In this document: positions 1-58,944 of the stretch, piece by piece
Position numbering within the stretch: position 1 is the first letter of the stretch
Layout: every line of letters starts with the position of its first letter
Notes under the pieces: model-generated
The model's database searches: none
What the model was told of the DNA's origin: nothing
Seen by the model: the letters and a program-made list of their open reading frames with translations, nothing else
DNA from: Microcaldota archaeon
GTDB lineage: Archaea > Micrarchaeota > Micrarchaeia > Micrarchaeales > CABMGC01
Assembly: GCA_021852055.1 (NCBI GenBank)
Contig: JAJZOD010000006.1
Coordinates: 1-58,944, forward strand
Reading direction: 5' to 3'
DNA length: 58,944 nucleotides
Made by a program: the position numbers and the translations under genes

Positions 1-236
1 GTTCTGGGTAATTTTCCCCTCAAATATGGGGATAAAAACCTCAATCTGCGTTGGTAAAAGTCGATTTGGCGAATTGAGTTAGGTCACAAAGTTAGAGGAA
101 CCGCTGTCATAAGTGGCGAACTTAAGTCCTAACTAAATATTTAATATGCTGCAGACAGTAAGCACCATTGGTGCTTTCTTGCAATCTCTTCAGGAACATA
201 AACAACTGCATAGCTAACCATATTCAAAACAAGTGG

Positions 237-1814
237 TTACTGCGCATATTTATCCAGCCATAATCCCGCAATTCTTTCTTCGGTTGTTAAATCGAGGTTT
301 TCAATCTGATAGAACTTGTTTTTTAGTAGACCTTTTTTAATTTTTTGCATAATAACGAACATCTCAGAGAAAAGTAGATCTAGCACCGGTTCTGGAATGG
401 ATTCTGTGTTAAAGAAATTTACCGGATAACCATAATTGAGCAGGTGCAGTTTTTTATTGTTATCAAGTGTGTATGTTGTAATACCATTGCCTGATACTTG
501 GGTCTTTATGCGATGTTTTATACTTTCAAAAAAGAATTCTTTTTTCCTTGTCGACCCATTTACAAGAATTACGTTGTTTTTCAACCTAAGGAGTTCATTT
601 TTAAATGGCGTTTCTCCAGTTGCACCGATTATTAGATCGTATTCATTTAAGTTGTCAAGCTTTTGAATTATCCTTAGCCCCTCAGCTTTTGCTCTTGCAA
701 GCCTTAGTTTAGCTATATCATAAACGCACAGATTGCAATTCATCTTCATATCTCTGGATATTGATTCGCCAATAGTTCCATAACCCATTATCAATACATT
801 AAATCCAGAGATGGTGCGTTGTAATTCATTTATTATTATGTTTTCTGTATTTCTAATTATTGACCTGGCAACAAAAGTGCTTTCTAATTCTTTAAGTTCA
901 GAACTGGCAATCGAAACAAGCGGGAATGAAAACTTAGCGGTTTTGTCAAACCATAAGCCGTTTTTTGTATCTTCTATCAATCCAATTGGTTGTGACTCAG
1001 ATCTGTTCTTGTAGAAGTATCTACTAAGATAACCGCCAAGATCCAGACAGATGAATTTTCCATTAATTTGAGCTGTTGCTTTATTTACAACTTCAAGGCT
1101 TTCCATTTCTTCGTAACTAGGTATTATTAATTTACATAATGTGCTCAGCTCTCTTGCTGCAGTCTTTTCTACAGAGTACGGTTTTCCTATTACTACAATT
1201 TCTTTGAACCGTGCATTCTTTAAAGACTTTATAAATGCAACGGTGTTTTTCTTTATGTGTTGCACAACTAGTAATGAGGTATCAGAAAAATCTACGTCGT
1301 TTGTATTTATAATTGATTGCAATACCATAAGTTTATCAGTTAATTCTGTTTCTTTTGTAAGTATACGATTACAAAAATATTTTACTTCGCCAGGAACATT
1401 TTCAAGTGCGTTAATCTCATCCAAAGAAAAGAACCTTACCTCTTTTGACTCTAAATTTCCATTTAATTTGCCGCCAACAATTCTACATAGATAAACGAGA
1501 TCTATATGATAATGGTCGCCTTTTATATCTTCAACCTGTATGTGATTTGGATTCTGAATAAAGGCAACATTGTACTCTTCAGGGTAGCTAACTGCCTGCT
1601 CTATTTCTATATCATATCCCGTTTCTTCTTTCACTTCTCTCTTGATAGCCTCATCAGGGAGTTCATTCTTTTCAATGTGGCCACCCGGCGGAAGCCACAT
1701 GGAAAGTTTTTTATGATTCATCAGCAGGAGTTTACCGTTATTTATTATATACCCCTCAACAACGAATTGCTTCTCTTTATCTCCAACATTTAACATCGAC
1801 ACCACACTAAACAT
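237..1814 (-). CDS. Nudix hydrolase fused to SAH-hydrolase-like NAD-binding protein
   Basis: A 525-aa two-part protein. Residues about 15-150 are a Nudix domain with a complete Nudix box at 45-67 (G, five residues, E, seven residues, REVKEETGY), so hydrolysis of a nucleoside-diphosphate-linked substrate is expected. The rest resembles the S-adenosylhomocysteine hydrolase/2-hydroxyacid dehydrogenase Rossmann superfamily: EDTKNG at 281-286 and a dinucleotide-binding GYGTIG at 344-349. The substrate of neither half can be read from the sequence. A second start, MLNVGDKEKQ, lies six codons in; an A/T-rich TATA-like stretch just upstream fits a short or absent leader. The gene is alone on its strand. 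The fusion is unusual; a sequencing-error fusion is unlikely because the frame is open throughout. Confidence 0.8.
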   Translation of the reverse strand: MFSVVSMLNVGDKEKQFVVEGYIINNGKLLLMNHKKLSMWLPPGGHIEKNELPDEAIKREVKEETGYDIEIEQAVSYPEEYNVAFIQNPNHIQVEDIKGDHYHIDLVYLCRIVGGKLNGNLESKEVRFFSLDEINALENVPGEVKYFCNRILTKETELTDKLMVLQSIINTNDVDFSDTSLLVVQHIKKNTVAFIKSLKNARFKEIVVIGKPYSVEKTAARELSTLCKLIIPSYEEMESLEVVNKATAQINGKFICLDLGGYLSRYFYKNRSESQPIGLIEDTKNGLWFDKTAKFSFPLVSIASSELKELESTFVARSIIRNTENIIINELQRTISGFNVLIMGYGTIGESISRDMKMNCNLCVYDIAKLRLARAKAEGLRIIQKLDNLNEYDLIIGATGETPFKNELLRLKNNVILVNGSTRKKEFFFESIKHRIKTQVSGNGITTYTLDNNKKLHLLNYGYPVNFFNTESIPEPVLDLLFSEMFVIMQKIKKGLLKNKFYQIENLDLTTEERIAGLWLDKYAQ

Positions 1815-2063
1815 AAGATTGGACGTTTTGTTTTTAATTCTTTGTTTTTTGTCGTGGCACTTAAATATCCGGTCTCATAAATTCGAATGCTTAAATTCGG
1901 CAGTTTTAATATTTATGGAATTCCTCCAACCATCTTAGAATTTACGAATTTAGTAAATAGAAACCGAGTCAGAGTAATCGACATCTTTTGGGCACGAACC
2001 CTCCGCCACGAGATCGAGAATCGCAGGCGGATTGGCCTGAGCTTAGACATAAGGCTGATATCA

Positions 2064-2151
2064 TGCGAACGCCGGGATTTGAACCCGGGTTCTTGCCTAA
2101 TTGCGCGAGATCATGGCAAGGCAAAGTCCTACCAGGCTAGACTACGTTCGC
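2064..2151 (-). tRNA. tRNA-Gly(GCC) with a 15-nt intron
   Basis: On the minus strand the acceptor stem GCGAACG/CGTTCGC, D-arm GTCT...GGAC, anticodon stem TTGCC/GGCAA and T-arm CCGGG TTCAAAT CCCGG all fold. The anticodon loop is interrupted. Removing 15 nt between positions 37 and 38 restores the loop UUGCCAA with anticodon GCC. UUGC of the exon pairs with GCAA in the intron and leaves three-nt bulges CAU and UUA, a bulge-helix-bulge site for the archaeal splicing endonuclease. Discriminator base is A; CCA is not encoded. A TATA-like CTTTATAAG lies about 22 nt upstream. Confidence 0.93.
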
Positions 2152-2316
2152 AGGAGTTACTGTCTACTTATAAAGAACAAAATAAATAAAGGTTTGCTAT
2201 TTTCCTGTTTTTACTTTCACTATTCTTTCACTATTGTGTAAAATCTGCGTTTTCTGCAAAACCTATGCATTGCGCAATGAATTTAAGCTCTTTTATCCAA
2301 GTAGTATGGTGATAGA

Positions 2317-3021
2317 ATGAAGACGGAACATTATACTACCATAATTGCAGTCCTTGCAATACTTGTAATGGGCTCAATACTCGGACTCGGAGTGCTTTAC
2401 CCAAATGGGTTATTGCAGACCAAAAAATCAGTTGTAATATCAGCTACTGGCTCAGCTGCATCATTGCCAAAGGAGGGTATCATTGACATATACGCCAACG
2501 GAACAGGCAACACTACGGCTATAGCTGTTGCGAACCTTTCGCTTACCATTGCGAAAGTAAATGGAACGCTGTCAGGTTATACCGACAGCAATAACATAAC
2601 AACGCTTTACTATACTGTATCAAAAGAGTATAACAGCAGCTTATATGTTGCTACGGAGGGCATTCAGGTAGTTATACCAAACATCAGCAACATGACCGGA
2701 CTGCTTCAGGCATTATCAAGCAATAAGGACATTTATGTTCAAAATGCGGCGCCTAAGTTCTCTGCAGCACAGGAATCGCTGCTTATGCGGCAGGCGCTCC
2801 AGTCGGGTCTTAAAAATGCAACGGCACAGGCAGAGGCTCTTACAGGAAACGCTACGCTTACGGCATCAAACATAACAGTTACAAATTATCGAATCATTGC
2901 GCCGTTTGGCCTAGAAGCCAGCGTCATGCCTTTGGCAAAAGGAGCCGGTTCAGGTTCATTGTTCTTCAATGGAAACGAGAGCATAACCGAAAGCGTTACT
3001 GTGGTGTTCACATACACCTAA
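2317..3021 (+). CDS. SIMPL (DUF541) domain protein, membrane anchored
   Basis: A 234-aa protein with one N-terminal hydrophobic segment (about residues 7-29) that is a signal anchor or signal peptide. It is followed by a SIMPL/DUF541-type domain, recognised from the ATGSAASLPKEG start of the fold, the NATAQAEALTGNA helix region and the closing SVTVVFTYT strand. Many N-x-S/T sequons suggest that the body faces outside the cell. SIMPL proteins are periplasmic or surface proteins of unclear biochemistry, so no reaction is assigned. Its stop codon overlaps the stop of the convergent rdgB gene. Confidence 0.75.
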   Translation: MKTEHYTTIIAVLAILVMGSILGLGVLYPNGLLQTKKSVVISATGSAASLPKEGIIDIYANGTGNTTAIAVANLSLTIAKVNGTLSGYTDSNNITTLYYTVSKEYNSSLYVATEGIQVVIPNISNMTGLLQALSSNKDIYVQNAAPKFSAAQESLLMRQALQSGLKNATAQAEALTGNATLTASNITVTNYRIIAPFGLEASVMPLAKGAGSGSLFFNGNESITESVTVVFTYT

Positions 3022-3572
3022 ATGCTGCCGTGAAGCTGTTCGATATGCTTTTTGAATGCAGTGAATGCAAGCATTCGGTGTGAAATTTTGTTTTTTTCTT
3101 TGGCTGTCATCTCACCAAATGTCTTGGAAAAGCCCTTTGGCATGAATACAGTGTCCCAGCCGAAGTTGTTTTTGCCCCTGGGTTTTTCTGTTACATTACC
3201 ATCTACCCTTCCTGAAAATACGGCAGTGCCTTTATCATCGGCATAGCATACGCACGTTTCAGCGTAGGCTGATCGATCTGAGCTTGCATCAGCAAGCCTG
3301 CACAGGCTTTCCGTGCCTGCTGCATCTACAAGCCATCTGACCAGTGCCCCTGGGAAGCCTCCTAATGCGTTTATGTAAAGGCCCGTGTCTTCTACTATAA
3401 CTGGCTTGTGCAGCATTGAGTAGGCAGCTTTGGCTTTTTCGACTGCGACTTCGTGCACCCGGAGCGCCTGTATCTCATCGATCTCCAGGTTTATCTGCTT
3501 GATCCTAAAGCCCAATATTTGCGATGCCTCGTCAACCTTATGCCTGTTCGATGTGGCAAAATATAAATCCAT
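3018..3572 (-). CDS. rdgB: XTP/dITP diphosphatase (Ham1/RdgB family)
   Basis: A 184-aa protein of full family length that hydrolyses non-canonical purine triphosphates (XTP, dITP, ITP) to monophosphates, cleaning the nucleotide pool. Family motifs are all present: FATSNRHKVDEA at the N-terminus, VEDTGLYI (catalytic acidic residues), FPGALVRW, GWDTVFMP and the C-terminal KNKISHR. A TATA-like TTATAAACT about 22 nt before the ATG suggests a leaderless message. It is convergent with the SIMPL gene, sharing two bases of the stop codons. Confidence 0.95.
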   Translation of the reverse strand: MDLYFATSNRHKVDEASQILGFRIKQINLEIDEIQALRVHEVAVEKAKAAYSMLHKPVIVEDTGLYINALGGFPGALVRWLVDAAGTESLCRLADASSDRSAYAETCVCYADDKGTAVFSGRVDGNVTEKPRGKNNFGWDTVFMPKGFSKTFGEMTAKEKNKISHRMLAFTAFKKHIEQLHGSI

Positions 3573-3645
3573 GCAAGCACCAGTTTATAATACTTCTACT
3601 ATTATATCAATTTGTCAATCTTATAAATATAGTGCTTGTGACATT

Positions 3646-4575
3646 ATGGAAGGTTTAAGCTGCAGGAATCTGTCAAAGACTTATGGGAACAACACAAAGG
3701 CACTTCGTGGAATCAGCTTAAGCTTCAAAGGCAACGGCATACTTGCAATAATAGGCCGGAACGGTGCAGGAAAGACCACCCTTGTTCGCATACTTTCAAC
3801 AGAGCTGATGCCCAGCAAAGGCAGCGCTGAGATAAACGGCATGGATGTAATAAATGATCCTGGCAGCGTTAGGAACATAATAGCAATAGTGCCGCAGGAG
3901 TCGCGTGCAATACAGTGGCTTACGCCGATGCAGTCCGTAATGTCCTACCTGCTTTACAGGGGTTTCGGGTACAATGAATCAAGGAAAAAGGCATCAGATG
4001 CGCTGAAGATGCTGGGCCTTAAGAGTAATGCAGACAAACTGAACAGGCTTCTCTCCGGAGGCACCAAAAGGAAGGTAATGGTTGCCACTGTCCTTGCATC
4101 TGATGCAAAGGTAATATTCCTCGACGAGCCGACTACAGGCCTGGACCCAATATCGCGAAACGATTTGTGGAACCTTCTTAACAAGCTGAAGCGCGATTAT
4201 CTAATAGTCCTCACAACTCATTATCTTGAGGAGGCAGAGAAGCTTGCAGACAAGATAGGCGTAATGGAACAGGGCAGGCTCATGGCATTCGGTTCTATGG
4301 ACGAGCTCAGGAAAAAGGTAAGGCATCAGTACAGCATACGCATAAACGATCCAGGCGCTGACATGCCAGCTACAAAGGAAGGTACGCTTATAAAAGGACT
4401 GGACGGAAGCAAACAGATCCTTACAACAGAGAAAGAGGCATTCGGAATATCACAATACCTAATCAAAAAAGGAGTAAAATTCTCAACAAATCCGGTTTCG
4501 CTGGAGGACATATTCTATTATATCGTAAAGAAACCTATAAACGAGACGTCTGAAGGTGATGAAGATGAATGGTAA
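3646..4575 (+). CDS. ABC transporter ATP-binding protein
   Basis: 309-aa ATPase subunit of an ABC-2-type exporter. Walker A GRNGAGKTT is at residues 37-45; LSGGTKRK is the signature motif; IFLDEPTTGLDP is Walker B with the D-loop; TTHYLEEAEKL holds the switch histidine. The C-terminal 80 residues form the regulatory tail usual for drug- or NatA-type subunits. The frame is open further upstream to 3430, but that part overlaps rdgB. The chosen ATG follows a TTATAAAT box at 3621-3628, the spacing expected for a leaderless start. The permease follows immediately and overlaps its end, so the two should form one exporter. The substrate is unknown. Confidence 0.9.
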   Translation: MEGLSCRNLSKTYGNNTKALRGISLSFKGNGILAIIGRNGAGKTTLVRILSTELMPSKGSAEINGMDVINDPGSVRNIIAIVPQESRAIQWLTPMQSVMSYLLYRGFGYNESRKKASDALKMLGLKSNADKLNRLLSGGTKRKVMVATVLASDAKVIFLDEPTTGLDPISRNDLWNLLNKLKRDYLIVLTTHYLEEAEKLADKIGVMEQGRLMAFGSMDELRKKVRHQYSIRINDPGADMPATKEGTLIKGLDGSKQILTTEKEAFGISQYLIKKGVKFSTNPVSLEDIFYYIVKKPINETSEGDEDEW

Positions 4576-5311
4576 GAGTACGTTTAGCCAGCTTCTTGCT
4601 TCAGTTCTAGTCAATGCAGTATACGCAATGATAAATTATCCTATAATGATAGTAAATACGCTGTTGGCTCCGCTTTCGATACTTGTGGTCATAACATTTG
4701 TGAGCCATGGCGCACTTGTGGGCGTAGGCATAGAAGGGGCACTGATAATGACCATGGTTTCAGGAGGGATAGGACTGCAGGGCGATCTGTCGCACCTGAA
4801 GAATGATTTCAAGATGCAGGACATGGTAGTGAGCTCTCCCACTTCTTCGCTTACGTACGTTGCAGGCATGGCCTTATCAGAACTTGTGTTCTCGCTTCCG
4901 GTTCTTGTGCTTCTGTCGGTTCTTGCGGCAGTGTATCTGCACCCTACGCTTCTCCAAACAGGTATAATAATAGCTGTCATGTCTTTAATGTTCATATTCT
5001 CAATAGTGCTGGGTTTTCTTCTATCAACGTTCACTTCAGACATAGTGCAAAGTTGGGGGTTCTCCGGCATAGTGTCAGTGCTCCTGTCTACAATACCTCC
5101 TGTATATTATCTTATAACATATATCCCGCTGCCGTTTAGGTATATAGCATATATCTCACCTACAACATATGCTGCCGAGATAATACAGAACGCCATGGGC
5201 TTCCTTCAGATAAGCAGCATCAATCTCGTTGCTGACTGGATTGTTGTAATAGCTGCAACAATATGTCTTATGTATCTGTCGTACAAAAAAGCACGTTGGC
5301 GCGAGCCGTAA
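4565..5311 (+). CDS. ABC-2 type transporter permease
   Basis: 248-aa integral membrane protein with about six hydrophobic segments, the partner of the ATPase just upstream. It has the ABC-2 permease arrangement, including a conserved-looking region near SGGIGLQGDLSHLKND and a late SPTTYAAEIIQ segment. The start overlaps the ATPase stop. GGTGAT at 4555-4560 is a good Shine-Dalgarno match and favours the ATG at 4565; an ATG at 4559 is also in frame. Together the pair would form an exporter of unknown substrate. Confidence 0.85.
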   Translation: MNGKSTFSQLLASVLVNAVYAMINYPIMIVNTLLAPLSILVVITFVSHGALVGVGIEGALIMTMVSGGIGLQGDLSHLKNDFKMQDMVVSSPTSSLTYVAGMALSELVFSLPVLVLLSVLAAVYLHPTLLQTGIIIAVMSLMFIFSIVLGFLLSTFTSDIVQSWGFSGIVSVLLSTIPPVYYLITYIPLPFRYIAYISPTTYAAEIIQNAMGFLQISSINLVADWIVVIAATICLMYLSYKKARWREP

Positions 5312-5315
5312 GAGC

Positions 5316-6206
5316 TTAATCCTCTTTGTCAAACCTTTTAAGCACCCGCGGTATGCAGTCCACAACATCGCTTGAAAGTATATGGTTTCCTATCTTATCA
5401 TGGAGTATGTCTCCTATTCTGGAGTGCACATACGACCCTGCAACTGCAGCATCAAATGCATCTGAACCGGCTGCCATATATCCACCTACGATGCCTGACA
5501 AAACATCTCCGGTTCCCATTGTAGCAAGTGCCGAAGATCTCGATTTAATTACCTTTATCCTGCTTCCGTCTGCAACAACTGTATTGTGCCCTTTTAGAAG
5601 AACACAGCATCCCAACCTCTTCGACAATGTTGATGCAGAATGCGCCCTTTCCTTCAAAGAGCGCCTGTCTGGCACGCTTCCGAAAAGCGATGCAAACTCC
5701 CTGTCCTGTGGCGTAATCAATACGTTTTTGTTCAATTGCACAGTATGCTCCAATGCATATATGGCGTCTGCGTCTACGACTATCTTTATGCCTGATGAAA
5801 CTGCGCAATCTATGGTCTGTGCAGCACGCTTTATTGCATTACTGCTTCTTCCTATGCCGCTGCCTATGACTACAGCGTCAACATTCTTCAAGCAGCGTTC
5901 TGCATCTTTTTTACTGCTGCTGCCGATGTTCTTATCGCCTAGTTTTCTGATTATTGTATTTGGTGAAAGGGCCCTAGCTGCGTGTATTATGGATCCAGGC
6001 ACATAAAGGTATGCATATCCGATGCCAACCCTAAGTGCTGCAAGGGTGTTGCAGACTGCCCCATAAGCAAGCACAGGGGCGCCATGATACCCGTCGCTCC
6101 CTCCTATGATTGCTATACGTCCGTTATCGCTTTTGCTGCTGAATCTACTACGCGGCCTTGTTGCTTTTGACACATCTTTTGCAGTAGCAGTGCTCAATGG
6201 TACCAT
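5316..6206 (-). CDS. nnrD: NAD(P)H-hydrate dehydratase (YjeF C-terminal/NnrD)
   Basis: 296-aa ribokinase-fold enzyme that repairs damaged NAD(P)HX using ADP or ATP. Recognised by the IAIIGGSDGYHGAPVLA start, VVIGSGIGRSS, VVDADAIYAL, LITPQDREFA, LLKGHNTVVAD and the catalytic GTGDVLSGIVGGYMA. The epimerase half (YjeF N-terminal, NnrE), often fused, is absent here, so this is a stand-alone dehydratase. GTAAATATC about 26 nt upstream of the ATG fits a leaderless promoter. It converges on the ABC permease gene with four bases between them. Confidence 0.93.
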   Translation of the reverse strand: MVPLSTATAKDVSKATRPRSRFSSKSDNGRIAIIGGSDGYHGAPVLAYGAVCNTLAALRVGIGYAYLYVPGSIIHAARALSPNTIIRKLGDKNIGSSSKKDAERCLKNVDAVVIGSGIGRSSNAIKRAAQTIDCAVSSGIKIVVDADAIYALEHTVQLNKNVLITPQDREFASLFGSVPDRRSLKERAHSASTLSKRLGCCVLLKGHNTVVADGSRIKVIKSRSSALATMGTGDVLSGIVGGYMAAGSDAFDAAVAGSYVHSRIGDILHDKIGNHILSSDVVDCIPRVLKRFDKED

Positions 6207-6344
6207 ATTACTATCTAGTGCGCCAAGATATTTACGCCTTTTCGAAGCATGCTAATATGCAAAGCCTTGAAAAGCGCAAAGTCAAAACCAAACCCTGCGC
6301 ATATATAATAACTTTAAATGACTCTATTTTTTGCAATTATTGAT

Positions 6345-6459
6345 TGCCGCTGGTCGGATTTGAACCGACGGCATTCCGGTTTCTGCTTCAGCTTGCGATG
6401 AAGCCATTCTCAAAGGCTTCTCTTCAGCCGGACACTCTCCCGGACTGAGTTACAGCGGC
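6345..6459 (-). tRNA. tRNA-Phe(GAA) with a 41-nt intron
   Basis: On the minus strand: acceptor GCCGCTG/CAGCGGC with A73, D-arm ACTC...GAGT, anticodon stem TCCGG/CCGGA, T-arm GTCGG TTCAAAT CCGAC. The exon loop CTGAAG-A gives anticodon GAA once about 41 nt are removed after position 37. The intron folds by itself (GAAGCC/GGCTTC hairpin), and the CUG/CAG pairing next to the AAA bulge is a slightly relaxed bulge-helix-bulge. CCA is not encoded. A TATATA element around 6493-6500 could serve this gene and the divergent helicase gene. Confidence 0.92.
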
Positions 6460-6520
6460 ACGTTGCCCAAAGAGTGCTTTTAGGCTTTTATGTATATATT
6501 GTTATCATATTAAAAGCTTG

Positions 6521-8083
6521 ATGGTCATGGATGCAATGTGGAAGGATCTCGGGAAAGCTGCTGAGTACATAAACACCGAAGGCATTGCCCTGCGTGATTA
6601 TCAGTTCAACATAATCCGGTCGGTGCTCTCCCACGGGAATACGCTAGTGGTTCTCCCTACAGGTCTCGGGAAAACGCTCATAGGTGCAGTAGTTATTGCA
6701 GATTCTCTGTCAAAAGGCAGGAAGGCGATATTTCTCGCTCCGACAAAACCTCTTGCCGAGCAGCACTACGCGACTCTTCAGAAGCGCCTGCGCCTCGGCC
6801 CCGGAGAGCTGCTGCTTCTTGTAGGCTCTGTGAACAAATCAAAACGCGAAGAGCTGGAGCGTAATGCGAGGGTAATAGTCGCAACGCCGCAGACCATATC
6901 CAACGACCTGAAGAACGCTATTTTTTCGCTTGACGAGTTCTCATGTGTTGTATTTGACGAATGCCACCGAGCAGTAGGCAAGTACGCTTATACCTATCTC
7001 GCAAACGAGTGCCTGGTGCGCGGCATACTTGTCCTTGGGCTAACGGCCTCTCCTGGAAGCAAAAAGGAGCGCATAAATGCGCTTGTAGAGGCGTTGGGCA
7101 TACAGCGCATAGAACTCAGGTCTTCAGGAGATCCTGACGTTGAAAAGTATGTTATGTCTAGGAACATGCATGTAATAAATATAGAATTAAGCGATACGAT
7201 AAAGCAGATATCCTCTCTCCTTGCCCCTGATGCCGATGCTGCTTTGCGCAGCCTTAACAAAATAGGACTGCTCCACTTCAGGAATTTCGATAGTATACCA
7301 AAAGGAAGGCTTATCCGAACAGGCGATGACATAAACAAAATCCAGGCAACAAATTACAAGTTTGCAGCTATATACAGCTATGTAAAGCTGCTTAACATAA
7401 CGCATGCGTACGACCTTTTGCGTTCTGAGGGCATATATCCGTTCAAGTTGTATTTCGATTCGCTTGATGCCAGGGAGAAAAAAAGCAGGGGTCTGGAGAA
7501 CCTGCTCGCAAGCGACGCAGTTAAGAAAGCAAGGAAGCTGGCAGACGACGCCATAAAACTAGGCGAGGAGCATCCAAAGGTATTTGCAGTGCTTGACACG
7601 CTAAAGGATTATCGCAACAGAAGTGCAATAATATTTGTACAGTACAGGTCTACGATAAAGATGCTTACCGAGTTTATAACAAACAACGGCTTTACGGCAA
7701 AGGCATTCGTAGGAAAGAAGGAGGGCATAACGCAGGAAGCGCAGAAGGCCATAATCAGCGATTTCAGGGAAAGGAGATTCGACATACTTGTGGCAAGCTC
7801 TATAGGCGAGGAGGGCCTCGATATACCTAATGTAGATGTCGTCATTTTTTATGAGCCCATACCCAGCGAAATACGGAACATACAAAGAAAAGGCCGGACT
7901 GGGCGGTTCAGGGACGGTGAAGTATATGTGCTTGTTGCAAGAGGCACAAAGGATGAGGTATACATGTATATTTCAAGGCAAAAAGAGCTAAAGATGGCAG
8001 CTCTGATTAAAAGCATAAACAGATCCCTTGAATTGAAATGGAAAAATACTATCAGCTCTGATAAAAACCAACAGAGGCTCTAA
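6521..8083 (+). CDS. Hef-like SF2 DNA helicase
   Basis: 520-aa superfamily 2 helicase of the Hef/FANCM/Mph1 group, which acts on stalled forks and branched DNA. Motifs in order: PTGLGKT (Walker A), VVFDECHRAVG (DECH box), LTASPGS (motif III), AIIFVQYRSTIKML, SIGEEGLDIPNVDVVIFYEP and QRKGRTGR (motif VI). Between the two RecA cores lies the long helical insert typical of Hef. Classical euryarchaeal Hef carries an XPF-type nuclease and HhH domain after the helicase; this protein ends shortly after motif VI, so it is helicase-only. The ATG at 6521 sits about 25 nt after TATATATT; a TTG at 6518 and an ATG at 6527 are alternatives. Confidence 0.88.
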   Translation: MVMDAMWKDLGKAAEYINTEGIALRDYQFNIIRSVLSHGNTLVVLPTGLGKTLIGAVVIADSLSKGRKAIFLAPTKPLAEQHYATLQKRLRLGPGELLLLVGSVNKSKREELERNARVIVATPQTISNDLKNAIFSLDEFSCVVFDECHRAVGKYAYTYLANECLVRGILVLGLTASPGSKKERINALVEALGIQRIELRSSGDPDVEKYVMSRNMHVINIELSDTIKQISSLLAPDADAALRSLNKIGLLHFRNFDSIPKGRLIRTGDDINKIQATNYKFAAIYSYVKLLNITHAYDLLRSEGIYPFKLYFDSLDAREKKSRGLENLLASDAVKKARKLADDAIKLGEEHPKVFAVLDTLKDYRNRSAIIFVQYRSTIKMLTEFITNNGFTAKAFVGKKEGITQEAQKAIISDFRERRFDILVASSIGEEGLDIPNVDVVIFYEPIPSEIRNIQRKGRTGRFRDGEVYVLVARGTKDEVYMYISRQKELKMAALIKSINRSLELKWKNTISSDKNQQRL

Positions 8084-8132
8084 GCCTGCTCTTATCGGCT
8101 TTTTTCTGTGTATGCTCCAGTGAACAAGCCCA

Positions 8133-8579
8133 TCAATACGGATTAGGAGCTGCATAGTAGCTTGGCTTCCTCAGCACCATGACCAAAGACAGTATAAAAA
8201 GCAGAACAACTACCACATGCACTGTGGTGCAGTATATGCATATGTGTCCGACCATGTACTCGGCATAAAGCAGATATACCACAAACGCAAGCCCGAGCGC
8301 GTTGTATATCATACGCATATCATTGCCGTCCCGACCTTTGAATTTTGCAGAAGTCAGCCACAGAACCACAAGCTCAACAACGAAGAACACGACCCCATAA
8401 ACCGCAATCGGTATGCCGAGCAGATATGCATACGAACTGTTAAGAACGCTGCCGCAGTTTATAAGCCCTGTATCGGAGCATACCAGCGGAACAGAGGTAT
8501 AATGCACAAGAACAAGGTATATTGAAACTATGAGCCCTATTACTGCAAGCACTATCATTGCGCTTTGTATTCTGGACAT
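8133..8579 (-). CDS. VKOR family disulfide-forming membrane protein
   Basis: 148-aa membrane protein with four predicted transmembrane helices. It has the vitamin K epoxide reductase family pattern: a loop cysteine pair (C34 in PLVCSD, C42 in INCGSVLNS) and the active-site CIYC near the C-terminus. Such proteins reoxidise a thiol-disulfide oxidoreductase and pass electrons to quinone. The preceding gene on the same strand (8581-9438) is a thioredoxin-like DUF929 protein with one base between them, so the pair probably forms disulfides outside the membrane. Confidence 0.9.
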   Translation of the reverse strand: MSRIQSAMIVLAVIGLIVSIYLVLVHYTSVPLVCSDTGLINCGSVLNSSYAYLLGIPIAVYGVVFFVVELVVLWLTSAKFKGRDGNDMRMIYNALGLAFVVYLLYAEYMVGHICIYCTTVHVVVVLLFILSLVMVLRKPSYYAAPNPY

Positions 8580-8580
8580 C

Positions 8581-9438
8581 TCATGAACCTACAGTCTTCC
8601 TTATCTGGGTAACATAACCCTGTGTGCAAACGCTTGCCGGTGTGTTGTTGTCAGCACTGCATATCTGCTCTGTCAAAAGATTGGCAGAGCCTATTATCGA
8701 CTCAGCCTGCACAGAAGATGAATTGTAAAGCTGTTTTATTATAGTGCTCCAATTCTCTCCAGTAATTATACCCTGAGGGTCGTATGTCGCTCCTATAACA
8801 ACGGATTTGTTTGCAAACAATATGAAAGGTATTGTTCCCTTAGGATCATAATCATTGCCGAGCGCTGCCTCACTTGCAGTTGGCTGCTGAAGCGTTGCAT
8901 ATTTGTTTGTAGTCTCCTCTACCTCTGCAAATGTTATATACTGGCTCGTGTAAGTAGAGTTGTAAAAAGTGAAAGTAGGCACTGAAGGCGGTATATCTGT
9001 TGCAGATGACGTCATAAAGTGCAGGTCAGAGAACTTCCCAAACCGTGACAATGCTATGATCATCGCCCATCTCTCGGCAGCGCAGTAAGGACAGAACTCG
9101 GCTCCCATGTAAAGTATCTCGGGCTTGCCGCCTGATACAGTCTCAGTTTTGTTCTGGAGTTTGTACAACACCTCTCCGTATTGTGCAGTTCCTATGCCTA
9201 CGCTGTTGCTCAAATTATTTGGTATGTTCAACTGTGCAACCAGTGCACTCGGCACCGCAACGCTGTCATAAGATACCAAATTTGTGTTTGCAGCATCAGA
9301 CTGCATGCTTATAAGTACTGCTGCAACAAGTATCACAAGAAGTATTACCCCGACATAAAGGAACTTCCTTCTGCTTCCTGCAGGTTTTCCTGCAACAATT
9401 TCTGATCTGTTTGCATCTTCCGCCATAATAACATCCAA
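8581..9438 (-). CDS. DUF929 thioredoxin-like exported protein
   Basis: 285-aa protein with one N-terminal membrane anchor (about residues 26-44) and an external domain of the DUF929 family. The CPYC motif in [13 protein letters not shown] matches a thioredoxin/DsbA active site. A second cysteine pair (about residues 257 and 268) near the C-terminus may be structural. It is translated just before VKOR, the expected electron acceptor. DUF929 and VKOR together are known from acidophilic and hyperthermophilic archaea; the pairing in disulfide formation is inferred from context. An in-frame ATG four codons downstream (MAEDANRSE) could be the true start. Confidence 0.82.
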
Positions 9439-9606
9439 AATAGCTGGTCATTAGTTAAGACTTATGATTTCATGTGCCGTTATCCGCTGCAAAGTGCGCC
9501 TCTGATTTACACATGCAGGCTGAATCCATTAATCTATTATGTAATATGCAACAAAAAGCTTATTAATCGTTCACTGCTACCAAAACTATCAGAATCTATG
9601 CGGAGA

Positions 9607-10944
9607 TCAATGCAACATATCTTCCGGTTGAATCCTGCGCTGTGCTGCCGACAGCTCTAACAGCCTTCTAGCAATCTTAATTATAGCTTCAGCTCTCGAA
9701 GGCTCATCTTTCAAGACATCTCTAATATGTGCCTCATTCTTCATAACTTCCGGTGCAGCACTGCGGTGCTTTTGTATAGCATATTCAGCAAGGTAAGACA
9801 TGTTGCTGCACAGCAAAGTGTAACACCACGGCTTTCCGTACAATGCAGCGGCAAATTTTCTATTGTGATCTACGGCCTCCTCACCAACAATCCGGCCATC
9901 CTGGTCTGATATAGACAACAGCTGCAAGCCTTCTTTGGAATCGAGGTTAAGCAGTTCCAGTGCAGCAACACTATTATATTTAACAATTTCATGAAGAAGT
10001 GTTCTGCCGTTGTCATCCACTTTCATATCAAGACCTATCCGTTTGTGCACCAGAAACGTGGAGTAAAGGTCATCACGCAAGTTTTCTCGGAGCGTATTCA
10101 GTTCTCCTTTTTCTATAAGTAACTCTATCTCCTCCTCAATCTCTAAAATCGGATCTGCTTTAAAAGTTCCAGCACTTCCAACACTTTTGCCTGTTAAAGG
10201 AGCTGCAGGTTTTTCTGCATGCTCATTTGATGGTATCTTACGCAAAGTTACTTCATTTCCAGACGTGCTTTGCTTTTTGATAGGAGCACTTGTGCCGGCA
10301 TCATGGTGATCTGGTTCCCCTCCTTTTTGTTCCTCTCCCTTTAATGCCGCTGCAAGTTCCACCTTCTCCAAGCTGTCTGCTTCATCATTTCCTACGCTTT
10401 CTGCTTCTCCGTTATCCTTCTGCACTTCTATTTTATGCATTGATTCTCTAATGATTCTTATGGTTTCTGCATAAGCTTTGACGCTGTCCTCTTTTGTGTG
10501 AAGTATAAAATCAAGTATGCTCTCTTCATTGCCGTTGCGGACCCTCTTCGGTGAAAGCATCATCAAAACAGTATTCCTATCTTCTATTTCGAATATTGTA
10601 GGTATAAGATCTGGGTGCTTGATTACAACAGTATGGCCTACGCTCCAGCCCTGCAAATCCGTCTTGCTCCATATTTCCAGGGCTCTTTTACTGACTTCGG
10701 GGTCTGCGCTTTTGCATGTATTTATAAGTTCAACTGCGCAATTCCTATGCTCAACGAGCCTGTGTGCTAATGTGTCTCCAGTGCTTGAATCATATACGCG
10801 CAGTGCGTATTCCGGCGTATCGATTATCCATCTGGCAGTTTCATTATCTCTTATGAGAACAAGAATTTCTCTTGCAGACCTGTTTTCAATTGCTTTGTTC
10901 AGCCTCTGTTTAACATCTGTTGTAATCATTGCTTTCCTTATCAT
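9607..10944 (-). CDS. Ankyrin-like repeat protein, function unknown
   Basis: 445-aa cytoplasmic protein not assigned to a named family. Two segments look like ankyrin-type units: STGDTLAHRLVEHRN near the N-terminus and DNGRTLLHEIVKYN near residue 320. They are separated by a hydrophilic, Glu/Lys/Ser-rich linker of about 100 residues that is probably disordered. A longer frame reaches 11109, but the ATG at 10944 lies at the right distance from a TATAAAAA-type box at 10962-10969, and the extra 55 residues look non-coding. Possibly a protein-interaction scaffold; nothing in its neighbours clarifies this. Confidence 0.6.
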   Translation of the reverse strand: MIRKAMITTDVKQRLNKAIENRSAREILVLIRDNETARWIIDTPEYALRVYDSSTGDTLAHRLVEHRNCAVELINTCKSADPEVSKRALEIWSKTDLQGWSVGHTVVIKHPDLIPTIFEIEDRNTVLMMLSPKRVRNGNEESILDFILHTKEDSVKAYAETIRIIRESMHKIEVQKDNGEAESVGNDEADSLEKVELAAALKGEEQKGGEPDHHDAGTSAPIKKQSTSGNEVTLRKIPSNEHAEKPAAPLTGKSVGSAGTFKADPILEIEEEIELLIEKGELNTLRENLRDDLYSTFLVHKRIGLDMKVDDNGRTLLHEIVKYNSVAALELLNLDSKEGLQLLSISDQDGRIVGEEAVDHNRKFAAALYGKPWCYTLLCSNMSYLAEYAIQKHRSAAPEVMKNEAHIRDVLKDEPSRAEAIIKIARRLLELSAAQRRIQPEDMLH

Positions 10945-11123
10945 AAAATCCACATGTAAAGTTATAAAAATTATAACTATTCTGGCTCTAATTTGATATT
11001 TAAATCTACCGTTGTGAATGATATAACTGCTGCATTTACCTTCTCCACCATCTGGCAATCTTGCGCAAGACACTGCATTATGGCCGTAAGAAATCAGGGA
11101 GCTATGCAATAATAAATTAATGC

Positions 11124-12704
11124 CTATTTAAGCACAAGCGGCTCCCATGTAGGGCATGTGCTGCTGAGATTTGATAGTGCCAGAAGCGCTGCGCTGCCGT
11201 TTACCGCGCACAATCCATATTCGCTTACGTTGTCTACTGTGTTGTTTACTATAATAGAGTATAAGCCCTGCAGTTGCCCCTGGCTGATCGAGTTTAGGCT
11301 TATATTCAGGTTGAAATCGCTAAGGATATACTCTGGTTTGAAGTAGTATATGTTGGTTAGCGTAAGTTCTAGATACTCCCTGTTTATGAAGTATGGCATA
11401 GTGAAAAACGGCACCATCACTGCTGCGTTTTTTGGTATATAACCCATAACCCAGTGAAGCTGCCTGGTCTGATTCATCACGCTGCCGTTTATCTGAAACA
11501 AGAAGTCCTGGGAGAAGTTGTTCACGTTTTTCGAGTATACAAATATAGGAGACAGCGCAAAGATTATCAATACAGCTGCAATGCTGCTTATGTAAATCGT
11601 TCTTTTCGACCATGCCCCAAGCCTGTTTACAAGTTTTGATATCAGCGTTTTATTGCTGTTGAAGGCCATAATGCCAAGGATTGAACTGACTATAATCGGG
11701 CCCAGTGCAAGCGAAAAGTAGTAGTTAAATATAAAGAAAAGGTTGATATCCTGGCCTAGAAATAATCCTGCAAGCCACGGAAGCTGCAGCCACAATGTTA
11801 TCAAAGGTATTGATATCCATGCTGTGCCAAATGACAGGAAAGCAACAACAAGCCCGTATATAAGAAATATGCCTAAAGGCCCCGAGAAAGTTGTTCCTGC
11901 AAATGATAGTGCAGAGCCTATGCTGCTTACGCTTGAGCCTCCTCCTGCAACATCGTATCCCATAGCCTTAAGATAAGGTGGAAGCTGGGCATACGCTCCT
12001 GCAGAATACCCGCTTAAAAGCGAGTGCAGTATAAGCCAGTACGCAGCCAAGACTGCAACAGAGGCGATTATGGTATAAATGCCAAGGCGAAGCCTGCGCT
12101 GCCTTAGCTCTCCCCCTTTGTCTAGGAAAAACTCATATGCTATTATTCCTACTGCAAGGCTTATCGCTATGTACGGCCCCTCCTCTATGCTTCCCAGAAG
12201 CAGTGCAAGCGAAACCGCCAGCCATTTTCTGTCGCATTTCATAATAAAGTAAAATGTAAGTATGTATGCGAGCGGGATAAACATCTCAGTATGGTAGTCG
12301 AATATCAATATGCCATGCATGCCTGGATTTAGGATAAATGCAGCAAAAAGGAAAAATGGAAACCACTTGCTTTTAAGGAGATCCTTTGCAACAAAATACA
12401 CTGCAAGCGCAGCAAGTGTCACCACAAAGTCCTGAACTATAAGCAGTGTCATCGGTGACTGTGCCATGTAATAAAATGGCATTACAAGCAGATTGTCCGG
12501 AGATAGGTGATTGCCGAATATAAGCAGCTGCAGGCCGTTCGATATCTGTGGGAAGTGTATGTCATAATACATGCTCCAGGCGTATACGCTTACATCAGTG
12601 TACTCGTGAAAAGTGAACATTGCATTTGCAGCAAACCCGGCCCAGTACGCAAAGCTTATCACTGATATTATGACAACTGCCCAGAAAAACTTATCCCGCT
12701 CCAT
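11124..12704 (-). CDS. DUF2079 polytopic membrane protein
   Basis: 526-aa integral membrane protein with roughly a dozen hydrophobic segments. The early FTFHEYTDVSVYAWSMYYD and the NPGMHGILIFDYHTEMF motif match DUF2079, a family related in topology to GT-C glycosyltransferases. The acidic loop residues near the N-terminus would be the catalytic site if it is a transferase, but this is not shown. It stands alone, with an IS630 transposase remnant inserted 35 bp upstream of its start. Confidence 0.75.
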   Translation of the reverse strand: MERDKFFWAVVIISVISFAYWAGFAANAMFTFHEYTDVSVYAWSMYYDIHFPQISNGLQLLIFGNHLSPDNLLVMPFYYMAQSPMTLLIVQDFVVTLAALAVYFVAKDLLKSKWFPFFLFAAFILNPGMHGILIFDYHTEMFIPLAYILTFYFIMKCDRKWLAVSLALLLGSIEEGPYIAISLAVGIIAYEFFLDKGGELRQRRLRLGIYTIIASVAVLAAYWLILHSLLSGYSAGAYAQLPPYLKAMGYDVAGGGSSVSSIGSALSFAGTTFSGPLGIFLIYGLVVAFLSFGTAWISIPLITLWLQLPWLAGLFLGQDINLFFIFNYYFSLALGPIIVSSILGIMAFNSNKTLISKLVNRLGAWSKRTIYISSIAAVLIIFALSPIFVYSKNVNNFSQDFLFQINGSVMNQTRQLHWVMGYIPKNAAVMVPFFTMPYFINREYLELTLTNIYYFKPEYILSDFNLNISLNSISQGQLQGLYSIIVNNTVDNVSEYGLCAVNGSAALLALSNLSSTCPTWEPLVLK

Positions 12705-12739
12705 CGTTTTCTATCCTATAAAGCCAATCGTAAAAGTAA

Positions 12740-13327
12740 TTAGACCTGGAAGCTTAATAACGCTTCTGTTGGGATTAGGGATGCAACGCTTTTCACCACA
12801 TCAGGTTTCAAGTGCCGCACGAACCAACTCAATTTCATTGCAAGTTGTTTTCCATCTGCAAATTCGTGATTGTTCAGAAATTTCCGCCGGTCGTGACACC
12901 AAACCAGTTCCTGCGGATTCAAATCCGGGGAATAAGGCGGCATCCACCTGAGCTTCACTTTTGGGTGCAATGACAACCAAAGTTTTACAAGTTTCGACTT
13001 ATGGACCGGTCCGTTGTCTAGATAGACCCAGATTTCCCGTTTGTTCCGATAAGTATTCGCCACTTTCTCCAGAAACCTTACCATGGCAGGTGCCTTTGCG
13101 ACTTTTGTGGCCAGTTGTATGCGCCTGCCACTCAGAGGATTCGTAGCACCGAAAACGTTCAGCCTCTCCTTGTGCGACTGCTTTGCCTTCACGATGAGCC
13201 TCTGGTTGAACGTCCACCCATAACTCTTGTGTGGCGACGTGCCTGCGCCATAGTGAACTACGATTTGATGTCGCCAAAAGGAAACAGGTTTAATGCAGAT
13301 GTAGCTGAAGTCTGGAAAGCTAGAGAA
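12740..13327 (-). pseudogene. IS630-family transposase remnant
   Basis: The C-terminal part of an IS630/Tc1-like DDE transposase. VYLDNGPVHKSK carries the second catalytic Asp, and WMPPYSPDLNPQELVW the third acidic residue. The open frame extends upstream of the GTG at 13192 without a stop to about 13327 (GWTFNQRLIVKAKQSHKERL in the conserved core), where an in-frame TAA ends it. The N-terminal helix-turn-helix and first catalytic Asp cannot be found, so the copy is 5'-truncated and presumably inactive. I could not find terminal inverted repeats. It lies between a metabolic gene and a toxin-antitoxin pair. Confidence 0.8.
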
Positions 13328-13476
13328 GATAAGTTAGTCTCTATAGCAATATACTTTGACACTGCATACTTCCAGAAGTCGATGTCCTAAGCGGGTCATA
13401 CCTGAATGCTATCGTCCGAAATACAAGGTATGCGTCAGGCACATCTTCGACAATCGGTTTTCACTGGATATGCTAC

Positions 13477-13791
13477 CTAACCTTTCAACGATCTGAGTTT
13501 CTTAACGAATTCCTCAAAAACAAGGTGTTTCTTCTCGGGACTTAATTGAAAGACAGTTTTTATTATTGCACCGTCTGTGATTGTGAATATATAATTCAAC
13601 TTTATCACACTGTCTTGGGCTGCTCCCTCATTTGTAGATATGCGTATCCCTTTCATCTGGAGGTTTGTAGTTATCCCTGCTATGATTATGTTTCCTAGCT
13701 CCTCAAATAGCACCAATGCAGGTCTGATCTTTGAGCCTTCGCTATCTTCAAATTGTACCCTTGTTATTACCACATCTCCAGCTTTAGGCAT
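13477..13791 (-). CDS. MazF/PemK-like toxin
   Basis: 104-aa protein with the PemK/MazF endoribonuclease fold. It starts GDVVITRVQFEDSEGSKIRPALVL, in which the R-P-A-L-V segment is the family hallmark, followed by a strand/helix pattern ending in FVKKLRSLKG. Such toxins cleave RNA and are neutralised by the cognate antitoxin. The gene overlaps the antitoxin gene upstream by eight bases, the usual coupled arrangement. Location beside an IS remnant and a tRNA gene is typical of mobile accessory DNA. Confidence 0.85.
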   Translation of the reverse strand: MPKAGDVVITRVQFEDSEGSKIRPALVLFEELGNIIIAGITTNLQMKGIRISTNEGAAQDSVIKLNYIFTITDGAIIKTVFQLSPEKKHLVFEEFVKKLRSLKG

Positions 13792-14005
13792 GCTCCCATG
13801 CCGAGTAATCGCCTTCTCCCCATAGCTCCTTCATCTTGGTTTTTTGGGATTCCTGAACAAACTTATCGAATTCTTTCATCTCATTGGCGCTTTCTATAAG
13901 ACCCAATATTATCTCGCTATAAGTCTCCCTGGGGTATTTCTTGATTTGTTTTAGTGCCTTAACAACTAACTTGCTTAGTTGTATGGTCGTTACTTCCTCA
14001 GACAT
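13784..14005 (-). CDS. Antitoxin of the MazF-like pair
   Basis: 73-aa protein starting MSEEVTTIQLSKLVVKALKQ, which resembles a ribbon-helix-helix DNA-binding N-terminus (VapB-type archaeal antitoxins). A charged C-terminal tail ending GEGDYSAWEHA probably wraps the toxin. A GGTG ribosome site seven bases before the ATG supports this start rather than the longer frame to 14035. It should repress its own operon through the dyad at 14017-14041. Confidence 0.78.
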   Translation of the reverse strand: MSEEVTTIQLSKLVVKALKQIKKYPRETYSEIILGLIESANEMKEFDKFVQESQKTKMKELWGEGDYSAWEHA

Positions 14006-14016
14006 TATATAACACC

Positions 14017-14041
14017 TATAGTTAGTATATAACATACTATA
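14017..14041 (-). promoter_or_regulatory. Dyad operator in the toxin-antitoxin promoter
   Basis: The arms TATAGT (14017-14022) and ACTATA (14036-14041) are inverted, and a second inner pair AGTAT/ATACT overlaps them. The dyad lies between a TTTAAATATA-type TATA box and the antitoxin start codon, the position expected for autorepression by a ribbon-helix-helix dimer. Seen directly; the regulator is inferred. Confidence 0.5.
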
Positions 14042-14151
14042 TATTTAAACCTTTGCTTGGAGGAGGCTTTGTAGTTTAATTGTTTTTCTGTAGTTTTATT
14101 TTTAGGTGGTTGTAAGTGCCTGAGTTTCTGAACTCGAGTTCTTAATAGAGT

Positions 14152-14259
14152 AGCCCTGAGAGGGAATCGGACCCTCGACCTCTTGTTTTCCGGTATTCTT
14201 GATTAAACTTCATTCAAGAAGTTTACAAGACAAGCGCTCTACCACTGAGCTACCAGGGC
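14152..14259 (-). tRNA. tRNA-Thr(UGU) with a 36-nt intron
   Basis: On the minus strand: acceptor GCCCTGG/TCAGGGC (one G-U pair) with U73, D-arm GCTC...GAGC, anticodon stem CTTGT/ACAAG, T-arm GAGGG TCCGATT CCCTC. Removing 36 nt after position 37 restores the loop CUUGUAA with anticodon UGU. The intron contains a perfect seven-bp hairpin AAACTTC/GAAGTTT. The bulge-helix-bulge around the splice sites is irregular, so the exact junction is less sure than for the Gly and Phe tRNAs. A TTTTTATAG box lies about 26 nt upstream. Confidence 0.85.
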
Positions 14260-14303
14260 ATGTTATCCTATTTGTGATTAATCTATAAAAACACATAGGA
14301 AAG

Positions 14304-14771
14304 TCAGGTGCTAATCTGGCTCCTGTCCATAACGAATGCTTTATGGCGTTTCGGTCTCAATTTGCTCACAATGTAATCAAACGCCTTGCCGGGTTCTGTC
14401 TCTCCGCCGAACGTAAAGATGTCAAAGGTTACGTAGTTGTCAGTATGCCATGCGTGCAGTGCAGCATGCCCTGTATCCATAAGCGCTATAACTGAAATGC
14501 CGCCTTTTCTGCCGCCTATCTCAACGCTCTTCATGTCCATGAGCTTTGTGCCTGAAATGCCGATGCACTCCTCTATTACCTTTTTCAGATAGTCAACGTC
14601 ATCTATGGCATTCTTATCTACATTATACATGTCGCCGAACACATGCTTGCCTATGAGGTTATCATTCTCTATAACCTTTACGCTATCCATGTTCCTTAAG
14701 ATGTCGTCGCTTTTTATCCTTGCCTGCTCTTTAAAAAGCAGCGGATCCTTCTTTTTTGTAAATATAGCCAT
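14304..14771 (-). CDS. SpeD-like (AdoMet decarboxylase fold) protein lacking the pyruvoyl serine
   Basis: 155-aa protein with the overall pattern of prokaryotic S-adenosylmethionine decarboxylase: GKHVFGDMY (41-49), SGTKLMDM (73-80), a strand region at 92-119 and KAFDYIVSKLRP (129-140). In SpeD the chain self-cleaves before a serine in ESHxSxH to form the pyruvoyl cofactor. Here the matching residues are T100-G101-H102, so the serine is a glycine, and the catalytic cysteine of DVFTCG is F121. The later histidine (H106) is kept. It is therefore unlikely to be a working AdoMet decarboxylase, and its role is unknown. The ATG at 14771 is about 30 nt after a TTTTTATACT box. Confidence 0.75.
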   Translation of the reverse strand: MAIFTKKKDPLLFKEQARIKSDDILRNMDSVKVIENDNLIGKHVFGDMYNVDKNAIDDVDYLKKVIEECIGISGTKLMDMKSVEIGGRKGGISVIALMDTGHAALHAWHTDNYVTFDIFTFGGETEPGKAFDYIVSKLRPKRHKAFVMDRSQIST

Positions 14772-14982
14772 AAAACTACCGATTTGCATCTCTATACAAG
14801 CCAATAGTATAAAAACAATGTATAAAGTTAAATATTTTCCTGCATTCACGTACGCGCCAAATAAGCCCTGTGCTGTGCATTAATCAGGAAATCTGGTTTC
14901 TGATTTTCATCGGGCTCTAAAAGTCCTAAACTGCAGACAACTCCCTGTACAGACTAAATACCAAAACTATATTAATTTAGAC

Positions 14983-17700
14983 GTGCAACCTCTAACAAAC
15001 AAACACCGTGATTCTGTGCTTGAAGGCATAAAACTTGACAAGAAGGAGTTAAGGAGGGAATTCTCAAAGGATTATAAGTCCTACTACCTCACAAAGGTCT
15101 TCGCCGAAGAGGGATTTGAGCGTTATAAATGCAGGATATGCGGCAAGAACTTCTGGAGTGCTACTAAAAGGGACACATGCGACGATCCCGAGCATACGGA
15201 GTACTCGTTTTTCAAGGACAAGCCAAATCCGATAGGCTATGTGGACTTCTGGAAGAAGTTCTCAAAATTTTTCGAGGAGAACGGCCATGCCTCAATAAAC
15301 AAGTATCCGGTTGTCAGCAGATGGCGCCAGGATCTTTACTTTACAATAGCTTCGATACAGGATTTCCAGCGCATAGAGAACGGAGCAATGAACTTTGAAT
15401 ATTCGTCGAATCCTCTTATAGTTCCGCAGATGTGCCTCCGCTTCGGCGACATCGAGAACGTCGGAGTTACCGGAAGGCACCTGACAAGCTTCATGATGGC
15501 CGGGCAGCATGCCTTCAATTATCCAAAAGAGGGCTACTGGCGCGACCGCACCATAGAGCTTAATTACAAGTTCCTTACAAAAGAGCTCGGTGTAAGGAAG
15601 GACACGCTTACGTATAATGAAGATGTATGGGCCATGGGCGATTTCTCCGAGTTCGGTCCATGCCTGGAAAGCTTTTCAGGAGGTGCAGAACTAGTCAACA
15701 GCGTTTTCACGCAGTTCGAGAGCATAAACGGCGAGATAAAAGAGCTCAAGGCGCAGGTCGTTGATGTAGGCTGGGGTTTTGAGAGGCTCATGTGGTTTTA
15801 TACAGGATATGACAATGTCTACGAGGCAGTTTTCCACGACATAATAATGCGTACAAAGAAGAGCCTTCCGTTCGAGATGGACGATGCTCTCTTCAGAAAG
15901 TTTGCGAGGTACGCCAGCGAGCTCGATGTGACTGAGGTAAAAGGTTTCAAGGAGAAGGAGCGTGAGCTGCTGAAAAAAGCAGGCATACCGGAGAAGGAGT
16001 ACGTCAGCAGGGTGAAACCGATGCAGGCTTATTACGCCATACTGGATCATGTCCGCACACTGCTCTTTGCAGTTTCCGACGGTGCGCTTCCATCCAACAT
16101 AGGCGGCGGCTACAATCTGCGTGTCATATTGAGAAGGGCACTTGGTTTCGTAAGCGAGTACGACATGGGCATTGATCTTATGGGCATAGCCGAAAGGCAT
16201 GCAAAAGAGCTTAAAGGCCTGTACCCTGATCTGGAAGAGAACATACCCCTGCTTTCGAAGGTGGTAGACATAGAGGCAAAAAGGTACGCAAAAAGCACAG
16301 AGAATGCAAGCAGGATAATAAATGCCATCCTACACAAGGGCAAGCCACTCGGAAAGCCAGAGCTGCGCACACTTTACGAGAGCAATGGTGTTACTCCGGA
16401 GCTTATATCTGCAGTTGCACGCAAGGAAGGCGTCAGCATCGAATTGCCTGATGGCGCATACGAAGACATAATCAAAGGCGATTTCGCTGCAAAGGAGAAG
16501 GCAAAGAAGCTGCAGATAGATTTCAAGGAAGAGCTCCCAAAAACGGAACAGTTGTACTATCAGTTCAAATCAGATGCTGATGCAAAGGTTCTCTGGTCAC
16601 AGGGAAGGCATGTCGTACTTGACAAGACCCCTTTTTATCCTGAAGGCGGAGGCCAGGCGGCTGACAGGGGCACCATAAACGGCCTCGAAGTAGAAGACGT
16701 GCAGAAGGTCGGCAATGTAATAGTGCATGTAATGAAAGATAGCGCAGATGCACAGCTCAAAAAAGGCAAGGCAGCATCGTGCAGTGTCGACATGGATAGG
16801 CGCAACAGGCTGATGGCGCACCATACTGCGACCCATCTTATAAGTGCAGCATCACGAGCCGTGCTCGGAAAGCATGCATGGCAGGAAGGCGCAAGGAAGG
16901 ACGCTGACAAGGCTCACATAGACATAGCGCATTATGACAAGCTCAGCGATTCTGATGTAGACGCCATAGAGAACTGGGCAAACAACGCTGTATTCAACGG
17001 CATAAAAGTAGAGGTCAACGAGATGGCACGCGGCGAAGCTGAAGACAAATACGGCTTCACAATATATCAGGGCCATGGTGTACCAGCTAAAAAGATGCGT
17101 ATAGTTGTAATATCGGACAAGCACGGAAAACTGATTGATGCGGAGGCGTGCGGCGGCATGCACCTGGCAGGCAGGGAAAGCCTGGTAGGCATGATAAAAA
17201 TAATAAATACCGCAAGGATCTCCGACGGCGTAGACAGGATAGAGTTCGTTGCAGGCAAATCGGCTCTCGAGTACTTCCAGAAAGAGCACACAGAACTCGG
17301 GCTGGCGGCCGGGATTGCCAATTCGGAAAGATTTGAAATACGCTCAAGAATAGAGAAGATGCGCAGCGATTATGCCGCAGTAAACAAGAAGCTCCAGGAG
17401 CGCGATTCAGAATTAGGCAATGCCATAGGCAGGGATATATTATTAGGGTTAAAAGGCAGGGAGCTTGAAGCTGCAATCGAGAGGGACGAGAATCGCGAGG
17501 TGCTCAGGAAGGCTCTTGCCTACGCTGTTTCTTATAATCCAAAACTAATAGTGCTTGCGAAGAACAAGGCCGGCGAAGTGGTGTGCATGTCCGGGAAAGA
17601 GTCAAAGCACAGTGCAATAGAGTTTGCAAAGAAGAAGTTCGGAAGCGCATTCAACGGCGGAGGCTCAAAGGAAATTGCCGAGGGCGTAATAAAATTGTGA
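14983..17700 (+). CDS. alaS: Alanyl-tRNA synthetase, archaeal type
   Basis: 905-aa enzyme that charges tRNA-Ala and deacylates mischarged tRNA. The N-terminal zinc ribbon (CRICG, then C and H in DTCDDPEHTEY) is characteristic of archaeal AlaRS. The class II core has RWRQDLYFTIASIQDF and MCLRFGDIENVGVTGRH. The editing domain has GGGQAADRG, HHTATHLI and CGGMHLAG; a C-terminal dimerisation region ends the protein. The start is a GTG about 15-20 nt after an A/T-rich TATA-like element. It is divergent from the SpeD-like gene, and carS follows. Confidence 0.97.
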   Translation: MQPLTNKHRDSVLEGIKLDKKELRREFSKDYKSYYLTKVFAEEGFERYKCRICGKNFWSATKRDTCDDPEHTEYSFFKDKPNPIGYVDFWKKFSKFFEENGHASINKYPVVSRWRQDLYFTIASIQDFQRIENGAMNFEYSSNPLIVPQMCLRFGDIENVGVTGRHLTSFMMAGQHAFNYPKEGYWRDRTIELNYKFLTKELGVRKDTLTYNEDVWAMGDFSEFGPCLESFSGGAELVNSVFTQFESINGEIKELKAQVVDVGWGFERLMWFYTGYDNVYEAVFHDIIMRTKKSLPFEMDDALFRKFARYASELDVTEVKGFKEKERELLKKAGIPEKEYVSRVKPMQAYYAILDHVRTLLFAVSDGALPSNIGGGYNLRVILRRALGFVSEYDMGIDLMGIAERHAKELKGLYPDLEENIPLLSKVVDIEAKRYAKSTENASRIINAILHKGKPLGKPELRTLYESNGVTPELISAVARKEGVSIELPDGAYEDIIKGDFAAKEKAKKLQIDFKEELPKTEQLYYQFKSDADAKVLWSQGRHVVLDKTPFYPEGGGQAADRGTINGLEVEDVQKVGNVIVHVMKDSADAQLKKGKAASCSVDMDRRNRLMAHHTATHLISAASRAVLGKHAWQEGARKDADKAHIDIAHYDKLSDSDVDAIENWANNAVFNGIKVEVNEMARGEAEDKYGFTIYQGHGVPAKKMRIVVISDKHGKLIDAEACGGMHLAGRESLVGMIKIINTARISDGVDRIEFVAGKSALEYFQKEHTELGLAAGIANSERFEIRSRIEKMRSDYAAVNKKLQERDSELGNAIGRDILLGLKGRELEAAIERDENREVLRKALAYAVSYNPKLIVLAKNKAGEVVCMSGKESKHSAIEFAKKKFGSAFNGGGSKEIAEGVIKL

Positions 17701-17731
17701 TTCTCTGGAATGGTATCAGGTAATTTACTCA

Positions 17732-18211
17732 GTGATACTTTTTCCAATAATATACATCTTCCCGGCGTATGTGGCTAATGGCGCGCCTGTAATATTCGGT
17801 GGCGGCACCCCTATAGATATGAATAGAAGATTCAGGGGCAAGCCGATATTCGGCAAGCACAAGACAATACGCGGTTTTGTATTTGGAGTAGCGTCAGGCA
17901 TAATAATAGGGGCCCTTGAGTCTGTGGCTCTCCCATACATGCTCGCAATCGGCATTGCACTAAGCTTCGGAACACTTTTTGGTGACATGCTCGGCAGTTT
18001 TATCAAAAGGCAGATGGGTTTCAAGGAGGGAAAAGATGTATTTCTTATGGACCAGTACCTCTTCCTTGTTGTAGCAATGCTTTTCGCATTGCCGCTAGGC
18101 CATCTTCCGGAATTATACGGCATAATCTTCATAATACTCCTGACCGGCGTGCTGCACAAGCTGACAAACTACATTGCGCACAAGGCCAAACTTAAGGAAG
18201 TTCCTTGGTAA
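17732..18211 (+). CDS. carS: CDP-archaeol synthase (CarS)
   Basis: 159-aa membrane enzyme that activates digeranylgeranylglyceryl phosphate with CTP to give CDP-archaeol, the branch point of archaeal polar lipid synthesis. It has four or five hydrophobic segments and the family motifs NGAPVIFGGGTPID, GKHKTIRGFV, FGDMLGSFIKRQMGFKEG and FLMDQYLF. The start codon is GTG. It follows alaS by 31 bp on the same strand. This gene alone is strong evidence that the window is archaeal. Confidence 0.95.
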   Translation: MILFPIIYIFPAYVANGAPVIFGGGTPIDMNRRFRGKPIFGKHKTIRGFVFGVASGIIIGALESVALPYMLAIGIALSFGTLFGDMLGSFIKRQMGFKEGKDVFLMDQYLFLVVAMLFALPLGHLPELYGIIFIILLTGVLHKLTNYIAHKAKLKEVPW

Positions 18212-18311
18212 AAGCCCCACAGCTTATAATTGCAAAAAGAGAAACGGCCGGTTTTGTTGCATGCGCAGTTTATTGCAAAACTGCCTGCTTCTTACCGCCT
18301 GCACATTGTAT

Positions 18312-19223
18312 TCAGTCTTCACGATCTTTTTCTTCGCCGCCTGCCAGCTTCTCATTATTCCTTTTTCTGGCTTTCTGTATCTGCTCCTTCAGCGCATCTG
18401 CTATAAAGCGCTTGCTTATCGCATCGGCTCTTGCAGCTATGCATATCTTTGTAGCGTAAATCCTTGCCATGCGGCCCTTGTCCTTTTTGTTCATCATGGC
18501 CAACTCTGGCAGCTTGAACAGGAATCCGTACTTCGGTGGCCTTGATCCATACTTCATATGCTTGAAAAGCGCACGCTCTGCACCCAGAAGCTGTATAGTG
18601 CTGGCGGGCATGTTGGCAAGCCTGTCCAGCGAGCCGGCCTTGCTGAGCATCTCTGCAGCTATCTTATAATCTATAAGATAAACTATATTCGGCATTACCT
18701 TCTTCGTCTGCATCTCAATGAAGGCATCAAGGCCTTTCTGGACATCTGCAAGCCTGAGCTCGTACTCAGCAAGCTCCTTCAGCGCCTTGTACTCTTCTAT
18801 ATCTATACTGGGAAAGCCTGTAGATGACCTTATCTTGTCTGCTATATGCTGCGCCTCGTTTCCCAATACCTCCACCAGCATTGCGTCATCGACATCTCTG
18901 CTGCTCACCTTCGAGACAAGCCTTGCGAAGGTGTCATGGTTCTCAAGCCTCACATTTGGAAAATATGCGCCGTACCACTCCTCCAGGCGCTCGTATATGG
19001 TATTCCTTACGCGCTCAAGCTCGTTGTAAGCGTTTATGGCCTGTATTATCGAGTGATCTGCAGCCGATGCGACATACGCAGTACTGACTCCGCTCCTGGC
19101 CTTGCGCATGAATCTCTGCCGCTTTCCATCCATGTCTTTTTTAGAATCGTGCCTCCTGTCGTCTCTCCTATTCCTGCCGTAAAATCTGCTGTTGAATTTA
19201 TTGTTTCTATTGTCAGGCAACAA
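18312..19223 (-). CDS. Nop5/Nop56-58-like protein lacking the N-terminal domain
   Basis: 303-aa homologue of archaeal Nop5, the scaffold of C/D box RNPs that methylate rRNA. The central coiled-coil region is present (around AINAYNELERVRNTIYERLEEWYG and later helices), as is the RNA/L7Ae-binding C-terminal Nop domain with PASTIQLLGAERALFKHMKYG and RPPKYGFLF. Full-length Nop5 carries an N-terminal domain of about 120 residues that binds fibrillarin. Here that part is replaced by a short Arg/Asn-rich tail of about 50 residues. The gene begins at a TTG after two TATA-like boxes, and only about 100 bp separates it from the next gene. A fibrillarin gene is not nearby. Confidence 0.85.
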   Translation of the reverse strand: MLPDNRNNKFNSRFYGRNRRDDRRHDSKKDMDGKRQRFMRKARSGVSTAYVASAADHSIIQAINAYNELERVRNTIYERLEEWYGAYFPNVRLENHDTFARLVSKVSSRDVDDAMLVEVLGNEAQHIADKIRSSTGFPSIDIEEYKALKELAEYELRLADVQKGLDAFIEMQTKKVMPNIVYLIDYKIAAEMLSKAGSLDRLANMPASTIQLLGAERALFKHMKYGSRPPKYGFLFKLPELAMMNKKDKGRMARIYATKICIAARADAISKRFIADALKEQIQKARKRNNEKLAGGEEKDRED

Positions 19224-19327
19224 AACACCATAATCAGAAATTATTCCTTGCGTTTATATTCTCCGTGAAGCAATTTATATGTTTGCAGCAAACGGCCTGA
19301 CTGCTGAATTATGCTGCATGCTCTGTG

Positions 19328-19921
19328 CTATAGATTAAGAAGGGCAGAAGTAATCTCTTTAAACAACGTCTCCAATGCCTCTGCTGCAGGCGTGCTTGCG
19401 GTAAAAGGCCCCGAGCCCATCTCTCTCACTCCCTTACTCCATGTAAGCTCATACCTATCTCCGCTGATGTCATCAAACCTGTAAGTGCCTACTCTCTGGC
19501 CAAACATAAGCATGTCGTATTTTCTAAGATTGCTTACAGTCTCTTTCTGAAGACCGCGTATTCCCACAAGCACACCATGCCTTTCCACAGAAATCAGCAT
19601 AATGCCGTTGCCTGCAGTTTCCTTAGTTGTATATCCCTGCGGCACTGCATATCCACCAAAATCCAGGTGCATTTTTTCCATGTCCTCTATTATCCTGTGG
19701 ATCAACTCACTGAATTTTACTTCATATACGTAGCCTTTGTGACTTACCTCTATATTGTCTGCATATAAAGGATCCCTAAAAATATTGTTTTCGTTCTTTT
19801 CAAACCATTTTCGTGCTGCTGCTTTTGCTGTAAAGGCCAGGCTGGCTCTATCTGCAGATGATTCATTATCGGCCAAAACTACTGCATTGCGTTTGCGATG
19901 TCCTGATTTGTGGGTTGGCAT
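19328..19921 (-). CDS. Conserved-looking hypothetical protein
   Basis: 197-aa protein not recognised. It has a basic N-terminus (PTHKSGHRKRN), no membrane segment or signal, and a mixed alpha/beta-looking body. ATG at 19921 is preceded by GTGAT four bases away; a GTG at 19930 is in frame. It lies upstream of the Nop5-like gene on the same strand, about 100 bp apart, possibly but not certainly co-transcribed. Confidence 0.6.
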   Translation of the reverse strand: MPTHKSGHRKRNAVVLADNESSADRASLAFTAKAAARKWFEKNENNIFRDPLYADNIEVSHKGYVYEVKFSELIHRIIEDMEKMHLDFGGYAVPQGYTTKETAGNGIMLISVERHGVLVGIRGLQKETVSNLRKYDMLMFGQRVGTYRFDDISGDRYELTWSKGVREMGSGPFTASTPAAEALETLFKEITSALLNL

Positions 19922-20079
19922 GTTTATCACTATAAGTGCCGTTGATGCTGCTCATCAATCAGCTGTGAGGAGAAGAATGAAAATTTACATATATATACCT
20001 TTTTAGATATAGTAAACTAGTCATACGTATCCGAAGGCTGAAAGGCCGGCATATAAATCAGTAAGATTGCTGTGATCAA

Positions 20080-21534
20080 ATGGCAAAAAACAACACCGAT
20101 GAGGACAAAATCTACGAGATAGCAAAGCGGAAGGGATTCTTTTACCCCAGCAGCGAGATATATGGCGGACTGACAGGATTCTATGATTATGGGAACATAG
20201 GCACGGCCATAAAGCGCAACATAGAAGGTCTGTGGCGGACTCACTACCTTGGCCTTGGCGACTCGTATTGCGAGATAGAGCCTGCAAACGTCATGCACGA
20301 AAAGGTGTTCGTTGCAAGCGGCCATCTGAAGAACTTTACGGATCCGAGCGTACGCTGCACAAAATGCGGCGCTTATCATCGCGCAGATCATATAATCGGG
20401 GAGGCGCTTGGCAAAAGCGTTGAAGGCAAGAGCGAAAGCGATATGACGCTTCTGATAAGGCAGAATAATATAGTGTGCCCGAAGTGCGGCGGAAGGCTTG
20501 GGGACGTAAAGGTGCTGAATATGATGTTTCCAACAAGGCTTGGCGCAGAGGAAGATACGCTTGCGTACCTTCGCCCGGAAACAGCGCAAGGCGATTATGT
20601 AAACTTTCTGCGCCAGTTCAACATACTTAGGAGCAGGCTGCCAATGGGCCTGGCAATAATAGGCAAAGCGTTCCGCAACGAGATATCTCCGCGGCAATTG
20701 ATAATACGACAGCGTGAATTTACCCAGGCTGAACTGCAGATATTCTTCGATCCGGAAAAGATAAATGAGTGCGAGCTATGGGAAGCGGTAAAGGACTACC
20801 AGATACGCGTTCTTTTTGTCGGTGACGACAAGGAGGTCATGCTCACCTGTGAAGAGCTTGCATCAAAGAGGGGGATGCCGAAGTTCTATGCTTATCATCT
20901 TGCAAAGCAGCAGCAGTTTTTCACTGAAGTGCTGAAGTTTCCTATAGAAAAAATAAGGATGCGCGAGCTCTCCAAGGAAGAGCGCGCATTCTACAACAAG
21001 ATCCACTTCGATGTCGAGGTATACATTGACGTGTTCAAGGAGTTCCGCGAGGTTGGAGGCACTCATTACAGAACGGACCATGATCTTGGAGGCCACGGCA
21101 AAATCTCCGGAAAGTCGCACGAGATATTCTATGAAGGCAGGCGCTTCGTGCCGCATGTCCTTGAACTTAGCCTGGGCATAGACCGCATACTTTTTGCTTC
21201 GATGTCTCTGTTCTACAGGGGCACAGAGGGCCGTGAGTGGGACTGGTTTGCATTCCCCGAAAGCATAGCACCTTTCAAGTATGCTGTGTTTCCGCTTGTA
21301 AATAAGGATGGCATACCTGAAGCTGCAGAGAAGATATACAAAGAGATCAAATCAAGGCACACTGCCACCTACGACAGCTCCGGAAGCATAGGCAGGAGGT
21401 ATGCCAGGACCGATGAGATAGGTGTGCCGTTTGCCATAACAGTAGACTATCAGACACTTGAGGACGGTACTGTAACTGTGCGCGACCGCGATACCATGTC
21501 GCAGGTGCGCAGGAAGGTCAGCGAGATAAAGTAA
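20080..21534 (+). CDS. glyS: Glycyl-tRNA synthetase, archaeal/eukaryal alpha2 type
   Basis: 484-aa class II synthetase that charges tRNA-Gly, whose gene is also in the window. Motif 1 region FYPSSEIYGGLTGFYDYGNIG, an inserted zinc ribbon (CTKC ... CPKC), LRPETAQGDYVNF, motif 2 FRNEISPRQLIIRQREF, motif 3 ELSLGIDRIL and the C-terminal anticodon-binding domain are all visible. A GTGAT sequence lies close upstream of the ATG. The OGG1-like gene follows four bp after the stop. Confidence 0.97.
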   Translation: MAKNNTDEDKIYEIAKRKGFFYPSSEIYGGLTGFYDYGNIGTAIKRNIEGLWRTHYLGLGDSYCEIEPANVMHEKVFVASGHLKNFTDPSVRCTKCGAYHRADHIIGEALGKSVEGKSESDMTLLIRQNNIVCPKCGGRLGDVKVLNMMFPTRLGAEEDTLAYLRPETAQGDYVNFLRQFNILRSRLPMGLAIIGKAFRNEISPRQLIIRQREFTQAELQIFFDPEKINECELWEAVKDYQIRVLFVGDDKEVMLTCEELASKRGMPKFYAYHLAKQQQFFTEVLKFPIEKIRMRELSKEERAFYNKIHFDVEVYIDVFKEFREVGGTHYRTDHDLGGHGKISGKSHEIFYEGRRFVPHVLELSLGIDRILFASMSLFYRGTEGREWDWFAFPESIAPFKYAVFPLVNKDGIPEAAEKIYKEIKSRHTATYDSSGSIGRRYARTDEIGVPFAITVDYQTLEDGTVTVRDRDTMSQVRRKVSEIK

Positions 21535-21538
21535 TTTC

Positions 21539-22453
21539 ATGAACACCGACTACATACAAGAGCGCAGCATCATATCAAATGCCAGGGATCTCAACCTGCG
21601 GGCCAGCTTTGAGAGCGGACAGCCTCTTGCATTCTACGCCGGTTATAAAATAGACGACGGCACAGAACGCCTTGAATATGTTACCCAGCGCGGTGCCATA
21701 ACCGTTTCAAGGAAACGGCTTGAACCGGGAAGGATGGCATATTCGTTTATAGGTGATTACACAAGAAGATCGGCTTACGAAGAGATAAAAACCAGATTTG
21801 CACTCGACCATGATATGCGCAGGATATACTCCCACATAAATACAGACCCCTTCATGAACATGGCCATAAATTCCTTTTACGGAATGCGCATTACAGGCAA
21901 TCAGCCATGGGAAGCGGCGTTATGCTTTATTGTATCACAATTCAACAATATCAAGAGGATAAGAATGACAACGCTTAATCTGATACAAAGATTCGGCGAA
22001 AAGACAGAGGCTGAAGGTGTTTCTGTCAGGCTGTTTCCTTCCCCACAAGCTATTGCAAATGCGAGCACTAAAGATATTATGGCATGCGGCACAGGCTTCC
22101 GCGCCAAGTACATAAAAAGCGCAGCTGCGGCATTCGCAGAAAACAAGGAGTACTCAGGACTTCATCGCATGGATTATGCTGAATTAAAGGAGCGCCTGAT
22201 GTCGCTGGACGGCATCGGGGACAAGGTTGCAGACTGCATACTGCTTTTCGGCTACTCAAAGCATGAAGCATTTCCTATAGACGTATGGATAAAGCGCATT
22301 GTAGAGAAGGTATATTTCAACGGCCGCACAATGAGGGAATCGCAGATTCATGATTTTGCAACAAACCGCTGGGGAGCTTATTCTGGATATGCCCAGCAGT
22401 ACCTTTTCTGGCACGGCCGCAGCATGAAAACCGGTGTTAGTAATGATAAATGA
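21539..22453 (+). CDS. 8-oxoguanine DNA glycosylase (OGG1/HhH-GPD family)
   Basis: 304-aa base-excision repair enzyme that removes 8-oxoguanine and nicks abasic sites. The helix-hairpin-helix with catalytic lysine is LDGIGDKVADCILLF and the catalytic Asp is in AFPIDVWI. The N-terminal 100 residues form the beta-rich domain of OGG1-type enzymes, so this is OGG1 rather than a minimal Ogg2/AGOG protein. It sits between glyS and a translin gene, with the latter overlapping its 3' end. Confidence 0.88.
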   Translation: MNTDYIQERSIISNARDLNLRASFESGQPLAFYAGYKIDDGTERLEYVTQRGAITVSRKRLEPGRMAYSFIGDYTRRSAYEEIKTRFALDHDMRRIYSHINTDPFMNMAINSFYGMRITGNQPWEAALCFIVSQFNNIKRIRMTTLNLIQRFGEKTEAEGVSVRLFPSPQAIANASTKDIMACGTGFRAKYIKSAAAAFAENKEYSGLHRMDYAELKERLMSLDGIGDKVADCILLFGYSKHEAFPIDVWIKRIVEKVYFNGRTMRESQIHDFATNRWGAYSGYAQQYLFWHGRSMKTGVSNDK

Positions 22454-23000
22454 CATAGAGAAAATAGAATCCGAGCTGCTCAAGCTCCAGGAAACAAAAG
22501 ACAAGGTCATGGACCTGTCAAGGGAGACGGTTCGCCTTGCTGGAAAGGCCATAACAAAAATACATGCTGGAGATTCCGATTCCGTCACCAGGCTCCTATC
22601 AGAGCTGAAAAACAACGTCAAAAAGCTCAAGACCATCGAGAAGGGCTTCGAGTACAACTCGATGCAGGCTCACCAGGAGTATGTTGAGGCATACGCGCTC
22701 TATATAATGGTAAAGGAATCGAGAGTTCCTACAATGAAGGAGTTGGATACTGATGGCATAAGCTACCTTCTTGGCCTTCTCGATTCAGTAGGCGAGCTGA
22801 AGCGGCACTCGTTTGATTATCTCAGGAAGAACGACAGGAAAAGCGCCGAGAAGTGTTACGACCTGATGCTTGAAATATACGATTCAACTGTTCCGATGCG
22901 ATTTGCCAACTCATTAGTTCCGGACTTCAGGAAGAAGCAGGATGTCGCCCGCGCCCAGATAGAGAGGCTCAGCAGCGAACTTCTTCTTTTCAGGCTCTGA
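22443..23000 (+). CDS. Translin family nucleic-acid-binding protein
   Basis: 185-aa all-helical protein of the translin/TRAX superfamily, which forms ring-shaped oligomers that bind single-stranded RNA or DNA. The pattern RETVRLAGKAITKIHAG, FEYNSMQAHQEYVEAYALY and YLLGLLDSVGELKRHSFDYL is typical. The ATG at 22443 has a GGTG site six bases upstream inside the OGG1-like gene and overlaps its end by 11 bases, implying translational coupling. Whether it has TRAX-type nuclease activity cannot be told. Confidence 0.85.
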   Translation: MINDIEKIESELLKLQETKDKVMDLSRETVRLAGKAITKIHAGDSDSVTRLLSELKNNVKKLKTIEKGFEYNSMQAHQEYVEAYALYIMVKESRVPTMKELDTDGISYLLGLLDSVGELKRHSFDYLRKNDRKSAEKCYDLMLEIYDSTVPMRFANSLVPDFRKKQDVARAQIERLSSELLLFRL

Positions 23001-23129
23001 CGTCTCCAATGAATAATTCGCAGGCTTCTTCTTTCGGATTGGAGCCTCTTCAATTCAGAATTGCTTATTTATCAATCTTCTTAAGTGGCAGAGCAACAGA
23101 GGAAAACACAGTAAATTTCTTACGTATGG

Positions 23130-23156
23130 TATACTATCACTTATATATACTATCAC
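23130..23156 (+). repeat. Two 11-bp direct repeats over a TATA box
   Basis: TATACTATCAC occurs at 23130-23140 and 23146-23156, a 16-bp period, with the TATATA box of the downstream gene between and inside them. The ATG is at 23190. The arrangement suggests a site where a regulator would compete with TBP. The regulator is not identifiable. Confidence 0.4.
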
Positions 23157-23189
23157 AAATACAAAATTAGTAAGTTAAAGCTGTGTTTT

Positions 23190-24791
23190 ATGCCTGTTCA
23201 AACTTCGCAGACCGACTCCGGGAATAATGGCGTTCCTAAAGGTTCAGATGATAATTCAGTCAATGAACAGAGTGCTGTTCCTCCTGAATCACAGGTGTCT
23301 TCACAGCCTTCGCGGACAAAGAGGGGTTCTGCTACAATGAAGTATATTGCAATAATAATCGTAGTTCTTGCAGTACTCGCAATTGTTGCATATTTCTTGA
23401 TTTTAAAGAACAGCAGCATGGCTGTTGGCGGCGCGGGCTCATATTCCGCTCTTGATCATAACCAAAGTATATTTGCGCTTGCCAGTGTAATAAAACAGGG
23501 GTACAGCAGTCAGCAAGCATTAAATGCCAGTTACAACGGCATAATATCCATGTATTACTCCATATACCATATAAATGTGCCATTTACATTGACAATGCAA
23601 AAATATGGCAATGACAGCAGCGAACATATATCAGTACCGCTTTCAGGTTTATACACTCTTCTGGGATCTCCATCATTCAATTCAAAGTACAATTCTACTC
23701 TTAGTCTATTCATGTACTACATAAATAACACATACTACCTCTGTGTGCCTGAAGATTCCATTGCGTCATTTATTTTTGTATCTATTCTTTACAACGGCAA
23801 ATCCAGCTATCCCAAATATGCGACGTCCCCTGGCTCACCTGCAGGTTGCATAAAGGCAAATGGAACTTCTATTGCACAAGCGCAAAACTATGCAATTATG
23901 AACGTTTCTCTTCTACAATTCAGTAAAATATTTAATATTTCAGTACTTAATTACTCGCTAGTCCAGGGTACTTATTCTGGGAATTCGTGCAGCCAGTTTT
24001 CAGAAAAAATGAAATCTGACATAAATTTTGCCTTGCTGTCAAGCTTATCTAGCGGATCCGGAAGCACATCTCTCTCCCTGCCGAGTTTTCCTGTTAATAT
24101 AAGCACCTGCTTATCCAATTCGTATTACGGCATGCCTTACAGTATGAATATATCACTGCCGGATATAGTTATTCCTTCATCATATCAACCATCGCAGCAA
24201 AATAGCATGTCTACGACACAGGGCACCGCATTTTCTGTATCTTTGCTGCTAAATTCCAATTACATAAACAACGAAGTAACACAACAGGATGTATCGGTGC
24301 TTCCGTATCCTGTGGTTAACATGCCATCTCAACAAGCAGCATCTTATTTAGGCATAGTAACCTCGCCGATTACTACAATATTCATATCTTTGTTTGAACT
24401 TGGAGCGTTTAATAACGGATCACCGCCAAATGTTTGTGTTGGCCAGCCAGGGTTCGTGTGCACGCTTACCGCAATCACCAGCACCGGCAATCTAAATATA
24501 ACTTTTGGCCAGGTTTCATCAAACACATGGACAAGCGCTAACTTCATGATGTTCAACAGCAGCATGTCGCTCAGTGCCGTCGGGACATTCTCTTCGCACC
24601 CTAGTACTAGTTCCAATGAGATTTTGAATCTTACACCAGGTACAACTGTATCGCTTAATGTTCCTGAGCCTTGGTTCGCATCATCTTCTGCAGGTACTAC
24701 AGTGTCTGGGCAACTGTGGGTTCAGTATGTAGTAAATGGCACTACTTACTACGCTGAAGTAGGAACCATAACCGGAACATTGCCTGGTTGA
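23190..24791 (+). CDS. Membrane-anchored extracellular protein, function unknown
   Basis: 533-aa protein: about 47 polar residues rich in Ser, Gln and Pro, one transmembrane helix (about 51-72), then a long Ser/Asn/Tyr-rich body with many N-x-S/T sequons and scattered cysteines. This is a signal-anchor topology with the body outside the cell, as in other surface proteins of small archaea. No known domain is recognised. It may be regulated through the repeats over its promoter. Confidence 0.65.
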   Translation: MPVQTSQTDSGNNGVPKGSDDNSVNEQSAVPPESQVSSQPSRTKRGSATMKYIAIIIVVLAVLAIVAYFLILKNSSMAVGGAGSYSALDHNQSIFALASVIKQGYSSQQALNASYNGIISMYYSIYHINVPFTLTMQKYGNDSSEHISVPLSGLYTLLGSPSFNSKYNSTLSLFMYYINNTYYLCVPEDSIASFIFVSILYNGKSSYPKYATSPGSPAGCIKANGTSIAQAQNYAIMNVSLLQFSKIFNISVLNYSLVQGTYSGNSCSQFSEKMKSDINFALLSSLSSGSGSTSLSLPSFPVNISTCLSNSYYGMPYSMNISLPDIVIPSSYQPSQQNSMSTTQGTAFSVSLLLNSNYINNEVTQQDVSVLPYPVVNMPSQQAASYLGIVTSPITTIFISLFELGAFNNGSPPNVCVGQPGFVCTLTAITSTGNLNITFGQVSSNTWTSANFMMFNSSMSLSAVGTFSSHPSTSSNEILNLTPGTTVSLNVPEPWFASSSAGTTVSGQLWVQYVVNGTTYYAEVGTITGTLPG

Positions 24792-24847
24792 TGGAAAGCG
24801 AATAAGGCAGATCCCTTCTCTCTTTTTGTTTTCGGATTTTATTGGTT

Positions 24848-25215
24848 TTATCCTTCAGGCGCCTTCCATCCCAGCGATCTCATCATCTGCTTTGCGCTGA
24901 TGAAAGCCTCCTTCTCCAATATCATTCCAGTGCCATAACCAACATAAATTTTCGTCTTCAAATCGATAAATGCAAATGCATAAGCAAACATCTTCTTCTT
25001 TCCGTTGTTCTTCTTGACGTTGGATGCGAAATGTTTCTTTATGGTAAGTCTATATCCTGTTCCATCTCCGGATATATCAACATGCTTGATTTCTTTCCTT
25101 CGCATCATGAAGGTCTCCCCTTGTTTACCAACTGCTGGTTATACAAATTCCAATTTCTATTATTCTCGCACATACTGTCGCCAAATCAGTATGTACGTTA
25201 GGAGTTTTAACCCCT
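24848..25215 (-). pseudogene. Decayed DDE transposase with frameshift and internal deletion
   Basis: The 556-bp gap between neighbouring genes contains a transposase remnant. The minus-strand frame ending at 24848 has GDGTGYRLTIKKHF, which looks like the first catalytic Asp region, and IDLKTKIYVGYGTG. Just upstream, in another frame, RNWNLYNQQLVNKGRPS resembles the N-terminus of such transposases (W-x-x-Y-N-x-x-L-V-x-R/K-G). The two parts are joined by a frameshift with the intervening region missing, and the C-terminus is absent. An imperfect palindrome at 25197-25218 (GTTAGG/CCTAAC arms) may mark the old element end. The family is probably IS5/IS4-like, not certain. Confidence 0.6.
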
Positions 25216-25347
25216 AACAGTTTTCAAGAATAGCGAATGTTTAAGGAATTATTGGACAACTTCGATGTAACGATAAATATAATAATATGAACAACCTAAA
25301 TATATCACACCTATGCCTGCACAGTAGCTTGTGCTGTAGGTGGAAAA

Positions 25348-26547
25348 ATGCAAGAGTCTAAGAAGATAGCAATAATTACGACAGGGGGCACTATCTCCAG
25401 CGTTAGCACAAAAGACGGCATAGCCCCGCGGGAAGGCATAATAGAAGAGATGCTTGTCAAAGAACTCGGATACTCAGCAAGCGGCAGCGGCTCCGGCTTT
25501 ACATCTAAAGACGGACGTGTCAAGATAGACGTAATCAAGCTTTTCAACAAAGACAGCACAGACATAGTGGCAGATGACCGTGTGCAAATAGCAAAGGAGG
25601 CATTCAGATGTTCTGAGAAATATGATGGCGTTGTTATAACCCACGGAACTGATTCCCTTGAAAAGACCGCCTACGACTTATCACTATGGTTTCAGTATCC
25701 GATAAAGCCTATAATAATCACCGGCTCGTTCAAGACTATAGAAGACACAAAAAGCGATGCGTACGAAAATCTTAGGGATTCCATTGCGTTTGCATGCGAA
25801 GGTGTATGCGGCATTTTTGTAGTTTTCCACGGCAAGGCTCTGGAAGGAAGCTTTGTATATGAGCATATAGTTCCATATCTCAATGATACAAAAAATCACC
25901 AAACATTCAGAAGCCTGCGCAGTGAAGTGGCCACCATATCAGAAAATGGCATCTCTTATTCAAAGGGTAGGGATCCCATATGGAAATTTCAGGAGTTTCC
26001 GCAAATATTAGAAATCAGGCACAGTACCGGAATAGTCGAGATAGGCCACCAGCTAACTCCTGACAGGCTTGAGAGCATTGCAGAAAGCGCAAAAGGCATT
26101 ATAATAACTGCAACAGCTTCCGGGGGAGTGCCACAAAATCTGCTACCTGTTCTAGGCCCAATAGCAAGGCGCAAACCTGTGCTTTCATCACCCAACTATT
26201 ATCTTATGCAGGACAACATATTCCACAAGTATGCTACTGCAAACTATCTCCGCGAGATGGGCATAATACCTGGCACGCCACTTCAGAAATTCGACAGGGA
26301 GGCACTGGCATTCATTCTGGGCAGGTGCGTGGGTGTTCCAGAACCGAGCCATGTTGGAGACATGTTTAACTCAATTATAGGCGAAAAGATACGCCAAAAA
26401 GAGCTTTACCATCTTCTTAGGGAGAAGGAAGGCGAGCCTCTAATTTTGACTAAGGAGTTCGGGAGGGCAATAACCGAAAATATAAAAGCAAATAAACCAA
26501 TCAATGGCAAACCAATAAATGGCAACGCCTCGCGGCAAAAAGCTTAA
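25348..26547 (+). CDS. Type I L-asparaginase / GatD-like amidohydrolase
   Basis: 399-aa protein of the asparaginase superfamily. The nucleophile motif TTGGTISSV is at the N-terminus; HGTDS supplies the second catalytic Thr-Asp; a lysine follows in TGSFKTIEDTKSDAYENL. It lacks the N-terminal beta-barrel domain that archaeal GatD carries, so asparaginase fits better. It is, however, 56 bp upstream of gatC on the same strand and could release ammonia for the amidotransferase or be a divergent GatD. The C-terminus has a short PINGK/PINGN repeat. Confidence 0.78.
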   Translation: MQESKKIAIITTGGTISSVSTKDGIAPREGIIEEMLVKELGYSASGSGSGFTSKDGRVKIDVIKLFNKDSTDIVADDRVQIAKEAFRCSEKYDGVVITHGTDSLEKTAYDLSLWFQYPIKPIIITGSFKTIEDTKSDAYENLRDSIAFACEGVCGIFVVFHGKALEGSFVYEHIVPYLNDTKNHQTFRSLRSEVATISENGISYSKGRDPIWKFQEFPQILEIRHSTGIVEIGHQLTPDRLESIAESAKGIIITATASGGVPQNLLPVLGPIARRKPVLSSPNYYLMQDNIFHKYATANYLREMGIIPGTPLQKFDREALAFILGRCVGVPEPSHVGDMFNSIIGEKIRQKELYHLLREKEGEPLILTKEFGRAITENIKANKPINGKPINGNASRQKA

Positions 26548-26603
26548 ATTAAGGTAAATACTAATCTTTTCTGCCTGTGCCAACGCACCGACGCGGCTAT
26601 GCA

Positions 26604-26876
26604 ATGGACGATTCTGAGTTTAGCAGATTGCTCAAGATATGCAGGATTCATCTCAGCGAGGATGAACGCCTGGCAATTAAAAAAGACACGAATGACATAC
26701 TTGAGTATTTTAACAGCCTTTCTGAAGTAAGCACAAAAGAAGTCCACGAAGCGTACCATCCTATCTCTGTGCCTGAAAAGATACGCAGCGATGTGCCTTT
26801 GGACTTTCCTGATGTGCCCCTCCTGCTAAAGAATACGAAGACCTACCGGTTTTATGTTGTGGGGCCTGACATATGA
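26604..26876 (+). CDS. gatC: Glu/Asp-tRNA amidotransferase subunit C
   Basis: 90-aa small subunit that clamps GatA and GatB together. FSRLLKICRIHLSEDER and ILEYFNSLSEV match the GatC helices, and the C-terminal stretch wraps the partner. An in-frame GTG at 26577 would add nine residues and lies at leaderless distance from an A/T-rich promoter; the ATG at 26604 gives the usual family N-terminus. The stop overlaps the gatA start by four bases. Confidence 0.88.
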   Translation: MDDSEFSRLLKICRIHLSEDERLAIKKDTNDILEYFNSLSEVSTKEVHEAYHPISVPEKIRSDVPLDFPDVPLLLKNTKTYRFYVVGPDI

Positions 26877-28222
26877 ACAGCATCAAAGAATTCATGGCCT
26901 GCGACAAGCCTGATGGCTATGCTGAGAAACTTTTGTCAGAGCTCAGAAAGGCCAATGAAAGACTCAATGCATTCAACAACATAACCGAACATCTTGCAGA
27001 TGGCATGCCGTTCAGCGTAAAAGACAACATCTGTGTCAAGGGTGTTGAGACTACGGCTTCCTCAAAAATTCTAAAAGGCTACATTCCTGCATTCAACGCA
27101 ACTGCAGTGCAGCGTATGCTTGACAATGGCTTCTCGTTCCTAGGAAAGACAAACATGGATGAATTCGGTTTCGGAAGCTTTGGCATAAATTCAGAAAATC
27201 CTGCACGCAACCCTTTTGATGAGAGCTATGCGGCAGGAGGCTCAAGCAGTGGCGCGGCAGTGGCAACGTCTATCCTAAAGCACCACGTAGCAATAGCCGA
27301 GTCGACAGGTGGATCCATCTCAGCTCCAGCAGCCTTCTGCGGCGTAGTAGGATTTACGCCAACTTATGGTGCAATATCACGTTATGGTTTAATAGACTAC
27401 GCAAACTCATTGGATAAAATAGGCATTATGGCAAGAAGCGCTTCAGATATAAAATATGTATTCGGCATTTTAAATGGCCCTGACGCCAAAGACACAACAT
27501 CACTCGACATCAAATACAAGAGCGAGAACAAAAAAAGCATAATCCTCATAGATCAGCTTATAAAGAACATAGACAAGGATGTCGAATCGAATTTTATGGG
27601 ATTTGTAGACAGGATTGAGGGCATGGGCTATGTCATAAAGCACCGGAGTATGCCTTTTATAGACAAAGCCATCCCGTCCTATTATATAATAGCAATGGCC
27701 GAAGCCTCGACAAATCTTGCAAAGTACACAGGTTTCAAGTATGGTTTTAAAAACGAGGACTTCACATCAAACTACAACAAGTTCTTCACAGATGCAAGAT
27801 CGGCTTTCGGCACAGAGGCCAAGCGCAGGATAGTCCTCGGCACATTTGTGAGAAGCGCAAGCGTAAAAGACAGGTATTACTCGCAGGCGCTTAAGTTGAG
27901 GGCGCTTCTTCTGCAGGAGTTGAATAAATTATTGTCAGAAGGTTTCATTCTGTCTCCTACAATGCCGATAAAGGTGCCTAAGCTTGAAGATGTCAAAAAG
28001 CTCTCCGCTTTGGAGAATTACAAGATGGATGTGATGACCATACCGCCAAACCTCTGCGGCCTGCCGCATATCTCATTTCCATACGCGTACAAAAATGGAA
28101 TGCCCCTTGCTGCACAGCTTACGACAAGCCATGGGAACGACAATGCTGCTCTTGATTTTGTGCAGGAATGGGAGCGTTCTTTCAAGTATAAATTCAAGTA
28201 CAACATAGGTGAACTGCGATGA
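26873..28222 (+). CDS. gatA: Glu/Asp-tRNA amidotransferase subunit A
   Basis: 449-aa amidase-signature enzyme that releases ammonia from glutamine for GatB. Catalytic Ser-cisSer-Lys triad: K in FSVKDNICVKG, the cis-Ser and neighbouring residues in GGSSSGAAVA, and the nucleophile in ESTGGSISAPAAF. Full length for the family. ATGA overlaps join it to gatC and gatB, giving a tight gatCAB operon. Confidence 0.97.
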   Translation: MNSIKEFMACDKPDGYAEKLLSELRKANERLNAFNNITEHLADGMPFSVKDNICVKGVETTASSKILKGYIPAFNATAVQRMLDNGFSFLGKTNMDEFGFGSFGINSENPARNPFDESYAAGGSSSGAAVATSILKHHVAIAESTGGSISAPAAFCGVVGFTPTYGAISRYGLIDYANSLDKIGIMARSASDIKYVFGILNGPDAKDTTSLDIKYKSENKKSIILIDQLIKNIDKDVESNFMGFVDRIEGMGYVIKHRSMPFIDKAIPSYYIIAMAEASTNLAKYTGFKYGFKNEDFTSNYNKFFTDARSAFGTEAKRRIVLGTFVRSASVKDRYYSQALKLRALLLQELNKLLSEGFILSPTMPIKVPKLEDVKKLSALENYKMDVMTIPPNLCGLPHISFPYAYKNGMPLAAQLTTSHGNDNAALDFVQEWERSFKYKFKYNIGELR

Positions 28223-29520
28223 AAATAGGACTTGAGGTTCATGTAAGCCTGCCTACAGAGTCAAAACTTTTCTGCTCATGCAGAACCTATGCAGAAGAGC
28301 CGAATACTGCAATCTGCCCCGTATGCACAGGAATGCCGGGATCAAAACCCGTGCTTAATGAACGTGCTTTGTCTATAGCCGTAAATATAGCCCGAGCTTT
28401 GATGTGCAAGGTACCTACTGCCACGTCATTTGTCAGGAAGGTATACTTCTATCCTGACCTCCCCAAGTCGTTCCAGATAACGCAAAAGGACGGGCCTGTC
28501 GGAGTTGATGGCAAGTTATTCCTTGAAGACGGCAAAGAGATAAGGATAAGAAGGATTCAGCTTGAGGAAGATCCAGCCAAGATACTGCGGCAGGACGATT
28601 ATACACTCATAGATTTCAACAGGTCTGGAACGCCACTTGTCGAGATAGTCACTGAACCCGACATATTAAACGAAAAAGAGCTCAGGGAGTTTATGACAGA
28701 ACTTAAAAGCATACTGTACTATCTCGGCGTAGACATAGACCGCGAACTGAAGGCAGACCTTAACATATCCCTTTCGGATGTCCGCGTAGAGGTAAAGAAC
28801 ATCACGGGCACCAAGAACCTCCTAGATGCAGCCAAGTACGAGATAGAAAGGCAGGAGAAGGCAATAAAATCCAAACAGGGCATAATCCACGAAACACGCT
28901 CGTACATCGAAAAGGAGATGAGCACTGCTCCTTCACGCGAAAAAGAAAGCGATGAGGAGTATGGTTTTATATTCGAGCCTGACCTGACAATCTACAGTAC
29001 AAAACGCACCAATCCTGTAAAAGCAGTTTATGCAAGCAAGCTTGCGAAAGAGTATGCAAACAAGTACAAAGTAAAAGAAGCGGCGATGCGCGAGCTCATA
29101 TTATTCAACAGAGATGCACTGGCGCTTATAGAATCGTCAAAAGGCAAATACGACATGAAGGCCATAATAACTGCGATAGAACTGCTGCAGAGGTATGTCA
29201 AGGGCAAATCAAGAACAAGCAGCGAAACGCTTGGAAAAGTCGCATCACTTGTAGAAAAAGGGATGTACCCAGATAAGGAAACAATACTTCAGATAGAGGC
29301 AGGGAAGGATACGAATTTGGGAGGCAATGCGGCAAGCACAGCTGAAATAGACAAGGAGATAAAGCAGCTGATCAAGGAGAACAGCGCTCTTCTCAAGGAG
29401 TACAAGAAGAACACCAAGGTATTCAACTTCATAGTCGGCAGCGTCATGAAAAAGTACAAGGCAAATCCAAGGCTCGTATCAGAGCGCCTTGAGAAAATAC
29501 TAAGCAGTTTCAGGCAATAA
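28219..29520 (+). CDS. gatB: Glu/Asp-tRNA amidotransferase subunit B
   Basis: 433-aa kinase/transamidase subunit that activates misacylated Glu-tRNA-Gln or Asp-tRNA-Asn. It opens with GLEVHVSLPTESKLFC, has the zinc-binding cysteines C-S-C and CPVC, YFYPDLPKSFQIT, and QLEEDPAK for ATP/tRNA, then a helical and YqeY-like C-terminal region binding tRNA. It lacks the AspRS-like insert of archaeal GatE, so it is GatB, not GatE. Last gene of the gatCAB operon. Confidence 0.96.
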   Translation: MKIGLEVHVSLPTESKLFCSCRTYAEEPNTAICPVCTGMPGSKPVLNERALSIAVNIARALMCKVPTATSFVRKVYFYPDLPKSFQITQKDGPVGVDGKLFLEDGKEIRIRRIQLEEDPAKILRQDDYTLIDFNRSGTPLVEIVTEPDILNEKELREFMTELKSILYYLGVDIDRELKADLNISLSDVRVEVKNITGTKNLLDAAKYEIERQEKAIKSKQGIIHETRSYIEKEMSTAPSREKESDEEYGFIFEPDLTIYSTKRTNPVKAVYASKLAKEYANKYKVKEAAMRELILFNRDALALIESSKGKYDMKAIITAIELLQRYVKGKSRTSSETLGKVASLVEKGMYPDKETILQIEAGKDTNLGGNAASTAEIDKEIKQLIKENSALLKEYKKNTKVFNFIVGSVMKKYKANPRLVSERLEKILSSFRQ

Positions 29521-29557
29521 TATTTGCAATAAATATTTATATCATAAGTATTCAAGC

Positions 29558-30109
29558 ATGAATGATAACATGGCAAAAACGGCAATTAAACCAAATCCGC
29601 GAGTTGTTGCCAGGAACATAGTGTCGCTTGCAACTAACGAGCGGCCTGTTGTTGGCCAGAGGCAGCAACTGGAGCTGTTTAATGATTATTCCGTATCTAT
29701 TCCAGTGATGGAGGGCAGCAGGAAGCCCATACTGTGGTCTATATTCAACAGCTGCTCGTGCCTATCAAACTCATCTACGGAGGTACAGCTAAGCAATATG
29801 CTTTCTGTAGCTATTGGCAGCCTCTCCAGTGACTCTGACATAAGGCAGTTCGCCAAGGAGTTCGTATCATTTCTTCACGAGAGGGGCGAAGCGGAGCCGG
29901 AGAAGTTGGTGCGCAAGCTGCTTGGCAGTGCAATCGAATTTAATCTGAGAAACGGGTTGCTATACATAAAATGGCACATAGCATTCAGTGACGAAACGCT
30001 GTCCCAGAAAGAAGGAGCGATAAACAAGCTCCTTTTGCGGCTTCGATGGGGCAAGGGAGAAGCAGACCGTTGGATAGGCAAAGACCTTGTGTATTTCAAA
30101 AGAGGCTAG
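29558..30109 (+). CDS. Hypothetical protein
   Basis: 183-aa soluble protein not recognised, without signal or membrane segments. The C-terminal half has a Trp-containing helical region (YIKWHIAF, LRLRWGKGEADRWIG). ATG is about 26 nt after AATATTTATATC, giving a leaderless promoter, so it is probably transcribed separately from gatCAB. It is followed by aspS. Confidence 0.55.
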   Translation: MNDNMAKTAIKPNPRVVARNIVSLATNERPVVGQRQQLELFNDYSVSIPVMEGSRKPILWSIFNSCSCLSNSSTEVQLSNMLSVAIGSLSSDSDIRQFAKEFVSFLHERGEAEPEKLVRKLLGSAIEFNLRNGLLYIKWHIAFSDETLSQKEGAINKLLLRLRWGKGEADRWIGKDLVYFKRG

Positions 30110-30217
30110 CAGCCTGTGCTATCTTGAGAGGCAAGGCATATGCCAGTGCAGCCATGCAGTGTACGCAAGGCATTTATGCCTTCTATTTCATATCATTTCA
30201 ATTTCTCTGGTGCGTTA

Positions 30218-31993
30218 ATGGAGCTTAATTGCGGTTCTTTGAACGAGAGCCATGTAGGCAAGAAGGCAGAGCTCAAAGGCTGGTGCAGATACCGCCGCAA
30301 CCACGGCGGCAAGATGTTCATAGATCTTGCTGACAGATACGGGACAACGCAGCTGGTTTTCGAAGGCAGGGCACTTAAGGAAGCAGAATCCATAGGAAAA
30401 GAGTTCGTTCTGGAGGCGCACGGAATAGTGCGCAAGCGCGATCCAGATACTGTAGACAAGAACAATCCGACAGGAACCGTTGAAATATACGTAGAAAAAG
30501 TTAACATAATAAACAAGTCAGCTTTGCCGCCGTTCGAACTCATAGAAGAGAAGAGCAAGTTTCTGGCAAACGAGGAGCTGCGCATAAAGTACAGATACCT
30601 TGACCTTCGCAGGCCAGAGATGATAAAAAGGATAGTATTCCGCGACAGACTAACAAAACGCATTAGGCAGTTCTTCTGGGACAACGGCTTCCTCGAACTG
30701 GAAACTCCGACCCTCGTAAAGGATACCTACGAAACAGGCTCAAGAACGTTCCTTGTGCCTTCCAGGACAAACAAAGGCAAGTTCTATTCATTGCCGCAAT
30801 CGCCCCAGGTCTACAAGCAAATGTGCATGATAGCCGGTTTGGACAAATACTTCCAGATGGCAAGATGCTACCGCGATGAAGACCCAAGAGAAGACCGCCA
30901 GCCAGAGTTCACGCAGATAGACCTGGAGGTGGCGTTCAAGGATGAGAAGTATATACAGGATCTTGTTGAGGATATGTTAAAAACAGTGTCTAAGGAGGTG
31001 CTGGGCAAGCCTCTGAAGAAAAGCTTTGCTCACATAAATTATTGGGACGCTATGGCCAACTACGGCTCAGACAAGCCAGATTTGCGTTTCGACAGCAAGA
31101 TTGTTGACATAACTAATGAAGCCAAGGAATCGGGGTACAATATATTGAAGAGGGTGGTAGATTCTGGCGGGAAGGTCAAGGCCATTGCATTTGACGCTGA
31201 TTTCGGCGCTAACGGCTCCAACACCGACAAGAACTATATGCTCAAGGTCATAGAAACTGCAAAGGAACTTGGGCTGAAAGGCCTCACATGGCTTTTTGTC
31301 AAAGGCAACAAAATATGCTCCGATCCGGAAAGCATATCCGAGTCATTGGGATCTGTGTCCGGCAAGATACTGAATAAAATGCATGCCAAAAACGGCAACA
31401 TAATAATCATATGCTCCGACACATCAGAGCGTATGCTCCTCGAAGCTATGGGCAAGCTCCGCAAAATTATCGGCGACAAGATAGGCAAGTACACGGCAGA
31501 GTATGAATTCATATGGGTCGACAACTTTCCGCTTTTTGAAAAAGATGAGGTGACGGGAAAGATGAAGCCTGCCCACAATCCTTTTACTGCGCCTACTGAA
31601 GCTACTGAAAAATTTCTGGATGCAGATCCGGCAAATGTGCTTGCTAGGCAGTACGATCTTGTACTTAACGGGGTTGAGATAGCATCCGGCTCGATACGCA
31701 TACGTGACCAAGATCTTCAGCGTAAGATCCTGAGAATGATGGGCATGTCAGATGCCACTATAGAAAACACGTTCGGCTTCCTAATAGAGGCGCTCGGTTT
31801 CGGTGCACCAATAGAAGGCGGCATAGCGCTTGGATACGACAGGCTTGTAGCAATACTTTACGGCTCTGGAGACATGCGTGACTTTATACTTTTTCCAAAG
31901 AACAAGAAGTACGAATCCCTTATTGATGGTTCACCAACTCCAATAAATACCAAAAGGCTTATAAATGATTTTGGATTTTATACTGAAAAGTAA
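30218..31993 (+). CDS. aspS: Aspartyl-tRNA synthetase, bacterial type
   Basis: 591-aa class II synthetase. The length and pattern are those of bacterial AspRS: N-terminal OB fold (ELKGWCRYRRNHGGKMFIDL), KYRYLDLRRPEM, YSLPQSPQVYKQMCMIAG, motif 2 ARCYRDEDPREDRQPEFTQ, an inserted GAD-type domain of about 110 residues, and motif 3 GGIALGYDRLVAILYG. Archaeal AspRS is about 430 residues and lacks the GAD insert. With gatCAB upstream, a non-discriminating enzyme that also makes Asp-tRNA-Asn for transamidation is possible. The frame opens at 30140, but the ATG at 30218 matches the family start. Confidence 0.95.
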   Translation: MELNCGSLNESHVGKKAELKGWCRYRRNHGGKMFIDLADRYGTTQLVFEGRALKEAESIGKEFVLEAHGIVRKRDPDTVDKNNPTGTVEIYVEKVNIINKSALPPFELIEEKSKFLANEELRIKYRYLDLRRPEMIKRIVFRDRLTKRIRQFFWDNGFLELETPTLVKDTYETGSRTFLVPSRTNKGKFYSLPQSPQVYKQMCMIAGLDKYFQMARCYRDEDPREDRQPEFTQIDLEVAFKDEKYIQDLVEDMLKTVSKEVLGKPLKKSFAHINYWDAMANYGSDKPDLRFDSKIVDITNEAKESGYNILKRVVDSGGKVKAIAFDADFGANGSNTDKNYMLKVIETAKELGLKGLTWLFVKGNKICSDPESISESLGSVSGKILNKMHAKNGNIIIICSDTSERMLLEAMGKLRKIIGDKIGKYTAEYEFIWVDNFPLFEKDEVTGKMKPAHNPFTAPTEATEKFLDADPANVLARQYDLVLNGVEIASGSIRIRDQDLQRKILRMMGMSDATIENTFGFLIEALGFGAPIEGGIALGYDRLVAILYGSGDMRDFILFPKNKKYESLIDGSPTPINTKRLINDFGFYTEK

Positions 31994-32147
31994 CAAACAG
32001 ATGGGCAAGCAATATAAATCTTCTTCTTTATAGTACATCCCAATAATTTCCAATGGAATGTGTCCAGTGTAATACAACGGCCTTAAGCTTGTTCATATAA
32101 ACAACGCGCATGCGCCTGAAATTTATATATCTTTATTAGGTGAATTA

Positions 32148-33149
32148 ATGGAAGTAGTAGCAGTTGTCAGCTGTATAGACAGAAGGTTCAACGAATACAT
32201 CAGCAGGATGTATCAAAACCAAGACAAGAACAAGGAGTACATATTCTACAGCGCAGAGGCCGCAAGCACCTTTGGCATAACCGGCTCTCTTGAAGATGCT
32301 GTATTCAGGAGAGGTGCAACTACGATCGAGGTGCTATGCCACGGCGACTGTGCAGCTATGGATACTGTGTCTCGCACTCTTGCCGGAGAGTTCAATGACC
32401 TTATAGACAACGAGTTTGTACGTAGATTTGAAGACGATATTATAAAAAAAGGCAGGCTTATAATGATGAATCGCAACGGCAAAAAAAGCAGAGAATCTCT
32501 GACCTATATGCTAATTCGTAATCATGTAGAGGAGAAAAATCCTGCAGTGCAGGAGGCTAACCTTTTAAGCATATTCAAAGACACTGTCGGATTGAAGGTG
32601 TCAACAAAAATGATTCACGAAAAGGATTTTAAAGATGATGGAATAACGCCAAAAGATTCTGTGAATATAGTAGTAACAAATGCAACGACAGATTTGCCTG
32701 GCGCGATATGTGCTTCTGCGGGCACTAATCCAAATACGACATTTATAATCAGGGTGGCATACCTCTCGGAGGTCGCGGAACGCATAGAGTTTGCCGTGAA
32801 AAAAGTAAATCAGCTTATAAACAAGGGTGTCATTGCCGATATCAGGGATATACGGTTCGTAGACAGCAAAATACCTGTATCTTACATTACCTCAGAGGCC
32901 CAGGCGCGCAACGTTAAACAGGATCCTCTCCAAAATGAAATGTGGTCGGAGCGCGCCCACATGATTATCTCATCAAAGCAGCTGCGGTTTCTTGATGGTT
33001 GGAAGTTATCAAGGTTCGTAAATGGGCGCGAAGCCACGTCAGTGTCAAGCGCTGGCGATGGGATTATATATCCTGCCGCTGCATTACGTAGCGGTGCACA
33101 GGTTCCAAATGCGCCAAAAACAACGGCAAAGGTTGCAGCTACAAGATAA
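32148..33149 (+). CDS. Divergent beta-carbonic-anhydrase-like protein, copy A
   Basis: 333-aa protein. The N-terminal part keeps the beta-carbonic anhydrase zinc site: C9 and the D11/R13 dyad in SCIDRR, then H65 and C68 in LCHGDC. The R-N-A-G strand usual after the first motif is replaced by FYSAEAAST. The C-terminal region (about 180-290) resembles the second half of the next gene, including NP-x-T-x-x-I and DIR/K-FV, so the two genes look like an ancient duplication with an extra domain. A hydrophobic-poor Ala-rich tail ends it. GGTGA lies close before the ATG, and a TTTATATA box about 25 nt upstream. The function is not established. Confidence 0.65.
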   Translation: MEVVAVVSCIDRRFNEYISRMYQNQDKNKEYIFYSAEAASTFGITGSLEDAVFRRGATTIEVLCHGDCAAMDTVSRTLAGEFNDLIDNEFVRRFEDDIIKKGRLIMMNRNGKKSRESLTYMLIRNHVEEKNPAVQEANLLSIFKDTVGLKVSTKMIHEKDFKDDGITPKDSVNIVVTNATTDLPGAICASAGTNPNTTFIIRVAYLSEVAERIEFAVKKVNQLINKGVIADIRDIRFVDSKIPVSYITSEAQARNVKQDPLQNEMWSERAHMIISSKQLRFLDGWKLSRFVNGREATSVSSAGDGIIYPAAALRSGAQVPNAPKTTAKVAATR

Positions 33150-33181
33150 TTTACAAGAAATAAAAATACCAAGATGACACT

Positions 33182-33967
33182 ATGGCAAAGCGTCTCGTAT
33201 TGGCGTGCATGGACCGCAGGCTTAACAGCTATCTTGACGAGAATTACAATGATGGCAATACGCTTTTCCTGAGGAATGCAGGAGCAAATGCACATTGCCT
33301 GCTGCAGTCAATAAGCGAGGCAGTGAGCAACGAAATAGTAGACAGCATAGTAATCTTGGGGCATACGGACTGCGGCGCAATGAAGGTAGTGTTCGATGCA
33401 CTGGCAAATAATAACATGTCATATAGCGCCGATATAACAAACAAGGTAATCCACCCTTTTTATGATTATGATTACCTAAAAGATGCAGGCGCAAAACTAA
33501 ACGGGCTTGGTGCAAGCGAGAGAAAAGAAGCAGAGGCGGAAATCAGGCGGGATCTTGAAATAAAGAATGTGGAGATGCAGCTGTCATTCCTTAAGGAGCT
33601 TACAAAAAGCTTTCCAAATATAAATATAACAGGCAGCATAATAGACCTGTCAAAAATAAATGTTCCAAAAGACAATCCGCAGCATAAATACTCTGTTATA
33701 TTTACGAGGGAATGCTTATCAAAATTTAGCGACATGTGCAATCTTGCGCATACAAATCCTTTTGATACCTACATTCTTATGGCGAGTACAATAAAAGAGG
33801 CACTAGTGGATTTGGAAGTCGCAGTTGGATTATTCCACATACGTGACATAAAGTTTGTTGTGCCTGAAAAGTCCATGTCAGAACTGATATCTTCAGATCT
33901 CGACTGGATTAAAAATGCTGCAAACGGCTTTTTGAAAGATGCACATATCTCTGTAGAACACGCATAA
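33182..33967 (+). CDS. Divergent beta-carbonic-anhydrase-like protein, copy B
   Basis: 261-aa protein with a clearer beta-carbonic anhydrase core: ACMDRR (C9, D11, R13), FLRNAGANAH at 29-38, and ILGHTDCGAMK with H61 and C64. All three zinc ligands and the Asp/Arg pair are present, so CO2 hydration is possible. The rest, from about residue 85, is not part of a minimal archaeal beta-CA and matches the extra domain of copy A. The gene follows copy A by 32 bp, probably in one operon. An oligomer of the two products is a reasonable guess. Confidence 0.7.
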   Translation: MAKRLVLACMDRRLNSYLDENYNDGNTLFLRNAGANAHCLLQSISEAVSNEIVDSIVILGHTDCGAMKVVFDALANNNMSYSADITNKVIHPFYDYDYLKDAGAKLNGLGASERKEAEAEIRRDLEIKNVEMQLSFLKELTKSFPNINITGSIIDLSKINVPKDNPQHKYSVIFTRECLSKFSDMCNLAHTNPFDTYILMASTIKEALVDLEVAVGLFHIRDIKFVVPEKSMSELISSDLDWIKNAANGFLKDAHISVEHA

Positions 33968-34061
33968 TCCAATCCTGCAACTACGTGCAATGCAAATGCG
34001 CATCAGTTTCCCAGTCTCATATACTTTGCGCATGCCCCACACAGTGCTGCATTATCAAATA

Positions 34062-34158
34062 TTATGTGAGGAGCCGAGGCACGTTTTAAATGCCCCAAGA
34101 AAAGATTGGGATATGGGTGGGAATATATAAATAAGAACCTTTTCCACTCCTCACATAA
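34062..34158. repeat. 97-nt element bounded by a perfect 12-bp inverted repeat
   Basis: TTATGTGAGGAG at 34062-34073 is exactly complementary to CTCCTCACATAA at 34147-34158. Inside lie three smaller hairpins: GGCA/TGCC (34078-34081/34091-34094), CCAA/TTGG (34095-34098/34106-34109) and TGGGAA/TTTCCA with one G-U pair (34118-34123/34141-34146). The whole can fold as a closed multibranch RNA. It could be a structured non-coding RNA or a small MITE-like element; no clear target duplication is seen. Confidence 0.5.
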
Positions 34159-34176
34159 GTATATGGCACTTTCATT

Positions 34177-34183
34177 TTATATA
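34177..34183 (+). promoter_or_regulatory. TATA box for a possible intergenic RNA
   Basis: TTTATATA-type sequence inside the 340-bp intergenic region. No plus-strand gene follows, but the H/ACA-like hairpin starts about 30 nt downstream, the right distance for transcription to begin just before it. Confidence 0.35.
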
Positions 34184-34213
34184 CTTTTCTGAGATTCTTT
34201 TTAATGGTATGGT

Positions 34214-34272
34214 AAGGGCAAAGTATGCGTCCGCTGATGTGCGATGCAAACGCAGGGATGTCCCTTCAATAA
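34214..34272 (+). ncRNA. Candidate H/ACA-like guide RNA
   Basis: A hairpin with the H/ACA arrangement: lower stem AAGGG (34214-34218)/CCCTT (34262-34266), an open internal loop of eight nt on each side (possible pseudouridylation pocket), upper stem GCGT/ACGC (34227-34230/34250-34253) and a K-loop-like tip with GA...CGA (34235-34245). An ANA triplet (ATA) follows about 15 nt after the upper stem, the usual spacing. A TATA box lies upstream. The stems are short and the target was not searched, so this is tentative. Confidence 0.3.
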
Positions 34273-34308
34273 ACAGTGCCTGATTTCTTGAATTCATACG
34301 CGTTATGG

Positions 34309-34992
34309 TTACTCTTTAACTGTAGTGCCGTTGATTTCACGCCCTTCAATGGCGTTTTTGAGCTGCTCTGTATCGTCGTTTACAAATCTTACTTCTATAT
34401 TGCCGCGCCTTGCAAGCTTGCTTGCCATGAGGTCAAACACAAAGTTAGATCCTGCCTCCCTTGTATCCCACAACGATGCTATTTCTATGAGCTTCGCATG
34501 ATTCAGCGACTTAAGTTTTTTTGCGCCATCCCTGTCTGGAGGCATATCATATACATAAGAACTGCTGCTCACGTTAATCAGAATCTTGCTGCCTACTATC
34601 TCGGCAGACATTGTTGCGACAGAATCGGTGGAAATGCCCGGAACAAGGCCTCCCATTATGGCTATCCTGTTGGTGTTTATTGCGCTCCTGAGCTCATCTA
34701 TACTTGTTATAACGTTGGGGTAAACGTCAAGGTCTGATATGAGGTCCTTCAGTATCAGGGCGTTTATTCTAGTAATCGCTATGCCTATCTCGTCCAGCAC
34801 TGAGTTGTTTTTTATTATCTGCCTGGATGAGTCGATGTACAGCCTGCTTGCATAGCCCCCGCCTACGACTATTATAAACTTGCTTTTTGAGTAGTCCTTG
34901 AGCAGCACCTTCAGCTTGCGTATGTAATCGACATTAACGCCGTCGTGCTTGGATATTATGCTTCCGCCTAAAGAGATACAAACAGTGTCCAT
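34309..34992 (-). CDS. pyrH: UMP kinase, archaeal type
   Basis: 227-aa amino-acid-kinase-fold enzyme that phosphorylates UMP to UDP. SLGGSIIS at the N-terminus, VVGGGYASRLYID, the nucleotide region AIMGGLVPGISTDSVATMSAE and late NFVFDLMASKLARRGNIEV match archaeal PyrH. The ATG sits about 26 nt after TTTATAAG, consistent with a leaderless message. The OB-fold gene lies upstream on the same strand. Confidence 0.93.
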   Translation of the reverse strand: MDTVCISLGGSIISKHDGVNVDYIRKLKVLLKDYSKSKFIIVVGGGYASRLYIDSSRQIIKNNSVLDEIGIAITRINALILKDLISDLDVYPNVITSIDELRSAINTNRIAIMGGLVPGISTDSVATMSAEIVGSKILINVSSSSYVYDMPPDRDGAKKLKSLNHAKLIEIASLWDTREAGSNFVFDLMASKLARRGNIEVRFVNDDTEQLKNAIEGREINGTTVKE

Positions 34993-35031
34993 CTAATCTT
35001 TTAACATACGGTAAAAACCCTTATAAATCTT

Positions 35032-35742
35032 TCAAATCTGCCTTCTGCTAAGAAGCAGCCGCGCCGAGTCGTTTGCCGTTATCTCTATGCCGTTGTCTGT
35101 CAATCTGGCCGATACAAACTCTGCCTTTATGTAGTCTCCGGGGTGCATCTCTCCGGCGCATATGCTGGAAGAGCCCCACAGCGACATCCGTATCTCTGCC
35201 TTTCCGTCGCTTATGCTGCAGTCTGAAACGCCGCTTTCCTTACCGCTCAAATCCCTGAAGTATCTTATGGGGCTTACAGAAACTACCCTACCCGTTACAT
35301 CAATGTTTTTTTCTCCGCCGTGAAGCTGCGAGAAGTCTGTCACTGCGCTTCTCGCCGGCATAAGCCTTGAAATGTATGTTGCTGATGTGCTGTGAAGTTC
35401 TGTGTCATCTCCTGTTTTTTTGATGCGGAGGTTTGTGGCTATAACCCTGTCCTTTCTTTGTATCAATGCCGTATCTACAGCATCAGCGCTTTTATCCCAG
35501 AATACAATCCTGACGCTGCTACCTTCTCCTCCAAGCACAACAATCCTGTTAATCCTTGCCGAGCCGTTCTTCTCAAATCTAAGTTTGTTGAATACCCTGT
35601 ATACGCTGTCTTCTATGTCTACAATGCTGCCATCTGCAGTGCTGCTTCCCAGCAGGCCCTGCACGCTAAGTTTCACGCCTCTCCTTGCGCTGCTGCTGGC
35701 TGCGCTGTCCTGACTATCACTGCCACTGACACGATTCTCCAC
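35032..35742 (-). CDS. OB-fold (RPA-like) nucleic-acid-binding protein
   Basis: 236-aa protein with a Ser/Ala-rich N-terminus and two regions resembling OB folds: VRIVFWDKSADAVD...GDDTELH in the middle and NIDVTGRVVSVSPIRYF to GIEITANDSARLLL at the end, as in archaeal RPA/SSB subunits. A frame to a TTG at 35796 exists, but TATTTAAAG near 35763-35771 is about 26 nt before the GTG at 35742. The shorter start also leaves room for the divergent complex I promoter. DNA binding is inferred from the fold. Confidence 0.68.
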   Translation of the reverse strand: MENRVSGSDSQDSAASSSARRGVKLSVQGLLGSSTADGSIVDIEDSVYRVFNKLRFEKNGSARINRIVVLGGEGSSVRIVFWDKSADAVDTALIQRKDRVIATNLRIKKTGDDTELHSTSATYISRLMPARSAVTDFSQLHGGEKNIDVTGRVVSVSPIRYFRDLSGKESGVSDCSISDGKAEIRMSLWGSSSICAGEMHPGDYIKAEFVSARLTDNGIEITANDSARLLLSRRQI

Positions 35743-35808
35743 AGAACCACTTACTAATGTTACTTTAAATACCTTTTTAGCATTTATGTATTTCAAGCTG
35801 GTGCATCA

Positions 35809-37203
35809 ATGGCCTTGTCTTTACTTCCGCTTTTAATAATTCTTCCATTTATCTCAATACTCCCAATGCTTGCTCTCGGCAAGGAAGGCGTGCGCCGCGT
35901 GCAGAAGATAACTGCAGCTGCAGTGCTTCTGCTTTCTGTGCTCTTAATACTGTTCCAGGGCACTGAAACCTTTGCAGGCGTAAGCATAAGCTATATCTCT
36001 TTTCTGGGAGTTAACTTTGGGTTTCAGTCAAGCTCAATATCTGCGATTCTTGTGCTTATGTCTTCTATAGTGTTCTTTGCAGCTTCGCTCGTGTTCCAAA
36101 ATTTCATAAAAGACAATGAGCGCATCTACGGTATACTGTTTGCGCTTGTGCAGGGCTCTTCAATAGCACTATTTTTATCATCAAACCTGCTTGTGCTTTA
36201 CCTTTTCTGGGAAGTGGCAGAGTTTGCCATGTTCTTCATAATACTGATGTACGGCAGCACTAACCGGCGCTATGCAGCGATAAAGTTTATAATATATTCA
36301 ATAGTATCCAGCATGCTGCTTTTTCTTGGGTTTATTGTAATATATCTGGGCGTAACCCCCCATACGTTTAATATCTCTGCCATAATAAACAGTTCGGCAA
36401 CCATGCCTTTGCCCATGCAGCTTTACGCGCTTGTCCTGCTGTTCTTCGCCTTTGCCATAAAAACGCCCATCTTTCCGCTGCATAACTGGCTTCCGGACGC
36501 GCATACAGAGGCGCCTGCGACAGGAAGCATGGTGCTTGCCGGCGTGCTCCTCAAATTCGGAGGCTACGGATTCATACTTATGCTGCTAATGATCCCGCTT
36601 GCGTTGAAGTACAGCGTGCTTCTTGCAGCGCTGTTTGCCCTTTCATCTATATACTCCGCTCTTGTAGCTCTTCGGCAGTCAAACATAAAGCGTGCAATAG
36701 CATACACGAGCATAACCGAGATGGGGATAGTCGCCTTCGGCATAATATCTGGCAGCGCACAGGGCCTAAATGGTGCATTGTATGCCATGCTTGCACACGG
36801 CATAGCTGTATCCCTGCTGTTCTTAATAGCCGGAACAGTAGCTGAGACGTACGGTACGCTTGACATGAAGCTGTTGAGGGGCATAATACGCGGCTTCAAG
36901 CCTCTGGCCTGGCTTTTTATCTTCGGCACGTTTGCAGCCATAGGCATACCGCTTACATCGGGCTTCATCGGCGACCTTCTGATATTCATTGGATCGTATT
37001 CTGTATTTGGTGTAGCAGGGCTTGTGCCGCTTGCAGGCATACTTATAATAGGCGGCATGCTCTTCTGGATAACCGAAAATGTATTCTTGTCAGGGAAGGA
37101 GTCTGTGCCTGTGCAGGCAGTGCCTCATGAGGTTTACTACGCAGGCATTTTCCTAGCAGCATCAACAGTGCTTCTTGGCCTGCTTCCATTTCTAATACTG
37201 TAA
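35809..37203 (+). CDS. nuoM: Complex I subunit NuoM-like
   Basis: 464-aa antiporter-like membrane subunit with about 14 transmembrane helices; pumps protons in the complex I arm. FWEVAEFAMFFIILMYG holds the conserved Glu of helix 5; KTPIFPLHNWLPDAHTEAP carries the key lysine and family signature; SNIKRAIAYTSITEMG is the NuoM-like loop. It comes first here, unlike most operons where M follows L. A TTTATGTA element about 26 nt upstream fits the operon promoter, back-to-back with the OB-fold gene. Confidence 0.93.
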   Translation: MALSLLPLLIILPFISILPMLALGKEGVRRVQKITAAAVLLLSVLLILFQGTETFAGVSISYISFLGVNFGFQSSSISAILVLMSSIVFFAASLVFQNFIKDNERIYGILFALVQGSSIALFLSSNLLVLYLFWEVAEFAMFFIILMYGSTNRRYAAIKFIIYSIVSSMLLFLGFIVIYLGVTPHTFNISAIINSSATMPLPMQLYALVLLFFAFAIKTPIFPLHNWLPDAHTEAPATGSMVLAGVLLKFGGYGFILMLLMIPLALKYSVLLAALFALSSIYSALVALRQSNIKRAIAYTSITEMGIVAFGIISGSAQGLNGALYAMLAHGIAVSLLFLIAGTVAETYGTLDMKLLRGIIRGFKPLAWLFIFGTFAAIGIPLTSGFIGDLLIFIGSYSVFGVAGLVPLAGILIIGGMLFWITENVFLSGKESVPVQAVPHEVYYAGIFLAASTVLLGLLPFLIL

Positions 37204-37260
37204 GCTATCCCTCACTGCGCCTGCGAAACTGGAAACAAATATTAAGCTATTCCTCGTTAT

Positions 37261-37623
37261 ATGTTCATGCCTGCAGCTTATCTTGCCTTGTTTGTGTTTG
37301 TGGTGGTCGCACTGCTTGTGCCAGCGTCGCTGCTTCTGAGTTCCATACTCCTTAGAATAAGAAAAAGGCAGAACAGCGTATCCGGCCTGAACTTCGAAAG
37401 CGGAGAGCAGAGCACCGGTGCGCCCACAGGCATAATGCATGAATACTTTCACTACTTTACTGGCTTCCTCGCGTTCGAAGTGGTAGCGGCCATCTTCGTG
37501 CTATGGGTATACGTGAACGGCTTCCTATCCTCAGTGTCAAATGCTTATGTGCTCGGATTCATGGTCGCATCGCTTATTATGGAATATGCTGTTATTCTGC
37601 TTGCAATGAGGTATATCAAATGA
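37261..37623 (+). CDS. nuoA: Complex I subunit NuoA
   Basis: 120-aa membrane subunit with three helices. GLNFESGEQSTGAPTG is the family loop around the second half of helix 1, and the FEVVAAIFVLWVY stretch holds the conserved acidic residue. It helps seal the quinone tunnel with NuoH. Its stop codon overlaps the nuoB start (ATGA). 57 bp separates it from nuoM. Confidence 0.9.
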   Translation: MFMPAAYLALFVFVVVALLVPASLLLSSILLRIRKRQNSVSGLNFESGEQSTGAPTGIMHEYFHYFTGFLAFEVVAAIFVLWVYVNGFLSSVSNAYVLGFMVASLIMEYAVILLAMRYIK

Positions 37624-38171
37624 CTGCTGATCATGACAATGCAAAAAAGGAGATGGACCGGCTTACTGCAGGCTCAGTCCCAGGGAAGGAGATTAAGCCA
37701 AATGTTGCATTCGCCAAACTGTCAGATCTTATGAAACTCACATCAAAAGGAATTGTTGAATGGTCTAGGGTAAATTCACTGTGGCCGCTTCAGTTCGGGC
37801 TTGCATGCTGCGCTATAGAGCTTATGTCGTTCGGCTCAGCAAGCACAGACGCAGAAAGGAAAGGTTTCCTTCTTTTCAGAGCCACGCCGAGGCAGTGCGA
37901 CGTCATGCTTGTCGCAGGCTGGGTTACAAAATCAATGATACCGGAGATAAAGCGCATGTATGAGCAGATGGCGAGCCCGAAGTATGTCATAGCGTTCGGA
38001 GAGTGCGCAACATGCGGCGGTCCGTGGTGGGAAAGCTACAACATAATCAAGGGCATCGATCAGGTGCTGCCTGTTGACGTTTATGTTGTCGGATGCCCTC
38101 CCAGGCCAGAGAATCTGTTCTCGGCGCTGATGAAATTGCAGAAGAAGATAGGTGGTGATATTGAAGGTTGA
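37620..38171 (+). CDS. nuoB: Complex I subunit NuoB
   Basis: 183-aa peripheral subunit carrying the terminal iron-sulfur cluster N2 next to quinone. Ligands are seen in LACCAIELMS (two adjacent cysteines), GECATCGGPWW and VVGCPPRPENL. The frame is open upstream to 37503 inside nuoA, but the ATG at 37620 overlaps the nuoA stop and gives the family length. Confidence 0.96.
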   Translation: MTADHDNAKKEMDRLTAGSVPGKEIKPNVAFAKLSDLMKLTSKGIVEWSRVNSLWPLQFGLACCAIELMSFGSASTDAERKGFLLFRATPRQCDVMLVAGWVTKSMIPEIKRMYEQMASPKYVIAFGECATCGGPWWESYNIIKGIDQVLPVDVYVVGCPPRPENLFSALMKLQKKIGGDIEG

Positions 38172-38526
38172 ACGGGAAGAGCTAGGCAGGAACATCGAAA
38201 GAGCGAAGAGCAGCGGATACGACTATCTAATAAAGATAACTGCAGTTGATTATATCGACAATGTGACTGTGATATACTTCTTCAGGAATCTTGCAGAAGG
38301 CAAGGATGCAACATTCGAGGTAGAGCTTCAGCCGTCGGACTTATGGCTTGTGACAATAGAGCCGCTATTTCCTGCGGCTGACTGGTATGAACGCGAGCTT
38401 CAGGAGATGTTCGGAGTAATAATACGCGGAAGAAAGGCAGAGCGCCTTCTTCTTGAGAAATGGGACGGGAAAGCGTATCCGCTAAGGAAGAGCTTCGAGT
38501 GGGGCAAGGAGTACACGAGTGGTTAG
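38152..38526 (+). CDS. nuoC: Complex I subunit NuoC
   Basis: 124-aa subunit of the quinone module that packs against NuoD. The signature ERELQEMFGVIIRGR and the end KAYPLRKSFEWGKEY are clear. It is a separate protein, not fused to NuoD. It starts at GTG, overlapping nuoB by about 20 bases. nuoD follows directly. Confidence 0.92.
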   Translation: MVILKVEREELGRNIERAKSSGYDYLIKITAVDYIDNVTVIYFFRNLAEGKDATFEVELQPSDLWLVTIEPLFPAADWYERELQEMFGVIIRGRKAERLLLEKWDGKAYPLRKSFEWGKEYTSG

Positions 38527-39618
38527 ATGCTTACGCGAATAAATATAGGACCTATACACCCAAGCACGCACGGCGTCCTCCATCTTGTCGTAGACCTCGA
38601 CGGCGACACTATAGACAACATAGAGCCGCATATAGGGTTTCTGCACAGGGGTGTCGAGAAGCTCGTAGAGACAAGAATGTACATGCAGAGCCCACCGTAT
38701 ATGGAGAAGATAGACTATGTCGCGCCCATGAGCGTAGACGAGGCATATGTTGCTGCTGTAGAGGCTGCCCTCGGGATAGAGGTAAACGAGCGTGCGCAGT
38801 ATGCCCGCATGATACTCCTGGAGCTGCAGAGGCTGGCAAGCCATCTGTTCTTCATAGGTGCACTAACAAACGATGTAGGGCAGATGTTTACAGGGTTCAT
38901 GTGGGGATTCAGGGACAGGGAGCTCATACTGCGGCTTCTAGAGGAAGCTACAGGGCAGCGGATGTTCTACGTCAACATGCGCCTCGGAGGCCTTGCAAAC
39001 GATTTCCCTAAAGACTTCAAAGAACATGTCCTCGATACCATGAACTACCTTTCAGGCAGGCTCAAGAATTACGAGTCGTTCCTAGAGAAAAATCCTATAT
39101 TCATGCAGAGAATGAAGGGCGTCGGTGTCCTCACAAAGGAGGATGCCATAGCCTTCGGGGTTACCGGCCATGTCCTCAGGGCGTCTGGCGTTCCATACGA
39201 TGTCAGGAACAACAACCCTTACTACTTTTACAGAAAGCTCAACTTCCGCGAGCAGACTCTTTCACACGGAGACAATTTCGCAAGGTACAGGATTAAAATA
39301 ATGGAGATGCGGGAGAGCATACGCATAATAAGGGAGTCGTTCGAGGACATGCCTGAAGGCGATGCAACAGGCCAGATGGTAAAACTGAGGTCGCCTCCTG
39401 TAAAGAACAAGACAGTTACTGTTTCAAGGGAAGCGCCGCGTGGTGAGGTCATGATGTACCTGGTTGCAGGGGACCAGAAGCCGTACAGGCTCTCAATGCG
39501 CACGCCCACGTTCATAAACCTGCATGTTCTCAACCATATAGCGAAAGGGAACAGGCTTGCTGACCTATATTCAATTCTGGGATCTCTAGATGTGGTGATG
39601 GCTGATGTTGATAGGTAG
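38527..39618 (+). CDS. nuoD: Complex I subunit NuoD
   Basis: 363-aa 49-kDa-type subunit forming the quinone-binding cavity with NuoB. It starts INIGPIHPSTHGVLHLVVDLDGD, with GFLHRGVEKL, MWGFRDRELI and the C-terminal FINLHVLNHIAKGNRLADLYSILGSLD...DVDR. The hydrogenase nickel cysteines are absent, so it is a complex I rather than a group 4 hydrogenase subunit. It overlaps nuoH by 14 bases. Confidence 0.96.
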   Translation: MLTRINIGPIHPSTHGVLHLVVDLDGDTIDNIEPHIGFLHRGVEKLVETRMYMQSPPYMEKIDYVAPMSVDEAYVAAVEAALGIEVNERAQYARMILLELQRLASHLFFIGALTNDVGQMFTGFMWGFRDRELILRLLEEATGQRMFYVNMRLGGLANDFPKDFKEHVLDTMNYLSGRLKNYESFLEKNPIFMQRMKGVGVLTKEDAIAFGVTGHVLRASGVPYDVRNNNPYYFYRKLNFREQTLSHGDNFARYRIKIMEMRESIRIIRESFEDMPEGDATGQMVKLRSPPVKNKTVTVSREAPRGEVMMYLVAGDQKPYRLSMRTPTFINLHVLNHIAKGNRLADLYSILGSLDVVMADVDR

Positions 39619-40615
39619 CATAAATGCAGCAGAGGCGTTTATCCAGGCAGGGATCAATTCAACCAGCGTGCCTATTGCCATGCTGTTTATTCTGCTTTAT
39701 GCAGTCCTTGTATCAATACTTATGTCGGTCTACGCCTATGTGTTCGGCTGGGTCGAGCGCAAGGTCATAGCAAAGATACAGTACAGGCACGGGCCAACTT
39801 ATGTAGGAAAGTACGGCATACTCCAGAACCTTGCCGATTTTATAAAGCTTATAACAAAGGAGGTGCGCTACCCTGAAAATGCCGACAGCATTCTAATGCC
39901 GTTATCACTGGTAGCTCTTGTTTCAGTAGTAGTATTCATAATACTGATCCTGCCTCTGACGCCTTCACTGCTTGCAACAAACATGGGGCTCGGGCTTCTT
40001 CTTGTTTTTGTAATACTTGACTTCTCGCCGTTGCTGCTTTTCATAACAGGCTTCGCAAGCGGAAACAAGTTCGGCGAGCTAGGTGCCCAGAGGTCTGTGC
40101 TTATGCTTATAAGCTACAGCATACCCCTTACAATTGTTGTTGGTACTGTTGCCCTTGCAGCTCATGGTTTCAACATCGCCGGAGTAATATCCGCGCAGTC
40201 GTCCATTCCGTTTATCCTGTTAATGCCTGTGGGCTTTATCGTGTTTTTCATAGCAATGCTCGCAGAGCTTGAACGCTCGCCATTTGATCTAAGGGAGGCA
40301 GACTCCGAGCTGATTGCTGGCTGGCTTACCGATGTAAGCGGGCCTTATTACGCGCTTGCCCTAATGCTTGATTATACGCGCATGTTCATGGGCTCACTTT
40401 TGATAAGCATATTATTTCTGTCTGGATGGTATGGGCCCGTATTCCCGCCTCTTGTGTGGCTTCTTATCAAGGCGTTCATAGTGTCATTGTTTATAATTCT
40501 GATAAGAACTGCAGTTGTAAGGATGCGCATAGACAAGATACTGCGGATGGGCTGGATATACCTGCTTCCATTATCATTATTAAACCTTTTAATTACATTT
40601 ATGTTGTTTAGGTAA
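39605..40615 (+). CDS. nuoH: Complex I subunit NuoH
   Basis: 336-aa membrane subunit with eight helices that connects the quinone site to the pump modules. VERKVIAKIQYRHGPTYVGK, SVLMLISYSIPL and the ERSPFDLREADSELIAGW loop are the family signature. ATG is inside the end of nuoD. Confidence 0.96.
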   Translation: MLIGSINAAEAFIQAGINSTSVPIAMLFILLYAVLVSILMSVYAYVFGWVERKVIAKIQYRHGPTYVGKYGILQNLADFIKLITKEVRYPENADSILMPLSLVALVSVVVFIILILPLTPSLLATNMGLGLLLVFVILDFSPLLLFITGFASGNKFGELGAQRSVLMLISYSIPLTIVVGTVALAAHGFNIAGVISAQSSIPFILLMPVGFIVFFIAMLAELERSPFDLREADSELIAGWLTDVSGPYYALALMLDYTRMFMGSLLISILFLSGWYGPVFPPLVWLLIKAFIVSLFIILIRTAVVRMRIDKILRMGWIYLLPLSLLNLLITFMLFR

Positions 40616-40620
40616 AATGC

Positions 40621-40983
40621 ATGATCAGACCTATGCTTGAAGTAGTCGGTGCCCTAGGAAAGAAGAGGTTCACCGTAGAGTACCCTGAGGAGAAGGAGTC
40701 GCTGCCCGACAGCTATAGAAGCATGTTCAAGCTTGACATGGAAACATGCATAAGCTGTTCAGCATGTGCCATAATATGCCCAAACAAGACAATAACCATG
40801 GTCGAGACGCCGACGGACAGGGGCATAAAGAAGATGCCAGAGATAGGGATAGAACGCTGCCTGTTCTGCGCCCTATGCGCAGAGGTCTGCCCTCCAAAAT
40901 GCCTCACACTTACCAAGAACTACGAAGTGCTTGAAGCTTATGATAAAAGGGAGTTCATAAAAAGGCCCGAGGAGCTGGAGTAG
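40621..40983 (+). CDS. nuoI: Complex I subunit NuoI
   Basis: 120-aa ferredoxin-like subunit with two four-cysteine [4Fe-4S] sites, CISCSACAIICP and CLFCALCAEVCP. It feeds electrons toward NuoB. Because no NuoEFG genes are nearby, its direct donor could be ferredoxin or another reduced protein. Confidence 0.95.
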   Translation: MIRPMLEVVGALGKKRFTVEYPEEKESLPDSYRSMFKLDMETCISCSACAIICPNKTITMVETPTDRGIKKMPEIGIERCLFCALCAEVCPPKCLTLTKNYEVLEAYDKREFIKRPEELE

Positions 40984-40996
40984 CCTGCGTGTAATT

Positions 40997-41470
40997 ATGC
41001 CTGAACCGGAGTTTGTGTTGTTTGTTGCAGTTGCCGTATTTACTGTAGGCGCAGCCGCGGCTATTTTCTTCCAGAAAAGCCTGATGCGTTCTGTTATGTC
41101 GCTTACCCTCTCGTTCACAGGAAGCGCAGTCATATTCTACATAATAGGCCAGAACGTCCTGGCCCTTATACAACTGCTCGTATTTGTCGGAGGTCTCTCT
41201 ACATACCTTATTGTTGCTGTTTCATCAGAGAACAGAGAGCCCCGCAGAACCGGTGCGTTTGTGGCACTGGCTGTTTTTCTGTCGATAGGCCTGTCTGTTG
41301 CTCTTCTCGCCCCGATGGCCATCACGCAGGGCGCCGGCAACTTTGCAAATTATGCATCATCAGCATTTAACAGCTACTACGCCCTTCTTTATGTAATTGC
41401 GCTTGCACTTTTCGGGGCTGCAATGGCAAGCGTGCTTGTAATAAGGAGGTTTGTGAGGCTCATAGTATGA
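40997..41470 (+). CDS. nuoJ: Complex I subunit NuoJ
   Basis: 157-aa membrane subunit with about five helices. SLMRSVMSLTLSFTGSAVIF and LIQLLVFVGGLSTYLIVAV match NuoJ helix 3 and neighbours, which take part in coupling. The stop overlaps the nuoK start by four bases. Confidence 0.85.
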   Translation: MPEPEFVLFVAVAVFTVGAAAAIFFQKSLMRSVMSLTLSFTGSAVIFYIIGQNVLALIQLLVFVGGLSTYLIVAVSSENREPRRTGAFVALAVFLSIGLSVALLAPMAITQGAGNFANYASSAFNSYYALLYVIALALFGAAMASVLVIRRFVRLIV

Positions 41471-41778
41471 TTCCCGTATATTATATACTATACATCTGCA
41501 CCGCTCTTGTCGGTGTTGCCCTTGCCGCAATAGCCGTCGAGAGGAACCTCATAGTAATAATGCTTGCAGTGGAGCTTATATTCCTCGCAAGCACTGTTGC
41601 AGTGGTGGCGTTTATCGCGTACGGCAGCAGCACCGGCGGTGCATTGGGTGTCATGGCGCTGATTTCAATCTGGGCTGTGGCTGCTATAGAAATAATAACG
41701 CTTGTTGCCTTCTACGTATACATGAAGGCGAGGGGATACAGCTTCGATGTGTCGTTGCTCTCCAAAATGAGGTGGTAA
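41467..41778 (+). CDS. nuoK: Complex I subunit NuoK
   Basis: 103-aa subunit with three transmembrane helices. The conserved helix-2 glutamate is in IVIMLAVELIFLAST, and a second acidic residue lies in AVAAIEIITLVAFY. Both are part of the proton path. Start overlaps nuoJ; nuoL begins two bases after. Confidence 0.9.
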   Translation: MIPVYYILYICTALVGVALAAIAVERNLIVIMLAVELIFLASTVAVVAFIAYGSSTGGALGVMALISIWAVAAIEIITLVAFYVYMKARGYSFDVSLLSKMRW

Positions 41779-41779
41779 T

Positions 41780-43540
41780 GTGCTTGCCCTGTTCATAATT
41801 ATACCGCTTCTGATTGCGCTGCTCGGAGTCGCAGTTCTGCCCGACAGCTACTCAAAGGCGATAGCGCTTGCAGGCTCTGTTGCCGGCCTTGCAATGCTGC
41901 CTTTTGTGCAATCTGGCACATACACTATGCCGTGGTTCTCTTCAGCAGGATTCCTTTTCGGGATAACAACAAGCGTAGGCGTGCTGAACATCATACTTCT
42001 TGTAATGATACTTTCCATAGCCCCCCTTGTGCTACTCTACTCTTTCGGATTTATGGACACACAGAGCCAGCAGCGAAGATTCTACATAGAGATGCTTGCA
42101 TTTGAGGCCGCCATGGTGCTGTTTGCGGTCAGCGGCAACTTCATAACAATGTTCATAGCATGGGAGTTCCTTAGCCTTACAAGCTACCTGCTTATAGGTT
42201 TCTGGAGCGACCACAGCAGGGCCAACCGTGCAGCGAGGAAAGCCATAACGATAGTGTTCCTGGGCGATGTTGCAATACTTTCTGCCATAATTATAATAGC
42301 AGTCGCATTCCATAGCCTTGAGTTCTCATCAGTGCTGGCTGCCATGCCGTTGCATCCGCAGGCTGCGCTAGCTGCAGCAGTGCTGCTTGCGTTTGCTGCT
42401 CTCACAAAATCAGCCCAGTTTCCATTTCAGGAGTGGCTTACCGATGCAATGGAGGGCCCTGCGCCCGTATCGGCATTCTTGCACTCTACAACAATGGTCA
42501 AGGCCGGCGTATTTCTTATCATAATACTGCTGCCGCTTTTTGAAGCAACAGGCATAGCTGCCGTCCTGTCGGTAGTGAGCCTCGTAACAGTTGCAATAGC
42601 AACGGCAAACGCTCTCAAGGAGCGACACGTGAAAAAGATAATAGCATATTCGACAATACAGGAGCTGGGGCTGATGATATTCGCAGTAAGCTCCGGTGCA
42701 GTGCTCGCCGGCGTATTTTTATTCTTCGCACAGAGTTTTTACAAGGCACTCCTGTTTTTCAGCTCCGGGGCCATGATGAAGGCTACCGGAAAGGAGGACA
42801 TTACCGAGATATCCGGATTAAGGAAAAACAACGTTCTTTACATAGCGACGCTGTTCGGTGTTCTGTCGATAATGGGCTTCGTGCCATTTGACGGCTTCTT
42901 CGCAAACAGCATGCTGGGAAGCGCATTCTCAGCTAATCTGCTTTATTACATAATACTCAACGCATTCGGCATTCTGACAAGCTTCTACATGTTCAGGTGG
43001 CTGCTTTTCACCTCTAAGAAGGAGAACTCGCCTGATACAGGCATAATGTATACTGCACTTCCGAGAAGCATGGTCTTAAGCGCTATGGCACTCGGAGTTG
43101 CAGCGCTCCTCGCGTCATTTGTGGTGCCGTACTTCAGCGCTATATCTCCTGCGCTGCCTTACAGCTACCTCGCATCTGCGTACTCCTTCTCTGTCGACGG
43201 AATTGTTGTCATCGCTGCAGCTGCAATCGGTATGGCTGCAGGCTATATAGCATTAAGGAAAAATATCGCAATAAAGTCAGCCGCGTTAAATGCGCTGCTA
43301 TACAACAAGTGGATTTTCAACAGGTTTTACGAATACAGTGCAGCATTTGTGTGCGGCATCGGCGATGGGGCAGAGTTTCTGGAGCAGAAGATAAGCAGCT
43401 TTTACCGAGGCATAGCGATGTCGGTTTACGACTCCGCAGGTTTCATAAGAAAGGTATCTTACGGGAGCATAAACCTTTATGTGCTTACTCTTGCAACTGC
43501 AGTTGTTATTGCGGTTGTGCTTATCTATTTTGTCACGTGA
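41780..43540 (+). CDS. nuoL: Complex I subunit NuoL
   Basis: 586-aa antiporter-like distal subunit. WEFLSLTSYLLIGFW (helix 5 Glu), TKSAQFPFQEWLTDAMEGPAPVSAFLHS with the catalytic lysine, and KKIIAYSTIQELGL are hallmarks. The C-terminal lateral helix extension is present. The start is GTG, two bases after the nuoK stop. Confidence 0.95.
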   Translation: MLALFIIIPLLIALLGVAVLPDSYSKAIALAGSVAGLAMLPFVQSGTYTMPWFSSAGFLFGITTSVGVLNIILLVMILSIAPLVLLYSFGFMDTQSQQRRFYIEMLAFEAAMVLFAVSGNFITMFIAWEFLSLTSYLLIGFWSDHSRANRAARKAITIVFLGDVAILSAIIIIAVAFHSLEFSSVLAAMPLHPQAALAAAVLLAFAALTKSAQFPFQEWLTDAMEGPAPVSAFLHSTTMVKAGVFLIIILLPLFEATGIAAVLSVVSLVTVAIATANALKERHVKKIIAYSTIQELGLMIFAVSSGAVLAGVFLFFAQSFYKALLFFSSGAMMKATGKEDITEISGLRKNNVLYIATLFGVLSIMGFVPFDGFFANSMLGSAFSANLLYYIILNAFGILTSFYMFRWLLFTSKKENSPDTGIMYTALPRSMVLSAMALGVAALLASFVVPYFSAISPALPYSYLASAYSFSVDGIVVIAAAAIGMAAGYIALRKNIAIKSAALNALLYNKWIFNRFYEYSAAFVCGIGDGAEFLEQKISSFYRGIAMSVYDSAGFIRKVSYGSINLYVLTLATAVVIAVVLIYFVT

Positions 43541-43544
43541 GCTT

Positions 43545-44909
43545 ATGATAATAGTGCCAATATTTTTTGCTGTCCTCGCCGCATTTGTAGCCGGCAATAT
43601 AGCACTGCTTGCGTTTTATAGGAAAAGGGCGCAGTTTGCCCTGAACAACGCGCTTATCATGTTTTTTGTAGCTGCGCTGTCTTACATCTACGCCAGGGGC
43701 TACTTCTCCGTCTATTTCGGTTTCATCTCTCTTAATCCGTTCTCTGTGCTTTTCATGCTTATATTCAGCATAGGCTTGCTTCTCGCAAATATGCTGTACT
43801 ACTCCTTTGCCGATGACTACTGCGAGCTTGCAATGCTGGGCTCCATCTCGCTTATTGGCATGTACACTGTTGCAGGCTCCACGTCAATGGTTACTGTGTT
43901 CTTAGGGCTTGAGCTTGTAAGCATGCCTATGGTGTTCTCCGTACTGCTTGCAAAGCGCAGCCTTGAGGCAGCTGCAAAGCTTTTCATAATGGCGTCTGTG
44001 TCAATAGCCCTGTTCTCGTTTGCAATGGCCCTTGCCTATGGCGGCTCCGGCAGCCTTGCCTTGAGTACAAACAGCTACAGCAGCCTACTGCTTTTTGCAG
44101 TTGTGCTGTTTATCGCAGCCTTAGGGTTTGAGACATCGGTCTTCCCGTTCAATGTACTGATACCTGATGTATATGAGGGCGCGCCTGCATACCTTACGGG
44201 CACTATGGGCGGCATAAACAAGACGGCGGGATTCATAGCCCTTGTCCAGATCCTTATACTTGTGTTCATAACCTACAGGTCGGCATTCATAGCAGTTGCA
44301 GTGCTCGCTGTGCTGACTATGTTCTACGGCAACATAGCCGCGCTAATGCAGAAAAACATGAAACGCCTGCTTGCATATTCGTCAATCTCACAGGCTGGGT
44401 ACATACTGATAGGCATAGCCACATATACAGCAGGCGGAATCTCCGGTGCGTTGTTTCAGGTGTTCGCGCACATGTTCATTTTCATAGGCATGCTTGCAAT
44501 AATCGCATGGCTTGAGTCAAGCAATCGCACCGATATAAAAGATCTTGTTGGTCTCGGCAGCGAGAACAGGTTTGCAGCCTTTGCCTTAAGCCTGTTCATG
44601 CTCTCTCTTATAGGCCTGCCGTTCACTACAGGGTTCATAGGCAAACTGCTCATCTTCCTGAGCGCGGCGGGTTCCGGCCTGCTGTGGCTTGCAGTGCTAG
44701 GAATAATAAACAGCATAATCTCAGTTTATTACTACGCCAGGCCTATGATCGCAATATATTCGCACAGCAGCCATCACAAAAAAGCCAGCATGCCTGTCTA
44801 TGCGGCCATGGTAGTCGCCATATGCCTTGTCATTACCCTGGTGTTTGGCATCTATCCTCAGCCTGTCATAAATCTTGTTACCGGCGCGGCTGCCCACCTT
44901 TTCATGTAA
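43545..44909 (+). CDS. nuoN: Complex I subunit NuoN
   Basis: 454-aa third antiporter-like subunit with about 14 helices. FLGLELVSMPMVFSVLL has the helix-5 Glu, ETSVFPFNVLIPDVYEGAPAYL is the signature loop, and NMKRLLAYSSISQAGYILIG follows. The frame is open from 43479 inside nuoL; ATG at 43545, four bases after the nuoL stop, is preferred. It ends the eleven-gene operon. Confidence 0.93.
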   Translation: MIIVPIFFAVLAAFVAGNIALLAFYRKRAQFALNNALIMFFVAALSYIYARGYFSVYFGFISLNPFSVLFMLIFSIGLLLANMLYYSFADDYCELAMLGSISLIGMYTVAGSTSMVTVFLGLELVSMPMVFSVLLAKRSLEAAAKLFIMASVSIALFSFAMALAYGGSGSLALSTNSYSSLLLFAVVLFIAALGFETSVFPFNVLIPDVYEGAPAYLTGTMGGINKTAGFIALVQILILVFITYRSAFIAVAVLAVLTMFYGNIAALMQKNMKRLLAYSSISQAGYILIGIATYTAGGISGALFQVFAHMFIFIGMLAIIAWLESSNRTDIKDLVGLGSENRFAAFALSLFMLSLIGLPFTTGFIGKLLIFLSAAGSGLLWLAVLGIINSIISVYYYARPMIAIYSHSSHHKKASMPVYAAMVVAICLVITLVFGIYPQPVINLVTGAAAHLFM

Positions 44910-45054
44910 AGGCAAAATTGACGAAAAGCAGTAGAATCTATTTGCGCTTTTTACATATATAATGCTAAGCCCAGGCAAAGTCTTTCAGCGAAGTTTTTCC
45001 AGGCACAGCAATGTTTATATATCATAAACTGAATAAATGTAATGTGGTGGTGCT

Positions 45055-45600
45055 GTGCCAGCAACAACACAAGCCGGAAGGAATTCCGACCACCCTATTT
45101 CTTACGGACATGCGCACTCGCAAAAAGAAAAAGAAGACGAGGAAGAGAGATTGCAGCTGAAGATTATAAGCGCAGCATCAGCGCGGACATCTGCAGATTC
45201 TCAGGAAAAATCTGCGCGTGATACCAAAGAGCGCGAAAAGGCAGATTTTGTTCCGCTGCTTCGGACTGACAAGGCACGCGATGCAGGTACATCTGTAGAT
45301 GCGCAGTTAGTTACGTTAAAAGGCCACGAATCGCGCGGTGAGATGTGGAATCTTGCAGCCGGAACCGGCCTTGTTCTGGCTCCTATAAATGTCCCTGTAA
45401 ATGCCGCATCAAATGCTGCAAATGCCCACCAGATTACTATTGGCATGACAGACGCAATATCAACAACGACCGGGCAGATATCACAGATGTTGGCCAACCT
45501 GGAGTTTGCAAGGCGCATAGAGAACACGCTTACTTACGTCTCATATCTCTCCAAAAACGTTGAGGGTGAACCTGCAGAAGAGGCAGAGCATACAGAATAA
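45055..45600 (+). CDS. Hypothetical protein
   Basis: 181-aa protein, not recognised. The N-terminal half is highly charged (Gln/Lys/Glu/Ser-rich, likely disordered), the second half Ala/Asn/Thr-rich and helical, with an acidic tail. GTG start after a GGTGGTG stretch and a TTTATATATC box about 40 bp upstream. A 145-bp gap separates it from nuoN, so it is probably its own unit. A role linked to the next small gene cannot be excluded. Confidence 0.5.
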   Translation: MPATTQAGRNSDHPISYGHAHSQKEKEDEEERLQLKIISAASARTSADSQEKSARDTKEREKADFVPLLRTDKARDAGTSVDAQLVTLKGHESRGEMWNLAAGTGLVLAPINVPVNAASNAANAHQITIGMTDAISTTTGQISQMLANLEFARRIENTLTYVSYLSKNVEGEPAEEAEHTE

Positions 45601-45636
45601 GTCTAAATAAATACCTTTTCAATACTGTCTGATGTA

Positions 45637-45918
45637 GTGGCGGAGAACATGCACGAACTTTCAGAAGCGGCAAAGAACGCAATCTCAAGCGGTTCAATAA
45701 AGGTTAGGGTCACGCGGAGCGGCATGTTTCAGCAGCTGACGTTTATTGTCAGAAAATCCAGGCTAGGTGATGTAGAGTACACAGAGCTTTACACAGAACG
45801 CCAGATAGATATGTCAGAACTTGTAAGGATAGCCAACAGCATAGGGCTGCCTGTAAAGGCTCAAAATGCAGAGGCGTTTCCTGCAGGGACAAGCGCTGCG
45901 GACTTCAGGAATTTATAG
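45637..45918 (+). CDS. Small hypothetical protein
   Basis: 93-aa protein, not recognised. It has a short beta-rich-looking middle (KVRVTRSGMFQQLTFIVRKS) then ERQIDMSELVRIANSIG. Start GTG at 45637 or ATG at 45649. It lies 36 bp after the previous hypothetical gene and may be co-transcribed. An IS605-like sequence begins seven bp after its stop. Confidence 0.5.
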   Translation: MAENMHELSEAAKNAISSGSIKVRVTRSGMFQQLTFIVRKSRLGDVEYTELYTERQIDMSELVRIANSIGLPVKAQNAEAFPAGTSAADFRNL

Positions 45919-45924
45919 ATGCAT

Positions 45925-45957
45925 AGCGGGAAATCCCACGTGCTTTAACGGTGGGAT
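45925..45957 (+). mobile_element. IS200/IS605-like end remnant with hairpin
   Basis: AGCGGGAAATCCCACG (45925-45940) runs into a hairpin with arms ATCCCACGT (45933-45941) and ACGGTGGGAT (45948-45957), loop GCTTTA. This looks like the right-end/omega-RNA 3' hairpin of IS200/IS605 elements. No tnpA or tnpB remains nearby. The first 16 bases recur inverted at 50912-50927. Confidence 0.5.
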
Positions 45958-46038
45958 CAAAGCGAAATGAGGAAACAAAAGACGTATATCTCTTAATAGA
46001 CAGGCAACACTTTACGTTTTCGCTTCTGCGCCTTCTGC

Positions 46039-46191
46039 TTATGCTGCTGACTTCACTATCCTTCTGCCGGATTTGCATGCACTGCAGGTACCTGTTTTGC
46101 TGTCGTAGTCATCGTCGCATACAGGTCTTCCGCACATCCTGCATGTCTTATCTGCTTTCTTACCGCACATATGGCACAGCATTGCTCTCAT
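46039..46191 (-). CDS. Small zinc-finger protein (50 aa)
   Basis: 50-residue protein, MRAMLCHMCGKKADKTCRMC at its start, with CHMC, CRMC, a further C in RPVC and CSAC, an arrangement for two zinc sites. Similar tiny treble-clef/zinc-ribbon proteins occur in archaea without known function. A GGGAGTG ribosome site precedes the ATG. It lies seven bp downstream of the primase-subunit gene and is probably translated from the same message. Confidence 0.75.
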   Translation of the reverse strand: MRAMLCHMCGKKADKTCRMCGRPVCDDDYDSKTGTCSACKSGRRIVKSAA

Positions 46192-46198
46192 GCACTCC

Positions 46199-47137
46199 CT
46201 ATCCTATATCAACATGCATGCCTATTAATGTCCTCGCTTTTTCAAGAGAGAGCGGCTTCATGCCCTTCTCTTTTGCATATCTGCACTGGTAGCGTATGTA
46301 TGTCAAATTTATTTTTGTATCTGGATTTATCTCTCTGCACCTGTCAATGTATGCATTAATTACTTTCACTGCATCTTCTTCGCTCAGGCCTTTGACATTG
46401 ACAAGATATGGCGCAAGTATAAGATTTACGCTCCTATGCCTTACATCGGGTATAGGGTTCTGAAGGAGCTTCTCTATCCAGAGGTACCTTGAGGCTGTTC
46501 CAGCATTAAGCGCTGGCCCAGTGCTCGCAGCCGGCAGCTTAACTGCCTTGGCAGACTCCACGGCCTCCCTTGGAAGCTCTCTCAAAGGTATCGGCAGGCC
46601 CTTGAGTATCTCTTTCCTCATCGCATTCTCAACAAGACCTATGGCAGTTTCAATGTTCATGTGCACGCTGCCTCTTGCCATGGGCTGTTTCGAAAGCGAA
46701 AAACGCCCGCTGCGCGGTATATTTGATATATACTCTTCGAACCGTACGGCAAACTGATCACTGTTGCCTGAGATGTGAATGCCGAGCTCGTCGGCCAAAT
46801 GCTTGACCTCTTCCTGGGTCCCCTCCATCAATGCCTCAGCGGATCTGTGCGCCTCAGAATCTGCATATGCATTAAGCGCAGCTGTGTTCCTAATGCAGCT
46901 TACTATCATTCGGGCATATGCATAGCTTATCAGGTAAGTGAGCTTTATGCTGCTTATTGGTATCTTCCTGAACTCAAGTTTTTTGTCAATAGCATCCTGG
47001 ACACGTTTCCTGCCGTTTTCAAGACCTTTAAGATCAAACCTCTGCTGCGCCTTTAATATTATGCCTTTCGACTCCTGTGAAAATGGATACTTGTACGCAA
47101 AGTCCAGCTTGTCATCATCTGAAGAGTAGGATGCCAT
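46199..47137 (-). CDS. priL: DNA primase large subunit (PriL) with atypical C-terminus
   Basis: 312-aa homologue of archaeal PriL, which regulates the catalytic primase PriS. The N-terminal domain fits: FAYKYPFSQESKG, LTYLISYAYARMIVSCIRN, FAVRFEEYISNIPRSG and ARGSVHMNIETAIGLVE. The C-terminal part, with PIPDVRHRSVNLILAPYLVN, resembles the helical PriX/PriL-CTD type but has only two cysteines (in DRCREI and YQCRYA). The four that hold the [4Fe-4S] cluster of standard PriL are absent. Primer start might therefore work as in PriX-type subunits. A cotranscribed zinc protein follows. Confidence 0.72.
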   Translation of the reverse strand: MASYSSDDDKLDFAYKYPFSQESKGIILKAQQRFDLKGLENGRKRVQDAIDKKLEFRKIPISSIKLTYLISYAYARMIVSCIRNTAALNAYADSEAHRSAEALMEGTQEEVKHLADELGIHISGNSDQFAVRFEEYISNIPRSGRFSLSKQPMARGSVHMNIETAIGLVENAMRKEILKGLPIPLRELPREAVESAKAVKLPAASTGPALNAGTASRYLWIEKLLQNPIPDVRHRSVNLILAPYLVNVKGLSEEDAVKVINAYIDRCREINPDTKINLTYIRYQCRYAKEKGMKPLSLEKARTLIGMHVDIG

Positions 47138-47318
47138 GTTTTGTTATACTTCTTCAAATATAAAAACATTGCATAAAATCCACTGCCATTGTGCCATGCA
47201 TAGCCGACACACGGGATTTGCTGCGACTGCATGCAATCTCATGCACAAGCTGCACGGTTTTGCGCTGCTTTATAAAAATATCTTTATACTTTCCTTGCTA
47301 TGATATATCTGTGTTGAC

Positions 47319-47933
47319 ATGGCAATGCAGGATGTTCCCTGGGATGATGAAACAGAGATAATGATACAAAGCATAGATGCGCAGTCAGGCAGTGCAGTGC
47401 CAAAGCTTCGCGACCTTCTGCTTAATCCGCAAAAATATCTTCTGAAACCTGGCGCAGACAGCACCATAAGCAAGGCACGCTCAAATGTAAATATGTATTT
47501 TGATGCTTTATTGGAAGACCTGAAGGACGAGCAGGCGAAGTTTACACATGAGCTTGAAGGTATGAGTTCGCAGTACAACAGGATAAGCGAGGTTGTGATG
47601 GAAAAGACATTATCATTAAATGTGCCTTACATAACTCCATCATACGTGGAGCTTAACCGTGACGAGAGCGAAGAGATAACAATATCACAATACAACGACT
47701 CAGTAGATCAGCTTGTAGGGAAACTCACCAGCGCGTCCAAATACGTTGCTGATATCTCCATAAAATACAAAGAGTATACCCTGGGATCGTGGCTTTTCTC
47801 ATGCGAGCGGCCATATATCATCACACTAGAACGGCCAAAGAATCAGCTGATGTACATCGAGTCAAGCAGGAAGGCCATAAACGACCTTCTCAACGATCTT
47901 GCAGAGCAGTACGGCTCGGGTGCACAAGAATAA
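47319..47933 (+). CDS. Hypothetical protein
   Basis: 204-aa soluble protein, not recognised. Mostly helical with probable coiled-coil segments (LLEDLKDEQAKFTHELEGM and the C-terminus), without signal or membrane helix. ATG after a ATGATATATC A/T-rich promoter. The Fap7-like kinase gene starts 14 bp after it, so they may form an operon. Confidence 0.55.
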   Translation: MAMQDVPWDDETEIMIQSIDAQSGSAVPKLRDLLLNPQKYLLKPGADSTISKARSNVNMYFDALLEDLKDEQAKFTHELEGMSSQYNRISEVVMEKTLSLNVPYITPSYVELNRDESEEITISQYNDSVDQLVGKLTSASKYVADISIKYKEYTLGSWLFSCERPYIITLERPKNQLMYIESSRKAINDLLNDLAEQYGSGAQE

Positions 47934-47947
47934 GCGGCATAGATATA

Positions 47948-48490
47948 ATGAAAAGCACAATAGTCATAACTGGCACGCCTGGCACAGGCAAAACTACTCT
48001 TGCATTGGCGCTATCCAAGGTTATAAGCGGTTCTTTGTTGATAGATGTCAATGCCATGGTAAAATCACAGGGTCTTTTCCTAGGCTATGATGCGTACGGA
48101 ACAATGATTGCAGATATGAAGGCGCTTAAACCTGCTGTAGAGAAATCTATAGGCAATGCAGCAGGAACAGTGATACTGGAAGGCCATCTTCTGTGCGATA
48201 TGAAGATACGCGGCGCAATAGCCATAGTCGTGCGCTGCCATCTCAAAGATCTCGAGGGGAGATTGTCCAAGCGCGGCTACACGGGAAGCAAATTATCCGA
48301 CAATCTTGTGTCAGAAGCCCTGGACTACTGCGGCATACGTGCATCTGCAAACTATACCACCGTATTCGAGATAATGGGCTCAAGAAAGCAGCTTGTGGAT
48401 GATGCCCTCCTGATAATCAAAGGCCAGAAGAAGCCTGGCTCAATAGAGTTATCAGATGAGCTTGTAAGCATATTGAACAAGGTTGTGTAA
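47948..48490 (+). CDS. Adenylate kinase of the Fap7/AK6 family
   Basis: 180-aa P-loop NTPase. ITGTPGTGKTTLALAL is the Walker A; VILEGHLLCD and a late ANYTTVFEI segment match Fap7/hCINAP, an adenylate kinase-like ATPase that acts in small ribosomal subunit maturation. The frame opens at 47789, but the ATG at 47948 gives the canonical N-terminus. Followed by an MDR dehydrogenase four bp later. Confidence 0.88.
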   Translation: MKSTIVITGTPGTGKTTLALALSKVISGSLLIDVNAMVKSQGLFLGYDAYGTMIADMKALKPAVEKSIGNAAGTVILEGHLLCDMKIRGAIAIVVRCHLKDLEGRLSKRGYTGSKLSDNLVSEALDYCGIRASANYTTVFEIMGSRKQLVDDALLIIKGQKKPGSIELSDELVSILNKVV

Positions 48491-48494
48491 TTTT

Positions 48495-49532
48495 ATGAAG
48501 GCGATGGGATTCAACAGGCACGGCACTTCAGAAGTCATTGAGGAGGCTGAACTGAAGGACCCTGCGCCGGAAAATGGCGAAGTGCTTGTAAGGTTAAAGT
48601 CGACATCTGTAAACAGGCTTGACATACTCGTGCGCGAAGGCATACACGGCATGCAGCTGGGCATGCCACATGTACCTGGATCAGACATCCTTGGCACTGT
48701 TGAGAAGAACGGTGAAAATGCAGGCATGTTTTCACAGGGTGATCTGGTTTTAGGCAACACTGTGTACGGCTGCGGCACCTGCGATAAATGCGCTGCAGGC
48801 AATGAGAACCTATGTATGCAGTGGAAGTGCATAGGCCTTCATGTAAACGGCACGTACGGCGAGCTGATAAGCGTCCCAGAGCGCATTCTGTCTCCGGCGC
48901 CGAAAACCTATTCTGAGGACGAACTTGCAGCTTTGCCTCTTGACCTGTCTGTTGCGTGGCGTGCTCTGCATACGTTATCAAATGCGCAAACAGGTGAGAC
49001 TGTACTTGTGCGCGGTGCATCAGGAAATGTCGGCATATTTGCAATAAAGCTTGCCAGAGCGATGGGACTTAATGTGATAGCAGCGACAAGGTCTGCAGAA
49101 AAAGAAAGCATGCTGAAAGCTGCAGGTGCAGACAGCGTAATCAGCGCTGCAGACGCAATATCCATAAAAAATGCTGTAATGTCGGCGACGCAAGACAGGG
49201 GTGCAGACATAATAATAGAGACCATGGGCCGTCCGCTTGACGAATCCGTAAACCTTGCGGCATACTCCGGAAGGATAGTGGCTTTCGGTACAATAGCCGG
49301 TGCCGAATCCTCAATAAACGTACGGCGCTTATACCTGAGAAACATAAGCATATTGGGCATGCACAATGCAAGCAAGCACGAATTTGACGACGCACTAGAG
49401 TTTGCAATAAAAAAAGGCATACGGCCGGCAATAGCCAAAAAACTGCCAATAACAGATGCAGCAGAAGCGCAGCGCTGTCTTGAGAGCTCGGCATATTTTG
49501 GCAAGATAATACTGCAGCACAAGAACTGGTGA
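48495..49532 (+). CDS. MDR superfamily dehydrogenase/quinone oxidoreductase
   Basis: 345-aa medium-chain dehydrogenase/reductase with the nucleotide loop VRGASGNVGIFAIKLAR (Rossmann domain) and a structural zinc site CGTCDKCAAGNENLC. At the catalytic zinc position the usual Cys of C-x-x-D is Asn in VNRLDI, while HVPGSD is kept, so catalysis may be zinc-independent, as in quinone oxidoreductases. The substrate is unknown. It lies in a plus-strand cluster from 47948 to 50871. Confidence 0.82.
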   Translation: MKAMGFNRHGTSEVIEEAELKDPAPENGEVLVRLKSTSVNRLDILVREGIHGMQLGMPHVPGSDILGTVEKNGENAGMFSQGDLVLGNTVYGCGTCDKCAAGNENLCMQWKCIGLHVNGTYGELISVPERILSPAPKTYSEDELAALPLDLSVAWRALHTLSNAQTGETVLVRGASGNVGIFAIKLARAMGLNVIAATRSAEKESMLKAAGADSVISAADAISIKNAVMSATQDRGADIIIETMGRPLDESVNLAAYSGRIVAFGTIAGAESSINVRRLYLRNISILGMHNASKHEFDDALEFAIKKGIRPAIAKKLPITDAAEAQRCLESSAYFGKIILQHKNW

Positions 49533-49536
49533 TAAA

Positions 49537-50157
49537 ATGAAGATGAACAAACTAGATTACGTTTACTTCCTTCTGCCACTAATCCTGTGGCCGCTCACAT
49601 TTATAGTATTCAGCAACTACTTTGTATACGCTATGTCTGTTTCTACAGTAATACTCGCTGCGATATCCATACTGCGTTACAGGGACAGGATATTTTTTGC
49701 TTCAAAAAAACATGCCGATATATTGTTGTACGGCGCCATGGGCGCTGTTGCGCTTTACGCACTTTTTGTCGCAGGCTACTATCTCGCACTGTTTACTGGG
49801 AATGTTGCATACGTAAAGGATGTATACACGCTGATATACTCCCAAGCGCAAACTATACTCCTTGTGGTTCTTCTGGCCATAATAGGCATCTGCGAAGAGT
49901 TGTACTGGCGTGGCGGCATACAGGGCTTTATAAAGAAAAATTCAAAGGTATTCAGGAATATGCCCTGGGTGGCTTCGTCGCTTTTTTATACAGCAGTTCA
50001 CATATCAACCCTGAATCCGATACTTGTCATAGCGGCGCTGTTTGTCGGAGTAGTCACAAGCATAATTGCAGATAAGTACGGCATAGCTGCCTCTGCAATA
50101 GCTCATGTGGCGTGGATAGAGGCTATAATAGTATTTTTGCCAGTGCTGGCGATTTAG
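49537..50157 (+). CDS. CPBP/CAAX-type membrane protease
   Basis: 206-aa integral membrane protein of the CPBP (Abi) family. The EELYWRGGIQG motif supplies the EExxxR pair and SLFYTAVHIS and AIAHVAW the histidines of the metalloprotease-like site. About six helices. It follows the MDR gene by four bp and precedes ubiE by 15 bp. A target protein is not predictable. Confidence 0.85.
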   Translation: MKMNKLDYVYFLLPLILWPLTFIVFSNYFVYAMSVSTVILAAISILRYRDRIFFASKKHADILLYGAMGAVALYALFVAGYYLALFTGNVAYVKDVYTLIYSQAQTILLVVLLAIIGICEELYWRGGIQGFIKKNSKVFRNMPWVASSLFYTAVHISTLNPILVIAALFVGVVTSIIADKYGIAASAIAHVAWIEAIIVFLPVLAI

Positions 50158-50172
50158 GCGGAGGCGAGCGAA

Positions 50173-50871
50173 ATGAGCATGCGCATAAACAACATATTTT
50201 CAAGGATATCCGGAAGCTACGATGCAATGAACCATATCCTTAGTTTAGGTGTAGATATACGCTGGAGAAACAGCGCAGTGTCAGAGATAAGCTCTAAGCT
50301 CAACGGAATAAAGGAGGCACGCGTTCTTGACATAGCCACGGGAACCGGTGATCTGGCATTGGCTATTCTAAGAGGGTTAACAGGCAAAGGCACCGATGCT
50401 CGGGTAGTGGGCATGGACTTCAACAAGGACATGCTGGACATAGCAAGGAAAAAAGCAAAAAAAAGCCATGCAAAGATAAGATTCGAATACGGCGACGCGC
50501 TGCATACAAGGTACCCTAACGAGCATTTTGACATGCTTGCATCCGGGTTTGCTATAAGAAATTTTGATGATCTTGACAGGTTCTCAAAAGAGTCGTACAG
50601 GATACTGAAGAGAAAAGGGGGTTTTGTGTTTGTTGATATGGCGATGCCTGACGCGAAACTGCCTGGTTATTTTTTCTATGCGTACTCGGTGTTCATGCGC
50701 TTTGCAGGGTTCTTTGTAGACAATGAGTCGTACAAGTGGCTGGTGCACAGCATAAAGGTTTTTGATAAAAAAGAGCTCGAGAGGAAACTGCGAAGCGCAG
50801 GATTCATAAATGTACACTACAGGGAGCTGTGGCCAGGCATGGCTTACATAATAACCGGAGAAAAGCGCTAA
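50173..50871 (+). CDS. menG: UbiE/MenG-type quinone methyltransferase
   Basis: 232-aa SAM-dependent methyltransferase of the UbiE/MenG family. It has DIATGTGDLALAILRG (SAM motif I), VVGMDFNKDMLDIARKKA, GFAIRNFDDLDRF, FVFVDMAMP and the C-terminal MAYIITGEK. It would methylate a demethylmenaquinone or related ring. It faces the UbiA-like and polyprenyl synthase genes across about 70 bp, which suggests one quinone pathway. Confidence 0.85.
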   Translation: MSMRINNIFSRISGSYDAMNHILSLGVDIRWRNSAVSEISSKLNGIKEARVLDIATGTGDLALAILRGLTGKGTDARVVGMDFNKDMLDIARKKAKKSHAKIRFEYGDALHTRYPNEHFDMLASGFAIRNFDDLDRFSKESYRILKRKGGFVFVDMAMPDAKLPGYFFYAYSVFMRFAGFFVDNESYKWLVHSIKVFDKKELERKLRSAGFINVHYRELWPGMAYIITGEKR

Positions 50872-50911
50872 TGCACTTTGCTGGCGTGTTGCTGCATCAG
50901 CCGCCCTTCTG

Positions 50912-50927
50912 CGTGGGATTTCCCGCT
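50912..50927 (-). mobile_element. Inverted 16-bp IS200/IS605-like copy
   Basis: CGTGGGATTTCCCGCT is the exact reverse complement of AGCGGGAAATCCCACG at 45925-45940. The GCAT before it is shared with a one-base difference. The adjoining hairpin arm is not kept here. It lies in the gap between ubiE and the convergent polyprenyl synthase gene. Confidence 0.4.
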
Positions 50928-50941
50928 CATGCTGTCAAGGA

Positions 50942-51820
50942 TTAGTGTTCAAGATCATGCTGGTCCATCAACATCTGCGCTACGTACTGCTCGAATATAC
51001 CGCGCCTTTTTGGATCTAGGGCAGCAAGCCCGCGTTTTATGTACTCTATGTTCATCTTCGCTGCCATGGCCAGCGCCTTCTTCTCGCCGGTTCCTGACTT
51101 CATTATGCTTCTGACCGCATTAGGGTGCAGCAGAGCATCCTCCTCATTTTCAATGAAATCATCTATGTCATCGCGGATCTGGAAAGCTATCCCGAAGTGC
51201 ATCCCGAACTCAGCCAACGGCCTGACATGCTCTCTTCCTTTGTACATTGCAGCTATGCATGAAGATGTGCTTATCAGTGATGCACTTTTAAGCCGCGCTA
51301 TTTTCTTATACTGTTCAATTGTAGGCACAGTACCACTCCTCTGGAACTTCGCATCAAGAGCCTCGCCTGCAGCCATTTCCATCGCTGTCCTAGCCATGGC
51401 ATTTATCATATCCTGCCCGTATCCAGATATTCTTTGTATTGCGCTGGAGATAAGTGCGTCTCCGGCAAGTATCGCCAGATTGGTGCCATACTTGACATGA
51501 GTTGATGCCACTCCTCTCCTTTTATTGTCCTGGTCTATTATGTCATCGTGTATAAGCGACGAGGTATGCAAAAGCTCTACTGCAGTCGCTATGTCTACTA
51601 CTTCATCAATGCTGTCATTGCCGGCGTAAATGCTGCCCATGAAAACAAGGGCAGGCCTAAGCATCTTTCCTTCTGCGCCCAATATGTATCTTGAAGGTTT
51701 ATAAAGTTCTGGGATGATAAACTCTTCAACATCCAGACCTGCAAGCCTCTCCCTTGTCATGCGCAGTCCCGACACTACCTTTTCATGCATGGCTTCTGCT
51801 GGTTCGTGGTTGGTTATCAT
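50942..51820 (-). CDS. Polyprenyl (geranylgeranyl-type) diphosphate synthase
   Basis: 292-aa prenyl-chain elongation enzyme. The first aspartate-rich motif is in LIHDDIIDQDNKRRG, the second in AFQIRDDIDDF, with GKMLRPALVF and YGTNLAILAGDALI. It makes isoprenoid diphosphates for lipids or a quinone side chain; chain length cannot be read. It overlaps the UbiA-like gene by four bases and is downstream of it on the minus strand. Confidence 0.9.
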   Translation of the reverse strand: MITNHEPAEAMHEKVVSGLRMTRERLAGLDVEEFIIPELYKPSRYILGAEGKMLRPALVFMGSIYAGNDSIDEVVDIATAVELLHTSSLIHDDIIDQDNKRRGVASTHVKYGTNLAILAGDALISSAIQRISGYGQDMINAMARTAMEMAAGEALDAKFQRSGTVPTIEQYKKIARLKSASLISTSSCIAAMYKGREHVRPLAEFGMHFGIAFQIRDDIDDFIENEEDALLHPNAVRSIMKSGTGEKKALAMAAKMNIEYIKRGLAALDPKRRGIFEQYVAQMLMDQHDLEH

Positions 51821-52725
51821 ATCATCAACATTGCAAGAACATATGAAACCGACACAAGCAGCATGTAAACCATTGTAAGCGCTGCATTTACGCCCATCAC
51901 CTTTTCATATGATTCGGCATTTTTATAAGCCTTCATGCCGCGCGATACGTACTGCATGGCAGGCATTAGCACAACCATTATAACGAAAGTATTAGGCAGA
52001 ACCTTCAGGCCCATTCCAGCGACAAGCAGCGCATATCCTATGCCCTCAAAAATCAAGTACAGGTTGCCGGATTTTTTGCTGCTCTTCAGCATTACAACAA
52101 AACTCCTCCTGCCATACTTCCTGTCTGGTTTCATGTCAGGGATAGAATTTGCCATCCCGGCAACTCCGACCTGTATTCCACATGCTGCACAGGCAATTGC
52201 AATATAAGGAAGATTTGCAGCGCCGCCTGAAGAAACTATAAATACTCCGACGCCTATAATTGCAAAGCAAAATGCGACAAATGGTTCTGAAAAGAACGGT
52301 ATGTGCGTAAGGTACCGCGCGTAAAATAATGTCGCAAGGCCGCCTATAACTACAAGTATGAAGATATATCCTGCTACAGGCTGCAATGCATATATGAGGT
52401 ATGCGCCTATTACTCCTGCAGCTGTCAATGCGACTGCTGCTATCCGGATTACTGCAGCCGTGCTTACCTTTTTGCTTGCGACCAAAATGCTGCCGCCGCT
52501 AAATTTGGTTTTTTTTGTCTCTTTGTCAATGCCTGTCTTATAATCTGAGTAATCATCTATAAGGTTCACTCCTATCTGTGCGAGCACAACGCCGATTATG
52601 GCAAGAACGCCAAGTGCTACCTCGGCTTTGCCATAATACATGGCTCCTGCCAATCCTGCAAGGCCAGCAAAAACGCCAAACAGGAGCGTAGGCTCCAACA
52701 CCTCCTGCAAATACTCTTTAAACAT
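51817..52725 (-). CDS. UbiA/MenA family prenyltransferase
   Basis: 302-aa membrane enzyme with eight to nine helices. NLIDDYSDYKTGID is the first Asp-rich motif and NSIPDMKPDRKYGRRSF the second; both match MenA-type enzymes more than archaeal lipid (DGGGP) synthases. It should attach a polyprenyl chain to an aromatic ring. Its overlap with the polyprenyl synthase makes a substrate-supply pair. Confidence 0.85.
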   Translation of the reverse strand: MFKEYLQEVLEPTLLFGVFAGLAGLAGAMYYGKAEVALGVLAIIGVVLAQIGVNLIDDYSDYKTGIDKETKKTKFSGGSILVASKKVSTAAVIRIAAVALTAAGVIGAYLIYALQPVAGYIFILVVIGGLATLFYARYLTHIPFFSEPFVAFCFAIIGVGVFIVSSGGAANLPYIAIACAACGIQVGVAGMANSIPDMKPDRKYGRRSFVVMLKSSKKSGNLYLIFEGIGYALLVAGMGLKVLPNTFVIMVVLMPAMQYVSRGMKAYKNAESYEKVMGVNAALTMVYMLLVSVSYVLAMLMI

Positions 52726-52794
52726 TACTGACCCTCAATAATAAATATACGCTATGCCTTATATTGTTTTGGTTTGCTTATATAGTGTTTTGCC

Positions 52795-54270
52795 ATGCAC
52801 AGGTACGAGGCTGCAGTCCTTACTGCACTGAAAAAAAAGCGCAAGATGAGCCTTGAGGACCTCATGTCAGAGTGCGGATTGGGCCGCGACGAAGTGCTGT
52901 GGGCCATAGAAAACCTTTCCAAAGGCGAGTATCTAGATTTTGAAAAAACAACAACACACACTGCAGAACTTACACAGGAAGGCAAGGCATATGCAGAAGA
53001 GCAGCTTCCTGAGGAGGAGCTTCTAACGCTCTTAAAATCCAAACAGCTCAAAACAGCGGATCTTTCAGATAAGCAGAGGATAGGCCTTCAATGGTGCCTA
53101 AAGCTAGGTCTTGCTGTTGTTAGCGCAGGCAGTGTAAGGATAACTCCCAAAGGCAAAGCGCAAGGCAAAGAAGCAGATGATGGCGTAATATTGAGGCGCC
53201 TAAAAAAGGATCCTAACAGCTACGACCAGCTTGAAAAGACAAGCTCTGAACAGCTCAAACGTCTCTTGTCCCGTGGGCTTATAAAATTAAAAGGCAGGTC
53301 AGCCATAGAAGCGATAATAATAACGCAGAAGGGCGTTGCAGCAAATGCCAATGAAGGCAGCACTTTTATAGACGTGGTCACAAAAGGCACAATAGCCAGC
53401 GAGTCATGGAAATCTCTGCCTTTCAAAAAATATGACATCGGGGTAAGCGTTGAAAAGGAGCAGATAGCTGCGCGCCATCCGCTGCGCTTGACTATAAACA
53501 GTATAAAAGACATATATGCGCGCATGGGCTTTACTGAAATATCAGGGCCCATAGTAGAACCTAGTTTCTGGGTTTTTGATTCGCTTTTCGTACCGCAGGA
53601 TCATCCTGCGCGCGAAGCTCAGGACACATTTCATGTGTCGAATCCGGAATCCATGCCGATAGTCGGAGATGACTACTTCACCGCTGTAAGAAAGGCCCAT
53701 ACAAAATCCTGGCGCTCTGAATGGAGCAGGGAAGAGGCGGAGAAAACGGTCCTCAGTACGCATGCAACAAATGCGTCGGTGCGCTATATTCACGGATTTG
53801 TAAGTAAGCTGTTCGAAGACAAAGACTACGCGCCAGAACTGCCCATTAAGCTTTTTTCAGTGGGACGCGTTTTTCGCAATGAAAACATAGACTTCAAGCA
53901 CCTTGCTGATTTTTATCAGACAGACGGCATTATAATAGGCAAGGGTTTGACTCTGGCAAACCTGTTCGATACAATCATAAAGTTCTATGGGGAGCTAGGC
54001 TTCAAGGTGCGCTTCAAACCTGCATACTTCCCTTTCGTTGAGCCCGGCGCCGAGATATTCATATACTCGGAACAGCACAAAGAGTGGATTGAGGTCGGCG
54101 GTTCAGGGATAATGCGCGCAGAAGTCACTTCACTCCCGAGAAAGAAGCTAACTGTCCTGGCATGGGGGCTTGGGGTTGAGCGGATACTGCTTCTTCAGGA
54201 CAAGGGCATAAGCGGCATAAACGAACTGTATAACAACGGCGTGGGCTGGCTGCGCTCGAGGAACAAGTGA
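52795..54270 (+). CDS. pheS: Phenylalanyl-tRNA synthetase alpha subunit
   Basis: 491-aa catalytic subunit. N-terminal winged-helix domains (about 1-170) typical of archaeal/eukaryal PheRS alpha; then the class II core with DHPAREAQDTFHV, motif 2 FSVGRVFRNENID, YFPFVEPGAEIF and motif 3 AWGLGVERILLLQ. pheT follows four bp later. tRNA-Phe is also in the window. Confidence 0.96.
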   Translation: MHRYEAAVLTALKKKRKMSLEDLMSECGLGRDEVLWAIENLSKGEYLDFEKTTTHTAELTQEGKAYAEEQLPEEELLTLLKSKQLKTADLSDKQRIGLQWCLKLGLAVVSAGSVRITPKGKAQGKEADDGVILRRLKKDPNSYDQLEKTSSEQLKRLLSRGLIKLKGRSAIEAIIITQKGVAANANEGSTFIDVVTKGTIASESWKSLPFKKYDIGVSVEKEQIAARHPLRLTINSIKDIYARMGFTEISGPIVEPSFWVFDSLFVPQDHPAREAQDTFHVSNPESMPIVGDDYFTAVRKAHTKSWRSEWSREEAEKTVLSTHATNASVRYIHGFVSKLFEDKDYAPELPIKLFSVGRVFRNENIDFKHLADFYQTDGIIIGKGLTLANLFDTIIKFYGELGFKVRFKPAYFPFVEPGAEIFIYSEQHKEWIEVGGSGIMRAEVTSLPRKKLTVLAWGLGVERILLLQDKGISGINELYNNGVGWLRSRNK

Positions 54271-54274
54271 TATA

Positions 54275-55924
54275 ATGCCCAACATTACCTTAGAAACAAA
54301 GTATCTCAATGACCTTGTAGGGGGAAACATAAGCATTGATAAGCTGTCAGAGCAGTTGTATAAATTGGGATTTGAGGTAGAGCATGCAGATGCAAATGAG
54401 ATAAAGATAGAGGTGACTGCCAACCGACCGGATCTGCTTGGCGCAGTTGGAATGGCGCGAGCCCTGCGCTATTTTATGCACCGGCAGACAAGCTTCATAC
54501 ACAAGCTGAAATCTAATGAACCAGAGCTGAGAATAGAGGTAGACAAGAGCACAAAAACCTATCGGCCTTTTATATCCGGACTTGTTGTCCATGACATAAA
54601 ACTTAGCGACTCTGCGCTGTCTGACCTGTTCAATTTTATGGATAAGTTCTGCGACACATTCGGCAGGCAGAGGAGAAAGCTCGCCATAGGGGTTCACAAC
54701 CTCGACGCGATAAAAGGCGGCCTTAAATATTCAATAGCCAAAGACGAGCAGATGCTTGCACTCCACGAGAATGAGTCCATGAAGTACAGCGATCTGATGG
54801 AAAAGAACGAGAAGGGCGTCAAGTACTCCGACAGCATAGATGCAAGCAAGGGATACCCTGTTCTGAAGGACAGCATCGGTACCCTTGCCCTCATACCAAT
54901 AATAAACTCCGAAAGGACAAAGATCACAAGTGCCACAAGGAATCTTTTTATTGACATAACCGGAACCTCTGAGTACTTAGTAAGCAAAACAGCCGACATG
55001 CTGGCGAGCATATTCATCGAGCTCGACGGCAAGCCAAGCGGCGTTGAGGTAAATTACTCTGGCGCAGAGCCTAAGTTCTATCCCCAGATGTCGCATCAGG
55101 AGTTCATGCTGCGGCTGAGCGAAATCGAGGATGAGATAGGCGTAGAAATAGGCTTCAACAATGTGCTGTCACTTGCCAATAAGATGGGCTATGAGGCGTC
55201 TTTCATAAACAAAAAAATCCATTTCAGGGTGCCGGAGTACAGGCTTGATGTGATAAATGAGCAGGACATTATAGAAGACATAGCGATTGCTTACGGCTAC
55301 GACTACATAAATCCGAAGCCTTTGCCGTCTAATGCGGCAGGCATGCTCGAAGAAAAAGATGCGCTTTTTGAAAGGATCTCATACGCGCTTGTAGGCATGG
55401 GATTCAGCGAGTCTATGAACTCGTACCTTACCAATAACTCAACTAACTTCGACAAGATGAACCGCAAGCGCAACATATCCGGGACAGTTGCAGTAAAAGA
55501 TGCAAAATCATCAAATATAGAGATACTGCGCACATCCCTCCTTCCGTCCCTCATGAATAGCCTGTCGCTTTCAAAGCACGAAAAAATGCCACAGCGGATA
55601 TTTGAACTTGACATGGCATTCTCGGTAAAGGATAAAACGCCTGTCGAATCCTACCATATTGCTGCCGTATCTATTGACTCTGAATCAAACTTCAACTACT
55701 CCAAATCAGTTGTATCTGCGTTGTTCTCTGCAATAGGGTTAGAGCTTAATGTGGCAGAGCATGAAGATGGCAGCTTTATACCCGGCAGATGCGCAGCCAT
55801 AATAATAAACGGCAAGACAGCCGGAATATTCGGCGAGGTACATCCGAAGGTCCTGCGCAACTTCAGCATAGAAGAACCTGTTGTTGCATTTGAAATCGAT
55901 CTAAACAGCGTCAAATTAATCTAA
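54275..55924 (+). CDS. pheT: Phenylalanyl-tRNA synthetase beta subunit
   Basis: 549-aa non-catalytic subunit of archaeal/eukaryal length. It has the start NITLETKYLNDLVGGN, EVTANRPDLLGAVGMARALRYF, the B5 domain region YRLDVINEQDIIEDIAIAYGYDYI and a class II-like fold after it. Forms alpha2beta2 with PheS. Confidence 0.96.
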   Translation: MPNITLETKYLNDLVGGNISIDKLSEQLYKLGFEVEHADANEIKIEVTANRPDLLGAVGMARALRYFMHRQTSFIHKLKSNEPELRIEVDKSTKTYRPFISGLVVHDIKLSDSALSDLFNFMDKFCDTFGRQRRKLAIGVHNLDAIKGGLKYSIAKDEQMLALHENESMKYSDLMEKNEKGVKYSDSIDASKGYPVLKDSIGTLALIPIINSERTKITSATRNLFIDITGTSEYLVSKTADMLASIFIELDGKPSGVEVNYSGAEPKFYPQMSHQEFMLRLSEIEDEIGVEIGFNNVLSLANKMGYEASFINKKIHFRVPEYRLDVINEQDIIEDIAIAYGYDYINPKPLPSNAAGMLEEKDALFERISYALVGMGFSESMNSYLTNNSTNFDKMNRKRNISGTVAVKDAKSSNIEILRTSLLPSLMNSLSLSKHEKMPQRIFELDMAFSVKDKTPVESYHIAAVSIDSESNFNYSKSVVSALFSAIGLELNVAEHEDGSFIPGRCAAIIINGKTAGIFGEVHPKVLRNFSIEEPVVAFEIDLNSVKLI

Positions 55925-55952
55925 TTGGGCAGCAGCTGCATGTTTCAACCAA

Positions 55953-57176
55953 TCAAGACAGCTTCCTGCCAAGTATTATCTCCATGTCATCTTCATACAG
56001 GTTAAACTGCATTGAAATTATCTCTTTGGTCCTTTCCACGCCTTCTCTTTTTATTGAACCCTCTATTGCTGTCTTAAGCATCGGCATGTAATTGTGTATT
56101 ATGTACTTTTTATTGGTATGCAAAATCGGCGCCAAGCGTTCAGCTATGCTGTTCATCGCATTCCTGTCTTTCTTCGAGGAGCTTAAGTAGCGGATGTTTG
56201 ACGGGAAGTCATACTGTTTAAGCATTGTAACCCTGCCACTGTTCGACATTGAAACCCCCGAGGATGCAAGTATGCTTGCATATCTATAATAGCCGTAATA
56301 GCTTTTTCTGCCGGCCTTTTCGTAAAACAGACTGGCCTTTGAAAGATTTTGGTAGGCATTGCTTATATCGCTCCTGATCGGATACCTTTTCGGTATGTTC
56401 TCGTCAATCCAGTTGATAAGCATCCCGATGTCTATGTCGCTTTTAGCCACTGCATTTCTAGGCCTGTTGAAGTCTCCAGATGTGAATATCCTGTCAAGGA
56501 CTCCAAAAACCTCAATCTTCCTGTCGCGCATGCCCAGACTCTCCAGCAGCGACGCATCGGCTCCGAGCATGGCCTCAAGATCGTTTATTGCACCGCGGAT
56601 GTCTCCGTCGCTCCTTCTCGCTATCTCCTGCACCACATCCTTTGATATTTCGGTGTTCTCCCCTTTAACTATCTTCTCAAGAAGTTTTATTATTTCAGAT
56701 GAAGTTGCCTTCTTGAACTCCACCTTGTCCACTGCATTCCTCAGGAAGCTTATCTTCTGGTCCCAGAAGTCTGTTGCAGTAAATACTATCGGCTGCCTGG
56801 ATTCCCTAATGAGCTGGCTTATCACGCTTTCGGCTCCTGCGTCGAACTTCTTCGACAGTTCGTCTACCTCATCAAGGAATATCATTATATTCCTGCTGAA
56901 AAGGCCCCTGCTTCTCGCAGCAGGCAAAAGCACCTTCTTCAATGTTTCAGTGTTCCTATAATCTCCTGAATTAAGCTCCAGAAGTTCAAATCCATTGCCG
57001 TAGGCAAGTGCATGTGCTGCAGATGTCTTGCCTGTGCCTGTCGCGCCAAATATCATCACGGGCTTTGTGCGCTCCCCTTTATGTATTTTAATGGCAAACT
57101 CTTCGAGGCGTTTCACAGCGCTGTAGTTGCCTATAATGCCGTTCAGTGTTGTTGGAGCATACTTGTCAGACAGCAA
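55953..57176 (-). CDS. rfcL: Replication factor C large subunit
   Basis: 407-aa AAA+ clamp-loader subunit that opens the PCNA ring. Walker A GATGTGKTSAAHAL, Walker B IMIFLDEVDELSKK, the Arg/sensor segments ARRSDGDIRGAINDLEAM and a helical collar domain are seen. No clear PIP box is evident at the C-terminus. Start is TTG after a bidirectional ATATAAAT region shared with the glycosyltransferase gene. It converges on pheT. Confidence 0.93.
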   Translation of the reverse strand: MLSDKYAPTTLNGIIGNYSAVKRLEEFAIKIHKGERTKPVMIFGATGTGKTSAAHALAYGNGFELLELNSGDYRNTETLKKVLLPAARSRGLFSRNIMIFLDEVDELSKKFDAGAESVISQLIRESRQPIVFTATDFWDQKISFLRNAVDKVEFKKATSSEIIKLLEKIVKGENTEISKDVVQEIARRSDGDIRGAINDLEAMLGADASLLESLGMRDRKIEVFGVLDRIFTSGDFNRPRNAVAKSDIDIGMLINWIDENIPKRYPIRSDISNAYQNLSKASLFYEKAGRKSYYGYYRYASILASSGVSMSNSGRVTMLKQYDFPSNIRYLSSSKKDRNAMNSIAERLAPILHTNKKYIIHNYMPMLKTAIEGSIKREGVERTKEIISMQFNLYEDDMEIILGRKLS

Positions 57177-57255
57177 GAAACCACATTATAAATATTCTAA
57201 TAAAGGGATATAAATCTGCTAGTGCAAGATAATGCAGAGATGTAGCGGTGTAGTA

Positions 57256-57960
57256 ATGCCTAAAATAAGCGTCATAATACCATCGTACAACGAGGAGAAA
57301 TACCTAAATTATCCTCTAAATGCGCTTCATAAACAAACATTCAAGGACTTCGAGATCATAGTTGTAGATGGCAACAGCAGTGACAAAACGCGCGATATTG
57401 CAAAGAAGCATGGCGCACGTATCATAATAGAAAAAAGGAAGGGCATAGGCCTTGCAAGAAATACCGGCGCAAAAAAAGCAAGGGGCAGCATCCTGTTTTT
57501 TACCAATGCAGACACTGCGCCTTCTCCAGATGTGCTTAACATATACAACGAGATGTTTAAAGACAATGCCGTGGTCGCAGCTACTGGCCCAATGGTGCCA
57601 CTCGAGAAGACAACGCACTTTATACAGTTCGGGTACAAATTTGCTTCTGTATCCCTGGCAAAATTCTCATTTAAACTGGGCATGCCTGCTATGTCCGGCT
57701 CAAATATTGCAGTAAGGAAAGCATCATTTGAGAAAGCCGGAGGTTTTAATGAATTGCTTGAAACCTACGAAGATATAGATCTTATAGCGCGTGTCAAGCG
57801 GCTCGGCTCTGTTGTCTATGCCGATGATGCGGTAGTGGCAACAAGTACAAGGCGCATAGAGGCATGGGGTGTAAGAAAATACATACTCTTTAATGCAGGC
57901 AATGTGCTGCGTTATAATCTCTCAAAGCGGTCAAAAAAGAACTATGAGCCCATACGCTAA
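57256..57960 (+). CDS. Family 2 glycosyltransferase
   Basis: 234-aa GT-A fold enzyme. ISVIIPSYNEEKYLNYPLNAL and FEIIVVDGNSSDKT are the nucleotide-sugar-binding N-terminus, FTNADTAPS the DxD-like motif, AMSGSNIAVRKASFEKAGGFNE and ETYEDIDLIARVK the acceptor/catalytic ED region. It may glycosylate surface proteins, of which the next gene is one. ATG at 57256 follows a GGTG site; an ATG at 57232 is in frame and closer to the TATA box. Confidence 0.88.
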   Translation: MPKISVIIPSYNEEKYLNYPLNALHKQTFKDFEIIVVDGNSSDKTRDIAKKHGARIIIEKRKGIGLARNTGAKKARGSILFFTNADTAPSPDVLNIYNEMFKDNAVVAATGPMVPLEKTTHFIQFGYKFASVSLAKFSFKLGMPAMSGSNIAVRKASFEKAGGFNELLETYEDIDLIARVKRLGSVVYADDAVVATSTRRIEAWGVRKYILFNAGNVLRYNLSKRSKKNYEPIR

Positions 57961-58162
57961 GGCACTAAGTATCCCTATCTGTGTATCTGCAAGTATATGC
58001 AATATCTTCAATTCTTATTTTCTTGCATTCTCGGCCATCTCCTTAGTTATTGAGGATACTTTCCGAAATTGACGAGGCAATTGAATGTAAATGTCAAATC
58101 CCTGCGACATTTTTACCAAAACTTATTTAAACTACCATATGTATTAGTTATCTGGTGCAGTT

Positions 58163-58944
58163 TTGAGAAGCCAACGGTTGCAATCAGCAATGGAGTTCTT
58201 GTCGCAGTATGCTGCGGCTATACTAATACTCATAGCTGCGGTTATTGCCGTTTACATGTTTGCTGTGCCTTTGAAGCCATCTACATACAGTCCATCCTAC
58301 TGCTACATAACTCCAAATCTGTACTGCTATCAGATGTTAATAACAACAAATTCAGTTGCAACAGACATTGAAATTGCGTTTACTAACAACATTGGCAGTT
58401 CCATATATATGCCGGGTGATCCTGCATTCTATGCTTCAATATCATCTGGCAGCAAATATATTGCAGGGCAGTGCAATACAACAGCAACAGGCAACATACT
58501 CAAGGCAGGTGCATCTGCAACATGTGCTGTGTCAATAAAGGGCCTATCCGTAACTCCCGGTTCAGAGCTGCAACCTACATTTTACTTACAATATTTCGAG
58601 TGCAATGATCCTTCCTGCAGCAACTACGCATCTCTGCCTTTAATAAATACATCGGGCTCTGCTGTTGCTTACGCTACGCCTTACGCTACGCCTATATCAA
58701 CAAGCACAACCTCAACAACGTCATCAACATCTACCTCCTCAAGCACAACCTCAACAACGTCATCAACATCTACCTCCTCAAGCACAACCTCAACAACGTC
58801 ATCAACATCTACCTCCTCAAGCACAACCTCAACAACGTCATCAACATCTACCTCCTCAAGCACAACCTCAACAACGTCATCAACATCTACCTCCTCAAGC
58901 ACAACCTCAACAACGTCATCAACATCTACCTCCTCAAGCACAAC
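58163..58944 (+). CDS. Secreted pilin-like protein with Ser/Thr-rich tandem repeats (partial)
   Basis: Runs off the window end. RSQRLQSAMEFLSQYAAAIL followed by a hydrophobic helix is an archaeal class III (type IV pilin-like) signal peptide, so the protein is probably processed and assembled or anchored on the cell surface. The body has N-x-S/T sequons and cysteine pairs, then from about 58690 a Ser/Thr tract of repeated 13-residue units. The start is a TTG with a GGTG site five bases upstream and ttatttaaac as TATA about 35 bp before; an internal ATG is at 58190. Function unknown; adhesion or surface coat likely. Confidence 0.7.
   Translation, partial: MRSQRLQSAMEFLSQYAAAILILIAAVIAVYMFAVPLKPSTYSPSYCYITPNLYCYQMLITTNSVATDIEIAFTNNIGSSIYMPGDPAFYASISSGSKYIAGQCNTTATGNILKAGASATCAVSIKGLSVTPGSELQPTFYLQYFECNDPSCSNYASLPLINTSGSAVAYATPYATPISTSTTSTTSSTSTSSSTTSTTSSTSTSSSTTSTTSSTSTSSSTTSTTSSTSTSSSTTSTTSSTSTSSSTTSTTSSTSTSSST
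58702..58944 (+). repeat. 39-bp perfect tandem repeat encoding a 13-residue Ser/Thr unit
   Basis: Six identical 39-bp copies begin at 58702, 58741, 58780, 58819, 58858 and 58897, with nine bases of a seventh at the window edge. In frame they give STTSTTSSTSTSS-type units, typical of O-glycosylated stalks. Exact identity means recent expansion or ongoing homogenisation. Confidence 0.95.

Follow-up and report, generated by a model that had tools for sequence, protein, structure and literature searches.

Background

The closest described system is the class 1b AdoMetDC, or SpeD, of which T. maritima TM0655 is the example used here, with Ser63, His68 and Cys83 as the residues of self-processing and catalysis (PMC10407285). 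The authors of that study expected the three residues to be conserved in AdoMetDC as well as in the arginine and ornithine decarboxylases derived from SpeD, marked them in all of their logos, and linked the loss of a proline to arginine decarboxylases rather than to AdoMetDC (PMC10407285). In the literature searched, the known dead relatives of AdoMetDC are either paralogues in trypanosomes or one half of a fusion protein.

The protein studied here, P0001, is encoded in a stretch of 58,944 nucleotides, called the window, from a genome of about 1.02 Mb (G000) belonging to a Candidatus Micrarchaeota lineage. It is a SpeD relative that lacks the self-cleaving serine. We compared it with its relatives in the same genus, in the phylum and among solved structures; genomes are designated by G numbers, and residue positions follow the T. 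maritima enzyme unless stated otherwise.

Results

Gene and predicted fold

P0001 is an open reading frame of 155 amino acids on the minus strand, whose coordinates had been correctly given by a first, sequence-only reading of the window (Table 1). It begins with an ATG at 14771 and ends with a stop codon at 14304-14306, and this start agrees with the MxIF/MxIL N-terminus of the relatives. Its score is 88.9 bits for the AdoMet_dc family PF02675, against a cut-off of 25, and 87.6 bits for TIGR03330, the NCBI equivalog model for adenosylmethionine decarboxylase, against a cut-off of 75.65. The latter model thus admits the protein despite the missing catalytic serine, and would name it adenosylmethionine decarboxylase.

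In the AlphaFold (AF2) model, the core formed by residues 40-150 has a pLDDT of about 98, and the first 30 residues or so are of low confidence. The top Foldseek matches of the model are 1vr7, 1tmi and 1tlu, T. maritima SpeD coming first, with rmsd values of 1.3-1.6 A; for 1vr7 the rmsd is 1.3 A and the TM score, by target length, 0.88. The solved relatives also include the SpeD of A. aeolicus (2iii). Judged by its sequence and its predicted structure, P0001 is clearly an AdoMet_dc/SpeD homologue with the SpeD fold, and the earlier claim of such a fold without the self-cleaving serine is borne out by the two family scores, the AF2 model, the Foldseek matches, and the alignment to 1vr7/1tlu and 2iii. 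A divergent form found in two related species, with threonine at the Cys83 position (G/H/T), is predicted to fold well too, its core having a pLDDT of 91-98.

Table 1. Features of the locus, in coordinates of the window
Feature	Position	Strand	Evidence or conservation
Ser-less SpeD/AdoMet_dc protein P0001	14304..14771	-	PF02675 and TIGR03330 scores, AF2, Foldseek
Gly101 codon (GGG), aligned with pyruvoyl-forming Ser63	14469..14471	-	Gly in 6/6 of the clade, Ser in 45/45 intact relatives
Phe121 codon (TTC), aligned with catalytic Cys83	14409..14411	-	Phe (n=4) or Thr (n=2) in the clade, Cys in 45/45 intact relatives
Thr110 codon, aligned with Glu72	14442..14444	-	T/N/V/S in the clade, Glu in 45/45 intact relatives
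Ile85 codon, aligned with Phe49	14517..14519	-	I/M/Q in the clade, Phe in 44/45 intact relatives
His106 codon, retained His68	14454..14456	-	Unchanged in intact and Ser-less proteins alike
tRNA-Thr(UGU) with an intron, immediately downstream of the P0001 gene; synteny marker of the SpeD orthologues	14152..14259	-	Rfam tRNA match
alaS, neighbour in divergent orientation throughout the Phe subgroup (G000, G004, G005, G006)	14983..17700	+	

Losses in the active site

Aligned to the SpeD proteins of T. maritima (1vr7/1tlu) and A. aeolicus (2iii), P0001 has Gly101 and Phe121 at the serine and cysteine positions, and keeps the histidine and the fold motifs, as the sequence-only reading had proposed. 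Since glycine is found at the same position in five other genomes of the genus, the replacement of the serine is neither chance nor a sequencing slip; at the Cys83 position these five have Phe (n=3) or Thr (n=2). Written as the residues at the Ser63, His68 and Cys83 positions, the Ser-less proteins of this one genus, from six species, are G/H/F in four cases and G/H/T in two.

The six proteins were compared with 45 intact relatives over 18 near-invariant columns. Exactly four of these positions are lost in all six, namely Phe49, Ser63, Glu72 and Cys83, and ten are retained by every one of the six: H7, H64, H68, W70, Y75, D79, G84, P89, P140 and R150, the last two in P0001 numbering. The clade has acquired glycine throughout at the position of Glu85, beside the lost Cys83, as well as at that of Ser63. 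In the enzymes of T. maritima and of humans, we take Phe49 and Glu72 to contact the substrate and to be contributed by one protomer, Ser63 and Cys83 by its partner; with all four lost, both half-sites would be gone. No conserved nucleophile, serine included, offers an alternative at the junction, where the residue preceding the glycine is T, A, A, S, E and E in the six proteins. The replacement of Ser63 by Gly and of Cys83 by Phe or Thr in every member supports the earlier prediction that such a protein could not make the pyruvoyl cofactor.

A single origin in one genus

All seven genomes of the genus have a speD orthologue, which is Ser-less in six of them (G000 and G002 to G006) and intact in G001. 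To place these sequences in the phylum, 151 distinct AdoMet_dc domains were read from a search of 301 genomes, the weakest matches being excluded. The Ser/His/Cys triad is present in 141 of the 151, only the six domains of this genus have a residue other than serine at the Ser63 position, and another entry, a truncated remnant, lacks the site altogether. A profile made from the seven proteins of the genus scores them above everything else in 164 genomes of the order. A search of contigs with P0001 alone gave no relatives; the same search with the alignment gave seven loci. A search for Ser-less viral forms found no relatives in IMG/VR, and the phage SpeDs listed are just 23-29% identical.

Other variants came to light in these searches. 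Two AdoMet_dc proteins (L051, 5983-6333 in G069, and L052, 5445-5807 in G076) have the Ser and the Cys, but Gly or Tyr at the His68 position, and a Micrarchaeota gene (L044, 6051-6896 in G011) encodes a SpeD-SpeD fusion of 282 amino acids with Ser/His/Cys in both halves.

In a tree built on 121 columns, whose deep forks are weak, the six Ser-less proteins form a single clade (support 99/86), the intact protein of G001 is its sister (100/96), and the whole is nested within a well-supported clade of intact SpeDs. A long branch, of length 1.06, leads to the Thr subgroup. Many intact relatives are arranged head-to-head with a Hel308-like helicase gene, often with SepF beyond it, and these neighbours are retained by the Ser-less genes of G002 and G003; in the Phe subgroup, alaS replaces the helicase. 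A tRNA gene was found by Rfam just downstream, on the same strand, at all six Ser-less loci and at some intact ones. At the Ser-less loci it is a tRNA-Thr(UGU), often intron-bearing, the anticodon of intron-bearing copies having been read by alignment to intron-less copies, since ARAGORN called some of them Ser. A default ARAGORN run over the whole window gave zero tRNAs; the tRNA-Thr at 14152-14259 comes from Rfam.

Because tree and gene order agree, the Ser-less genes are orthologues of the ancestral SpeD that changed in place, and not added copies. The glycine form arose once, within one lineage of the genus. No operon partner that would point to a function is conserved, the neighbour having shifted from helicase to alaS between the subgroups.

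Some observations concern the surroundings of these loci. In G003, about 3.3 kb from the main gene, a truncated SpeD C-terminus of 33 residues lies with a second tRNA-Thr (L036, 5585-5864) whose intron matches that of G001, unlike that of G003's own copy; the arrangement looks like an insertion or recombination at the speD-tRNA-Thr pair, and this remnant was not retained as a real second copy of the gene. In the window, the tRNA gene is adjoined by a PemK/MazF-like toxin gene (13477-14035, minus strand), with an overlapping upstream ORF that is weakly VapB-antitoxin-like. Further along are a DDE_3 transposase fragment (12740-13192, minus strand) and a gene for a protein of 500 amino acids with only a sub-threshold ankyrin-repeat match (9607-11109, minus strand).

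Constraint on the Ser-less protein

The pairwise dN/dS ratio is 0.11 between G004 and G005 (p 4e-16) and 0.115 between G002 and G003 (p 8e-5). All six Ser-less reading frames are full length, and they contain no stops with synonymous changes near saturation between species. With a ratio of about 0.11, the gene is not a pseudogene. For close intact pairs the ratio is 0.02-0.05, that is, 2-5 times lower than for the Ser-less pairs: the Ser-less protein is constrained, but less than the intact enzyme, and this difference, together with the long branch of the Thr subgroup, indicates that part of the protein is relaxed.

Polyamine genes and a second SpeD

Genes of polyamine metabolism were checked genome-wide, family by family. 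At the position of Pro71, which we take to be the proline whose loss is tied to arginine decarboxylases (PMC10407285), the intact sister clade carries Asn, Lys or Arg. Spermine_synth matches in the genus are weak, that of G000 scoring 42.9 bits to TIGR00417 (speE) against a cut-off of 249.6; strong spermidine synthase genes exist elsewhere in the family (G014, G022) and none was found in this genus. Since Pro71 is replaced in the intact sisters and the genus has no strong spermidine synthase, the ancestral enzyme may have been an arginine decarboxylase.

An agmatinase-family gene is present in seven of the nine genomes with an intact relative of the clade, versus two of the six Ser-less genomes. 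One of these two, in G000, sits in a radical SAM cluster, and we do not count on it as a polyamine gene. The cluster itself (L196, contig 11, 235-5286) has three radical SAM genes, two of them with SPASM, around the arginase-family gene; it is a candidate for the modification of peptides, in which the arginase-family product would act as a peptide arginase. Among the genomes tested, only one is without deoxyhypusine synthase. PvlArgDC (PF01862) and TiaS (PF08489), sought as linked functions, were found in none of the genomes tested from this group. A PLP decarboxylase was considered as a replacement and rejected, the PF02784 genes of G000, G001 and G031 being LysA (TIGR01048, above cut-off); those of G000, G001 and G003 adjoin lysine-pathway genes. 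The pattern fits the loss of a local route, with polyamines perhaps obtained externally and the protein, once released from its role there, retained for a different one.

On contig 3 of the window's genome lies a second SpeD (G000:C3:41961-42296; L002, 1459-1896), with Ser/His/Cys intact, placed by the tree in a distant group. This group, of which nine members were seen in the order, has the motif ADSSIVIHT...YSC and is without Trp70 and Glu72. An intact second copy, for which the sequence-only reading had suggested looking, is thus present in G000 as a distant homologue on another contig, but absent from the five sister species: none was found in G002 to G006, of respective completeness 91, 90, 58, 81 and 59%, and the chance of missing it in all five, computed from these values, is about 0.0003.

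Discussion

The explanation that we favour, and hold to be fairly probable, is that the Ser-less SpeD is an uncleaved, non-catalytic pseudoenzyme, orthologue of an ancestral pyruvoyl-dependent decarboxylase of the SpeD type in Micrarchaeota, acting through its folded body. In one lineage of the genus, glycine took the place of the self-cleaving serine, and the active site was dismantled both where it serves the cofactor (Ser63, Cys83) and where it serves the substrate (Phe49, Glu72), with the folding core kept. The chain would stay uncut, without a pyruvoyl group, and we would expect it to decarboxylate neither AdoMet, arginine nor ornithine. Its body, probably homodimeric, may be a scaffold or a regulator that binds either another protein as its partner or, in a remodelled pocket, a different ligand. 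A scaffold or regulator is the most likely function, reached by elimination, which is weaker than demonstration.

What has to be eliminated can be read from the same data. It is unlikely, for instance, that the reading frame is the fading, functionless remnant of a decarboxylase that became dispensable, polyamines coming perhaps from a host. The weak Spermine_synth matches, the scarcity of agmatinase-family genes in Ser-less genomes, a dN/dS above that of intact pairs, the many genomes of the family without any SpeD and the 33-residue remnant in G003 would all suit such a slow decay; yet the six frames are full length and under purifying selection, no stop has appeared in the time that brought synonymous sites near saturation, and the changes are confined to the active site of a preserved core. 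A non-catalytic sensor or sink, whose old pocket would still take up the ancestral substrate (AdoMet or arginine/agmatine), is, to us, a shade less plausible than decay: Trp70, His68 and the fold are kept, and other pseudo-domains of the AdoMetDC fold have kept a structural role, but the near-universal Phe49 and Glu72 are lost in every Ser-less protein.

The sequence-only reading left the choice between a pseudoenzyme and an enzyme with new chemistry. The former is favoured by the loss of Phe49 and Glu72 throughout the clade, the retention of fold residues and the purifying selection; the latter found no positive support. A pyruvoyl-independent chemistry could be imagined around the retained His64, His68, Trp70 and Asp79 and the two new, clade-specific invariant glycines, but what replaces Cys83 and Glu72 varies among the six, unlike a conserved new site, and there is no operon context; we consider it quite improbable. 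Slightly more doubtful still is a prozyme-like activator that, like that of trypanosomes (PMC5201418), forms heterodimers with an active SpeD. The intact second homologue of G000 invites the comparison, but it belongs to a distant group, and a mixed dimer would complete neither site when both half-sites are dismantled; since G002 to G006 have no second SpeD, with so small a chance of having missed it, a conserved partnership of this type is unlikely. Finally, cleavage at another residue, with the cofactor still made, could be sought at Thr100, before Gly101 in P0001, or at the serine that precedes the glycine in G004, but this residue varies and Cys83 is gone too, and we give the idea hardly any credence.

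With the pseudoenzyme as the preferred explanation, the Ser-less protein probably does a different, non-enzymatic job, since key active-site residues are lost and yet selection maintains it in six species. In this genus it is the orthologue of the enzyme itself that turned into the dead form, once and at a defined position of the tree, and the intact sister G001 persists. The Ser-less clade and G001 thus form a natural before/after pair for what an enzyme fold does after losing its chemistry. They also call for caution: TIGR03330 names these proteins adenosylmethionine decarboxylase, and polyamine pathways of DPANN inferred from model matches can be wrong.

The N-terminal AdoMetDC-like domain of spermine synthase serves dimerisation. 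The human domain (3c6k), matched by structure search, has the AdoMetDC fold in common with the Ser-less SpeD; it is part of an aminopropyltransferase, whereas the Ser-less SpeD is a separate protein. With class 1b SpeD, the Ser-less clade shares fold and family, His68 and the folding core, as a direct orthologue of an intact SpeD-type protein; it differs by the loss of Ser63, Cys83, Phe49 and Glu72, and with them of the self-processing and catalytic features. The decarboxylase derivatives SpeDA and SpeDC keep Ser/His/Cys (PMC10407285), and the Ser-less clade does not.

Closer in kind is the AdoMetDC prozyme of trypanosomes (PMC5201418; 5tvm, 5tvf), which has the AdoMetDC fold, is uncleaved, and has neither the pyruvoyl group nor certain other residues of the active site, a likeness that the Ser-less sequences suggest. 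The prozyme, a eukaryotic paralogue of class 2, activates an AdoMetDC present alongside it, whereas five of the six genomes here show no active copy. The degraded C-terminal SpeD domains of fusions in Lentisphaerota and Desulfobacteria, and the C-terminal half of eukaryotic AdoMetDC, are likewise without self-cleavage site or critical residues; they are fused to an active domain (PMC10407285), and the Ser-less SpeD of Micrarchaeota stands alone. A stand-alone, orthologous dead SpeD of prokaryotes is not described in the literature searched, which leaves most subscription journals outside its scope. Dead AdoMetDC paralogues were already known; what is new here is a dead SpeD that is prokaryotic, stands alone and replaces the enzyme.
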